NCBI GenBank assembly: GCA_020431405.1
Contig: JAGQIK010000705.1
Span: 1 to 41,325, forward strand
Length of the DNA stretch: 41,325 nucleotides
Source of the DNA: Myxococcales bacterium
GTDB taxonomy: Bacteria > Myxococcota_A > Polyangia > GCA-2747355
Direction: 5' to 3'
The position numbers and the translations under genes are program-made. Positions 1 through 41,325 of this stretch are shown here, piece after piece; the first letter of the stretch is position 1, and every line of letters begins with the position of its first letter. The notes under the pieces were generated by a model. The model ran no database searches and had not been told where the DNA came from. It was given only the letters and a program-made list of their open reading frames with translations.

Positions 1-1815
1 CAGCAGCGCGCCCTGCGCCACTTCGCGCCAAGCGGCGTGGTGCGCCTGCGAGACCAGGTCGACCGTGTCGCCCTCGACCCTCACCAGCCCCTGTCCAACG
101 AGCCTCTCGAGATCTGCCCACAGACCATCGTCGAGCTCGCGCTGCACGAGGCGCGAAAGCCCCGCGCTGTCTATGGCGCGTCCCCAGGCCGCTAGCGCGT
201 CGACGAGCTGGCGCGCGCCGTCCTCGAGCATTTCGCGACGCCAGCCAAGCAGCGTCGACAGCCCCGGCACGGTCTCGCCACGCGCGCCGGCGCCCTCACC
301 GGCCGAGCCCGCGCCATCGATCAGCTGGCGCGCGAGCTCCACGGCCAGCCGCGCGTTGCCTCGCGCCTGGCGTGTAACGCGCTCGGCGGCCGCCGACGCA
401 CGCTCGCGCCCCATGGAGCGAACGAGCGCTGCCACCTCGCCGTCGCCGAGCGGCGCGAGCTCGAGCTCGTCGATGAGCAGCGCGCCCAGCTGCTGTGCGC
501 TCGCGCGCCCCTCGGCCACGACCTTGACGTCTCCGCTGGCGCCATCGTGCTGTGCGGCGAGGGCGCGCACCAGGCGCGCCGCCAGCGGGTCCTCGTCAAC
601 GCTGTCGAGCACGAGCAGCAGCGGACGCTCGCGGGCCTGCTGCTCGAGCCGGTCGGCGAGCGCCAGCGCCATCGCGTCGACGGCTTCCGGCCCGCCCTCG
701 CCGACGCTCTGCTCGATCCAGCGCGCCGGCAGGCCATCGATCACCGAGCGCGCAGCGCTGCGACCCGCCATCTGCTCCTGGCGCAGGCGCCTGAGCGCTT
801 CGGCGACGAGCCGCGACTTTCCAACACCCGGCGCCCCGCTGACGAGCACCACGCGCTGCTGCGCGTCAGCGAGCCAGCGCTCGAGCTGCGCCAGCTCGTC
901 CTCGCGTCCGACGAAGGCCGGCGCCAGCAGCACCTCGCCACGGCTCAGCTCGACCACCGCGTCGTGATCACCTTCGATGCGCGCCAACTCGGCCAACACG
1001 GCGCGCGCGCTGCTCGGCCGACGGCTGGGATCCTTGCGCAGCAGCCGCGCGAGCAACGCGGCCAGCTGGGGATCGATCCACGCCTCGGCCTCGCCGAGGC
1101 TCGGATCCTCCTCGAGGATCGCGCGCACCAGCCGCGCGCCAGATCCCTCGAAGGGCACGCCGCCGCGTGCGATGGAGAGCAGCGTGGCACCGAGGCCGTA
1201 GAGATCGACGCGGTGGTCGCCGCCGCCGCCGAGCGCCTCGGGCGCCATGTAGGCGAGCGTGCCGCGGGCGCCGCCGGGCGCCGAGCGCGCTAGCGGTGTC
1301 GCCAAGCCGAGATCGATCAGCACCGCCTCGCCGTCCGCGGCCAGCAGCACGTTGTCGGGCTTGATGTCGTGGTGCACCAGGCCGCGCGCGTGCAGCAACT
1401 CGAGCGCCGAAGCGAGACCGCGCGCGATGCGCAGCAGCCGCGCGTTGCGTGCGTCGGCGTCAGCTTCGCCGAGCGCCGCCGGCTGCCCCCGCACGAGGTC
1501 GAGCACGATATAGGGCGTGCCGGCGACAAAGGGCTGCGGCTCGTCAGGCAGCACGAGATCGGCCGCGAGCCGGCCGCCATCGTGCACGCCGACCAGGTTG
1601 GGGTGCGAGAGGCGCGCGAGGCGCGTGAACTCGCCGACGAGATCTCCCGCGCTCCAGCCGCTGCCCTCGGCGCGCAGCAGCTTCAGCGCCCGCGCCACTC
1701 CAGCATCGTCCACGGCGTAGACAACCGAGCTGCTGCCGCGCCCGACTAAATCAACGACGCGATAGCGGCCCGCGACGACCACCGAGGGGGAGGCATCTGA
1801 CAACTTTGTTTCCAC
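1..1815 (-). CDS. Ser/Thr protein kinase fused to a P-loop ATPase (3' end cut by window)
   Basis: Reading the minus strand gives one continuous frame of 605 residues that runs off the left edge. Residues about 16-290 are a Hanks-type kinase: glycine loop GRGSSS (25-30), ALK with Lys45, catalytic HHDIKPDN with Asp150, metal-binding DLG instead of DFG (168-170) and APE (191-193). After a short linker comes an NTPase module starting FVGRE, with Walker A GAPGVGKS (327-334) and a Walker B-like strand LLLVLD (399-404). This is the AAA/ORC-type ATPase commonly fused to kinases in Myxococcota, so it probably acts as a cytoplasmic signalling hub. The GTG at 1815 is 3 nt after GGAGG; TTG at 1803 is the alternative. 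No transmembrane segment lies in the visible part. The C-terminus, probably TPR-like, is outside the window. The HHD and DLG variants are conservative and the kinase is likely active. Confidence 0.85.
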   Translation of the reverse strand, partial: METKLSDASPSVVVAGRYRVVDLVGRGSSSVVYAVDDAGVARALKLLRAEGSGWSAGDLVGEFTRLARLSHPNLVGVHDGGRLAADLVLPDEPQPFVAGTPYIVLDLVRGQPAALGEADADARNARLLRIARGLASALELLHARGLVHHDIKPDNVLLAADGEAVLIDLGLATPLARSAPGGARGTLAYMAPEALGGGGDHRVDLYGLGATLLSIARGGVPFEGSGARLVRAILEEDPSLGEAEAWIDPQLAALLARLLRKDPSRRPSSARAVLAELARIEGDHDAVVELSRGEVLLAPAFVGREDELAQLERWLADAQQRVVLVSGAPGVGKSRLVAEALRRLRQEQMAGRSAARSVIDGLPARWIEQSVGEGGPEAVDAMALALADRLEQQARERPLLLVLDSVDEDPLAARLVRALAAQHDGASGDVKVVAEGRASAQQLGALLIDELELAPLGDGEVAALVRSMGRERASAAAERVTRQARGNARLAVELARQLIDGAGSAGEGAGARGETVPGLSTLLGWRREMLEDGARQLVDALAAWGRAIDSAGLSRLVQRELDDGLWADLERLVGQGLVRVEGDTVDLVSQAHHAAWREVAQGALL

Positions 1816-1901
1816 CTGCCTCCGAACATTACAGCACGGAGATACAGCAGAGACCAGCTGAATCGCGGAGGTTTCACCGAGAGGCGGACGAACGTCTCGC
1901 T

Positions 1902-1919
1902 GCATCAGCGCGCTGATGC
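1902..1919. promoter_or_regulatory. 18-bp perfect palindrome upstream of the kinase-ATPase gene
   Basis: GCATCAGCGCGCTGATGC is an exact inverted repeat with no spacer, about 87 bp upstream of the GTG at 1815. Perfect dyads of this size suit a dimeric repressor or activator site. It could also act as a hairpin in the leader. The rest of the 1816-2030 gap shows no gene; a 6-bp stem with a 3-nt loop (1991-2005) may end the outer-membrane protein transcript. Confidence 0.35.
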
Positions 1920-2030
1920 TGCAAGACGTGTTCTAGGTTTGCAGGAGGGGTGCTAGCTAATGAATTCAGCCAGCTAGGTCGGAGAGTTGCGGCAACACTG
2001 TTGCCACCCAGGTTCGTTCTGACGGTCGGC

Positions 2031-2747
2031 CTAGAAGTGGAACTGGATGTTCACGTCGATGCTGACGCCGTTGACGAAATTGGCGCCGTCGAGCGTAGTA
2101 CCCACCGCGGTCTTGGTGAAATAGAGGCCGCGGTAGAGCAGCCGACCTCCGAGCGAGAAGAACGGTCCCATCCAGAAGTCGAGGCCACCGCCGATGTTGA
2201 AGGCAGGCCCCTTTGCGAACACCGAGTCATACCCGTCGCAAACACCGCAGCCGGCGTCATAGCTCACACCTGTGTACGCGAAGCCGATGCCGGCCTGGAA
2301 GTACGGCTCGATCGGCCCGCGCGTGGGGATGTGGATCTTGCCGTTGAGCGTGAATGTCATCAGGTAGATGCTGTCGAGCGTCCCGACCGTCTCCCCATCA
2401 TCGTGATAGGTAATGCCCCAGTCGAGCTCGAGCGAGAAGAATGGGCCGAGGCGGATGCCGCCGAAGAGGCCGCCGCCGCCGCCGTGGCTAAGGAAGCCGT
2501 TGACACCCGTATAGTCGTTCACCTGCGCCGCGACGACGAAGCCCTGCAGGTAGCCGCCGACGTAGCCGTGAACGCGATGGCGGAAGCCCCAGCGCGGCAT
2601 GCCATAGCCACCACCCCCTCCTGGAGGAGGTCCACCGCGATAGCCGCCACCGCCGTAGTACTGCGCCTGCGCCTCTTGCGGAGCGAACGTCGTCGCCACC
2701 ATGACGAGCGCGGGCAGGACGAGGACCAACCAACTCTTGCGCTTCAT
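2031..2747 (-). CDS. Small outer-membrane beta-barrel protein with Gly-rich N-terminus
   Basis: A protein of 238 residues. The ATG at 2747 was chosen because GGGAGG lies 9 nt upstream and a clear Sec signal peptide follows (MKRKSWLVLVLPALVMVATT, cleavage probably after AQA). The mature protein begins with a Tyr/Gly/Pro-rich stretch (about residues 30-55). It then shows alternating hydrophobic/polar strands with aromatic girdles and ends in the pattern VSIDVNIQFHF, a terminal Phe typical of proteins inserted by the BAM complex. This fits an OmpA/opacity-like eight-stranded barrel. Two Cys in GCGVCDG may form a loop disulfide. No enzymatic motif is visible, and the specific role is unknown. It appears monocistronic. 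Confidence 0.7.
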   Translation of the reverse strand: MKRKSWLVLVLPALVMVATTFAPQEAQAQYYGGGGYRGGPPPGGGGGYGMPRWGFRHRVHGYVGGYLQGFVVAAQVNDYTGVNGFLSHGGGGGLFGGIRLGPFFSLELDWGITYHDDGETVGTLDSIYLMTFTLNGKIHIPTRGPIEPYFQAGIGFAYTGVSYDAGCGVCDGYDSVFAKGPAFNIGGGLDFWMGPFFSLGGRLLYRGLYFTKTAVGTTLDGANFVNGVSIDVNIQFHF

Positions 2748-3087
2748 TGTTGTCTGCCTCCCAAGTTGCTCACCGTTGCTGCCCCGAGCGAGCAGCCGAT
2801 CGGCGAGCGTAATAAACCGGCCACAGCCAGCTCGGTACAGTCCGTCTCGGCATCTCGAGCACCACGGCGCGAGCCGCGATGCGTTGAGATTCACGTCGCT
2901 AGAGGTGTGCGCCATATAACACACTCCGCATGCGCCGCGTAGATTACCGTCAGGTCTATACGGTCTAGCTCAGGCCTATCTTCAACCGCTGTGATCGAGC
3001 GCAAGTAGTTTTTTCTTATCGCACATTATCCGCCATCGCCTTTGACGTTCGAGCCGCCAGGCGGGTTGCTCGACGGCGCGCTATCCT
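2748..3087. other. 340-bp divergent intergenic region
   Basis: This spacer between the outer-membrane protein gene and lipB is visibly more AT-rich than the genes around it and holds no supported gene. On the minus strand TTGAAG (2985-2980) and TATAGA (2960-2955) could form a promoter for the barrel protein, but the 19-nt spacing is long. A run of six T lies at 3009-3014. I see no convincing promoter for lipB. Confidence 0.4.
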
Positions 3088-3747
3088 TTGATCGTGCGTT
3101 GGTGCTTTCTCGGTCGCGTCCCCTACGCCAAAGCGCTCGAGCTTCAGCTCGCGCTGCGCGAGGCGATCGCCTCCGGCCGCGGCGAGGACACGCTGCTTTT
3201 GCTCGAGCACTCGCCGGTGATCACCCTCGGGCGCGCCGCCAACGAACAGAACGTGATCGTCGATGACGCCACGCTGGCGCGGCTCGGCGTAGAGCGTCAC
3301 GAGATCGGTCGCGGCGGCGATGTGACCTATCACGGCCCTGGACAGCTGGTCGGCTACCCCGTTCGCTACGTGGGCCGCGCCATTCGCGAGCACGTTCGCG
3401 TGCTCAGCGACGAGCTGGTCGCCTACGTTGGCGAGCTCGGCATCGAGTGTTGGTGGCGCGACGACGTGCCGGGCGTGTGGACGGCGCTCGGCAAGATCGC
3501 TGCGGTGGGGATCGACGCGCGCCGTCGCGTGGCGATGCACGGCTTCGCGCTCAACCTCGCGCCCGACCTCGCACACTTCGACCTGATCGTACCGTGCGGG
3601 CTGCAGGACGCGGCGGTGACCAGCGTGGCCGCGATCCGAGGCGAAGCGCCGACGGTCGAGCACGCGGCACGCGCCCTCGCCCGACGGCTCGCGGCGGCCT
3701 ACGGCACACAGGCGCGCGAAGTATCGCGCGCGGAGCTGTCGCCATGA
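3088..3747 (+). CDS. lipB: Octanoyl-[acyl-carrier-protein]:protein N-octanoyltransferase
   Basis: LipB moves the octanoyl group from acyl carrier protein to lipoyl domains of 2-oxoacid dehydrogenases and the glycine cleavage H protein, the first step of lipoate assembly. The 219-residue protein has the family signature RGGDVTYHGPGQLVGYP (75-91), the lysine in ALGKIAAVGI (Lys136), HGFALNL (151-157) and the catalytic-cysteine loop VPCG (Cys170). Length matches the family. The start at 3088 is TTG; GTG at 3094 is equally possible, and neither has a strong ribosome binding site. The stop codon overlaps the ATG of the next gene (ATGA), so the two are translationally coupled. No lipA is seen in this window. 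Confidence 0.93.
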   Translation: MIVRWCFLGRVPYAKALELQLALREAIASGRGEDTLLLLEHSPVITLGRAANEQNVIVDDATLARLGVERHEIGRGGDVTYHGPGQLVGYPVRYVGRAIREHVRVLSDELVAYVGELGIECWWRDDVPGVWTALGKIAAVGIDARRRVAMHGFALNLAPDLAHFDLIVPCGLQDAAVTSVAAIRGEAPTVEHAARALARRLAAAYGTQAREVSRAELSP

Positions 3748-4637
3748 GGCGCGCGCTGCTCGCTGGCAGCGCGATGGCGATCTGCCTCGGCGCGCTGGCG
3801 CTGCTGATGACCAGCTGCCCCAAGCGCAGCGGCGACCCCGAGCGCTCGCGCAAGGTCGAGGTCTATCGCGTCGAGATCACCGACCGCACGCCGCCGGCGC
3901 ATCGCGTGTCGGTCACGCAGGACAAGCTCGAGGCGTTCTTCAAGAAGCGTCTAGAAAAGTCCGGGCAAGTCTATGTAACCTCGCTCAAAAAACACGGCGC
4001 ATATCGCGTCGCCGTCGAGGTCGGCATGCGCCCCGATGGCTCGGGTGGGCTCGCCGCGCTGGTGGTGGCGCGCGCGCGCCCGCACCGCTCGGACGCGCTC
4101 ACGCTGCAGTCGAGCACGCTCACACATCTGCGCAAGCCGCCCGTCGGCAAGCCCACCGAGGCGGACCGACGCAAGCACCTGCTCGACGCGCTCGCACGCG
4201 TGGCCGATGACCTCGCCTTCCAAGCGCGGCTCGCGCGCGCCAAGCCGAAGGAGATCATCGAAGCGCTCTCGGCGACCACGGATAAGGCGCGCCTCGGCGC
4301 AGCGATCGAGATCACCGCGGTGCGCGGCGTCAAGGAGGCAGGCCCAGCGCTGATCAAGCTGCTTCATCACGCGCAGGAGGAGATCGCCGACCGCGCCATC
4401 GGCGCGCTGGTCTCGATCCGCGAGCGCCGCGCGGTCAAGCCGCTCACGCGGCTGGCCAGCTTCAAGGACACGCGACGGCTGGCCAAGGTCATCGACGCTA
4501 TCGGCACCATCGGCGGCAAAGAGGCGCGTCAGTACCTCGAGTTCGTCGCGGTGGGGCACCCGGACGCCGACATCAAGAACCTCGCCCGCGAGGCGCTGGT
4601 GCGCATGAAGCGCCCGGCGACGGTCACCAAGAAGTAG
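3744..4637 (+). CDS. HEAT-repeat lipoprotein coupled to lipB
   Basis: A protein of 297 residues with a lipoprotein signal peptide: two arginines, a hydrophobic core and lipobox LMTSC with Cys25. Residues about 30-165 are a basic region of unknown fold. Residues about 180-290 show helix-turn-helix HEAT repeats (for example AGPALIKLLHHA, DRAIGALVSIRERRAVKPL, LAKVIDAIGTIGGKEARQYL), which normally serve as protein-binding scaffolds. The ATG overlaps the lipB stop by 4 bp, so expression is coupled even though a secreted HEAT lipoprotein has no obvious link to lipoate synthesis. A PBS-lyase-like HEAT classification is also possible. The partner is unknown. Confidence 0.75.
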   Translation: MRRALLAGSAMAICLGALALLMTSCPKRSGDPERSRKVEVYRVEITDRTPPAHRVSVTQDKLEAFFKKRLEKSGQVYVTSLKKHGAYRVAVEVGMRPDGSGGLAALVVARARPHRSDALTLQSSTLTHLRKPPVGKPTEADRRKHLLDALARVADDLAFQARLARAKPKEIIEALSATTDKARLGAAIEITAVRGVKEAGPALIKLLHHAQEEIADRAIGALVSIRERRAVKPLTRLASFKDTRRLAKVIDAIGTIGGKEARQYLEFVAVGHPDADIKNLAREALVRMKRPATVTKK

Positions 4638-4650
4638 CGCGCCAGTTTAT

Positions 4651-4678
4651 TTGACGCTCCTGGCAGCGCTGGTGTAAC
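4651..4678 (+). promoter_or_regulatory. Candidate sigma70-type promoter for ddl
   Basis: TTGACG (4651-4656) and TGTAAC (4673-4678) are separated by 16 nt, giving 5/6 and 4/6 matches to the housekeeping consensus. This would leave a leader of about 140 nt before ddl. A second weaker pair, TTGCCG ... GATAAC, lies closer to the gene, so the choice is uncertain. Confidence 0.3.
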
Positions 4679-4823
4679 TCCGAACATGCGTTGAATTGGA
4701 CGCGGTGTTCGTGGGTCGATTGCCGCAGCGCCGGCATCGGGCTGATAACGCCTCGAAAGAACACCTGGCTATCCAAGGCACGCTGTTTGCTCTTCCGACG
4801 ATCGCGAGAGCGCAGGAGCTACC

Positions 4824-5849
4824 ATGGCCAACACCGAGAGCAGCAGCAAACAACGCGTCGGCGTGCTGATGGGCGGACTGTCCACCGAGCGCGAGGTCTC
4901 GCTCAAGAGCGGCGCCGCGGCCCTCGAGGCGCTCGCTCAGCGCGGCTACGACGCCGTCGAGCTGCGCGTCGACAGCCAGGTCGATCTGCTGCTGCGCGAG
5001 GCCGATGTCGACGTCGTGTTCAACGCACTGCACGGTCGCTACGGCGAGGACGGCTGCGTCCAGGGGCTGCTCGAGCTGATGCGCATCCCCTACACGGGCA
5101 GCGGCGTGCTCGCCAGCGCGCTGTCGATGAACAAGGTCAAGGCCAAGGAGCTGTTCCGTCTGCACAACCTGCCGACGCCGCCCTACTACATCCTCGACCG
5201 CGGACACCGCGATCGCATCGCCGACGTGCACGGCGCGTTCGGCTTCCCCGTCGTCGTCAAACCGTCGGGCGAGGGATCGAGCATCGGCGTCTCGCTCGTG
5301 CACGACCTCGAGGAGCTCGAAGCAGCCTGCGAGCGCGCCTTCGAGCTCGACGACTGGCTGCTCGTCGAGCGCTACATCGTCGGCAAAGAAGTACACGTCG
5401 GCATCGTCGGCGGCCGCGCGCTCGGCGCCATCGGTATCACGCCCGCCGGTGACATCTTCGACTACACCGCCAAGTACACGCCCGGCCACGCGCACTATCA
5501 CGTGCCGGCCAAGCTCTCTCCGGAGCGCTATCGCGGCGTGCTGACGCAGGCGCTGCGCGCGCACCAGGCGCTCGGATGCAGCGGCGCCACGCGCGTCGAC
5601 ATGATCGTCAGCGACCTCGGCAACGAGTACATCCTCGAGGTCAACACCAACCCCGGCCTCACCAAGCTGAGCCTGCTGCCGCGCATCGCCGAGCACGCAG
5701 GCCTGAGCTACGCCGATCTGATCGAGCGCATCCTCGACGGCGCACGCCTGCACGGCATGGGCGCCGACACGTCGCGTCCCGAGCGCCGCGTCGGGCAGCG
5801 CGGGTTCGAGGGCGGCGAGCGCCGCAAGCGCAGAGTCGCTTCGATCTAG
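4824..5849 (+). CDS. ddl: D-alanine--D-alanine ligase
   Basis: This ATP-grasp enzyme joins two D-alanines for the peptidoglycan stem peptide in the cytoplasm. The 341-residue protein shows all family blocks: MGGLSTEREVSLKSG (16-30, with Glu23), NALHGRYGEDGCVQGLLE (67-84), PYTGSGVLASALSMNK (89-104), VVVKPSGEGSSIGVS (143-157, ATP-binding Lys146), and the metal-binding end MIVSDLGNEYILEVNTNPG (260-278, Glu272 and Asn274). The ATG is preceded by AGGAGC at a good distance. A basic tail of about 30 residues (RRVGQRGFEGGERRKRR) goes beyond the usual end of the family; its role is unknown. The next gene downstream on the same strand is a transglycosylase, consistent with a cell-wall locus, but a 254-bp repeat-bearing gap separates them. 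Confidence 0.95.
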   Translation: MANTESSSKQRVGVLMGGLSTEREVSLKSGAAALEALAQRGYDAVELRVDSQVDLLLREADVDVVFNALHGRYGEDGCVQGLLELMRIPYTGSGVLASALSMNKVKAKELFRLHNLPTPPYYILDRGHRDRIADVHGAFGFPVVVKPSGEGSSIGVSLVHDLEELEAACERAFELDDWLLVERYIVGKEVHVGIVGGRALGAIGITPAGDIFDYTAKYTPGHAHYHVPAKLSPERYRGVLTQALRAHQALGCSGATRVDMIVSDLGNEYILEVNTNPGLTKLSLLPRIAEHAGLSYADLIERILDGARLHGMGADTSRPERRVGQRGFEGGERRKRRVASI

Positions 5850-5895
5850 CGCGGGCACCAGCGCCGGTCGCTCTTCCACGATCCCAGCTCCACGA

Positions 5896-6052
5896 CAAGG
5901 CCACGGGCTCAGGGCCACGGGCCACAGGCACGTCTTCGAGCGTAGGGGCTCGCTGTGCTCGATGGGGCGACGATCCGCCGACGCTTCGGCGAAGCGTGCA
6001 TCGAGCTTGCAGCCGTCGCCCTGTGGCCTGTGGCCTGCGGCCCGTGGCCTTG
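5896..6052. repeat. Nested inverted-repeat element between ddl and the transglycosylase gene
   Basis: Three levels of symmetry are nested here. The outer arms are CAAGGCCACGGGC (5896-5908) with its exact complement at 6040-6052, plus GGCCACAGGC (5920-5929) with its complement at 6026-6035. Inside is GCTCGATG (5957-5964) paired with CATCGAGC (5999-6006). Innermost is ACGCTTC (5981-5987) with loop GGC and GAAGCGT (5991-5997). The element could form a long RNA or DNA hairpin about 157 nt long. The GGCC(A/T)C-GGGC words recur at 35591-35616 and 41161-41224. It may be a terminator or attenuator, or a mobile repeat of REP/MITE type. Confidence 0.7.
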
Positions 6053-6103
6053 GCCCCGAGGGCAAAAACTGGCCCATCGCGATCGCGTTCCTATGATGGA
6101 GCC

Positions 6104-8224
6104 GTGCGATCTTCAGCCTTCGAGCGTTGGGCGCCAGGGTGCGCGCTGTTGCTGCTTTTGGTTGGTCTGCCGGCGTCGCTGTGGCGAGCCGAGCGGCGCA
6201 TCACGCGCGCCGTCGCGCGTACGCTGAGCGTCGCCAGCGGACAGCGCGTCTCGATCGAGTCGGTGCTGTTTTCGCTGCAGCCTGCGCTGCAGCTCGATCG
6301 CGTGCGTGTCGGCGACGCGCTGAGCATCGCGCGCGTAGAGATCGCCATCGACACGTCGACGCTCTCGCGGCCGCGGCTCGCGTCGGTGACGCTGCTGCGC
6401 CCTGCCCTCACGCTCTCGGCGCATCGCACCGAGGCGCTGTGGGATGCGCTCGCGCGCGAGCGCCTGCGCGCAGCCTCGAGCGAGACCAAGCGCAAGACCG
6501 CCGCACGCCGAGGCAGAGAGCTCGACCTCCTGCGCGTGGTCGACGGCAGGCTCGTCGTCGAGCTGTCGAGCGGCACGCATCGCTACACGCTCGACGTGCA
6601 GCGCCTCGACCTGCCGGCACGCGCGCGCGGCGCGGCGAGCCGCCGGCTGGTGCTCGGTGAGACGCGACTTCTGCGCGACCGCACGCCGCTGCTCTCGCTC
6701 GCCGCCAGCGGGCTCGATCTCGACGAGAACCTGCGCCCGCGCCGCGCCGCCGTGCTCGGTGGCCGCCTGGTGCTGCCCTCCGGTTGGACCCGCGTCGGCA
6801 GCGACGCTGCGCTGACCGTGCAGACGCTGCGCCTGCGGCGCTTGCGCGGCGGCGCGCTGCGGCTGCTGCTCAAAGCGCGCCCACCTCGTCGCGACGCGGG
6901 ACACCTCTGGCTGACCGTCGACATCGCGCACGGGTCGCTGCGCCGCGCGCGGCTGCACGTGGCGCGCTTGCGCCTGTCTCCCTACGCGCCGCTGCTCGCG
7001 CGCGTCGGTTGGCTCGCCGAGCGCTCGCGTGTCGACGGCGACCTATTCATCACCGCCGCTGCCGCCGACGCGAGCGCCGACGGCGTGCCGGGCGCGCGCG
7101 CGCTGTCGCGACGTGACGGCTACGCGCTGCGCGGCGATCTGCTGGCGCGACGCGTGCGCATCGAGCACCCCTGGATCGCCGCCGGCATCGTCGGCCCCTT
7201 CGACGCGAACATCGAAGCCAACGCGCACCTCGACGAGCGCGGCGTGCTGACCTTGAAGCGCGCGCGCGTCGCCAGCGGCTCGCTCGAGCTGCGCCTCGCC
7301 GGCCGCATCGCTGCCGCGGCGAAGGGCCTCAAGCTCGCGCTCGACGCCGAGATGCCGCAGCTGCCCTGCCAGCGGCTGCTCACCGATCTGCCGCGCGGCT
7401 TCGCGCCGCACCTCGACGGCATCGGCGTCGAAGGCGACGTCGGCGCACGCTTCGCGCTGCGCGTCGACAGCAGCAAGCTCGACGACACGCACGTCGACCT
7501 GGCGCTCCTGCCCAAGGGCACGCGCAGCTGCACGGTGAAGGCCGACCCGCCAGCCGCCGACGTCAACACCCTCGCGAAGTCGCTGACCATCGCCGTCGGC
7601 GGCGCGCGCGGTCTCGGCCGCCGCCTGCGCCTCGGCAAGTCCAACAAGCACTTCCGCAGCTACCGGCGCATCCCCAAGCACGTGCGCGACGCCTTCGTCG
7701 TCGCCGAGGACACGCACTTCTATCGCCACCGCGGCTTCGACCCCAAGCAGCTGCGCAACGCCTTCGTCGCCAACCTGCGCGCCGGGCGCCTGGTGCGCGG
7801 CGCGAGCACCATCAGCCAGCAGCTGGTCAAGAACGTCTTTCTGCACCACGCGCGCACGCTGTCGCGCAAGTTCGAGGAGGTCGTGCTGACTTGGCGCATG
7901 GAGCAGGTGCTGGCCAAGCGCCGCATCCTCGAGCTCTACCTCAACATGGTCGAGATGGGCGCCGGCGTGTATGGCGTGCAGGCCGCCGCGCAGCGCTACT
8001 TCGGCCGCGACGTGAGCGAGCTGACGCCGCTACAGGCCGCGCACCTCGCCGCCCTCACCCCGGCGCCCCGCCCGCTCTCGCGCCGCTTCGCCAAGGCCGA
8101 GCCCGACGCCAAGTGGATGGACAAGCTGCACCTGCTGCTCCGCCTGATGCGGCGCTCGGGCAGCATCTCGCGTGGTCAGCAGCGGGTCTGGGCCAAGCGC
8201 AAGCTGGTGCTGGTCAGGCGCTAG
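6104..8224 (+). CDS. AsmA-like protein fused to a GT51 peptidoglycan transglycosylase
   Basis: A protein of 706 residues, read from GTG 6104, which has GGAG just upstream and precedes the single N-terminal membrane anchor (CALLLLLVGLPASLW). Residues about 30-480 look like an AsmA-type periplasmic region with repeated hydrophobic beta strands (for example SVLFSLQPALQLDRVRVGD, LRLAGRI). Residues about 500-700 are a glycosyltransferase 51 domain: catalytic Glu535 in VVAEDTHFYRHRGFD, GASTISQQLVKN, RRILELYLNMVEMG, GVYGVQAAAQRYFG and LAALTPAPRPLSR. There is no transpeptidase domain, so it should polymerise lipid II glycan strands outside the inner membrane. AsmA-like regions are linked to envelope lipid transport, so the fusion is unusual. 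It follows ddl on the same strand and converges on the phosphoesterase gene with a shared hairpin. Confidence 0.82.
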   Translation: MRSSAFERWAPGCALLLLLVGLPASLWRAERRITRAVARTLSVASGQRVSIESVLFSLQPALQLDRVRVGDALSIARVEIAIDTSTLSRPRLASVTLLRPALTLSAHRTEALWDALARERLRAASSETKRKTAARRGRELDLLRVVDGRLVVELSSGTHRYTLDVQRLDLPARARGAASRRLVLGETRLLRDRTPLLSLAASGLDLDENLRPRRAAVLGGRLVLPSGWTRVGSDAALTVQTLRLRRLRGGALRLLLKARPPRRDAGHLWLTVDIAHGSLRRARLHVARLRLSPYAPLLARVGWLAERSRVDGDLFITAAAADASADGVPGARALSRRDGYALRGDLLARRVRIEHPWIAAGIVGPFDANIEANAHLDERGVLTLKRARVASGSLELRLAGRIAAAAKGLKLALDAEMPQLPCQRLLTDLPRGFAPHLDGIGVEGDVGARFALRVDSSKLDDTHVDLALLPKGTRSCTVKADPPAADVNTLAKSLTIAVGGARGLGRRLRLGKSNKHFRSYRRIPKHVRDAFVVAEDTHFYRHRGFDPKQLRNAFVANLRAGRLVRGASTISQQLVKNVFLHHARTLSRKFEEVVLTWRMEQVLAKRRILELYLNMVEMGAGVYGVQAAAQRYFGRDVSELTPLQAAHLAALTPAPRPLSRRFAKAEPDAKWMDKLHLLLRLMRRSGSISRGQQRVWAKRKLVLVRR

Positions 8225-8230
8225 GCGCCT
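8216..8230. terminator. Hairpin containing the stop codon between convergent genes
   Basis: AGGCGC (8216-8221), loop TAG, GCGCCT (8225-8230) is a perfect 6-bp stem. The loop is the stop codon of the transglycosylase gene, and the phosphoesterase stop begins one base further on. There is no T-tract, so intrinsic termination is uncertain, but the symmetry would serve both directions. Confidence 0.4.
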
Positions 8231-8962
8231 CTACACGCCCAAGAACAAGCGATTGCCGAAGTTGCGCTCGAGGTCCGTGTCGAAGATCTTCGAGGCGGCC
8301 TTCTCGATGTCGTATTCCTGCCGCTTGAACTCGAAGGTCATCTCGTCGGTGTCGAAGATCGTGTAGCTGGCGCGCGGGTCGTAGTCGCGCGGCTGGCCGA
8401 CGCTGCCCACCGAGATGATGTACTTGTAGTTCTCGCGGATCTGGAAGTGCGTCGCCACCACCTCGTGCACCTCGGTGGGGCCGATGGCGAAGGCCTTGCA
8501 CAGGTGCGAGTGGCCGATGAACGTCACGCGCGCGAGGTCGTCGAAGACGGGCAGCAGCTGGCGCGCCTGGTCGAGCGCGAAGATGTACTCGAACTCTTCG
8601 AGGTTGACCGGCGAGCCGTGGCAGAAGGCCAAGCCCTGCTCGCGATGCTCGTAGGGCAGCGTGCGCAGCCACTTCAGGTTCTCTTCGGTGAGCAGCGACT
8701 GGTGCATGTCGAGCGCGTTGCGCGCGGCCTCGTAGTAGTACGAGTAGTCCATGCGCCCCGCCACCGCCGCGTCGTGGTTCCCCACTATCGTCACCGACGC
8801 GATCGAGCGCACTCGCTCCGAGCAGGCCTGAGGGTCGGCGCCATAGCCCACCGTGTCCCCCAGGCAGATGATCTTGTCGATGCGCTCGCGATCATAGGCG
8901 CGAAGCACCGCCTCGAGCGCCTCGAGATTCGAGTGCACGTCGGAGAATATGGCAATGCGCAT
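8231..8962 (-). CDS. Calcineurin-like metallophosphoesterase
   Basis: A 243-residue protein with every metal ligand motif of the metallophosphoesterase fold: FSDVHSN (Asp8, His10), GDTVGYG (Asp36), GNHD (61-64), CHGSP (His115) and GHSH (150-153). It therefore binds two metal ions and hydrolyses phosphomono- or diesters. The size and compact form resemble the YfcE/MJ0936-like group, but the substrate cannot be read from sequence. The ATG at 8962 starts directly at the first beta strand (MRIAIFSDVH); a longer frame upstream is unsupported. The gene is divergent from the ubiquitin-like cassette with a 108-bp spacer, so shared regulation is possible but not shown. Confidence 0.9.
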   Translation of the reverse strand: MRIAIFSDVHSNLEALEAVLRAYDRERIDKIICLGDTVGYGADPQACSERVRSIASVTIVGNHDAAVAGRMDYSYYYEAARNALDMHQSLLTEENLKWLRTLPYEHREQGLAFCHGSPVNLEEFEYIFALDQARQLLPVFDDLARVTFIGHSHLCKAFAIGPTEVHEVVATHFQIRENYKYIISVGSVGQPRDYDPRASYTIFDTDEMTFEFKRQEYDIEKAASKIFDTDLERNFGNRLFLGV

Positions 8963-9070
8963 GCGTAAGATGGTACTCGGCGGCGCGCGCGGGACGCAAG
9001 CACCACCGGCGCTGCGTCGACGCGCAACGGCGGAGCTGCTAACCTCAAGGTATCGTGGAGAGAGGTACCG

Positions 9071-9571
9071 ATGGCCACACCTAAGGCAGGATCTCAGCGT
9101 CAACAGGGCGGCGCGCGACCCGGCGCCGGCGCCGCCGTCATCGACGAGCGAGACGACGGGGGGCTCGGCAGCGACGACCAGCTGTGCGTCTGCTGCGACC
9201 CGCGCAACCCGCTGGTCATGCGCCCCGACTACGGCGCGCTGGCCGACGGCAGCGCCGAGTTCGCGCTCTGCGTGCTTCACGAGCCGCAGCCGTCGGTCTA
9301 CCGCAACCGCGGCGACGGCTTCTACGTGTGGCTGCGCGAGCACTCGCTCAACGCCGCCGGCGAGATCGTCGATGGCGCGGGCAAGGTCGTGGCGCGCGTT
9401 GCCGGCGACACGTTCCAGCGCCTTTCGACCCTCGATGACGACGACGACGGCCCGCTGCCCAGCGATCCCGGCGGCGGCCCGACCGGCGGCGCGGCGCGCG
9501 AGCTGCCCGGCGGCGCAGCGCGGCCAGCGACCTACCACGTCGATCTCAGTCAAGACGACTTCTACCGCTAA
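9071..9571 (+). CDS. Cys-rich 166-aa protein, first gene of the ubiquitin-like cassette
   Basis: I do not recognise a known family. The ATG has a strong GAGAGAGG site 6 nt upstream. Residues 1-37 are polar and probably disordered. Residues 39-42 read C-V-C-C and are followed by C-V-L-H (67-70), which could hold a zinc ion. Residues about 63-118 look like a compact alpha/beta region (FALCVLHE, GFYVWLRE, KVVARVAGDTFQRL). A run of five Asp (122-126) leads into a Gly/Pro-rich segment with P-G-G at 146-148, then an 18-residue tail ending DDFYR. It lies 30 nt before the E2-like gene, in the position where modifier genes often sit. It may be the modifier, with PGG exposed by the JAB protease, or a zinc adaptor. 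No beta-grasp fold can be confirmed by eye. Confidence 0.75.
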   Translation: MATPKAGSQRQQGGARPGAGAAVIDERDDGGLGSDDQLCVCCDPRNPLVMRPDYGALADGSAEFALCVLHEPQPSVYRNRGDGFYVWLREHSLNAAGEIVDGAGKVVARVAGDTFQRLSTLDDDDDGPLPSDPGGGPTGGAARELPGGAARPATYHVDLSQDDFYR

Positions 9572-9601
9572 CACCTACCTCAGCACCGCGGCGGCGGGTC
9601 G

Positions 9602-10426
9602 ATGATCCAACAGAAGGCAAACGCAGACGGTACGATCCGCCGCTGGGAGCTCGATATCGGCGCCATGGCGCGCGCCGCACGCTGCGAGGGCAGCGAGGTC
9701 GAGCGACTGGGTGACGAGGTGGAGAAGGTGCTGGCCGCCTTCCCGACCATGCTCGCCGTGCTCGGTCAACCGCTCGGCGATGACCGCTGCTGGGTCGAGG
9801 CGGCCGAACCGCATCACTGCCCCGCCGGCGAGCACCTCGTCGTCTTCGATCGCGGCACGCGCTGCGTGGAGTGCGGCCACGAGGTGGATCCCCCACGGGA
9901 CGCCGTGGTCGGGTTTGTCGGCAGGATCCCAGCGCTGATCAGTGGGCGCCCCTTCGAGCGCGCCGTCGATCGGCGCCTCGAGACGCTCGCCGCACACGAC
10001 GCGCAGTCGGCTAGCGTGTGGCGCAGCGCGCTGGTCAGCGCGCGCGACAAGCGCTACCTCGCGCCGCGCTACCACATCTGGTTCGCCGAGTCGTGGCCGC
10101 ACTCGGATCCACCGGTGATGGTCTGGCCCGAGTACTTCCCGATGCTCGACATCCCGCCCGACCACGTCTACCACGCCGACCAGTACTACCGGCTGTGCCT
10201 CTACGCTGCCTGGCGCGAGCAGCCGTGCGTGCGCGTGCTACAAAACCGCGTCGTGCCGCGGCTGCTCATCGACTTGATGGTCGCCGATCTCCAGGCGCTC
10301 GAGCAGCTCGACGCCGCGCTCGACCGCCTCGATGTTACGCTCTACGAGCTCTACAACATGGTCGGTCGCGAGGAGCAGACGGAGCGCTTCCGAGCCGTCT
10401 ATCGCGACCTGGCAGCGGGCTCCTAG
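9602..10426 (+). CDS. E2-like (ubiquitin-conjugating-enzyme-like) protein with Cys-rich insertion
   Basis: A 274-residue protein. Residues about 150-230 follow the order of prokaryotic E2 proteins: strand YHIWFAES (157-164), SDPPVMVWPEYF (168-179), His191, then YYRLCLYAAW (195-204) with candidate catalytic Cys199, and a helical end RVVPRLLIDLMVADL. The R-L-C-L-Y core is characteristic of bacterial E2 relatives. An insertion at 71-100 carries HHC and CVEC (Cys73, Cys88, Cys91), resembling half of a zinc ribbon. The C-terminal 45 residues are predicted helical. The gene begins 30 nt after the 166-aa protein and ends 30 nt before the JAB gene. The expected role is to carry an activated modifier from the E1-like protein to targets. 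Identification rests on motif and context only. Confidence 0.6.
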   Translation: MIQQKANADGTIRRWELDIGAMARAARCEGSEVERLGDEVEKVLAAFPTMLAVLGQPLGDDRCWVEAAEPHHCPAGEHLVVFDRGTRCVECGHEVDPPRDAVVGFVGRIPALISGRPFERAVDRRLETLAAHDAQSASVWRSALVSARDKRYLAPRYHIWFAESWPHSDPPVMVWPEYFPMLDIPPDHVYHADQYYRLCLYAAWREQPCVRVLQNRVVPRLLIDLMVADLQALEQLDAALDRLDVTLYELYNMVGREEQTERFRAVYRDLAAGS

Positions 10427-10456
10427 GTCCCTGGCGAGAGAGCGGAGGCGGATCGC

Positions 10457-11560
10457 GTGAAGGGTTCTCAAAGCAGCGCCAAGGTCGTGGTGTCGCACAC
10501 CGCGGCGCGCGCGATCTTCGCCGAGGTGCAGCGCTGGGTCGATCACGGCCTCGCCGACGGCGGCATGCCGCTCGAGTCGATGATCTATCCGCTCTCGGCG
10601 CTGGTGCCGCGCGACGCGGTCTTTCGCTGCCCGCTCGAGCTGGCCAGCGTCGAGCACATCAGCGAGATCGTGATCGACGGCGCGGCCGTGCCGCCGGACG
10701 AGGTCAAGGCGTTCTCGCCGCATAACTGCCACTTCGCCGCCGAAGACATCGACCAGGCGAGCGCGGCGTTCAACGAGGCCATCGACCGCGCCCTCGCCGA
10801 GCGCCCGCGACTCGCGGTCAACTCGAAGCTGCACAGCCACCCCTTCTCGGGCGGCAAGTTCCTCTCGTCGGGCGACCTGCGCCACGGCGTCAGCGCGCCA
10901 GCCGCGCTGGCCTGGCGCGAGCGGCGCGGCCTCGGCACCGCGATCCTGCACGTGGTGCATCCTGACGGCGATCCGCTGCCCTGCCCCGCGCCCTGGACCA
11001 TCGACGCCGAGGGCGCCGTGGCGAAGGCTCCCGGTCAGCGCGCGGTGCGCTGGCGGATCTCTACGTGGGCTTCCGTCGGGCATTCCGGCGCTGCCGGGCT
11101 GGGCTCGATCGACGCCCCTCAGATGCAAGACCTCGGCGAGGCGCGCATCGTCGGCGACGACTACGACGCTGTGCAGGCCTCGCGCAGGCCGACCTACTGG
11201 CAGACGACCCACGGCGCGGCCTGGTGCGACGCGCAGAAGGCGGCCCTGCGTTCGGCGGGCTACAAGGTCAGCCGCAACGTGCTCGGCCGCGGCTGGCGGC
11301 GCTATTTGGTCGAGGCGGGCACGCGCACCGTGCTGATCGCCTTGCCGCCGGACTTTCCACACGCGCCGCTGCGCGCGCTCGAGGTGCGGCGCGCCTGGGC
11401 CAACGACTTCGCGCCGCTGTCGCCGCCGCCGGGCAGCGCTGGCGGCGACGGCACGCGCATCGGCAACTGCTCGCTGCTCAAGCTGGCGCGCTACTTCGGC
11501 CCGCCAACGCAGCGGGCAGCCGGCGCAGCTGGCGTCGCCGGAGCGCAGCCGTCCGCGTGA
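10457..11560 (+). CDS. JAB/JAMM-domain isopeptidase-like protein with a C-terminal RWD/E2-like segment
   Basis: A 367-residue protein starting with GTG, with GGAGG 8 nt upstream. Residues about 10-180 form a JAB/MPN domain: the zinc motif is exact, H-S-H-P (126-129), seven residues, Ser137, two residues, Asp140. An upstream Glu (for example Glu61, Glu66 or Glu70) would complete the site. JAB proteases remove ubiquitin-like proteins from targets or trim their precursors. Residues about 245-345 are a second domain with GAAWCDAQKAAL, YLVEAGTRTVLIALPPDFPH and PLRALEV. This strand-strand-PPDFP-PL pattern resembles RWD/E2 folds that bind E1 or modifier. The Pro/Gly/Ala-rich end (320-367) is probably disordered. 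The stop overlaps the E1-like start by 4 bp (GTGA). Confidence 0.82.
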   Translation: MKGSQSSAKVVVSHTAARAIFAEVQRWVDHGLADGGMPLESMIYPLSALVPRDAVFRCPLELASVEHISEIVIDGAAVPPDEVKAFSPHNCHFAAEDIDQASAAFNEAIDRALAERPRLAVNSKLHSHPFSGGKFLSSGDLRHGVSAPAALAWRERRGLGTAILHVVHPDGDPLPCPAPWTIDAEGAVAKAPGQRAVRWRISTWASVGHSGAAGLGSIDAPQMQDLGEARIVGDDYDAVQASRRPTYWQTTHGAAWCDAQKAALRSAGYKVSRNVLGRGWRRYLVEAGTRTVLIALPPDFPHAPLRALEVRRAWANDFAPLSPPPGSAGGDGTRIGNCSLLKLARYFGPPTQRAAGAAGVAGAQPSA

Positions 11561-13287
11561 GCGAGCGCCCGACTCACGAGCAGCTGCGCGAGCGCTACCA
11601 CAGCCGCGTGCGCCCGGTCATCGGGGAGCTTTTCTTCGAGCGGCGCGTGGCGCTGTGGGGCTTGTCGCGTGGCTACCTGGTGGCCGAGGCGCTCGCGCGC
11701 ACGGGGCTCAGACAGCAGCTTTGGCTCGACGACGACGACGAGGTCGCCGCCGAGAGCGCCCTCGCGCGCTCGCTCGGCCTCGGCGCGGCGGGAAGCTCGC
11801 GCGCCGCCGCGCTGGCGCGCCACTGCGCCGAGCACAATCGTCTCGAGACGGACTACGCGCTCGAGCGCGTGCCGCGCACGCTCGATGCGCTGCGCGCCGC
11901 GTTGCCGCGCGACCTGCTCGTCGCCGAGGTCGACGAACACGCCGCGGACGTCGCGCGCGCGGCCGCTGACAGCGGCACGCCGCTCGTGCTGGCGCTGCTT
12001 CCGCGCAGTGCCAGCGTCGGCTCCATCCACCTGCTCTGGACGCCCACGTGTGCGCTGAGCGCCGACGATCTGGTGAGCCTCGCCGGCCGGCTCGCCTCCG
12101 TGCCGCGCGCCGACGCCGACGAGGCGCAGGTGCACGTCGATCACCTCGAGGCCGCGTCGGTGGCGCTTTCGCTGGCGCGCTACGCGCTCGCGCCGGATCG
12201 CCCGCAGCGCCCCGATCTCGAGGCGGCGCTGCAGAGCGGCCGCGTGTTGTTCGCGCGCGGCGAGCCGACGTGGCCGTGGTCGGTGCGCCTGCTCGGGGCG
12301 CGCAACGAAGCGCTCTTCGAGCTGCTCGGCGACGGGCGCCCCGCCGTGCGCGTGCCCGCGGCGCTGCTCGGCCGGGAGCGCGTCGTCGTGCTCGGGCTCG
12401 GCACGGCGAGCCTCTTTTGCGCCGAAGCGACAGGGCTCGTCGGCGCGACGCTGCTGCTGCTCGACTGCAAGGAGGTCTCGCCCGAAAACCCGGTACGCCA
12501 GGTCTACGGTACTGACCGTATCGGCGAGGTCAAAGGCCGCGCGCTGGCCGAGATCCTGCGCGCTCGCGTCGACCCGCACGGCGCGCACAGCTGGGACGAG
12601 CACAGCGGCGAAGGCGACGTGACGTGGCTGCGCGGAGGGCCCTGGGCCTTCGGCTTCGGCGAGCTGCGCCTGCGCAAGCGCGACCGCGCCTCTGTCGCGC
12701 GCTTCGAGGCGATGCTCGACGCGCTTCGACCCACCATCGCTGTGGTGGGCATGGGCCAGAGCCGCGACGACAACTTCACCGCCGCGGCGCTGCTGCGCGC
12801 GCGCGGCATCCGCCACGTCACGCCGACGGCCTTCCCCGGCGTCAGTCACTACAAGCACATCCTCACCGACGGCCAGAGCGGCCCCTGCTACGACTGCCTG
12901 CAGGGACATCTGGCCGTCGACGGTGGCGCCGGCCCGACGCTGGCCCGCGAGGAGCGCGAGATGTTCTACGGCGGCACGCAGCCGGCGACGCTCGCCGAGA
13001 CCATGCCCTCGGCCTTCAGCCTGCTGCGCCTGGCGCGTGACCTGGCGCTGCCGCCCGCGGCGCGACCGGCGTACCTCGCGCAGCAGCTCTACGCCGAGCG
13101 CCCCTGCTTTGTCGGGGCCAACCGCGCCGAGCGCACGACGCTCGCCGACGGCTCCAAGCAGTGGCTCTACGGCGTCGACCGGCCGTTCAAGATGGTCAGC
13201 TACGGCATGGGCGACCTCGTCGGATCGCGCAGCGAGGAGCGTTGCCCCAGCTGTGGGCGCGTCAATCGCATGCGGGTGGTGCAGTAG
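11557..13287 (+). CDS. E1-like protein with two ThiF/MoeB-type Rossmann domains
   Basis: A 576-residue protein, GTG start overlapping the JAB stop. The N-terminal half is a degraded Rossmann domain (VALWGLSRGYLVAEALA at 31-47, acidic LDDDDEV). The C-terminal half matches ThiF/MoeB/E1 adenylation domains: VVVLGLGTASL (276-286), LLLLDCKEVSPENPVRQ (299-315, with Asp303, Asn311, Arg314, Gln315), Asp320 and Lys326. A MoeB-type zinc site follows: GPCYDC (442-447) with CPSCG (563-567). In typical members the second acidic residue after Asp303 is Asp; here the order is D-C-K-E. It should adenylate the C-terminus of a ubiquitin-like protein with ATP. The double-domain layout recalls eukaryotic E1 and bacterial two-domain E1s. 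The catalytic cysteine is not obvious; Cys304 and Cys517 are candidates. Confidence 0.85.
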   Translation: MSERPTHEQLRERYHSRVRPVIGELFFERRVALWGLSRGYLVAEALARTGLRQQLWLDDDDEVAAESALARSLGLGAAGSSRAAALARHCAEHNRLETDYALERVPRTLDALRAALPRDLLVAEVDEHAADVARAAADSGTPLVLALLPRSASVGSIHLLWTPTCALSADDLVSLAGRLASVPRADADEAQVHVDHLEAASVALSLARYALAPDRPQRPDLEAALQSGRVLFARGEPTWPWSVRLLGARNEALFELLGDGRPAVRVPAALLGRERVVVLGLGTASLFCAEATGLVGATLLLLDCKEVSPENPVRQVYGTDRIGEVKGRALAEILRARVDPHGAHSWDEHSGEGDVTWLRGGPWAFGFGELRLRKRDRASVARFEAMLDALRPTIAVVGMGQSRDDNFTAAALLRARGIRHVTPTAFPGVSHYKHILTDGQSGPCYDCLQGHLAVDGGAGPTLAREEREMFYGGTQPATLAETMPSAFSLLRLARDLALPPAARPAYLAQQLYAERPCFVGANRAERTTLADGSKQWLYGVDRPFKMVSYGMGDLVGSRSEERCPSCGRVNRMRVVQ

Positions 13288-13319
13288 TCGCGGACACTGG
13301 TATTTTTAGTCGAGGCTCG

Positions 13320-15923
13320 ATGACCCTTCCGCCAGACGACGACAAGCTCAAACAGGTGCTCGACGAGGCGAGCAACTTCGCCGCGCGCGCCGGTGTGCCC
13401 TACTGCAGTGCTCACCTGTTGCTCGCGCTGCTCGCCGCCGACGACGCGAGCGCCAACCTGCTCAACGATCGCGGCCTCGACGCGTCGCGCATCGTGCGTC
13501 ACCTGGGCGAGATCGGCAGCAGCGAGTTGAGCCGCAGTGAAGCAGAGCCCGACGACATGCTGCAGCAGATCCGCGACCGCGCGCGCCGCATGGCGCAGAG
13601 CTGCGGCTCGCGCGCCGTCGGGACGCTGCACTTGCTGCTGGCGCTGGCGAGCCTGCGCGGCTGCATCGCCTATCGCGTGCTCGCCGCGGCCGGCATCGAC
13701 CCGGCCAGCCTGCGCGCCATCGCGTTAGCGCTGATCACCGGCGGACCCGAGCGTCTCGCCGCCCAGCGCAGGCGCGCCGCAGCCGCTGCCGCCGCGGCCG
13801 CCGCCACGACGACGACCACCACCACGGCGACCGCCGCCGATGACGAGCGTGACGGCGCGACGGGCGACGCCATGGCCGGCGACGCCGCACCGGGTGACGA
13901 CGACGAGCCCGTGCGCCAAGGCCTGCTCAGAACGGGCGGCGCGGCAACTCCACGCCGCGGCCAACCGGACGGCGGCGGCGGCGCCCCGCCCCCCACAGAC
14001 CCGCGCATCACGCGCGGCCTCGAGCGCGCCGATGGCGCTGCCGACGCTGACGAGGCCGCTTCGCGACGCGCGCTGCCGGCCTCTCGCTACGCCCTCGACG
14101 AAGAGCGCTACCCGACGCTGGCGATGCTGTGCCGCAACCTCTCGCTCGCCGCCGAGAGCAACCAGATCGAGCCGCTGATCGGGCGCCGCGAGCTGGTCGA
14201 GCAGATCCTCGACATCCTCGGCAAGCGACGCGCGAACAACCCATGCCTCATCGGCGAGCCCGGCGTCGGCAAGACCGCGATCGTCGAAGGCCTGGCCTAC
14301 CTGCAGGTCAAACACCCCGACGAGGTGCCGTTCCTCGACGGCAAGATCCTCGTCGAGCTCAACATGGGCGCGCTGCTCTCGGGCACGCAGCTGCGCGGCG
14401 CCTTCTCCGAGCGCATGGCCGCCCTGCGCGACGAGGTCGAGGCCGCCGATGGCAGCGTGATCCTGTTTCTCGACGAGATCCACACGCTGGTCGGCGCCGG
14501 CGCCGTCGGCGATGGATCGCTCGACGCCGTCGGCGAGCTGAGCGCCGCGATGGCGCGCGGACACTTCCCCTGCGTCGGCGCGACCACCAGCGATCACTAC
14601 CGCAAGAGCATCGAGGAGACGCCGGCGCTACATCGCCGGCTGCAGCCGGTGCTCGTGCCCGAGCCCGAGAGCGACGAGGCGCTGGCGATCATCGCCGGTG
14701 TGGCGCCCGCCTACGCCGAGCATCACACCATCGACTTCTCGCCCGACGCTTACGAAGCCGCCGTGCGCCTCTCGAGCCGCTACATCACCGACCGCTTCCT
14801 GCCGGACAAGGCGATCAGCCTGCTCGACCTCGCCGGCAGCCGCGCCAGACGCCGCGGCAAGCAAGCCGTCGGGCGCGCCGAGCTCGCCGAGCTGGTCGCC
14901 GAGCGCACCGAGATCCCCGCCGAGCGGCTGCTGATGAGCGACACCGAGCGCTTCCTGCAGATGGAAGGCTTCATCTCGAAGCACATCATCGGCCACGACA
15001 AGATCATCAAGCGCGTCTCGGAGGTCATCCGCCGCAACTACGCCGGCTTCTCGAGCGACCGGCCCATCGGCTCGTTCCTGCTGCTCGGCCCCACCGGCGT
15101 CGGCAAGACCGAGCTGGTCAAGGTGCTCGCCGACTTCCTGTTCCAGTCGCGCGACGCGCTGTGCCGCCTCGACATGAGCGAGTACATGGAGCCGCATACC
15201 GTCGCACGCCTGATCGGCTCGCCGCCCGGCTACGTCGGTCACGAAGAGGGCGGCCAGCTCACCGAGTCGGTGCGGCGCAAGCCGTACCAGATCGTGCTGC
15301 TCGACGAGGTCGAGAAAGCACACCGCGACGTGCTGCAGGTGCTGCTGCAGCTGCTCGACGATGGCCGCCTCACCGACGGCCGCGGCCGTACGGTGGACTT
15401 CTCGAACACCGTGGTGGTGATGACGTCCAACCTCGGCAGCGAGCACTACGATCGCCGCCGCGGGCACATCGGCTTCGGCCTCGGCGTCGGCGCCCCCAGC
15501 GGCGACAACGAGGCGACCCTGACCGACGAGGAGTGGAAGCGCATCGTCGACGAAGTGCTGACCACCGCGCGCCGCGCGTTCCCCATCGAGCTGTGGAACC
15601 GCATCGAAGAGCGCATCGTCTTCGAGCCGCTCACGCGCGCGCAGATCCTCGAGGTGGCGCGGCTGCTCGTCGCCGACTCGGCGCGCCGGCTGGCCGCCGA
15701 AAAACAGATCAGCTACGTCGCCACCGACGCCGCGCTCGACTACCTGATCGACAACGGCGGCTACGACCCGCTGCTCGGCGCGCGCCCGATGCGCACCACG
15801 ATCCAGCGCCTCATCGAGGGGCCGGTCGCCGAGCAGATCCTGCTCGGCAAGGCCAAGCCGGGAGACGAGCTGCGCGTCGACTGCGTCGACGGCAAGCTGG
15901 TGGTCGACAAACGCGTCGCGTAG
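13320..15923 (+). CDS. ClpA/ClpC-like AAA+ unfoldase in the ubiquitin-like cassette
   Basis: An 867-residue Hsp100 protein. Residues 8-140 hold two Clp-N repeats (LKQVLDEASNFA..., AVGTLHLLLALASL). Residues about 150-260 are a low-complexity linker with poly-Ala, poly-Thr and acidic runs. AAA domain 1 has GEPGVGKT (312-319), LFLDEIHTL (382-390) and the HRRLQP arginine finger (438-443). AAA domain 2 has GPTGVGKT (590-597), IVLLDEVEKAH (658-668), the sensor TSNLGS (702-707) and GARP (820-823). There is no ClpB middle domain, so it is ClpA/ClpC-like. After TSNLGS an I-G-F tripeptide (717-719) sits where ClpA and ClpC carry their ClpP-docking loop. GAGG lies 5 nt before the ATG, 32 nt after the E1-like stop. 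No clpP or clpS is nearby; ClpP would come from elsewhere in the genome. Confidence 0.9.
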   Translation: MTLPPDDDKLKQVLDEASNFAARAGVPYCSAHLLLALLAADDASANLLNDRGLDASRIVRHLGEIGSSELSRSEAEPDDMLQQIRDRARRMAQSCGSRAVGTLHLLLALASLRGCIAYRVLAAAGIDPASLRAIALALITGGPERLAAQRRRAAAAAAAAAATTTTTTTATAADDERDGATGDAMAGDAAPGDDDEPVRQGLLRTGGAATPRRGQPDGGGGAPPPTDPRITRGLERADGAADADEAASRRALPASRYALDEERYPTLAMLCRNLSLAAESNQIEPLIGRRELVEQILDILGKRRANNPCLIGEPGVGKTAIVEGLAYLQVKHPDEVPFLDGKILVELNMGALLSGTQLRGAFSERMAALRDEVEAADGSVILFLDEIHTLVGAGAVGDGSLDAVGELSAAMARGHFPCVGATTSDHYRKSIEETPALHRRLQPVLVPEPESDEALAIIAGVAPAYAEHHTIDFSPDAYEAAVRLSSRYITDRFLPDKAISLLDLAGSRARRRGKQAVGRAELAELVAERTEIPAERLLMSDTERFLQMEGFISKHIIGHDKIIKRVSEVIRRNYAGFSSDRPIGSFLLLGPTGVGKTELVKVLADFLFQSRDALCRLDMSEYMEPHTVARLIGSPPGYVGHEEGGQLTESVRRKPYQIVLLDEVEKAHRDVLQVLLQLLDDGRLTDGRGRTVDFSNTVVVMTSNLGSEHYDRRRGHIGFGLGVGAPSGDNEATLTDEEWKRIVDEVLTTARRAFPIELWNRIEERIVFEPLTRAQILEVARLLVADSARRLAAEKQISYVATDAALDYLIDNGGYDPLLGARPMRTTIQRLIEGPVAEQILLGKAKPGDELRVDCVDGKLVVDKRVA

Positions 15924-15934
15924 CTGCGCGCTAC
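15920..15934. terminator. Stop-codon hairpin between convergent Clp-like and TPR genes
   Basis: GTAGC (15920-15924) pairs with GCTAC (15930-15934) around a 5-nt loop. The TAG of the Clp-like gene and the TAG of the minus-strand TPR gene lie in the two arms. The stem is short with no T-tract, so a terminator role is tentative. Confidence 0.3.
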
Positions 15935-16584
15935 CAGCGGATGCTGCCCAGCCCGCCCTGCTCGACGTAGTCCGATCCGCCCTGCGTGCCCGCCACCACG
16001 CCGACCACCACGCCGGCGGCGACGGCGGCGCCGATGGCCGTCCAGAACCACCAGCGCTTGTAGACCGGGCGGCTGCTCGCGCTGGCGTCGCCGTCGGCGG
16101 GGTTGTTCGGGTCTCCAGCCGGCGGCGGCGTCACGCCCGGCGGCGGCGTCGTCGCCGGCGGTGGCGTCACCAGCGCCTTGCGGCGCGCCTCTTCCTTGCG
16201 CTTCTTCTCGGCGATCAGCTGATCGATCTCGGCGACGAGGCGCTCGACTTGCGGGCGCAGCGTCGAGCGCTTCGGCGCCAGCTCGAGGAAGCGCTGGTAG
16301 TTGGCCTTGGCCTGCTCGAGATCGCCCGCCTGGCGGTAGCTCTGCGCCACGTTGATCAGAAAACGCGGCCGCGGGTCGGCCTTGTAGCCGGCCTCGAAGT
16401 GTTTGGCGGCCTCGGCGTACTTGCCATCGCGATAGGCCTGCTGCCCGGCGCGGAAGGCCTTACGCGCCGCGCGGCGCTGCTTGCGGCTGATGCGCCGCGC
16501 CGCGCTCTCGTGCGCGCTGACCGCGACAAAACCCGTGGCGAGCACCAGCACCAGCAGCGCGCGAGCGAGCCTACGAGCGATCAT
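15931..16584 (-). CDS. TPR protein with N-terminal signal and C-terminal membrane segment
   Basis: A 217-residue protein. The ATG at 16584 follows AAGGAC and starts a signal or anchor sequence (MIARRLARALLVLVLATGFV). Residues about 35-105 are tetratricopeptide repeats (AFRAGQQAYRDGKYAEAAKH, PRPRFLINVAQSYRQAGDLE, KANYQRFLELAP). A Lys/Glu helix and a Pro/Thr-rich linker (about 140-180) lead to YKRWWFWTAIGAAVAAG, a membrane segment preceded by the W-W-F-W belt common in myxobacterial envelope proteins. It probably sits in the periplasm anchored to the inner membrane. It begins 20 nt after the stop of the upstream Ser/Thr kinase and is likely in the same operon, which suggests a role in that signalling pathway; the partner is unknown. 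Confidence 0.75.
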   Translation of the reverse strand: MIARRLARALLVLVLATGFVAVSAHESAARRISRKQRRAARKAFRAGQQAYRDGKYAEAAKHFEAGYKADPRPRFLINVAQSYRQAGDLEQAKANYQRFLELAPKRSTLRPQVERLVAEIDQLIAEKKRKEEARRKALVTPPPATTPPPGVTPPPAGDPNNPADGDASASSRPVYKRWWFWTAIGAAVAAGVVVGVVAGTQGGSDYVEQGGLGSIRW

Positions 16585-16604
16585 CGACGATGTCCTTTGC
16601 CCTG

Positions 16605-18521
16605 CTACTTGTCGTTGGCATAGGGGTCCGCGAGCGCGCCGCCCTTGAGGTCGGGCACCGTGCGCTCGAGCTTGTAGTGAAGCTTGCGATCGCGGTCGGC
16701 GCGAAACACGCGCCACTGCGTCTTGTGCTTGGCCAGGTCGAGCCGCACGCGCACGCGCGTGCCGCGCGGCACCGTCGTCGACAGCGGCGTGCGTCCGCGC
16801 ACCCGCTTGCCGAAGTAGACCGTCGCGCCCGACGGTGTCGAAGCGATGCTGACCTGCACCATCGCCCCCGCCGCCGGCGCCGGCGTCGCGCGCTTGGTTC
16901 GCACCTGCGCGGCGCGTTTGGCCGGCGGCGTGCGCACCTTCGTCGTTCGCCGCACCACGCGTTTGCTTGGCGGCGCGCGCTTGGTAGGCGGCAGCGCGGC
17001 AGCGGTGCCACTCGCGCTGCCGTCGTCGGGATCGCGGTCGTCGGTGCGTACGCCGCTGCCCGTGCCGCTGCCGGCGGCGGCCGCGCTGCCGGACGCACTG
17101 CCGGACGCACTGCCGGACGTACTGCCCGGTGCGACGTCAGCGCTGCCACTGCCCGCCGCCGCACTGCCCGCGGCCGCACTGCCCGCGGCCGCACTGCCCG
17201 CGGCGGCACTGCCCGCGGCTGCGTTGTTCACCGCGCCGCCGCTGCCGCTACCGCTGCCGCCCGAGTTGGCGGCCATCGCGGAGCCAGAGCCCCCACCCGA
17301 AGCCGACGCCGTGCGCGTGGGTGGCTTGAGCAGCGCGTAGAGCGTGACTACCACGAGCGTCGCCAGCACCAACCCCGCGATGACCAGCGGCATCACCAGG
17401 CTGCGCTTGGGCGGCACGAGCTCGGCCTGCTCGCCCGCCGGCATCATCGTCACGCTCGCGCTCTGGCTGCGGCTGCCGCTCGGCTCGGCGCTCGCGCGGA
17501 AGCCCACGGCCGATGACGAGGCCGAGTTGGACGTGCTGCCGCTGCCTTCGCGCGGCGTGCTCGGCGTGCTGCGGTGCTGCTGCTGCTGCTGCATCAGCGG
17601 GCGCACCATCTGCGTCAGCTGCGTCGGCGCGAACGGCCGGAAGTGCAGAAAGCTCTCCAGCGCCTCGCTCATCTCCTCGGCGGTCTGGTAGCGGTCCTCC
17701 GGCTTGCGCGCGAGCGCGCGCGCGCAGATCTCGTTGAAGACCGCCGGCGCCTCGGGGCGAAACTCGGTGACGGGCGGCACGCGCGCTTTGACGACGTTGG
17801 TCAGCGTCAGGTAGTCGGTCTTGGCCTTGAAGAGCCGCCGGCCGGTGAGCATCTCCCAGAGGATGATGCCGGTAGCGAAGATGTCCGACTGCGCGGTGAC
17901 CGGACGCCCCTCCACCTGCTCGGGCGACATGTAGCTCCACTTGCCCTTGAGCGTGCCGGTGCGCGTGTCTTCGCGCTCGAGCGCTTCGACGGCCTTGGCG
18001 ATGCCGAAGTCGAGCAGCTTCACGCCGCCGTGCGCCGTGATCATCACGTTGGCCGGGCTGATGTCACGATGCACCAACCCCAGTCGCTGACCGCCGCGGC
18101 TGAGCTGATGCGCGTACTGCAGACCAGCGCAGACCTGCTGCACGATAAACGCCGCGGCCGCCGGCTCGACGGGGTTGCGCTTGCCGTGCGCGCGATTGAA
18201 GCGCAGCAGCGTGACGCCCTCGATGAACTCCATCGCGATGAAGTAGCGCCCCTCGACCGATCCGAAGTCGTAGATCTGGACGATGTTGGGGTGCTCGAGC
18301 AGCGCCGAGAGCTTGGCCTCGTCGATGAACATCTTGAGGAAGTGCTCGTCGCGCGCGAGGTCCGGCAGGATGCGCTTGATCACCATCTCGCGCTCGAACC
18401 CGCCCAGCCCGCGCAAGACGGCGCGGTGCACCGTGGCCATGCCCCCCTGCCCGATCTCCTCGAGCAGCTGGAACTTGCCAAACGGCTGCGGTGCAGCTGG
18501 TGGATGTTCGGCGGCGTGCAC
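16605..18521 (-). CDS. Membrane Ser/Thr protein kinase with repeat linker and PEGA domain
   Basis: The most likely start is GTG 18521, placed 5 nt after GAGG and just before the kinase core, giving 638 residues. GTG 18578 and TTG 18692 are in-frame alternatives, but the latter coincides with a likely -35 box. Residues 14-290 are a complete Hanks kinase: IGQGGMATVH loop, Lys49 in VIKR, HRDISPANV with Asp153, DFG (171-173) and MSPEQ. A linker with a poly-Gln run precedes one transmembrane helix (SLVMPLVIAGLVLATLVVVTLY). Outside are Gly/Ser/Ala repeats from tandem 12- and 15-bp DNA units, Lys/Arg/Pro-rich stretches and a PEGA-type beta domain (VSIASTPSGATVYFGKRVRG). PEGA domains are extracytoplasmic sensors or wall-binding modules. 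The downstream TPR gene follows after 20 nt. Confidence 0.88.
   Translation of the reverse strand: MHAAEHPPAAPQPFGKFQLLEEIGQGGMATVHRAVLRGLGGFEREMVIKRILPDLARDEHFLKMFIDEAKLSALLEHPNIVQIYDFGSVEGRYFIAMEFIEGVTLLRFNRAHGKRNPVEPAAAAFIVQQVCAGLQYAHQLSRGGQRLGLVHRDISPANVMITAHGGVKLLDFGIAKAVEALEREDTRTGTLKGKWSYMSPEQVEGRPVTAQSDIFATGIILWEMLTGRRLFKAKTDYLTLTNVVKARVPPVTEFRPEAPAVFNEICARALARKPEDRYQTAEEMSEALESFLHFRPFAPTQLTQMVRPLMQQQQQHRSTPSTPREGSGSTSNSASSSAVGFRASAEPSGSRSQSASVTMMPAGEQAELVPPKRSLVMPLVIAGLVLATLVVVTLYALLKPPTRTASASGGGSGSAMAANSGGSGSGSGGAVNNAAAGSAAAGSAAAGSAAAGSAAAGSGSADVAPGSTSGSASGSASGSAAAAGSGTGSGVRTDDRDPDDGSASGTAAALPPTKRAPPSKRVVRRTTKVRTPPAKRAAQVRTKRATPAPAAGAMVQVSIASTPSGATVYFGKRVRGRTPLSTTVPRGTRVRVRLDLAKHKTQWRVFRADRDRKLHYKLERTVPDLKGGALADPYANDK
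17146..17220 (-). repeat. Five 15-bp tandem repeats inside the PEGA kinase gene
   Basis: Units of GCACTGCCCGCGGCC repeat head to tail five times with one or two changes, encoding A-A-A-G-S blocks on the minus strand. A separate run of 12-bp units GCACTGCCGGAC precedes it (about 17093-17130) and encodes S-G-S-A blocks. Slippage could vary the length of the extracytoplasmic linker in steps of five residues without breaking the frame. Confidence 0.85.
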
Positions 18522-18662
18522 GACTTCCTCTACGTCTACGCCAGCCTCACTGGCGAAGACCCCTCGGCGATTCGACACACGTGCCCTGGCCGCCGCTTGG
18601 GTGGATCGCGACGCACCTATCCCCGCGCCGGCAAGGCGCACGTATGCACTCTTCCTGTACGG

Positions 18663-18692
18663 ATCATGCCCGACGGGGGATGCGCGAGTCAA
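18663..18692 (-). promoter_or_regulatory. Candidate sigma70-type promoter for the PEGA kinase
   Basis: On the minus strand TTGACT (18692-18687) and CATGAT (18668-18663) are 18 nt apart. The pair lies just after the stop of the upstream lipoprotein gene and about 140 bp before GTG 18521. Its position argues against the far upstream TTG start. Confidence 0.4.
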
Positions 18693-18708
18693 AGGTAAAG
18701 CATTGGAA

Positions 18709-21414
18709 TCAGGGCAAACGGAACGTTGCCTGCATCACGACCGAGCCCTCTGCGCCGCTCGAAACGGCCTCGCTGACGAGGTAATAGGCGCCGGCTGGCA
18801 GATTGCTCCACGTCAGCTTGCCCGCGCTCTGACCGTTGGTGGCCTTGCACGAGACGGGCGCAGCGTCGCAGGCGAAGCCGGTTCCCTTGTCGTTGAACAG
18901 CGCCAACACGTGGTTGCCGAACTGCGCGTAGTCGATCTCGAGCGTGCCCGCGGCGGGCAGCGCGAGGCCGACCACAGCGTCCTCGCCGCCGCCTAGCGCG
19001 CAGCTCGCCGAGTTGGAGTCGCCGGCGCCCGAGGTGGTGACGGCGACGCTCTTGGCGATGCCGGCAGGCAGCACGCCGAGCTTCTGATCCGGCGTGCAGG
19101 TCAAGCCCTGACAGAGCGGCTTGCTCGAGCAGTTGCTGTCCTGGCAGTCGATCTTGCCGTCGCCGTCGTCGTCGATGCCGTTGTTGCAGATCTCCTGCGC
19201 GGCGTCCGGCGTCGCCGAGAGGCTCAGCGAGACGGTGCCCTCGGCGCCCGGCTTGAAGCCCTCGACCACGAGGAAGTATTTGCCCGGCTGCAGGTTGGGC
19301 ATGATGAAGTTGCAGCCGAAGGGGCCATTCTTGAGGTCGGCGCAGTTGACCGGCGTCTTGTCGCACGGGTCGCGCGGCGCGCCCGCGGCGAAAAGACCGA
19401 GCACGTGATCGCCGGTCTGCGTGCACGAGATGTTGAGGCCCGAGACCTTGTCCAGCTCGAGGGCGATGACGGTGTCCTTGCCGCCGCCCAGCGCGCACGA
19501 GACGGTCTGATCGTTGTTGGCGGTGGTGGTGTTGACCGAGACGCTGACCGGCGGCGCGCCGTGCGTCAGCACGCCGACGTTCTTCTCGGCGGCGCAGACG
19601 GGCCCAGGGCAGCCAACGACGCCCGTGCAGTCAGGATCCATGCAGTCGGTGAGGCCATCGCCGTCGTCGTCGATGCCGTTGGCGCAAAGCTCGGGGCCGC
19701 GGTTGGCGAAGGCGCGAAACTCGACGCGCACGGTGCCTTCCTGACCGGGCGCCAGCGCGTCGACCACGTAGTAGTAGACGCCCTTCTTCACCGATCCGTA
19801 GCTCAGCTGGAAGCGACCGCGGTTGTTGGAGTCGAAGCACGAGCCCTTGTCGGCCGTGCAGACCGTGCCGGGGCCCGCGTCCTCGTGCAGGCCGAAGACG
19901 TGGTAGCCGCTCTGGTCGACGCTCACCGCGAGGCCGCCCGCCTGCGGCATCACGACGCGGATCACGCGCTCTTTGCCGCCGCCCGCCGCGCAGGTCTCCT
20001 CGACGTTGTTGGCGCCGGTGCTGGTGTCGACGTTGGCGACCTTGCTCGGGCCGTTGATCACCAGCGCGCCGAGGTTGACGTCCACCTGGCAGATCTGCGA
20101 CTGGCAGCCGGGGTCGAGCGCGCAGTCGAGGTCGGCGCAGTCGGTGGCGCCGTCCTGGTCGTCATCGATGCCGTTGTTGCAGACCTCTTTGCCGGCGGGC
20201 GTGCCGGTGCTGAGCGTGACCTCGATCTGACCTTCGAGCGACTTCGCGAAGGCTTCGGCGATCAGGTAGTACTCGCCGGCCTGCAGGTTGGGCACCGAGA
20301 AGGAGCCGCTGTTTTTCGACTGCGGATCGAAGCAGCCGCGCGAGTTGGCGTTGCAGGCCTCGCCCGTGCCGGCGCGAAACAGCGACAGCACGTGGTCGCC
20401 GCTCTTCTGCACGTAGCTCAGCTTGACGTCGGCGGGCGCGTCGAGCTCGAAGCGCGCGACGAGCTCGCCGCCGCCCGGCACGGCGCACGGCGAGGTATAG
20501 ACGTCTTTCTGGTTGGTGGTGGTCAGCGTACGCGTCACCGACGCGCCGCTCGCCTTGATTGTGCCGAAGTCCACGCTCGGCTTGCACAGCAACGACTGGC
20601 AAGACGGATCGTTGAGGCAGTCGGGATCGTCGCAGTCCACCGCGCCGTCGAGATCGTCGTCGAGCTGGTTGCCGCAGATCTCTTTGCCCGGGGTGCAGAT
20701 CGGCAGCCCACTGCAGTCGCTGTCCTTGCAGTCGATGTCGCCGTCGGAGTCGTCGTCGATGCCGTTGTTGCAGACCTCGGCGCCGGGCTGGCGGCAGCTC
20801 GGGTGCTTGAAGCAGTCGGGGTCTTGGCAGTCGACGAGGCCGTCGTTGTCGTCGTCGACCTTGTTCTCGCAGCGCTCGCGGCCAGCGGCGCAATTGGCGG
20901 CGCCGTTGCAATCGTTGTCGTCGCAGTCGACCAGGCCGTCGCCATCGTCATCGAGGCCGTTGGTGCAGTTTTCGGGATCCTTCATGTTGCAGATCGGCTG
21001 GCCGAAGCAGTTGGGATCGGCGCAGTCGACGAGCCCGTCGCCGTCGTCGTCGCGCTTGTTGTCACAGATCTCGACGCCGGGGATGCAGCGCTCGTCGTTG
21101 CGACAGTCGCTGTCGGCGCAGTCGATCAGCCCGTCTCCGTCGTCATCGACGCCGTTGCCGCACAGCTCGAAGCCGGGATTGCGGCAGCTGGGATCCGAAA
21201 AGCAGTCGGGGTCGGCGCAGTCGGACAACCCGTCGCCGTCGTCGTCGCGACCGTTGCTGCAGATCTCGCGACCGCCGTCGCCGTCGGGGCCGCTGTCGGT
21301 GCCGTTGCCGAAGACGTGCGTGCGGCCACAGGCGGCCAGCAGCAAGAGCGACAGCAGGAGGGGGAAGATGGCGTGAGGAGGGATGGCGTTAATAGTGAAA
21401 CGGTTGGTCGTCAC
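18709..21414 (-). CDS. Large lipoprotein with ten D-D-D-x-D-G metal-binding repeats and four beta domains
   Basis: A 901-residue protein starting at GTG 21414, with a signal peptide ending in lipobox LLAAC (Cys29). After it come seven tandem units of about 32 residues with the pattern C-x-N-x(2)-D-D-D-x-D-G-x(3)-D-C-x-D-x-D/N-C (about residues 50-275). Then four similar beta-rich modules alternate with three more such units. Each module has G-G-G-(E/K), a GDHVL-like strand, a Cys pair and an L-x-(A/P)-G-x-Y-Y/F-L-V strand, resembling pre-peptidase C-terminal domains. The Asp-rich repeats are the MopE-type putative metal-binding motif frequent in Myxococcota and probably bind calcium, with paired cysteines as disulfides. 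It is likely displayed at the outer membrane. No catalytic site is seen. Confidence 0.85.
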   Translation of the reverse strand: MTTNRFTINAIPPHAIFPLLLSLLLLAACGRTHVFGNGTDSGPDGDGGREICSNGRDDDGDGLSDCADPDCFSDPSCRNPGFELCGNGVDDDGDGLIDCADSDCRNDERCIPGVEICDNKRDDDGDGLVDCADPNCFGQPICNMKDPENCTNGLDDDGDGLVDCDDNDCNGAANCAAGRERCENKVDDDNDGLVDCQDPDCFKHPSCRQPGAEVCNNGIDDDSDGDIDCKDSDCSGLPICTPGKEICGNQLDDDLDGAVDCDDPDCLNDPSCQSLLCKPSVDFGTIKASGASVTRTLTTTNQKDVYTSPCAVPGGGELVARFELDAPADVKLSYVQKSGDHVLSLFRAGTGEACNANSRGCFDPQSKNSGSFSVPNLQAGEYYLIAEAFAKSLEGQIEVTLSTGTPAGKEVCNNGIDDDQDGATDCADLDCALDPGCQSQICQVDVNLGALVINGPSKVANVDTSTGANNVEETCAAGGGKERVIRVVMPQAGGLAVSVDQSGYHVFGLHEDAGPGTVCTADKGSCFDSNNRGRFQLSYGSVKKGVYYYVVDALAPGQEGTVRVEFRAFANRGPELCANGIDDDGDGLTDCMDPDCTGVVGCPGPVCAAEKNVGVLTHGAPPVSVSVNTTTANNDQTVSCALGGGKDTVIALELDKVSGLNISCTQTGDHVLGLFAAGAPRDPCDKTPVNCADLKNGPFGCNFIMPNLQPGKYFLVVEGFKPGAEGTVSLSLSATPDAAQEICNNGIDDDGDGKIDCQDSNCSSKPLCQGLTCTPDQKLGVLPAGIAKSVAVTTSGAGDSNSASCALGGGEDAVVGLALPAAGTLEIDYAQFGNHVLALFNDKGTGFACDAAPVSCKATNGQSAGKLTWSNLPAGAYYLVSEAVSSGAEGSVVMQATFRLP

Positions 21415-21520
21415 GGCTGCTCACCGAAGCAATAAATGATCCACCAGGTATCGCACAGAACATCGCATTTGGACGAACGAGACATCCTGCGGCCTTGCAG
21501 CCGTTAATGCCCTAACACCC

Positions 21521-21560
21521 GTGCCACGCGCCATGACATTGGTGGCAGGGCGCGCGGCAC
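21521..21560 (-). terminator. Strong hairpin after the NamZ-nadD-DUF2520 operon
   Basis: GTGCC-A-CGCGCC (21521-21532) pairs with GGCGCG-C-GGCAC (21549-21560), 11 pairs with one mismatch, starting 13 nt after the stop of the DUF2520 gene. No T-run follows on the minus strand, so termination could be Rho-assisted or of the GC-stem type. Confidence 0.5.
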
Positions 21561-21573
21561 AGCATCGAGCAGA

Positions 21574-22479
21574 CTACGCCGCGCCGTCGGCTGCTGGCTT
21601 CAAGAGCTCTTGAAGGCTCGCGATATCTTCGACATCGGGCGGATCCGCGCTCGCGCGCGCCAACTCCAGCGCGGCGAGGCTCGCCGCCCGATAGAGAGGC
21701 AGGATCCTGGGAAACTGTTGCGCCAGCGACTCGAGGTGTCGAGAAACTGTCCCTCGGTCGCCACGGCGAACGGGGCCCGTCAGCGCACCGATCGGTCCCA
21801 GCGTGGCGACATTGTCCACGGTGCTGCGGATCAGAGGTAACAGCGCCGCGAGGCCATCGCTGACGCCGGCCGACTCGAGCAGCGCCGCGGCTTCGCCCCA
21901 CAGCGCCACCGCGAGGTTGCTCGCGGTCACCGCCGCCGCGTGGTAGCGCACCATCTGCTCGGCCTCGAGCTCGAGCGCGTGCGCGCCGAGGCGTGACACC
22001 AGCGCGCGCGCCAGCTGCCGCGCCGGCTCGTCGCCTTCGACGCCAAAGTAGACCTCGCCGAGCACGCGGCGCGCCTGCGCGAGGGTCGAGACGGCGGCGA
22101 GGGGATGCAACGTTCCGCGCGCCAGCTCGGCGGGCGCCTCGGCGAGCGCGCGCGCTGCCGGCGTGGCGCCGCTCACGTGAAGCACGACCGGGGCGCGCTC
22201 GAGCAGACGCGCCCCCGCACGACAGACCTCGGCGACCACGTCGTCGCGCACGGCGATGATCGTGGCGTCGGCGGCGAGCGAGGCCGCCGGCTCGGCGTCA
22301 TCATCGAGCGCGCCCGAGCGACAGGGCCGCCCGATCGCGGCGCTCGAAGCGGCCGCGCGCGCGGCGCTGCGCGTCCACAGATCGACGATCTCGCAGCCGG
22401 CCTCCTCGAGCAGCGCCGCCAGCGCGCTGCCCACGCGGCCCGCGCCGAGGATCCGCAGGCGCGGCGCGCTAGGAGCCAC
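21574..22479 (-). CDS. DUF2520-type Rossmann-fold protein (ProC/PanE-like)
   Basis: A 301-residue protein with a GTG start inside the end of nadD (11-bp overlap). Residues 8-20 give the dinucleotide-binding loop ILGAGRVGSALAA. The second half has the DUF2520 signature: HPLAAVSTLAQARRVLG, YFGVEGD, EQMVRYHAAAVTASNLAVAL, DGLAALLPL and GPIGALTGPVRRGD. Overall it looks like an NAD(P)-dependent beta-hydroxyacid or ketopantoate-type reductase, but no substrate is established for the family. It is the last gene of a minus-strand operon with nadD and a NamZ-like gene, so it is translationally coupled to NAD synthesis. Confidence 0.85.
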   Translation of the reverse strand: MAPSAPRLRILGAGRVGSALAALLEEAGCEIVDLWTRSAARAAASSAAIGRPCRSGALDDDAEPAASLAADATIIAVRDDVVAEVCRAGARLLERAPVVLHVSGATPAARALAEAPAELARGTLHPLAAVSTLAQARRVLGEVYFGVEGDEPARQLARALVSRLGAHALELEAEQMVRYHAAAVTASNLAVALWGEAAALLESAGVSDGLAALLPLIRSTVDNVATLGPIGALTGPVRRGDRGTVSRHLESLAQQFPRILPLYRAASLAALELARASADPPDVEDIASLQELLKPAADGAA

Positions 22480-23044
22480 GCCGGTCGCAGCCGTAGAGGC
22501 CGTGCGCGACGATGTAGTCGTGGACCGCTGCCGGCAGCAGGTGCTCGACGGGGCGCCCGTCGGCGAGCCGCGATCGCACCTCGGTGCTGCTGATGTCGGG
22601 CAGTGTGATCACGTCGCGTCCCGCGTCGTAGCCGACGCGACCGAAGACGAGCACGTCCACGCGGCGCTCGATTTCCGGCCAGCGGTACCACTCGTCGGTC
22701 TCGCCGAGGATGTCGGCGCCGATAACGAGCGCCAAGCGGCGGCCCGGCTGGTCTGCCTCGATGCGCTCGACAGTGCGCAGCGTGCGGCTCGGCTCGCCCA
22801 GCTCGCGCTCGATCTCGCTGACGCGCACGCGCGGCCCGAGCTCGGCGACCGCGGCGCGACACATGGCGACGCGGTGCTCGAACGGCTCGAGCGCCTTGCC
22901 CAGCGCGTGGCGGTAGCACGGGATGACCCACAGCTCGTCGGCCTGACGCGTCGAGAGCACGGCCATCGCCAGCATCTGGTGCGCGAGGTGCGGCGGGTTG
23001 AAGCTGCCGCCGAGCAGCGCCAAGCGTCGTCCGCTGCCGCTCAT
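22469..23044 (-). CDS. nadD: Nicotinate-nucleotide adenylyltransferase
   Basis: NadD transfers AMP from ATP to nicotinate mononucleotide to make deamido-NAD, a shared step of de novo and salvage NAD synthesis. The 191-residue protein has the nucleotidyltransferase loop GGSFNPPHLAH (12-22, the HxGH-type motif as H-L-A-H) and the ISSTEVR motif (151-157). It also has the VIGADILGETDEWYRWPEI block of the family. Size is normal. The ATG at 23044 overlaps the stop of the upstream NamZ-like gene by 4 bp (ATGA). In many genomes nadD neighbours obgE, proAB or rsfS; here it sits with a muramidase-like gene instead. Confidence 0.94.
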   Translation of the reverse strand: MSGSGRRLALLGGSFNPPHLAHQMLAMAVLSTRQADELWVIPCYRHALGKALEPFEHRVAMCRAAVAELGPRVRVSEIERELGEPSRTLRTVERIEADQPGRRLALVIGADILGETDEWYRWPEIERRVDVLVFGRVGYDAGRDVITLPDISSTEVRSRLADGRPVEHLLPAAVHDYIVAHGLYGCDRRGS

Positions 23045-24276
23045 CGCCCTACTCCATCGTTATCCGCTCGATGGTCGTCGGCGTAGAGCAGGTGCGCGCG
23101 CCGGCGCTCGGCGAAGCGCGCTTCGCTGTCACGCCACGGCGCGCACAGCGCGTCGAGCGCGAGGTTGGCCTCGATGCCCTCGCGCAGCCACGCGCCGCCG
23201 GCGAGCAGGTCGATGGCGGGCCGATCGCTGACGAACTCGTAGGGCGCCGCGCGCCAAGCGAAGCGCTCGTCGAGCGCAGCTTGGCCCACGCCGCCGCTCA
23301 GCTCGGCCGCGGCGAGCATCACCGCGACGCCGCAGCGCAGCGGCGCGAAGCGCGCGCGGTCGGTGACGTGGATCTGCACCCCGCCGCACACGGTGCCGCT
23401 GTGCTTCTGGAAGGTGGGCTGGAAGGACAGCGCGCGAAAACGCACGCCCTCGAGCTCGAAGCGCGTCAACCGCTCGGCGAAGGCGCGTCCATCGAGATAA
23501 GGCGCGCCGACGATCTCGAAGGGCCGCGTAGTCCCGCGCCCCTCGCTGAGATTGGTGCCCTCGTAGAGGCAGCCGCCCGGGTAGACCAGCGCGGTCTCGA
23601 GCGTCGGCATGTTCGGCGAGGGCATGACCCACGGCAGGTCGAGCTCGTCGAACAGCGCGGCGCGGCGCCACGCCTGCATGGTGATGACCTCGAGCTCGAC
23701 GTCGATGGTGCGCTCGGCGCGGCACAGCGACGCGATCTCGCCGGCGGTCAGCCCGTGGCGCACGGGCATGTCGTGCAGGCCGACAAACGAGATGCAGGGC
23801 GGCTCGATGCCCGGCCCTTCGATGGCGCGCCCACCGAGCGGGTTGGGCCGGTCGAGCACCCACACCGCCACGCCCGCGCGCGCGCAGGCCTGCATCGCCA
23901 GCACCATCGTCCAGACGTAGGTGTAGTAGCGGCTGCCGACGTCCTGCAGGTCGACGAGCAACAGGTCGAGGCCGTCGAGGCTGCCCGGCGGCGGCGAGAG
24001 GCTCGCCTCGTCGCTGCCGTAGAGGCTGATCAGCTCGATGTCGCGCGGCGCGCCGCGCCGGGCAGCGGCGACGGCGACCATGTCCTGCGCCGCGCCGTCG
24101 AGCCCGTGCTCGGGGCCGAAGAGCCGGTGCGGCGTCGCGCCGCGCGCGAGCAGCGCGTCGAGCGCGTGCTCGAGCCGCGAGCTGACCGAGGCGGCGTGGC
24201 AGAGCAGGCCGAAGCGACGCCCGCGCAGCGTGTCGATGCGCTCGTCGAGCAGCTGATCGAGACCACAGCGCGTCAC
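23041..24276 (-). CDS. DUF1343 / NamZ-type exo-beta-N-acetylmuramidase
   Basis: A 411-residue protein from GTG 24276. An in-frame extension to 24408 would run into the preceding gene and is rejected. Family blocks are GRRFGLLCHAASVSS (19-33), the conserved RLFGPEHGLDG (51-61), LLLVDLQDVGSRYYTYVWTM, VWVLDRPNPLGG, LPWVMPSPNMPTLETALVYPG and EGTNLSEGRGTTRPFE. DUF1343 proteins include NamZ/YbbC, which removes terminal N-acetylmuramic acid from muropeptides during wall recycling. There is no signal peptide, so this copy probably acts in the cytoplasm. It is coupled to nadD by a 4-bp overlap. Other recycling genes (murQ, nagZ, amgK) are not visible here. Confidence 0.88.
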   Translation of the reverse strand: MTRCGLDQLLDERIDTLRGRRFGLLCHAASVSSRLEHALDALLARGATPHRLFGPEHGLDGAAQDMVAVAAARRGAPRDIELISLYGSDEASLSPPPGSLDGLDLLLVDLQDVGSRYYTYVWTMVLAMQACARAGVAVWVLDRPNPLGGRAIEGPGIEPPCISFVGLHDMPVRHGLTAGEIASLCRAERTIDVELEVITMQAWRRAALFDELDLPWVMPSPNMPTLETALVYPGGCLYEGTNLSEGRGTTRPFEIVGAPYLDGRAFAERLTRFELEGVRFRALSFQPTFQKHSGTVCGGVQIHVTDRARFAPLRCGVAVMLAAAELSGGVGQAALDERFAWRAAPYEFVSDRPAIDLLAGGAWLREGIEANLALDALCAPWRDSEARFAERRRAHLLYADDHRADNDGVGR

Positions 24277-24280
24277 GGCA

Positions 24281-24325
24281 TTGCCGGGTGGATAAGTGCC
24301 GGGTGGACGATTGCCGGCTGGAAGG
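24281..24325 (-). repeat. Three imperfect 15-bp tandem repeats before the NamZ-like gene
   Basis: Units TTGCCGGGTGGATAA, GTGCCGGGTGGACGA and TTGCCGGCTGGAAGG follow each other in the gap just upstream of GTG 24276. The first contains TTATCCACC on the minus strand, a near DnaA-box. The repeats may be a binding-site array or a slippage product. No ribosome binding site is clear here. Confidence 0.65.
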
Positions 24326-24352
24326 CTAGCGGGCGGTGAAGCCCAGCGGGCC

Positions 24353-25822
24353 TCAGTCGATGCGCACGGGTTTGAAGCTGACCTTGCCGCCTGCGCTGCT
24401 GACGACAAAGCGGACCATGCGACACTTGTGCTTGGCCTTGAGCATCGCCTCGTTGGCGCGCAGCTTCTGCGTCAGGTTCTCGAGGCTGATGCCCTCGGTA
24501 GGCAGGTTGGCCTGCTTGCGCGCTTCGACGTACTCCGAGAAGAGTCGCGCGAAGTACTGGTCTTCGGCCTCGCCGGCGAGGCTCTGCGCGAGGCCTGGAT
24601 CGCTGGCGCCCTCCATCGCGTCGACGACGATAACGTCGGCGCGCCAGGCGGCATCGCCCTCCTCGTCCTCGCCCGGCTCGGGGCGGCCGAGCAGTCGCGC
24701 GAGCATCACGTTGAGGGCGTTGGCCATGCCCTCGAACTCCTGACGGGCGTCGAAGATGTACTCCATGTTGCCGTTGATGACCTCGTTGATACCGAGCTCG
24801 AGGTGATCCTGCGCGTTGACGAAGTGGCGCTCCACGCCCCACATGCAGCCGAAGACGAGCAGCAGCACGATCACGCCGAAGACGAGCACGACCAGCCGCG
24901 CGCGGCCGGCCGGCGCGAGCGCCTTGTCCAGCGACGACAGCACCACGAAGCCCACCGCGGTCTTTTCTTTGCCTGCCGCTTTGCCGGGCAGCGTCTGCGT
25001 GACGATCGAGATCGGCGCCGGCAACGGGCCGGTGATCGCCTTGTAGGCCTCGCCATTGATGGTGATGTCGAGCACGTCGCTGATCTTGCCCGCGGCGATC
25101 GCCTGCTTGGCCTTGGCCATGATCGCGCTGGCGACCGCCGAGACCTTGCTCGCGTCCTCGGTGTTGGGATCGTTGGCCTCGGTGAAGCTCGTCGCGCGGA
25201 TGTTGCCGTCGAGGATGTACGCCACGTGCGCGCCGAACTGCGACTGGTCCTGCCGCGCCTCGGCGACGGTGAAGTCGTAGGCCAGCACGACGGCGCCGAC
25301 GATATTGCCCGCGTCGATGACGGGCGCCACGGCGGCGCGCAGCATGCGGTTTTTCATCAGCCAGACGGCGCTGCGCGCGCGGCCCGAGCTGAGCACGGCC
25401 GTGACCGTGTCGTACTTGAGCTGCTCGCCGTGGTCGGCGTTGGGGTCGAGATCACGCGCGATGATCACGCCCTTCTTGTCGACGCAGCCGAGAAAGCCCG
25501 GCTTCAAGTTCTTGTCTTTGAGCTTCTTGTCGATCTGGTTGATAGCGTCGAAGATCGCGGCGCGGCGCTGCTTCTCGTCCTCCTGACGGATGCCGTCGGC
25601 CCAGGCCTTCTTGGCGGCGAGCGCCTTGGCGCGGGCCACCAGGTCGTAGGCGTACAGGCGCTGGCTGCGCTCGACGAGCTTGCTCGCGCGCCGTACCGCC
25701 GACGTTGCCTTGTGCATACCCTGGGTGCTGAGCGGACTGACGGCCAGCATCAACATCGCGACCGTGAGACCACCGATGATGATCAGGGCGACGACGCCGA
25801 TCTTGACCTTGAACGTGGACAT
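24353..25822 (-). CDS. Two-TM sensor-like protein with HAMP-like region and MXAN_5187-like C-terminus
   Basis: A 489-residue protein with a very strong ribosome site (GGAGGAGAGG, 6 nt before ATG 25822). The first membrane helix is residues 8-28. Residues about 35-305 are periplasmic and look like a CACHE/PAS-type sensor (FLGCVDKKGVIIARDLDP, APVIDAGNIVGAVVLAYDF, GAHVAYILDGNIRATSF, GFVVLSSLDKAL). The second helix is 310-328. A HAMP-like stretch (about 331-378) and an acidic linker lead to a C-terminal module (about 405-489) resembling the domain named after Myxococcus MXAN_5187 (DQYFARLFSEYVEARK, KCRMVRFVV). No kinase or methyl-accepting signalling helix is present, so output probably runs through the C-terminal module. 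The family name is from memory. Confidence 0.7.
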   Translation of the reverse strand: MSTFKVKIGVVALIIIGGLTVAMLMLAVSPLSTQGMHKATSAVRRASKLVERSQRLYAYDLVARAKALAAKKAWADGIRQEDEKQRRAAIFDAINQIDKKLKDKNLKPGFLGCVDKKGVIIARDLDPNADHGEQLKYDTVTAVLSSGRARSAVWLMKNRMLRAAVAPVIDAGNIVGAVVLAYDFTVAEARQDQSQFGAHVAYILDGNIRATSFTEANDPNTEDASKVSAVASAIMAKAKQAIAAGKISDVLDITINGEAYKAITGPLPAPISIVTQTLPGKAAGKEKTAVGFVVLSSLDKALAPAGRARLVVLVFGVIVLLLVFGCMWGVERHFVNAQDHLELGINEVINGNMEYIFDARQEFEGMANALNVMLARLLGRPEPGEDEEGDAAWRADVIVVDAMEGASDPGLAQSLAGEAEDQYFARLFSEYVEARKQANLPTEGISLENLTQKLRANEAMLKAKHKCRMVRFVVSSAGGKVSFKPVRID

Positions 25823-25886
25823 GCGCGGGACCTCTCCTCCGAGACCATCAGCGGGGCAAATCCAGAACTGTGTTGGATGGTTGCCG

Positions 25887-25915
25887 ACACTACTCCCCCT
25901 ACGTTGTCAAGTCAA
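25887..25915 (-). promoter_or_regulatory. Candidate promoter for the two-TM sensor gene
   Basis: TTGACT (25915-25910) and TAGTGT (25892-25887) are 17 nt apart on the minus strand, leaving a leader of about 60 nt. The -35 is good, the -10 weak. Confidence 0.35.
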
Positions 25916-26148
25916 CTTCGGGGTCGCGTGGCTGTCACCCACAGGAACTACCCACATATCAACAGCTTTCCCACAGCGCCGGCGCCGCTCCGACCTCGTC
26001 CCCCCGGCGCGCACGAGGTGCCGCGCTGTCCCCCATAAAGCCCAGTCGTCTCCAATTGTTGCCGAGTGCAACCGAGTTAGATCGACCGCTGCAGGACCCG
26101 CGCCGGACAGCCAGGATCGCGGCGAATCGCCGAAACCTGGGGACTCGC

Positions 26149-26157
26149 TGTGGATAA
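26149..26157 (-). promoter_or_regulatory. Perfect DnaA-box sequence
   Basis: The minus strand reads TTATCCACA, the DnaA consensus. TTATCCACC, one base off, occurs at 24287-24295 and 31142-31150. There is no dnaA, dnaN or gidA here, so an origin is unlikely; the box could be a regulatory DnaA site or chance. Confidence 0.4.
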
Positions 26158-26162
26158 CTCGA

Positions 26163-29100
26163 TCAGGGGCCGCGCGGGGCCACCAGCGCCCTCGCCGCGC
26201 GCACCGCGGCCGTGTGTTGGCCGACCCGAGCGAGGGTCGCCGCGCGCACGGTGGCGAGCGCCCGGTATCGCCGCGCCGACGGCGCGTGCGCCGCCGCCGA
26301 GATGTAGAGCAGCGCCTCGAAGGCGTTGCCGGCCATCGCCTCGAGATGCCCCATCAGCGAGAGCGCCGCGTGGTGCTGGCGAGCGTCGGCGATGTCGAAG
26401 ATCGCCTCGAGCTCGGCGAGCGCGCTGTCGCGCGGCTTGGACAGCGCGGCCCAAGCGCGCTCGAAGCGCGATCCTCCCCGAGCAGCGTCGCCGAGCAGCG
26501 CGGTCACGTCGGCGCGGGTCGGGGGCGCGACCTTGGCGAGAAGCTCCGCCGCCGCCACGCAGCGCGCCCCGAAGGATGCGCGCGCCGCGCCGAGGGCGTC
26601 CGCTTCGACGCCGAGGCTGTCGCCGGCGCGAAGGCGCGCCCAGCACAGCCGCCGCGCGAGGTCGCTGGGCTTGTCATCGACGAGCGCCGCGCCGGGCACC
26701 GACGCGGTGGCCGTGGCCGCTGCTGCCGGGCCGCCCGCACGCCGCAGCTGGCGCACGATGGCGCGCGGCGAGTAGCGGCGATACTCGATCAGATCGCGCG
26801 GCGCCGCGAACTCGATGCGCGCGTTGTCGTCGGTGTTGAGCGGCGCGCCGCGCGCCACCTTGGCCACGCCCGCGCTGCCCGCGTGTACGCGCACGACGAT
26901 GTCGGCCGGATCGACGATGCCGAGCAGCGCCAGGGCGCGCACCCCGGCGATGCGCACGTCGCGCAGCGCCTCGAAGCGCGTGGCCAGCGTGGGCCAGTGC
27001 AGCCGGCCGCGACGCGCCGGCGACGCGCCGGTGCGCGCCACCAGCAGCATGTCGGCGCTCGACTGCACCGGGCCGAAGACCAGCACGTCGTCGAAGACGC
27101 TGTGCAGCGTGGCGAGGATCGAGGCGACGTTGCGCGGCGCGATCTCGTAGGCCTGCAGCCACTGCAGCAGCACGCCACCGGGGACGAGGCGCGCGCGCAC
27201 GGCGCGAAAGAACTCGTGCGTGAAGAGGTTGCCGCAGCCCGCCATCCACGGGTTTGACGGCTCGCTGACCACCATGGCGAAGCGCTCGCGCGTGGCCGCG
27301 AGGTAGTTGCGGCCGTCCTCGGCGACGATGCTGAGCCGCTTGCTGTCCACCGGCGCCGCGAGCGGCGAAAAGGGCGCCGCCACCGAACGCACCACCTCGC
27401 GCTCGAGCTCCACGGCGGTGACGTCGAGCGACGAGTTGGCGAGCAGCGCGTGCACGGTGATGCCGCTGCCCCAGCCGATGACCAGCGCGCGCTGGCTGGC
27501 GCGCGCGCCGCCGAGCAGGCGCGGCAGCAGGCCGCTCAGAAGCTGCGTCTCCATGTCGCCCGAGGGCGAGACGGCGAGCGGCCGCAGGAGCTTGGCGTCG
27601 CGCCGCAGCAGCAGGCCGCAACCAGGTTTCGGCCGTGCGAAGAGCAAGCTCAGCGAGGCGTCGGGCTTGCCGTTGACCAGCAGCGCGTGGCGCACCCAGC
27701 AGGCAGCGCCCGATAGCGAGGCGTCGACGCTGCGCGAGATGCCGACGGTGGTGGTCACACCCTCGACGTGCGAGACCAGCGCGCTGCCCGCCGTCGGCTC
27801 GCGGAAGGTGTCGACCACGTCGGCGGGCGGCACCAGCCGCAGCGCCAGCGCGCGCCAGCGCCGACGCAGCCGCGGCGTGGGCGACTCGGCGACCTTGGCG
27901 TGCTTGGCGTGCTTGGCGTGCTTGGCGCGCGCGCCGCCGAGCGTCTTGACCACGTCGGCGTAGCGCGAGACGCGAAAGACGCCGGACGAGAGCGCCTGCA
28001 GGTTCCAGCGGCGCCAGCTGCCGAGCGTGCCGAGCAGCGCGGCGAAGCAGACGATGGCGAGCGTCAGGCGCCGGCGCCGCGTGCTGGCCAAAAGCCCGAA
28101 GGCACCCGCCAGCGCGATGCCGGTGGCGACGAGCAACATCAGCGTCGCCTGCAGACCGAGCGCGGGCACCAGCGCGAAGCCGGCGGCGAAGGCGCCGACG
28201 ATGGCGCCGACGGTGTTGACGGCGTAGACGGCGCCGGTGGTGCGCGACGGCGCGCGGCGCAGCGCCGCGTAAGCACGCACCACGGCGGGGAAGACCATGC
28301 CGAAAAAGAAGCTCGGCAAGAGCACCACCACCGCGCAGAGCGCGAACTTGAGCACGAAGGCGGAGCCCGGCGTGAGCGTCAGCTTCTTCAGCGCCACCAG
28401 CATCACCGCCGGCAGATCGTCGAGCAGCGCGACGCCGGCGGCGGCCGTCAGCGCGGCGAGCAGATGCGCCAGCGAGAGGTTCTGCGCTTGGTCGCGCGCG
28501 GAGGTCTGCCGGCGCGCGTAGAGCGCGGCGCCGCCGGCGAGGCCCACCAGCACGCAGGCGAGGATCAGCGAGAAAGCGTAGGTCGACGAACCGATGACGA
28601 GCGACAGCGCGCGCGTCCACGCCACCTCGTAGGCCATCGCCATCGCGCCGCTGACCGCGACGCTGGCCAGCGCGACCAGCGCCAGGCGCCGCGCCGCCGG
28701 GTCGGCGTCGAAGGGCTCGGCCGCACCTGACGCGCCATCACGCGCTGCCGATGGGCGCGCGGAGAGATCGTCGTGCGCGATCGGTGTGTGCGCGTCGAAG
28801 CGGCGTGCGAGCAGCAACGCCAGCGCGGCCAGCAGCACGTCGGCGCCGCAAGCGATGGCGTTGGTCGTGGTGAGCCCAACGCTCGGCAGCAGCACGAAGC
28901 CAGCGAGCAGCACGCCGACTACCGCGCCAGCGGTGTTGATCGCGTAGAGCGTGCCCACGCGGCGACCCGTGATCTCCGGGTCGCGCCCCTCGCAGTAGAC
29001 GTGCGCCAGCACGGGCAGCGTGGCGCCCATCGCCACCGTCGGCAGCAGCAGACACAGCGCGGCGATGACGAAGCGCAGCAGCGCGAAGACATAGTAGCTG

Positions 29101-29423
29101 CCCCCGCCCTCGCCCCAGATCGCGCGATGGATCGCCGGCAGTGCGTCGGCGATGAACGGCAGCGCCAGCGCGTAGAGGCCGATGCACAGCTCGAGCGCGG
29201 CGTAGATCTGTACGCCGCGCCGGCGCGTGGGCACGATCCTGACCGCTGTGCGTCCTGCCAGCGCGCTGCCCAGCGCGAGCCCGCCCATGAACGCCGTCAG
29301 CACCGTCGAGACGGCGAACGTCGTCGAGCCGAAGGCGAGCACCATCAAGCGCGTCCACACCGTCTGCAGCACCAGGCTCGAGAGGCCCGATAAGAAGAAC
29401 AGCAGAGCTAGCGTCGTGCGCAT
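26163..29423 (-). CDS. Giant membrane protein with spermidine-synthase-like domain
   Basis: A 1086-residue protein from ATG 29423, 11 nt after the stop of the upstream kinase. Residues 1-220 and about 255-480 are two related multi-helix membrane halves, each containing a T-(L/V)-YA-(I/V)-NT-(A/V)-GA-(I/V)-VG segment and an E/Q-x-x-WTR-like start (LVLQTVWTRLMVLAFG, MAYEVAWTRALSLVIG). A soluble domain of about 560-840 is like polyamine aminopropyltransferases: VIGWGSGITVHALL, AVELEREVV, VAEDGRNYLAATRERFAMVVSEPSNPWMAG. The C-terminal 250 residues are helical and Ala-rich, maybe TPR-like. Such transporter-synthase fusions are widespread in bacteria with no firm substrate. KHAKHAKHAK near residue 505 comes from a 9-bp tandem repeat. 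Confidence 0.82.
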   Translation of the reverse strand: MRTTLALLFFLSGLSSLVLQTVWTRLMVLAFGSTTFAVSTVLTAFMGGLALGSALAGRTAVRIVPTRRRGVQIYAALELCIGLYALALPFIADALPAIHRAIWGEGGGSYYVFALLRFVIAALCLLLPTVAMGATLPVLAHVYCEGRDPEITGRRVGTLYAINTAGAVVGVLLAGFVLLPSVGLTTTNAIACGADVLLAALALLLARRFDAHTPIAHDDLSARPSAARDGASGAAEPFDADPAARRLALVALASVAVSGAMAMAYEVAWTRALSLVIGSSTYAFSLILACVLVGLAGGAALYARRQTSARDQAQNLSLAHLLAALTAAAGVALLDDLPAVMLVALKKLTLTPGSAFVLKFALCAVVVLLPSFFFGMVFPAVVRAYAALRRAPSRTTGAVYAVNTVGAIVGAFAAGFALVPALGLQATLMLLVATGIALAGAFGLLASTRRRRLTLAIVCFAALLGTLGSWRRWNLQALSSGVFRVSRYADVVKTLGGARAKHAKHAKHAKVAESPTPRLRRRWRALALRLVPPADVVDTFREPTAGSALVSHVEGVTTTVGISRSVDASLSGAACWVRHALLVNGKPDASLSLLFARPKPGCGLLLRRDAKLLRPLAVSPSGDMETQLLSGLLPRLLGGARASQRALVIGWGSGITVHALLANSSLDVTAVELEREVVRSVAAPFSPLAAPVDSKRLSIVAEDGRNYLAATRERFAMVVSEPSNPWMAGCGNLFTHEFFRAVRARLVPGGVLLQWLQAYEIAPRNVASILATLHSVFDDVLVFGPVQSSADMLLVARTGASPARRGRLHWPTLATRFEALRDVRIAGVRALALLGIVDPADIVVRVHAGSAGVAKVARGAPLNTDDNARIEFAAPRDLIEYRRYSPRAIVRQLRRAGGPAAAATATASVPGAALVDDKPSDLARRLCWARLRAGDSLGVEADALGAARASFGARCVAAAELLAKVAPPTRADVTALLGDAARGGSRFERAWAALSKPRDSALAELEAIFDIADARQHHAALSLMGHLEAMAGNAFEALLYISAAAHAPSARRYRALATVRAATLARVGQHTAAVRAARALVAPRGP
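27894..27929 (-). repeat. Four 9-bp tandem repeats inside the spermidine-synthase-like gene
   Basis: CTTGGCGTG is repeated four times, the last with one change, encoding A-K-H blocks between the membrane half and the soluble domain. Slippage would change length by three residues in frame. Confidence 0.85.
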
Positions 29424-29434
29424 CAGGCGCGTGT

Positions 29435-31078
29435 TTAGGACCCGTCGCCCTTGAAGCCGGCGAGGAACTTCTCGAAGCCCTCGGCGAGCTGATAGCAACG
29501 CGCGTTGGAGAGGCGGCGGTCGGGGATGCGCGCGCAGAAGTGCAGCGCGAGGCCGAACGGCAGATCGCTCTTGGTGAAGCTGCTGCCGTTGTGAACGTAG
29601 AGCGTGCCGGCCGGGGCGAAGTAGCGCGTGGGGTAGTCGACGTTGGGCTTGCTGTTGGGAAAGTGCGAGCGGTTGTTGAGCAGCGCCTGCTCGGCGACGA
29701 CCAGGTTGAGCGGCCCGATGCGAAACGCGAAGGTCATGCCTTCGGACTTGAGGTAGGCGCGATAGGCGGCCTTGGCGCGCCGATAGAGCGTGACCAGCGG
29801 TTCGACTTCGCGCTTGTCGGTGCTCAGCACGCGCAGGCCGAGCGACTTGTCAGTCTTGTCCACGGCGAACTTCATCGAGGCGGCCACGCGATGAAGCGCA
29901 GGCCACGGCAGCTTGCGCCGCGTGCGCACCATCGAGCCGCTGCCGCTCGAGCCCACGGCCACCACGCCGCCCGAGCCGCGCCCGCGGCCGCCGCCGGTGT
30001 CCACCAGCGCCCAGACCACCGCGCCGAGCGAGCCGAGCAACAGCACGACGGCGATCACGATCGGCGCCACCCGCCGCTTGGAGCGCGGCGCGGCACTCGC
30101 CGCCGTCGGTGCCACCGCCCGCTTCTTGCGTGGGACGTCGTCGTCCTCGTCGAGCTTGGGCAGCTTGACCGAGCGTGTCAGGCGGCGCTGGTCGGCGTCT
30201 ACGGGCACGTGCTGAAGCGCGCGGCGAAACTCGAGCGCCGACTGGTAGCGGTTCTCGGCGCGCTTCTCCAGCGCGCGCATCAGCACGTCCTCGAGATCCT
30301 GCCCCACGTCGACGTGCGTGCTCGGCGGCGGCGGCACGTCGGTGAGGTGCTTGCGCATGATGTCGAAGTGGTTGTCGCCGTCGAAGGGCGTGCGGCCGCA
30401 GACGCCCTCGTAGAGCGTGACGGCCAGCGAGTAGATGTCCGAGCGGTGGTCGACCTGCTTGCCGCGCACCTGCTCGGGCGACATGTAGCGCACCGTGCCC
30501 ATGGTCTGGCCGGTCTGCGTCAGCTTGCTGCTGCCGACGATCTTGGCGATGCCGAAGTCCATCACCTTCACCGAGCTGTCGCCGCGGATGATGATGTTGG
30601 AGGGCTTGATGTCGCGGTGCACGACGTTGCGGTCGTGGGCGTACTCGAGGGCGCGCAGCGTCTCGATGCCGATAGCGACCACGTCGGCGACGGCCACGCG
30701 CGCCTCGCGCTCGATGATGTGGTCGAAGCTCTCGCCCTCGGCGAACTGCATCACCAGATAGAGGTGACCGTCCTCTTCGGCGAAGTTGTAGAGCTGGACG
30801 ATGTTGGGGTGCTCGAGGCGCGCCAGCGTGCGTGCCTCCTCGATGAAGCGCGCTTTGACCTCGCGGTGGCTGGCGAGGTCGGGCGGCAAGACCTTGATCG
30901 CGACGTCCTGGTCGGTGAGCAGGTGGCGTCCGCGATAAACCACGCTCATGCCGCCGCGGCCGAGCACCTGCTCGATTCGATAGGCGGAGAGGATCTCGCG
31001 CCCCAGCAGCGCGTTCTGCCCGACGTCCCTGGGATCGTCCACGGGCAGAGCTTGGCCTCGCGACTCGCCGTGGGTCAA
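29435..31078 (-). CDS. Membrane Ser/Thr protein kinase
   Basis: A 547-residue protein. The only in-frame start before the kinase core that fits is TTG 31078 (GTG 12 codons later is the alternative). Residues 33-290 are a full Hanks kinase: LGRGGMSVVYRG, Lys62 in AIKV, VVHRDIKPSN with Asp156, DFG (174-176) and YMSPEQVRG. A basic linker precedes one membrane helix (VAPIVIAVVLLLGSLGAVVWALV, near 337-358). The extracytoplasmic part has a Gly/Ser stretch and a domain of about 140 residues with no family I recognise (FRIGPLNLVVAEQALLNN, YPTRYFAPAGTLYVHNG). The next gene starts 11 nt after the stop, so kinase and spermidine-synthase-like protein form an operon. Confidence 0.88.
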   Translation of the reverse strand: MTHGESRGQALPVDDPRDVGQNALLGREILSAYRIEQVLGRGGMSVVYRGRHLLTDQDVAIKVLPPDLASHREVKARFIEEARTLARLEHPNIVQLYNFAEEDGHLYLVMQFAEGESFDHIIEREARVAVADVVAIGIETLRALEYAHDRNVVHRDIKPSNIIIRGDSSVKVMDFGIAKIVGSSKLTQTGQTMGTVRYMSPEQVRGKQVDHRSDIYSLAVTLYEGVCGRTPFDGDNHFDIMRKHLTDVPPPPSTHVDVGQDLEDVLMRALEKRAENRYQSALEFRRALQHVPVDADQRRLTRSVKLPKLDEDDDVPRKKRAVAPTAASAAPRSKRRVAPIVIAVVLLLGSLGAVVWALVDTGGGRGRGSGGVVAVGSSGSGSMVRTRRKLPWPALHRVAASMKFAVDKTDKSLGLRVLSTDKREVEPLVTLYRRAKAAYRAYLKSEGMTFAFRIGPLNLVVAEQALLNNRSHFPNSKPNVDYPTRYFAPAGTLYVHNGSSFTKSDLPFGLALHFCARIPDRRLSNARCYQLAEGFEKFLAGFKGDGS

Positions 31079-31151
31079 CGATTCGCTGGCCGCGGAGCGG
31101 TCGTCCGCGGTGAATTCGCTGGCCGCCGTGGCGGCGCGGGTGGTGGATAAT

Positions 31152-31181
31152 TTGGAGCGAGGTAGGACATGTACCTACAAT
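31152..31181 (+). promoter_or_regulatory. Candidate promoter for the PilZ gene
   Basis: TTGGAG (31152-31157) and TACAAT (31176-31181) are 18 nt apart. TACAAT matches 5/6 of the -10 consensus, and transcription would begin about 24 nt before the ATG. Confidence 0.5.
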
Positions 31182-31211
31182 CGGTCCCACACATCATTCG
31201 GAAGGGACCTC

Positions 31212-31556
31212 ATGCAGAGCAGCTCAGTGGACGACCGTCGCATCGATTTCCGTATCTCCGTCGATCTGGTGCTCAACAAGTACATCGGTGGCCGCCCCTA
31301 CCTTTGCCGCGCCAGCAACCTCAGCCGCTGCGGCCTGCTGCTGCATCGCGTCTTCGAGCCCGAGAACGACCTCGAGCGCGTCGGCCTGCAGTTTCAGCTG
31401 CCGGGCAGCGATCGCGTGATCACCTGCGCCGGGCGCGTTGCCTTCGAGCTGCCCGACGGCGGCGGCACGGGCGTCGAGTTCACCAATGTCGATCCGGAGC
31501 ACCAGACGATGATCGACGACTTCATCCTCTCCAGCCTCGACTGGGCGAGTATCTAG
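31212..31556 (+). CDS. PilZ-domain c-di-GMP-binding protein
   Basis: A 114-residue protein, ATG 31212 with GGAAGGGA 5 nt upstream. The single domain has the two c-di-GMP motifs of PilZ: RRIDFR (RxxxR type) near the N-terminus and N-L-S-R-C-G (N-x-S-x-x-G) about 25 residues later, followed by beta strands ending GVEFTNVDPEHQTMIDDFI. Stand-alone PilZ proteins pass c-di-GMP signals to motility, polysaccharide or transcription partners in the cytoplasm. The divergent neighbour is a Ser/Thr kinase, but shared control is not shown. Confidence 0.88.
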   Translation: MQSSSVDDRRIDFRISVDLVLNKYIGGRPYLCRASNLSRCGLLLHRVFEPENDLERVGLQFQLPGSDRVITCAGRVAFELPDGGGTGVEFTNVDPEHQTMIDDFILSSLDWASI

Positions 31557-31577
31557 GGCCCGAGGCCCAGCGCCCTA
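31555..31577. terminator. Bidirectional hairpin spanning the stops of two convergent genes
   Basis: TAGGGC (31555-31560) pairs with GCCCTA (31572-31577) around an 11-nt loop containing GAGGCCC. The PilZ stop overlaps the left arm and the hydrolase stop lies within the right arm. Confidence 0.35.
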
Positions 31578-32447
31578 CCAGCCGATCTCCTCGCAAAACG
31601 CCAACAACGCCTTGTTCACCTCGGCCGGGTACTCCACTGCCGTGTAGTGCGTGCCGCCCTCGATGATCTCGAGGCGCGCGTCGCGGATCACGCGCGCCAT
31701 CGCCTTGGCGGTGGCGAGGGGCGTCATGATGTCGCCGCTGCCCGTCACGATCAGCGTCGGGATGCGGATGCGCGGCAGCACGTCCGCGGCGTCGTGCTCG
31801 CCGAGGTAGCGGAAGGTCTCGGCGTAGGCCTCGAAGTCGAGGTTGGTGAAGTCCGAGGCGAGGTCGTTGAAGACCGCTTCGTCGAGGGTCTGCCCGACGA
31901 GCTTGAGCCGCTTCATCATCGGCACCAGGCCCGACCACGCGGTGACGGCCTTGCCGCCGGCCTGTATCAGCGACGTGCCGCGCCCCATCACGGCCATCAG
32001 CAGCGGCATGATCCGCTCGAGCATCGGGCCGCCGACGGTGGTGGCGAAGGGCCGGCCCGACGTGCCGTTGAGCGCCACCAGGCCGGCGAACTGCTCGGGG
32101 CGGCGCCGGTAGTACTCGAAGTTGACCTGCACCCCCATGGACCAGCCGATGAACAGCGCGCGCTCGACGCCTTCGGCAGCGAGGACGGCCTCGATGTCGC
32201 GCGTCTGCTGGTCGATGGCGAGCGTGGCGAGATCCGCGGGCCGCTTCGAGCCATACAGGCCGCGGTAATCCCAGCAGATAACGCGATACCGCTCCCCGAA
32301 GGCGGCGTACTGGTGCCGCCACACACCGACCGATCCGCCCAGCCCGTTGGCCAACACGATGGCGGGTCCCTGCCCGCGCACCTGATAGGCGATCTCCGTG
32401 CCGTCGAAGCTCGACACGCGCTTGTGCTCTAGGTTCGGGATCGTCAA
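31575..32447 (-). CDS. Alpha/beta-hydrolase
   Basis: A 290-residue protein. The start is TTG 32447, whose last two bases form the stop of the upstream lipoprotein gene (TTGA), so it is read by coupling. The alpha/beta-hydrolase triad is visible: nucleophile GWSMG (Ser103), Asp239 in TGSGDIMTP and His267 in GGTHY. The oxyanion-hole strand is LANGLGGSVGVWRHQ. No signal peptide is present. Similar sequences include esterases, lactonases and haloperoxidase-like enzymes; the substrate cannot be told. Confidence 0.85.
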   Translation of the reverse strand: MTIPNLEHKRVSSFDGTEIAYQVRGQGPAIVLANGLGGSVGVWRHQYAAFGERYRVICWDYRGLYGSKRPADLATLAIDQQTRDIEAVLAAEGVERALFIGWSMGVQVNFEYYRRRPEQFAGLVALNGTSGRPFATTVGGPMLERIMPLLMAVMGRGTSLIQAGGKAVTAWSGLVPMMKRLKLVGQTLDEAVFNDLASDFTNLDFEAYAETFRYLGEHDAADVLPRIRIPTLIVTGSGDIMTPLATAKAMARVIRDARLEIIEGGTHYTAVEYPAEVNKALLAFCEEIGW

Positions 32448-34189
32448 CGGCTGTGCTCTTTCTCGCGCGTGGCGTTGGGCGGCGACAGCGCGGCGACGAT
32501 GGCGCGCGCGACCACGTCACGACGGGCGCGCAGCTTAGCCAGCGCCGCGCCGCGCTCGCCGGCATGCGCGCGCTGCTCGGCGTGCAGCGAAGGCAGCTTC
32601 GCGGCCTTGAAGGTCGAGTCAACGCGCGCGAGGGCCAAGCGCCAGCGCGCGAGCCGTGACGACAGCTCGCGACGCAGCGTGGCCGACTTCTGATCGGGCA
32701 GCGTGCGCAGCACCTCGACGATGGCGTGAAGGTCGCGCTCGGCGAGCGCGGCGGTGGCGCGACTGGCCTTGGTCAGCTCGCTGGGGAACGCGCTCTCGAG
32801 CCAGCGCGCGCGCGCTTGCAGGGCGCTGCGTAGCGCGCTGTCGCGACCGCCCTTGCTGCCCGTCGCGCCGTGCCGCGAAGCCTCGCGCGCGAGATAGCGC
32901 GCCGTCAGCGCGCGGCCGCGCTGAGCGAGCCCCATCAGCATCGCCCTGCCCCGCGACTGCTCGCTCGCGCCGCCAAAAGCCGCCGCGACCCAGCCGCGGC
33001 GCTGCGCTTCGTCGGGGTTCTCGCGACGAAACGCGCGCCCCAGCTCGCGCCGCACGAAGCGCGCGCGCCGCTCGCTGGGCAGCCGCGCGAGCCACGCCCG
33101 AAAATAGCCCGCCGCCGCCCATACGGTGGCGATGCGCGGCGCACCCACGCGCCGCAGCAGACGCCTGCCGGCGCGCACGTCGCGGTGCCACGACAGCGCC
33201 GCCATCGCGCCCCAAGCGACGAGCGGATCCGGATCGTAGAGCGCGCGCGTCAGCGCTGCCACCGAGCGCGACGGCTGAAACGGCGACGCTTGCCGTGCCA
33301 GCGCGGCGTAGCGCGTGCAGCGCCGCGGGCGCGCGCGACACCAAGCGAGCACCTTGGCCGCGCGCTTGGCCACGTCGTCGTCGGGGCTGGCGGCGCGCAG
33401 GCGCGCCAGCGCGATCAGATCCAGCCGCGCGAACGCATCGCGCAGCTGTCCGCCGCGCACGAGCGCTTCGAGGCGCGCGAGCTGCGGATGGCGGGGAAAG
33501 CGGCTGCGCAGGTGCTCGAGCAGCGCCGGCTGCGGGTCGCGCGCCACCAGCGCGGCGAGGCGTGCTCCGAGCTGCTTTCGCGCCGCCAGCGCCGCGCGCG
33601 TGCCGCGCCAGCGCGCGATGAAGCGCTCGAGCGCGTCGACGCTGACGCCGGCGGCGCCGATCAGCAGCGAGGCGAGATGCTCGCGCACGTCCGAGGCGCG
33701 CTCGTGATCGGCGAAGCGCTCGAGGAATCGGCGCCCACGCAGCGGCCGGCGGCTGGCCAGCGCTTCCTTGGCGAGCGCGCTGGCCAGCTGCGCTTGCGCC
33801 TTCTTCGCCGGCGCGGTGCCGCGATAGCGCTCGGCGACGAGCTCGAGGTCGGCCGAGCTCTTGGCGCGCGCGAGCGCCAGCTCGGCGAGCCGCGAGCGCA
33901 CCGCCTCGGCGTAGCGGCCCTGCGGATAGCGCGCGAGATAGCCGCGGTACCCCAGCGGGCGATCCGCCGCGCGCGCCTGACGGTACACCGCACCTTCGAG
34001 GTGCAGCCGCGCCTTGGCTGCGCGCTCGCCCTTGGCGTAGCGCGTGAGGAAGCGTCGATACGCAGCTGGCGTGTCCGCCGCGCGCGCCGCGTCGAAACGG
34101 CTCGCCTCGCAGCCCACGAGCGCTGCCGCCAGCGCGAGCGCCATCCAGCTCAGCGCGAACGAGGGGTGAGATGAGGGTCGATAGCGCAC
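32444..34189 (-). CDS. Large helical-repeat lipoprotein
   Basis: A 581-residue protein read from GTG 34189. That start gives a basic N-terminus, a hydrophobic core and lipobox ALVGC (Cys27); the longer upstream frame has no support. Residues about 35-200 are short helical repeats with the pattern Y-x-x-(F/Y)-L-x-R-(Y/F)-x-x-x-(R/E), like TPR/YfiO-type units. A HEAT-like stretch follows near the middle (LTRALYDPDPLVAWGAMAAL). The protein is extremely Arg/Ala-rich. It probably sits on the periplasmic face of a membrane as a scaffold. It overlaps the hydrolase gene by 4 bp. No specific function can be given. Confidence 0.7.
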   Translation of the reverse strand: MRYRPSSHPSFALSWMALALAAALVGCEASRFDAARAADTPAAYRRFLTRYAKGERAAKARLHLEGAVYRQARAADRPLGYRGYLARYPQGRYAEAVRSRLAELALARAKSSADLELVAERYRGTAPAKKAQAQLASALAKEALASRRPLRGRRFLERFADHERASDVREHLASLLIGAAGVSVDALERFIARWRGTRAALAARKQLGARLAALVARDPQPALLEHLRSRFPRHPQLARLEALVRGGQLRDAFARLDLIALARLRAASPDDDVAKRAAKVLAWCRARPRRCTRYAALARQASPFQPSRSVAALTRALYDPDPLVAWGAMAALSWHRDVRAGRRLLRRVGAPRIATVWAAAGYFRAWLARLPSERRARFVRRELGRAFRRENPDEAQRRGWVAAAFGGASEQSRGRAMLMGLAQRGRALTARYLAREASRHGATGSKGGRDSALRSALQARARWLESAFPSELTKASRATAALAERDLHAIVEVLRTLPDQKSATLRRELSSRLARWRLALARVDSTFKAAKLPSLHAEQRAHAGERGAALAKLRARRDVVARAIVAALSPPNATREKEHSR

Positions 34190-34267
34190 GGCGCCCAATG
34201 TAGCGCAACCCGCCGGGAACGTCCGGCGCCGACTGTCGTCAGATGCTCTGCAGGCGCGCGGCCTTAC

Positions 34268-34296
34268 TTGACATGTCTCAGCGTGATTTCTAGACT
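34268..34296 (+). promoter_or_regulatory. Sigma70-type promoter for the membrane protein gene at 34346
   Basis: TTGACA (34268-34273) is a perfect -35 box, and TAGACT (34291-34296) follows after the ideal 17 nt. Transcription would start about 43 nt before the GTG. This is the best-looking promoter in the window. Confidence 0.65.
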
Positions 34297-34345
34297 CCCG
34301 CAGCTGCAAAGCCCCTTGTAACCCCAGGTAAAGAGAGCGCCCTAG

Positions 34346-35569
34346 GTGGCAGACGATAAAAAGAAACCCAACCGAGATCTCAGCGCGCTCAAGGCGCGGC
34401 TGGGGCTCGCCAAGGGTGGCGAGCAAAAAGCGGAACCCCCGGCCCCCGGGGCGCCAGCTGCACCAGCTGCGCCGGTCGCGCCGGTCGCCGCACCACAAGC
34501 CCAAGCCCCTATTGTCGCGCCTCCTGGGGTCGTACCGCCGCCCGGCATGCACCCGCCGCAGCCCGCGCAACCCGCGCCTGCGCCGGCGCCCGACGTGCGA
34601 CGCGACCCCTTCGCGGCGCGCCCGCAGGCAGCCGCCCCGCGCGCGGCGGCGCCCGCCTTTGTCGACGCGGGACCGCCGATCGAGATCCCGCCCGAGAAGA
34701 AGGGCAAGGGCAAGTGGATCGCGATCATCCTCGCGGTGTCGATGATCCCGCTGGTGGTCGGCTGGAGCTGCGGCCGCATCTACGGCGCGCGCCTGATCTT
34801 CAACCGCACCATCGAGGACGCGAAGAAGATCGAGACCGCGCTCAAGCCCATCGTCGACACCAACAAGAAGGTCGTGCAGGCGCTCACGCAGGCGCGCGTG
34901 CGTAGCAAGGGCAAGAAGCTCGGCTACGACGCCACGCTCGTCAGCGAAGTCGAAGAGCTGCTCAAGAAGGCCGGCCTCAAAGAGACGAAGAACAAGCAGA
35001 ACGGCATCTTCCGCACCAACTACGCGCGTATGGAAGACCTCGTCGTGCAGAAGCTCTTCGCCTACTACAACAACACGCTGCGCCTCTATCAGAAGATGAC
35101 CGAGTTCGTCGACCGGGCGAAGCGCAACCAGAAGGCCATCGAGGACTACGTCAAGGCCACCGAGGTCACGCGCAACTACGGCGTGGTCTTCATGGCCGAC
35201 AAGGGCGGCTACTACCTCGGCAAGCTGGTGCAGATCGGTCCGCCGATCTGCAAAGACAAGAAGAAGCAGTGCAAGCCGGGCGAAGTGGAAGGCTTCCCCG
35301 TGCGCGTGGGCAACAGCAAGTCGTGGAACCCGCGTCCCGGCAAGCCCAAGTCGCTCTCCAAGATCGGCGAGATCGCCGTGCCCATCGTCCCCGACGAGGA
35401 CTGGCGCCAGGTCGCCGCCGGCCGTCCCGGCTACCTGATCTACCGCCAGTACGCCCTCGACTTCGCCAAGCTGCTCGCCCTCTCGGCGCTGCTCAAAGCG
35501 GACGAGAAGGAGCTGATGCGCGGCCTGTCCAAGCAGGGCAAGCGCCAGAAGCTGTTCGCGCCGCTGTAG
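34346..35569 (+). CDS. Single-pass membrane protein of unknown function with Pro/Ala-rich N-terminus
   Basis: A 407-residue protein starting at GTG 34346 (AGAGAG upstream). Residues 1-25 are charged (DDKKKPNRDLSALKARLGL), and 30-110 are almost only Pro, Ala, Gly and Gln. A Lys-rich stop precedes one membrane helix (WIAIILAVSMIPLVVGWSCG, 124-143). The rest, about 260 residues, is Lys-rich and helical (for example EELLKKAGLKETKNKQNG, YYNNTLRLYQKMTEFVDR). It ends with YLIYRQYALDFAKLLALSALLK. With no signal peptide the N-terminus should stay in the cytoplasm and the large C-terminal part in the periplasm. I do not recognise a family. It has its own strong promoter and is monocistronic. Confidence 0.8.
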   Translation: MADDKKKPNRDLSALKARLGLAKGGEQKAEPPAPGAPAAPAAPVAPVAAPQAQAPIVAPPGVVPPPGMHPPQPAQPAPAPAPDVRRDPFAARPQAAAPRAAAPAFVDAGPPIEIPPEKKGKGKWIAIILAVSMIPLVVGWSCGRIYGARLIFNRTIEDAKKIETALKPIVDTNKKVVQALTQARVRSKGKKLGYDATLVSEVEELLKKAGLKETKNKQNGIFRTNYARMEDLVVQKLFAYYNNTLRLYQKMTEFVDRAKRNQKAIEDYVKATEVTRNYGVVFMADKGGYYLGKLVQIGPPICKDKKKQCKPGEVEGFPVRVGNSKSWNPRPGKPKSLSKIGEIAVPIVPDEDWRQVAAGRPGYLIYRQYALDFAKLLALSALLKADEKELMRGLSKQGKRQKLFAPL

Positions 35570-35574
35570 GGCGT

Positions 35575-35646
35575 CGCAGCTTCGCTGCGCCGCGGCCTCG
35601 GGCCTCAGGCCACAGGTCGAGCCGCAGGCTCGCTCGCTGCGCGAGC
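35575..35646. repeat. Row of three triloop hairpins around a GGCCTCGGGCCTC element
   Basis: CGCAGC-TTC-GCTGCG (35575-35589), CGAGCC-GCA-GGCTCG (35618-35632) and GCTCGC-TGC-GCGAGC (35632-35646) are three perfect 6-bp stems with 3-nt loops. Between the first two lies GGCCTCGGGCCTCAGGCC, related to the repeats at 5896-6052 and 41161-41224. It sits just after a stop codon and may act as a terminator region. The rest of the gap to 35744 holds no gene. Confidence 0.7.
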
Positions 35647-35744
35647 TCGCAGCTGATCTCCTCCCTCACACCTTCAACCAGCCACCGTACCCAGCAGGGG
35701 CGGCCAGCTTCGCAACACGCCGGAGCTCGCGCCTGTGGCGCGCG

Positions 35745-37247
35745 CTAGTTCGGAATCGTGCTCGTCAGGTCCTCGGCGAGCTCGCCAGTTCCTCGGATCA
35801 TCGGCGTCCCCATGCGCGAGAACGAGAAGTTCACCGTGGTCCCCACCGGCAGGTCGTTGCTCTGGTTGTCCTGCGGGATCGTGAAGTGCCAGCGCGTGGC
35901 GATGCCCGACACGCCGGCGGCGCCGGGCGGGTCTTGCTCGTCGGAGACGAGCGTGACGTTGCTCGAGCTGGCGCCGATCTCGGCCGGCGAGTCGCCCTTG
36001 GCGCCCGAGCCGTCGATGTCGTAGTCGAAGTAGAGCAGCGCGTTTCCGCCGCCGAGGTTGCCTGCCACGCCGATGCCGAGCGGCTCGTTGAACAGCACGC
36101 GGATGATCCGCGGGTTGTTGGGGTCGCGCGTGAGGGTCACCGTCGGCTTGCTGCCGCTCATCGGGGGCGTGAAGAACGGCGCACCGAAGATCTTCTCGAT
36201 CACCTGACCATCGGCCTCGGCCACTGCGCGCAGGTTGAGGTTGTACTCGGCGCCGGGCTTGAGGTTGGTGAAGCTCATCTGCATCGTCGTGCCGTCGACG
36301 TTGAGCGTGGGCGCGGTAGCGGGCTGGCCGAGCTCGTCGTAGAGCAGCGCCTGCGTCTGGTCTTTGATGATCGGCCAGTTGAAGACGACGAACAGCGGGC
36401 CGCCCACCGCGGCGACGGCGCGGTTGCCCGCCTTGCCTGCCAGCGCGGGGATCGTCGTGGCGAGGATCTCGAGCGCCGGCGCGGTGGCGCTGCCGACCAC
36501 CACGGTCGGGATCGAGCCGACGAGCTTGTTCACCGACAGATCGACCTGCGTGCCGACGAAGTCGATGCGCCCGTCGTTGTTGATGTCCTGCGGCGGTACG
36601 ACCAGCCGCACGGTGTCACTGACGCCGCCTACGCCGATGAGGCCGCCGAGCAGGGCGAAGTCGGGGATGCCCTTGAATGCGACCTCGCCGATGGCGCTGC
36701 TGGTTGCGCTGACGACGATGTTTCCGCGCGCGGTGCCGGTGGTGTTGCTGAAGTCGATCCACGAGGGTCCCGAGCGAAGCTGCGTCTTGAGCCCGCTGGC
36801 GGGCTGTCCGTCGGGCTGCACCAGCCGCACCTTGAAGGCGTTGGTGTCCGCCGTCGTCTGCACCATGCCGATCGGCCCCAGCGAGAGCGTCGCGTTGGCG
36901 AGCGGGAAGTCGCCCGCCGCGTTCTGCAGCGTCGCCGACAGCTCGAGCTTGGCGTGCGTGGCGGGTCCTTCGAAACGAACGATCAGGTCGCCCGCCGGAA
37001 CGCCTTGCACGCCGAAGCGCCCGGTGGCATCCGTGGCAGCCGGCGCCTCCGCCGGATACTGCTTGCCGCCGGCGACGATGGTGATCTTCACGTCGGCCAT
37101 CGGCTCGCGTGTCGCCGCGTCGACGACGATGCCGCCCACGGATCCGCTGGGCGAGACGTTGTTGACGCCGAGGTCGTCGGAGCCGCCGCACGAGAGCGTG
37201 ACCGACAGCAAGGCGAGGATGCAGGCTAGTCGAAGTTGCGAAGACAT
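35745..37247 (-). CDS. Lipoprotein with carboxypeptidase-regulatory-like domain
   Basis: A 500-residue protein with signal peptide and lipobox SVTLSC (Cys20). Residues about 35-115 match the carboxypeptidase regulatory-like fold (GSVGGIVVDAATREPMADVK, TDATGRFGVQGVPAGDLIVRF). Later regions are beta-rich and Ig-like (GPLFVVFNWPIIKD, RIIRVLFNEPLGIG), with Asp-rich loops DINNDGRID and DYDIDGSG that could bind calcium. It is probably an outer-membrane surface lipoprotein that binds polymers or other proteins. It starts 24 nt after the upstream PEGA gene and is likely in its operon. Confidence 0.8.
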   Translation of the reverse strand: MSSQLRLACILALLSVTLSCGGSDDLGVNNVSPSGSVGGIVVDAATREPMADVKITIVAGGKQYPAEAPAATDATGRFGVQGVPAGDLIVRFEGPATHAKLELSATLQNAAGDFPLANATLSLGPIGMVQTTADTNAFKVRLVQPDGQPASGLKTQLRSGPSWIDFSNTTGTARGNIVVSATSSAIGEVAFKGIPDFALLGGLIGVGGVSDTVRLVVPPQDINNDGRIDFVGTQVDLSVNKLVGSIPTVVVGSATAPALEILATTIPALAGKAGNRAVAAVGGPLFVVFNWPIIKDQTQALLYDELGQPATAPTLNVDGTTMQMSFTNLKPGAEYNLNLRAVAEADGQVIEKIFGAPFFTPPMSGSKPTVTLTRDPNNPRIIRVLFNEPLGIGVAGNLGGGNALLYFDYDIDGSGAKGDSPAEIGASSSNVTLVSDEQDPPGAAGVSGIATRWHFTIPQDNQSNDLPVGTTVNFSFSRMGTPMIRGTGELAEDLTSTIPN

Positions 37248-37271
37248 GTTCTCAATCTCTCCCGTCAGCGA

Positions 37272-38579
37272 TCAGAAGGTCCCGATCGTTCGCGTTGGAA
37301 GCAAGAGCAGGCGTCGATTGTCGCGCCCCGACGAGACGCCGACCGCGATCCCCACCGTGGCGCCAGCCACCACGGCGCCGGCGACCACGCCCAGCACCGG
37401 CCAGAACCAGCGCGAGCGGCGAAAGCGCAGGTACCACGGCTCGCCAGGCTCCGGACGCTTGCGCACGACGACGCGCTTGCGCACCGTCGGCGGCGCCGAC
37501 TGCATCAGCGTCGCGAGCAGCGCGCTGACGACCTTACGGACGTCGGCGTCGAGCGCGTCGAGCCGCGCGGCGCCCTTGACCGTGGCGACCACGCGGCTGT
37601 CCTTGACGCGGTAGGCCGCCAGCTCGATCGCCACCGCCGGCCGGCTCGGCACCAGCGTGGCGAAGATCAGCACCTGCTGGCCGAGCGCCAGGCCGAGCTG
37701 GCGCAGCGCCGGCCCCGGCTGCTGCGCGCGCGCCTCGCCAGCGGCCTTCTCGAGCAGCGCGCCGGGTGCGCCAGGCAGCGGCTTGAGCTTGATCGTGACG
37801 GTGGGCACCTTGCTGCCGCCCGGCACCGCCACCAGCTCGGTCGCTGCGCGGTAGCCCACGCGCCGCGCGGTGATCAGGTTGAAGCTCGCCGGCAGCGTCG
37901 TCACCAGCGGTGCCCGGCCGAGCAGGCGTCCCGCAACGCGCAGCTGCGCGCCGCGCGGCTTCGTCTCGATGCGCACCTTGCCCGTGCCGAGCTCGTGCAG
38001 CAGGAACTTCGCCTCGTCGAAGACACGCTTCATCGCCGGCGGGAAACGCTTCGTGTCGTAGTCGAGCTTCTTGTCGACGACGAAGCCTTTGACCAGCGCC
38101 TCGCGACACTTGGTCTGATCGCCGGCGAGGAAGTACGCCATCGCGAGCTTGCCGAGCGTGCGCGCGTGCTGCTTGGCGCCGGCGATGCTGCGCGTGAGCA
38201 CCGCGAAGTGGCGCCGCTCGGTGTTGGCCGCCTCCTCGAGCAGCTTGACCGCGGCCTGAACCTCGAGCTGCTGCATCTTGTTGTCGCCGAGCGCGACCTT
38301 CTTCTGCGCCGCCGCGAGCGCCGCGCGCGCCGCCTTGATGCCGGGATCGCGCACCAGCCCCTCGACCGCCGTGTAGTCGAGCTTGATGTTGGCCTCGAGC
38401 TCGGCTGCCAATGCGTCGAGCACCGACTGCATCGGCACGTCGGTCTTGGACCACGTCGAGTAGAGCGTGACGCGCAGCTTGGCCGGCGCGCCGCGCGCCA
38501 TCGACGCCATGCCCGCGACGCACATCAGCGTCGCGAGCGCCGTGATGGCGCGCCGCTGCTTCGACACGGGACGACCCAT
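37272..38579 (-). CDS. PEGA-domain protein with signal peptide and C-terminal membrane helix
   Basis: A 435-residue protein from ATG 38579. It has a signal peptide (RRAITALATLMCVAGMASMARG, cut near ARGA) and a helical TPR-like region (about 80-190: AAVKLLEEAANTERRHF, GKLAMAYFLAGDQTKCREAL). A PEGA beta domain follows (about 195-255: GKVRIETKPRGAQLRVAGRL), then a domain about 270-370 of unknown type. The C-terminal helix RSRWFWPVLGVVAGAVVAGA resembles that of the TPR protein at 15931-16584. It probably works at the cell envelope with the lipoprotein encoded 24 nt downstream. PEGA domains are linked to surface sensing or polymer binding. Confidence 0.78.
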   Translation of the reverse strand: MGRPVSKQRRAITALATLMCVAGMASMARGAPAKLRVTLYSTWSKTDVPMQSVLDALAAELEANIKLDYTAVEGLVRDPGIKAARAALAAAQKKVALGDNKMQQLEVQAAVKLLEEAANTERRHFAVLTRSIAGAKQHARTLGKLAMAYFLAGDQTKCREALVKGFVVDKKLDYDTKRFPPAMKRVFDEAKFLLHELGTGKVRIETKPRGAQLRVAGRLLGRAPLVTTLPASFNLITARRVGYRAATELVAVPGGSKVPTVTIKLKPLPGAPGALLEKAAGEARAQQPGPALRQLGLALGQQVLIFATLVPSRPAVAIELAAYRVKDSRVVATVKGAARLDALDADVRKVVSALLATLMQSAPPTVRKRVVVRKRPEPGEPWYLRFRRSRWFWPVLGVVAGAVVAGATVGIAVGVSSGRDNRRLLLLPTRTIGTF

Positions 38580-38644
38580 ACCCACAATGTCGTCGCTGCC
38601 AGGACGACGTGTCAATCAATCCCTCGGTGATAGACTGCGCGGAT

Positions 38645-41155
38645 ATGCCGCGCGCACAGCCACGACGCAGGCGAGCGATCGTCGAAAACCCGGCCGACGG
38701 CGGGTTCGTCTACTGGCTGCTCAAGCTGTATCTGTTCGGGCTGCTGGCGCTGCTGCCCATCGGCGTGTGCGCCGCGCCCGTGGTCTACAAGGCGCTGGCT
38801 GGCAAGGCGCCGAACGTCCCCGACCTGGCGTCGTACAAGCGCCGCGCCGCGCTCGAGACGCGCATCGTCTCCGCGGACGGCCAGCTGTTGACGACGCTGG
38901 TGCGCGAGCGGCGCTACCTCGCCGAGATGCGCGAGATCCCGTCGCTGCTGATCAAGGCCTTCCTCGGCGCCGAGGACCGCTACTTCTATCAGCACGCCGG
39001 CGTGGATTTCCGCGGCATCGTGCGTGCGGCGCTGGTCAACCTGCGCGCCGGGCGCGTGCGCCAGGGCGGCAGCACGATCACGCAGCAGGTGGCGAAGTTC
39101 TTCCTCAGTCCCGAGCGCACCATCGAGCGCAAGCTGCGCGAGCTCGCCCTCGCCCGCCGGCTCGAGGCGCGCTACAGCAAGTCGCAGATCCTCTACCTCT
39201 ACCTCAACCACGTCTATCTCGGCGCCCAGGCCTACGGCGTCAATGCCGCGGCGCGTGTCTACTTCGACAAGCGCCTCGACCAGCTCGACCTCTCCGAGAT
39301 GGCGCTGATGGCCGGCCTGGTGCGCGCGCCATCACGCTACGATCCGACGCGCAACCTCCACCTCGCCCGTCGGCGACGCGATCAGGTGCTCGACCAGATG
39401 CTCGCCGCCGGCTTCATCAACAAGGCGCAGCGCGACGCGGCACGCGTCAAGCCGGTGGTGCTCTCCTCTCCGGCCGAGCGCGACGTCACGCCCTGGGTCG
39501 CGCCGACCTTCGCCGAGCACGTGCGGCGCGACCTGCTCAAGCGTCACGGGCGCAAGAAGCTCTACGGCGCCGGCTGGACGATCTCGACCACCGTCGACCT
39601 AACGATGCAGAAGCTGGCGCGCGAGCGCGTGCGCGTGGCGCTGCTAGCGCTCGACAAACGCCAGGGCTGGCGCGGCCAGGTGGCGCGGCTGAGCACGCCC
39701 AAAGAGCGCAGCGACGCGCGGGCGCTGCTCGTGCGGCTCTACGGCGCAGTGGCGCGCGCCGGCGGTCCGCCGCCGGTGCCCGACCGGCCCTACCTCGCTG
39801 TCATCGACCACGTGCGCAGCACGCGCGCCTACGGCCGCATCGGCGATCGCCGCATCGAGATCCCGCGCGAGCTGCTCAAGTGGGCGGCGCCCTACTCGCG
39901 CACCAACTTCGAAAACGACCAGACCACCGACTCGGCGCTCAAGGTGCTCGAGGAAGGCGACCTGGTGTGGGTCGAGGCGCCGACGCGTTGGATGCGGCGC
40001 CGCGACTGGGGCTCGCCCGACGACAAACGCGTCAAGATGCAGCTCGGCCAGATGCCGCGCGTCGAGGCCTCGCTCTACACCTACGACCACCAGTCGGGCT
40101 ACGTGCTGGCGATGGTCGGCGGCTTCGACTACGACCGCTCGAGCTTCAACCGCGCCACACAGGCGTGCCGGCAGCCCGGCAGCGCCTACAAGGCGATCTA
40201 CTACTCGCTGGCGCTCGACAGCCCCAAGTACTCGATGGGCATGATCCTGCAGGACCGCCCCTACCAGCCCGAGCCCGGCGAGAAATGGAACCCCCAGAAC
40301 GTACACGGCACGCTCGACGGCAAGGTCACGATGCACTTCTCGCTGGTCAAGTCGCTCAACCTGCCCTCGATCCAGCTGCTGAGCATGGTCGGCTACAAAA
40401 ACGCCGCGCAGTGGGCGCGCAAGCTCGGCTTCACGACCAAGATCCACGCCGACAAGGCGCTCGCGCTCGGCGCCAGCTGCGTGCGCATCGACGAGACCAC
40501 GCGCGCCTTCGCCACCTTCGCGCGCGGCGGAACGCAGCGCGATCCGATCTACATCCGCCAGGTGCGCGACCGCGCCGGCGACGTGGTGGAGGATCACACC
40601 ACGGTCCTCGATCCGATGCTCGACGAGGCCGACCGGCTCGATCGTTTGTGGGCGCGCGTGGGCAACAGCGACGAGCAGGCCATCGACTCGCGCACGGCGT
40701 TTCTGACCACCAAGCTGCTGCGCGACGGCGTCACGCACGGCATCGCCGCGCGCTGTCAGATCGTGCCGGCGCCGGTAGGTGGCAAGGGCGGCACCAGCAG
40801 CGACACGATGGACACCTGGTTCGTCGGCGTGACCTCACAGTGGGCGACCACCGGCTGGGTTGGCGACGACACCTACCGCCGCCCGCTGGGCAAAAAGGAA
40901 GCGAGCTACACCACGGCGATCCCGATGTGGGCCAACTATATGCGCGCCGCGGTGGGCAAGCGCCCGCACCGCGAGCTGCCGTTCAGCAGCCCGCGCGGCC
41001 TGCGCAGCGCCAAGATCGACTTCGTCACGGGCGGGCTGCCGCGCGACGGGCACAAGACGGCGACGATCTGGTTTCGACCGGGCTCGTGGTCACCGAGGCC
41101 GGAGTCGGATATCAAGGCGATCAAGCCGCCGGGGAAGTCGGCGGAGCAGCACTGA
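38645..41155 (+). CDS. Class A penicillin-binding protein (PBP1A-like)
   Basis: An 836-residue bifunctional peptidoglycan synthase: inner-membrane anchor (VYWLLKLYLFGLLALLPIGV), GT51 transglycosylase and transpeptidase. The GT51 part has Glu110 in GAEDRYFYQHAGVDF, GGSTITQQVAK (141-151), QILYLYLNHVYLG and GVNAAARVYF. The transpeptidase motifs are S-A-Y-K (513-516), S-L-N (570-572) and K-G-G-T (714-717), where most class A enzymes have K-T-G-T; the downstream SSDTMDTWFVG block is intact. The family name rests on domain order and the long insert of about 330-470 between the two enzymes. ATG 38645 precedes a basic stretch and the anchor; its ribosome site is weak. It is divergent from the PEGA gene, with 65 bp between them. 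Confidence 0.93.
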   Translation: MPRAQPRRRRAIVENPADGGFVYWLLKLYLFGLLALLPIGVCAAPVVYKALAGKAPNVPDLASYKRRAALETRIVSADGQLLTTLVRERRYLAEMREIPSLLIKAFLGAEDRYFYQHAGVDFRGIVRAALVNLRAGRVRQGGSTITQQVAKFFLSPERTIERKLRELALARRLEARYSKSQILYLYLNHVYLGAQAYGVNAAARVYFDKRLDQLDLSEMALMAGLVRAPSRYDPTRNLHLARRRRDQVLDQMLAAGFINKAQRDAARVKPVVLSSPAERDVTPWVAPTFAEHVRRDLLKRHGRKKLYGAGWTISTTVDLTMQKLARERVRVALLALDKRQGWRGQVARLSTPKERSDARALLVRLYGAVARAGGPPPVPDRPYLAVIDHVRSTRAYGRIGDRRIEIPRELLKWAAPYSRTNFENDQTTDSALKVLEEGDLVWVEAPTRWMRRRDWGSPDDKRVKMQLGQMPRVEASLYTYDHQSGYVLAMVGGFDYDRSSFNRATQACRQPGSAYKAIYYSLALDSPKYSMGMILQDRPYQPEPGEKWNPQNVHGTLDGKVTMHFSLVKSLNLPSIQLLSMVGYKNAAQWARKLGFTTKIHADKALALGASCVRIDETTRAFATFARGGTQRDPIYIRQVRDRAGDVVEDHTTVLDPMLDEADRLDRLWARVGNSDEQAIDSRTAFLTTKLLRDGVTHGIAARCQIVPAPVGGKGGTSSDTMDTWFVGVTSQWATTGWVGDDTYRRPLGKKEASYTTAIPMWANYMRAAVGKRPHRELPFSSPRGLRSAKIDFVTGGLPRDGHKTATIWFRPGSWSPRPESDIKAIKPPGKSAEQH

Positions 41156-41160
41156 GGGCA

Positions 41161-41224
41161 GGCCTCGGGCCTCCGACCTCGGGCCTCGGGCTCGGCCTCG
41201 GGCCTCCGACCTCGGGCCTCGGGC
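41161..41224. repeat. 31-bp perfect direct repeat with a 33-bp period
   Basis: The block 41161-41191 recurs exactly at 41194-41224. Both are built from CCTCGGG and CCTCCGA words, and more CCTCGGG copies run to about 41236. It lies 5 bp after the PBP1A-like stop codon. The GGCCTCGGGCCTC core also occurs near 35594. Confidence 0.9.
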
Positions 41225-41277
41225 CTCGGGCCTCGCTCGCGGACGCCCCGCGCGTTTCGCCCACGCAACGTCTCAAC

Positions 41278-41317
41278 GCGTGCGGGGGGCGAGCCGCGCG
41301 TGCGGGGGGCGAGCCGC
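41278..41317. repeat. 20-bp perfect tandem repeat, two copies
   Basis: GCGTGCGGGGGGCGAGCCGC occurs twice head to tail at the end of the window, after the other repeat. More copies may lie beyond the edge. No gene is seen from 41156 to 41325. Confidence 0.85.
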
Positions 41318-41325
41318 GAGCGCGA

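Follow-up and report, generated by a model that had tools for sequence, protein, structure and literature searches.

A peptidoglycan glycosyltransferase domain joined to an AsmA-like region in Myxococcota and other bacterial phyla

The window studied here, a stretch of 41,325 nucleotides from a Myxococcales bacterium (contig JAGQIK010000705.1), encodes a protein in which a single membrane helix is followed by an AsmA-like β-strand region of about 455 residues and then by a complete GT51 domain (Table 1). Judged from sequence comparison, this AsmA–GT51 fusion is old, widespread in Myxococcota and present in other phyla. GT51 synthases are described in the available text of PMC4632607 as monofunctional glycosyltransferases (MGTs) or class A penicillin-binding proteins (aPBPs), and by its domain order the fusion is a third GT51 architecture besides these two. 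No description of it was found in the literature searched, which lay mostly outside subscription journals; domain databases may list the architecture. We propose, as a reading with about an even chance of being right, that the window protein polymerises lipid II as an active monofunctional enzyme, and that its AsmA-type groove most likely handles polyprenyl lipid for the enzyme or sets its position.

Table 1. Positions of the fusion gene, its parts and its two neighbours in the window
Feature	Positions	Strand	Basis or remark
AsmA–GT51 fusion gene, 706 aa, stop included	6104..8224	+	GTG start inferred
N-terminal membrane anchor helix, residues 1–45	6104..6238	+	AlphaFold2 helix 6–45; hydrophobic stretch in sequence
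AsmA-like β-strand region, residues 46–501	6239..7606	+	AlphaFold2 models, Pfam of relatives, HHalign, fold search
Cys422 codon	7367..7369	+	18/18 rows of alignment A1; absent from some distant members
Cys476 codon	7529..7531	+	18/18 rows of alignment A1
GT51 peptidoglycan glycosyltransferase domain, residues 512–665	7637..8098	+	Pfam; structure match to A. aeolicus PBP1a and S. aureus MGT
Catalytic Glu535 codon	7706..7708	+	Motif position, alignment A1
D-alanine–D-alanine ligase gene (ddl)	4824..5849	+	TIGR01205 313.8 bits, cut-off 245.65; synteny
Calcineurin-like metallophosphoesterase gene, convergent	8231..8965	-	Kept beside the fusion gene in part of the window's clade

The reading frame of the fusion gene runs without interruption between an upstream ATG at 5576 and its end at 8224. 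The likely start codon is the GTG at 6104, because ddl fills the preceding region up to 5849 in another frame. Counted from this GTG, residue 535 of the 706 is the Glu of EDTHFYRHRG, in agreement with an earlier note on this DNA. The AlphaFold2 model of the window protein, built from a 34-row alignment, has a mean pLDDT of 88.5 and shows a helix at residues 6–45, strands from residue 49 to about 510 and the GT51 helices. The arm folded alone reaches 88.1, and 22 strands are counted in residues 46–480. The earlier note had assigned half of the protein to an AsmA-like region; the AsmA-like character holds, while its share is nearer two thirds. A chance or frame artefact is ruled out by the GT51 match (E 4.5e-54) and by the retention of the fusion in many genomes, and a mis-joined contig by the occurrence of the same fusion in independent genomes.

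The GT51 domain of the window protein reads as intact. Pfam Transgly (PF00912) matches residues 512–665 with 183 bits (cut-off 27) and the E-value given above, and the conserved motifs are present, which bears out the completeness that had been claimed for this domain. The same Pfam model is matched in all 34 aligned members. Glu535, which we take from established knowledge of GT51 to be its catalytic Glu, is invariant in the 18 rows of alignment A1, together with Gly566, Ser568, Gln573, Arg588, Lys589, Glu592, Lys605, Tyr612 and others; for these other positions (Gly566 to Tyr612) we presume the roles generally known for the family. Between the GT51 part and A. aeolicus PBP1a, which share 42% identity, the alignment has no gaps in the motifs. 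In the fold comparison the modelled domain matches S. aureus MGT (3vmq_A) with a Z of 21.9 and A. aeolicus PBP1a with 21.6, and a sequence search of solved structures returned GT51 matches only. Pfam recognises no transpeptidase domain in the window protein, and the chain ends 41 residues past the GT51 match. The NCBIfam monofunctional model (TIGR02070, the MtgA equivalog) is narrowly missed, with 180.7 bits where 182.65 would be needed.

This conservation bears on the idea that the GT51 domain has been turned into a binding domain with no polymerase activity. The window protein and every row of A1 retain the catalytic Glu together with the remaining invariant positions, which makes such a change highly improbable. 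What speaks for it comes from distant paralogues: in one clade of fusions (L143, L145, L149 and L153), EE replaces ED in GT51 motif I and the motif His is often missing. Catalysis is possibly altered in that clade, yet even these paralogues retain the first Glu.

Membrane-contacting segments of GT51 enzymes were defined from the available text of PMC6053601. The hydrophobicity of the flap is −0.49 in the window's clade, −0.66 in short stand-alone GT51s and 0.06 in aPBPs. Whether the GT51 jaw has lost its hold on the membrane was considered: the flap is less hydrophobic than in aPBPs but resembles that of the short stand-alone enzymes, which gives no sign of such a loss. With a flap as hydrophobic as theirs, contact with the inner membrane is expected, and the GT51 domain of the fusion probably still touches it.

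The AsmA-like nature of the N-terminal region, also claimed earlier, is supported by the Pfam matches of relatives, by HHalign and by structural matches. Among AsmA-related Pfam models the window protein itself matches only YhdP (PF13116), weakly, at residues 36–169 with E 1.6e-5; the 23.5 bits fall short of the cut-off, which is 46. A paralogue in its own genome reaches 50.3 bits with DUF748 (cut-off 50), and at E ≤ 0.01 DUF748 is matched in 13 of the 34 aligned members, YhdP in four and YdbH-like in one. DUF748 is related to TamB and AsmA (PMC4494059), and a Chorein-N domain is described at the N-terminus of AsmA and TamB (PMC6791001), both as given in the available parts of these sources. 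In HHalign the arm profile matches E. coli YhdP (E 3.9e-4), AsmA (9.8e-4) and YicH (0.02), as compared with 0.23 and 0.49 for the controls YicI and Wza; these E-values are modest and the templates were single sequences. All three alignments fall on the stretch just behind the membrane helix. E. coli YdbH gave no match to the arm profile (E 0.43).

The arm was folded and searched alone because GT51 fills the fold search of the full model. Foldseek returned nothing for it at E ≤ 0.001, and the N-terminal domain of Atg2 was second by E (3.4e-3, probability 1.00). In VIA-align, ApoB (Z 11.4) and porins (Z 9–10) stand at the top, and TamAB (Z 8.0), the TamB β-taco (Z 7.8, rmsd 3.8, 119 of 131 residues), LPD-3 (Z 7.4, 305 residues, model 3–379) and the Vps13 N-terminus (Z 7.2, model 41–222) are also matched. 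With ApoB and porins ranking level with or above these proteins, the fold matches of the arm are middling. Z scores below 8 are possibly generic, and the AsmA assignment therefore relies mainly on sequence. The earlier note had held that an N-terminal fold unlike the AsmA, TamB and VPS13 type would speak against its reading. Matches to Atg2, TamB, Vps13 and LPD-3 were found, so the reading is not refuted, although generic β-folds such as porins match equally well.

Within the arm, conservation is highest in the block of residues 422–480, beside GT51, with a mean pairwise identity of 0.292 in A1 and 0.244 in A3; the remaining arm has 0.16–0.21 and GT51 has 0.47. From this pattern we infer a special contact between the arm and the GT51 domain. 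Cys422 and Cys476 of the window protein are possible disulfide partners; the pair is missing in several members of the wider set, for example L045, L047, L052, L056 and L066. The fast divergence of most of the arm, while its position in the protein is kept, would fit a rigid spacer or docking platform that sets the distance or orientation of GT51 to the membrane, the wall or partners, with lipid binding being unimportant. The arm length also varies among relatives, and the hydrophobic alternation in its 22 strands is not significant (2.26 as compared with 1.80 ± 0.30 in shuffled strands). Such a plain spacer is the main rival to a lipid-handling groove, though we consider it unlikely. A conserved, family-specific block with a Cys pair invariant in A1 suggests that the arm does more than hold a distance, and the available text of PMC8593681 and PMC8912898 connects known relatives of AsmA with lipid transport.

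Six GT51 genes are present in the genome of the window. Four carry transpeptidase parts, which Pfam recognised in the PBP1A of the window and which were seen in the translated sequence of the other three. The remaining two genes are AsmA fusions, the second one lying on contig C173 (L164); a plain short GT51 is absent. The second GT51 gene of the window (38609–41155, + strand) belongs to the bifunctional PBP1A family (TIGR02074, 522 bits). Two PBP1C-like genes of the same genome, L004 (C699) and L006 (C513), both follow a frame that resembles the end of an alpha-2-macroglobulin gene, and an association of PBP1C with alpha-2-macroglobulin genes is known.

The window arm alone, used as query, finds matches in 24 of 39 relatives, own genome counted, and GT51 motif I is in the same frame at all 19 loci fetched with it from other genomes. 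A survey of the domain pairing in Myxococcota had been proposed in the earlier note. We carried it out with a junction profile (A4) made of the last 173 arm positions without any GT51 columns. At E ≤ 1e-5 it matches 93 of the 143 Myxococcota genomes, with at most three places per genome, which rules out a rare single fusion. Both GT51 motifs are in frame at each of the 30 best-scoring loci fetched. GT51 is also present at all of 12 hand-picked lower-scoring places (one of them a repeat), where motif II was recognised by pattern in 11 and by eye in L147.

From a scan of named genomes the best 80 loci were taken, and 33 of them, with a long upstream part and without transpeptidase, form alignment A3; L048 (truncated), L074 (upstream part judged non-coding) and L097 were left out. 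The A3 rows include Myxococcota, Oligoflexales, WOR-3, Acidobacteria and Bacteroidales. L097 is a fusion from Mucilaginibacter kameinonensis. Its arm matches 12 of 118 genomes of its phylum, a lower bound because the query was one sequence, and GT51 is in frame at 10 of these 12 loci. When the Bacteroidota arms (three rows) are compared by HHalign with the Myxococcota-based profile, in which two of the three rows also sit, they align over 389 columns with a probability of 99.8 and E 2.2e-30, and the alignment covers the block before GT51.

A GT51 tree of 133 rows was calculated by a quick method. Repeats (L003, L005, L007, L009–L013 and L114), L074, L155, identical domains and two short rows cut by contig ends (L031 and L084) were left out; L097 and L147 are absent for their variant motif II, and five truncated rows (L029, L039, L043, L048 and L121) are labelled fused. 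The 84 fused rows need two changes on this tree, while shuffles need 40 on average; thus the two modules stayed together. The window protein belongs to a subclade of 23 rows, all of them fused, whose support is starred. The two changes would fit a single fusion followed by one loss; a single origin is unproven, because the choice of rows favours fused members. The fused group also takes in four short GT51s without transpeptidase, L067, L087, L105 and L111, which come from one Bdellovibrionales, two Bacteriovoracaceae and one Legionella species; support is low there. They are best read as having possibly lost the arm.

Gene order was compared in the window's clade at 23 distinct loci (24 with one repeat), of which four are too short upstream and 19 are usable; the repeats in the whole synteny set are L163 (equal to L038), L172 (L053) and L173 (L056). 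At 13 of the 19, window included, ddl lies directly upstream on the same strand with 44–100% identity. Two more loci carry a weak ddl-like gene there (26 and 30% identity), that of L061 being far below the cut-off of the Ddl model, which brings the total to 15; ddl is absent upstream at L049, L157, L158 and L162. None of the 30 loci of other fusion clades (28 distinct) has it, with less than 2.5 kb available upstream of the catalytic Glu codon at five of the 30. This difference, 15 of 19 against none of 30, ties the window's clade to peptidoglycan synthesis. The ddl gene touches or overlaps the fusion gene at several loci (L036, L038, L042 and L044), whereas 254 bases separate the two in the window. 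A convergent metallophosphoesterase gene is found downstream at many loci of the clade. At six loci (L036, L037, L038, L040, L042 and L160) a second, divergent ddl-like gene lies about 5 kb upstream on the opposite strand, with 28–31% identity to the window Ddl. A phosphatase for undecaprenyl pyrophosphate (C55-PP) or a flippase was not recognised in the neighbourhood of the window's clade, nor among the neighbours of the other clades, which were clustered from a crude gene caller and judged by eye.

Other fusion clades have neighbours of their own. In the clade of the second own-genome fusion (L164 on contig C173, and L046) an ECF-type sigma factor-like gene lies upstream, joined in the own genome by an anti-sigma-like gene, both named by eye, and this suggests an envelope-stress control of that clade. 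In another clade (L056, L058 and L174, from an Oligoflexales and Myxococcota-like genomes) a small conserved putative lipoprotein, with a lipobox followed by CYNTY, is encoded directly upstream. By analogy with ynbE for ydbH, it is a candidate outer-membrane partner.

This resemblance to the E. coli ydbH–ynbE pair and the AsmA-like fold itself would fit the proposal of the earlier note, a coupling of wall synthesis to the growth of the outer membrane through an arm that carries phospholipid in that direction. For the window's clade that proposal is not supported, given the length of the arm and the clade's conserved neighbour ddl, which encodes an enzyme of peptidoglycan precursor synthesis; no conserved outer-membrane gene was found beside this clade. 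With about 455 residues, the arm has the size of AsmA (617 aa) and YicH (569 aa), not of YhdP (1266) or YdbH (879), and so should not reach the outer membrane. Its length can be estimated from the known length of TamB and the known spacing of β-strands. Scaled to the 16 nm rod of TamB, as described in the available text of PMC6791001, it would be about 6 nm long, and counting its strands gives an upper limit of about 10 nm. Furthermore, its distal end is occupied by GT51. Arm length and gene context thus make outer-membrane coupling, which we regard as very unlikely, the weakest of the three readings next to the groove and the spacer.

In the preferred reading, with a groove that handles polyprenyl lipid, the membrane anchor and GT51 are joined by an AsmA-type β-strand arm instead of the short linker that is usual there. 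On the outer face of the inner membrane the predicted GT51 would polymerise lipid II; separate transpeptidases would cross-link the polymer. The groove beside GT51 would bind a lipid, most simply undecaprenyl pyrophosphate after its release or lipid II by its polyprenyl tail, and would thereby feed substrate or clear inhibitory product. The arm then probably stays near the inner membrane or hands lipid to a raised active site. Against this reading stand the middling fold matches of the arm, the hydrophobic alternation that is not clearly above that of shuffled strands, and the fact that neither a C55-PP phosphatase nor a flippase was recognised beside the window's clade. C55-PP strongly inhibits E. 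coli PBP1B, as reported in the available text of PMC6053597, and product clearing is therefore a plausible need. Taken together with the link of AsmA relatives to lipid transport, this makes a groove that serves the polymerase with polyprenyl lipid the simplest joint reading. A stricter version, which we hold to be quite unlikely, would make the groove a private lipid channel that carries lipid II in, or undecaprenyl pyrophosphate back, between the inner membrane and a GT51 raised to the level of the wall. If true, a lipid-transfer groove would act directly in glycan polymerisation, and there would be a second way to feed a peptidoglycan polymerase besides docking to the bilayer. In any case, a lipid-transport-type fold occurs in one chain with a wall polymerase across much of a phylum and in others. 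If the groove holds polyprenyl lipid, the fusion would allow a direct test of lipid II delivery and C55-PP removal, and would provide a biochemical readout for the poorly understood short AsmA proteins.

With MtgA and S. aureus MGT (TIGR02070) the fusion shares the GT51 fold, the single N-terminal helix, the conserved motifs and the absence of a transpeptidase. It differs from them in the arm of about 455 residues between anchor and GT51, and it stands apart from most short GT51s in the tree, four short rows falling inside the fused group. Class A PBPs (PBP1A family) also carry GT51, and the GT51 of A. aeolicus PBP1a is the closest solved relative; unlike them, the fusion has no transpeptidase, and its extra domain is N-terminal rather than C-terminal. 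E. coli AsmA, YicH and DUF748 proteins resemble the fusion in the membrane helix, in the AsmA/Chorein-N-like start behind it and in the comparable size of the strand-rich region; the fusion differs by its catalytic-type GT51 and by the family-specific block before it. The bridging AsmA-like proteins TamB and YhdP are related to it at the N-terminus (E 4e-4 for YhdP, Z 7.8 for the TamB β-taco). Compared with these and with YdbH, the arm of the fusion is much shorter, too short to span the periplasm, and bears a GT51 domain at its distal end.

Follow-up and report, generated by a model that had tools for sequence, protein, structure and literature searches.

We found that five same-strand genes (P1 to P5; 9071-15923, + strand) within the window, by which we mean the whole 41,325-nucleotide stretch of DNA analysed, form a conserved and vertically inherited operon that may tag proteins, an E1-E2-JAB cascade whose products would go to a Clp unfoldase of its own, the small protein P1 being tag or adaptor; we assign this reading a probability of about 45%. 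The features on which it draws are listed in Table 1.

Table 1. Features of the five-gene cassette, in positions of the window.
Feature	Position	Strand	Basis or remark
P1, 166 aa	9071..9571	+	CxCC...CxxH motif and a DUF3659-like stretch; acidic/Gly linker; C-terminal tail invariant
P1 tail, HVDLSQDDFY	9536..9565	+	invariant, after variable linker (alignment and a fourth copy, G002)
P2, 274 aa, E2-like	9602..10426	+	orthologues 55-62% identical
Cys199 of P2, putative E2 catalytic cysteine	10196..10198	+	invariant in four orthologues
P3, 367 aa, putative JAMM/JAB protease fused to E2/RWD-like domain	10457..11560	+	orthologues 54-60% identical
P3 JAMM residues: Glu40, then HSHPFSGGKFLSSGD (126-140)	10574..10876	+	invariant in four orthologues
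C-terminal E2/RWD-like domain of P3 (about 246-352)	11192..11512	+	no conserved cysteine at E2 position
P4, 576 aa, two-domain (pseudo-dimeric) ThiF/E1-like enzyme	11557..13287	+	profile matches
N-terminal ThiF-like half of P4	11587..12201	+	without GxGxxG, RYxxRV-like start kept; boundary approximate
C-terminal adenylation half of P4	12352..13284	+	invariant alignment columns
P5, 867 aa, ClpA-like double AAA+ ATPase, no M-domain	13320..15923	+	domain matches, alignment
First-ring pore loop of P5, SGTQLR (loop GTQLRG)	14379..14396	+	Leu for Tyr of own ClpA/ClpB
GHIGFG loop of P5, at ClpP-docking loop place	15462..15479	+	IGFG in four of four orthologues

The genes are separated by gaps of 30, 30, -4 and 32 nt, and in coordinates, strand, lengths and gaps the cassette agrees throughout with the first-pass annotation, which had described it as a ubiquitin-like conjugation cassette with its own Clp-type unfoldase. 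The 4-nt overlap of P3 with P4 recurs in all four genomes; the spacing of P4 and P5 in the three relatives is -4 or 62 nt, two of them having the overlap. Within the cassette we saw no ClpP gene, no ThiS/MoaD-like gene, no Pup, PafA, Mpa or 20S gene, and neither a CD-NTase gene nor a fused E2-E1 Cap2; the host genome has a canonical ClpP and a ClpS-like/ClpA pair, separate from P5. Nothing in P1 to P4 of the window scored above the curated cut-offs of Pfam, NCBIfam or PADLOC.

That first reading had also proposed a genome survey for co-occurrence and had let its case depend on an ATPase gene lying beside the E1, E2 and JAB genes of relatives. All five genes, in identical order, are present in 4/4 genomes examined of the host's little-studied order (the window's genus and three further genera, including a second family), and the Clp gene adjoins the E1/E2/JAB genes in 3/3 relatives. 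Elsewhere in the class, a P3 profile search found the cassette in 0/314 genomes, and no further members appeared in the plasmids and viral contigs scanned or in the genome-contig scan. One weak P3 match (G317/L016) was rejected as a member, there being no related open frame at that place, and those weak E1 matches elsewhere in the phylum that we inspected are TcdA-like proteins. The genes flanking the cassette are common to genomes of the order, which indicates vertical inheritance and not a roaming defence island; among the genomes searched, the cassette occurs in this order alone.

The assignment of P4 as an E1 with intact ATP-site residues is sound. In profile searches, with PDB entries including Cap2, residues 18-87 match Cap2/TcdA and residues 265-335 match Atg7/NAE; ThiF is matched in Pfam by 2/4 orthologues (best 1.3e-6), and a PADLOC E1-E2 match (1.8e-7) is weak and below the curated cut-off. 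In line with the earlier claim of a double-ThiF E1 with a MoeB-type zinc site, the C-terminal half has GLGTAS, D303, N311/R314, K326, D404/D405, the CxxC pair (444/447) and C563/C566 invariant (n = 4), while the RYxxRV-like start of the N-terminal half is a possible Arg finger, judged from sequence. Across the four orthologues we found no invariant Cys at the usual E1 crossover-loop position; the only invariant cysteines not of zinc type are 288 and 517.

P2 and P3 were compared with bacterial E2 and JAB families by hhalign with column shuffles and swapped-family controls, which we used in place of the unshuffled probabilities because these reached just about 0.1-10%. Segments of both proteins align to the E2 and JAB families precisely at the functional motifs; 2/3 swapped-family controls stayed at shuffle level, and the P3 C-terminus set against JAB was equalled by 6/100. 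In P2, the RLCLY segment matches the E2 LCLY (equalled by 1/100 column shuffles), so that Cys199 aligns with the Prok-E2_A/Cap2-type LCLY cysteine. The first-pass reading of P2 as an E2 therefore keeps its active-site match and its invariant Cys199, but there is no Pfam E2 match and the AlphaFold model, built for three sequences, is unusable (pLDDT 45, pTM 0.31); Foldseek matches of that low-confidence model were discarded as meaningless, and a Prok-E2_B family search returned no match anywhere, controls included. We accordingly treat P2 as a putative E2, an identity that comes from the motif match and the invariant Cys. A zinc ribbon in P2 was rejected as essential, its cysteines being missing in L007 and in the G002 copy.

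For P3, what stands of the earlier JAB claim is the exact motif, the invariance of the JAMM residues and the order of structural elements. The HxHPx7SxxD motif of P3 is the sole exact copy in six frames of the window and arises in 3/20000 residue shuffles of the protein; Glu40, His126, His128, Ser137 and Asp140 are invariant in 4/4 orthologues; P3 aligned on the JAB motif with 1/100 shuffles scoring equally; and the strand/helix order of the N-terminal half is JAB-like in the AlphaFold model. What did not follow is a significant profile or fold match for that half. As the overall pLDDT of the model is 53.5, only its C-terminal third was used for fold reading. This third is modelled as a helix, four strands and two helices (pLDDT about 50-87), ubiquitin-conjugating enzymes make up most of its top 50 Foldseek PDB matches, each weak singly, and its IALPPDFP segment matches E2 strand 3-4 (P 0.003, equalled by 1/100 shuffles). 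With modest confidence, we regard the modelled C-terminus of P3 as a cysteine-less E2/RWD-like domain. No such domain figured in the first-pass reading of the JAB protein.

P1 is conserved in 4/4 genomes of the order, and 3/3 members scanned match DUF3659 (best E 1.5e-5). In the four copies the residues between the invariant tail and the stop are R, GAR, RAP and R; DLSQDDFY has one exact coding match per genome, while a reversed control pattern has zero. Two near matches were rejected as further proteins with this tail, since they sit within frames and not at a C-terminus. Profile searches gave no beta-grasp signal in P1, and a Gly-Gly terminus is also absent; by these criteria P1 is not visibly a beta-grasp protein.

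The assignment of P5 as a ClpA-like ATPase is likewise sound. It matches Clp_N, AAA, AAA_lid_9, AAA_2 and ClpB_D2-small, and both Walker A/B pairs and the GF loop are intact in 4/4 orthologues, in keeping with the Clp-type ATPase with an IGF loop that had been proposed. Like ClpA, P5 has two AAA+ rings, Clp_N repeats, a GF loop and no M-domain, the last judged by aligning P5 to the ClpA and ClpB of the same genome; it differs from the genome's own ClpA in identity (40-43%), a longer linker and Leu in the first pore loop. Where P5 has its GF loop, the genome's ClpA has VGFG, and its ClpB and TssH-like paralogue have no such loop. The first-ring loop reads GT[QA]LRG, with Leu in 4/4 orthologues, against GTRYRG and GAKYRG in the genome's ClpA and ClpB. 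Because this loop is without its aromatic pore residue, as is that of the TssH-like paralogue, P5 may not be an ordinary translocase. The NCBIfam models score P5 below their cut-offs for both ClpA (576 bits, cut-off 993) and ClpB (681, cut-off 1232).

The individual reactions, the choice of protein that serves as tag, and the passage from tagging to unfolding and ClpP are all our inference. In the reading we prefer, P4, a pseudo-dimeric E1, would adenylate a small protein at its C-terminus; P2 would take this tag onto Cys199 and transfer it to target proteins; the JAMM domain of P3 would trim or remove it, with the cysteine-less E2/RWD domain perhaps holding P2 or the tag; and P5 would unfold the tagged proteins, its GF loop permitting docking on the cell's ClpP. 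P1 would most likely be the tag, or an adaptor presenting it, by way of HVDLSQDDFY once the last one to three residues are trimmed. Such a cascade is favoured by the recognised E1 halves, the invariant JAMM quintet, the constant five-gene order and a GF loop shared with the genome's own ClpA; against it stand a cassette lacking any beta-grasp protein, the ends of P1, which are R, GAR or RAP and not Gly, and its likeness to DUF3659, a P4 without an invariant crossover Cys, the unusable P2 model, the Leu in the P5 pore loop and the lack of a cassette ClpP.

Some of these points could instead fit P5 as a remodelling chaperone that strips or reshapes tagged complexes, with tagging regulating activity, as with Cap2 acting on CD-NTases. 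The invariant first-ring Leu, the similarly non-aromatic TssH-like loop, a cassette with no ClpP gene and a ClpB score above the ClpA score (both below cut-off) all point that way, and in CBASS the outcome known for conjugation is a more active CD-NTase and not degradation (PMC10097602, PMC10449767); however, every P5 orthologue carries the GF loop that the genome's ClpB and TssH-like protein lack, P5 has no M-domain, and we hold remodelling to be doubtful. Returning to the degradative side of our preferred reading, its full extension, a tag-and-destroy pathway in which P1 is a tag without the beta-grasp fold, P5 delivers to ClpP and the whole is a core function of the order independent of Pup and SsrA, seems to us unlikely. 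It is rather improbable that E1, E2 and JAB modify P1 alone, by dedicated modification, autoconjugation or adaptor maturation, leaving P1 to bring substrates to P5. In favour of this, P1 is the first gene, it is built like a short motif on a tether, with a head that is conserved, a linker that varies and a tail that is invariant, and type II CBASS conjugation has one dedicated partner, the CD-NTase (PMC10449767), yet a full E2 and JAB exceed what such a single step needs. We give still less credence to a beta-grasp tag encoded elsewhere in the genome, with P1 as an E3-like zinc adaptor; the CxCC...CxxH motif and the missing beta-grasp signal of P1 would suit it, as would the zinc proteins without known role that accompany E1/E2/JAB operons (PMC1779556), but the remaining parts all lie in one operon in every genome and the cassette has no ThiS/MoaD-like gene. 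That the cassette is a mobile antiphage system like Bil, CBASS or PRTRC, as the E1, E2 and JAB set and the weak PADLOC matches to P4 might suggest, is highly improbable given the shared flanks, the presence in 4/4 genomes of the order and the absence elsewhere in the class and from the plasmids and viral contigs scanned.

We found no earlier description of this operon in the searchable open-access literature. Operons of bacterial E1, E2 and JAB genes were described in 2006, and their describers called the link to ATP-dependent proteolysis unclear (PMC1779556). Bacterial clusters 6a-6e (Iyer, Burroughs and Aravind 2006, PMC1779556) have E1-like, E2-like and JAB proteins in one operon, as here; in type 6e a zinc-finger protein and a cysteine-less E2/RWD-like domain are present as well (PMC1779556). 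In those clusters E1 carries the fused JAB, and the RWD-like domain is either free-standing or attached to poly-Ubl (PMC1779556), whereas this cassette has JAB fused to the RWD-like domain, a free two-domain E1, a Clp AAA+ protein and no beta-grasp protein; among its parts are a JAB-RWD fusion, a bacterial E1 whose two domains recall the split E1 layout of eukaryotes, and a possible tag without a ubiquitin fold. The 2006 clusters were described as highly mobile (PMC1779556) and Bil, CBASS and PRTRC operons are mobile, unlike this cassette, which is inherited vertically in one order only. Type II CBASS Cap2/Cap3 share the E1, E2 and JAB activities and also the C-terminal tail of a protein on which E1 may act, but here there is no CD-NTase, E1 and E2 are unfused, and a Clp ATPase is added. 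FtsH ternary systems (Kaur et al. 2020, PMC7159879) similarly link a full Ubl-conjugation set to an AAA+ protein, although theirs is FtsH, with MoxR-vWA, EAD1 and caspase-like effectors (PMC7159879), and ours is ClpA-like with none of those. A conserved operon with its own Clp motor beside the tagging enzymes makes a link between conjugation and proteolysis directly testable in bacteria. A hint of Clp-dependent degradation alongside JAB and Ubl proteins is already found in the actinobacterial ThiS/MoaD-JAB-cysteine synthase-ClpS operons (type 4d, PMC1779556); those have a ClpS adaptor, sulfur metabolism and no E2 listed (PMC1779556), whereas the present cassette has a full Clp ATPase together with an E2-like protein.

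All five genes of the tagging cassette with a Clp unfoldase proposed by the first-pass annotation were found as it had stated, on the plus strand with gaps of 30, 30, -4 and 32 nt, and because both neighbours lie on the opposite strand, they form a separate transcription unit. The window belongs to an assembly of 11.2 Mb and 733 contigs. The cassette has few counterparts: a P4 search of 59 relatives returned full-length homologues (53-57% identity) in exactly three other genomes of the order and nothing comparable beyond them, and a P3 profile run on 318 genomes of the class recovered the same four genomes plus one marginal match, rejected as a member for want of a related frame at its locus. 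In the co-occurrence survey that the annotation had called for, all five genes stand in the same order in the relatives' loci L007 and L009; in the third, L008, a contig break falls inside P2, and P1 and the P2 start were traced via the P1 tail to another contig of that genome. Counting this split set, the cassette is complete in 4/4 genomes of the order. Among 379 genomes of the phylum, the P2 profile found the window's own copy only, and the P4 profile added only weak matches (19-26 bits); three of these were inspected and are TcdA-like proteins. P4 had no match in 72,556 plasmids (tblastn) or in the viral contigs scanned; two of the relatives were identified in a genome-contig scan (JAFCZD010000139.1, Deltaproteobacteria MAG AB_03_Bin_128; PDPC01000113.1, MAG DOLZORAL124_67_5.8). 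For the order, this distribution draws on four genomes; the queries were either patterns or profiles built from three or four sequences. We judge the cassette to be real and conserved, and also unusual.

Coordinates of the cassette, its flanks and related loci on other contigs (C) of the same genome
Feature	Location	Positions	Strand
Metallophosphoesterase gene, upstream	window	stop at 8231	opposite
P1, small Cys-motif protein	window	9071-9571	+
P2, E2-like	window	9602-10426	+
P3, putative JAMM protease	window	10457-11560	+
P4, double-ThiF E1	window	11557-13287	+
P5, ClpA-like AAA+	window	13320-15923	+
TPR protein gene, downstream	window	stop at 15931	opposite, convergent
TPR/PEGA-domain Ser/Thr kinase/901-aa block	window	15931-21414	minus
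L078, tandem Clp-like genes	C139	3569-10593	
L080, E1-like and JAB genes	C253	4795-8959	
L081, apparent prophage-like region	C3	2456-14000	
ClpP-like protein of L081 (400 aa)	C3	7124-8326	

The upstream metallophosphoesterase is shared at 78% identity by L007 and L009, and the downstream TPR, kinase and 901-aa genes are common to the window, L008 and L009, L007 being different downstream. These common flanking genes speak against a mobile defence island and point to an ancestral, chromosomal locus. The TPR/kinase/901-aa block, adjoining the cassette in 3/4 genomes, could be functionally linked to it or merely syntenic.

Since separate profile matches fall at residues 18-87 (Cap2 and TcdA) and 265-335 (Atg7 and NEDD8 E1), P4 has two ThiF halves. 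In alignment, the glycine loop is found in the second half, along with D303, R314, K326 and D404/D405; the first keeps an RYxxRV-like start and lacks the glycine loop. By analogy with eukaryotic E1s, P4 looks like a pseudo-dimer with one half merely assisting. C444/C447 and C563/C566 fit a zinc site. Because no invariant cysteine occupies what we read as the MoeB-/UBA-type position, and only C288 and C517 are invariant besides, a thioester step on P4 is putative only. The genome apparently has a second, unrelated E1-JAB operon (L080), in which a distinct E1-like gene of 217 aa and a JAB gene of 128 aa (motif HTHPP) are flanked by AMP-ligase-like and patatin-like genes.

The only recognisable piece of P2, DPPVMV...HVY....RLCLY, matches PP...HV....LCLY of Prok-E2_A/Cap2-type domains collected from two genomes of the phylum and from plasmids; profile comparison picked RLCLYAA against LCLY (equalled by 1/100 shuffles) and gave no signal against JAB (52/100 shuffles as good). 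These motifs make P2 a likely, though not established, E2. In the two phylum genomes (L067, L068), E2-E1 fusion genes adjoin metallo-beta-lactamase-fold genes, and L067 shows a JAB-like end; on plasmids (L069-L077), E2-E1 genes lie beside annotated DncV-like nucleotidyltransferases in 4/9 records inspected.

The JAMM residues of P3 (E40, H126, H128, S137, D140) are invariant. Its AlphaFold model (pLDDT 53.5, four sequences) gives a JAB-like element order at low confidence in the N-terminal half and, with better confidence, a helix-four-strand-two-helix C-terminus; Foldseek matches were individually weak (best E 0.27), with ubiquitin-conjugating enzymes most of the top 50. IALPPDFP..PLR aligned to strand 3-4 of collected bacterial E2s (P 0.003; equalled by 1/100 shuffles), and because no conserved cysteine follows this segment, we read the C-terminal domain as RWD/UEV-like.

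The head of P1 is conserved (CxCCxPRNPLV...ALCVLHEP...VYRNRGDG); the protein also has a stretch resembling DUF3659 (3/3 members scanned, best E 1.5e-5), a variable, acidic, glycine-rich linker and a tail, HVDLSQDDFY, identical in 4/4 genomes. No beta-grasp signal was found in it; its arrangement recalls a C-terminal motif on a tether, and P1 may be a tag, an adaptor or an E1 substrate.

In P5, Clp_N repeats accompany two AAA+ modules in which the Walker motifs are intact; the D1 Arg-Arg is present, an M-domain is absent, and the first pore loop carries leucine in place of tyrosine. The IGFG loop of P5 takes the position of VGFG in the genome's own ClpA, which is encoded on contig C450, separately from the cassette and behind a ClpS-like frame; the genome's ClpB and TssH-like proteins lack a loop there. 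GF- or IG-type loops recur in three other Clp-like paralogues that are more distant, so that ClpP binding is not proven by this loop in itself. The very large tandem proteins of L078 (1198 and 1140 aa; 31-35% identity to P5 in the AAA region) have a GF-type loop in one and an IG-type loop (STIGVA) in the other. One canonical ClpP is encoded, on C161; a second good match lies amid phage-like genes on C3, where L081 also holds a terminase-like gene.

Iyer et al. (2006; PMC1779556) described E1/E2/JAB clusters, an inactive E2 of RWD-like type and a JAB cluster that contains ClpS, and called ties to ATP-dependent proteolysis unclear; Kaur et al. (2020; PMC7159879) reported Ubl-conjugation sets within FtsH ternary systems, and also a set that is coupled to Pup conjugation. 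We found no description of an E1/E2/JAB/ClpA cassette in the literature searched, and an earlier mention is possible. For an association of these genes in 4/4 genomes, with 4-nt overlaps, the most economical reading is a coupling of tagging to unfolding, the degradation step and the identity of the tag being putative. Its enzymes place the cassette among the bacterial ubiquitin-type conjugation operons; it differs from them in having no visible beta-grasp modifier and in the addition of a Clp motor.
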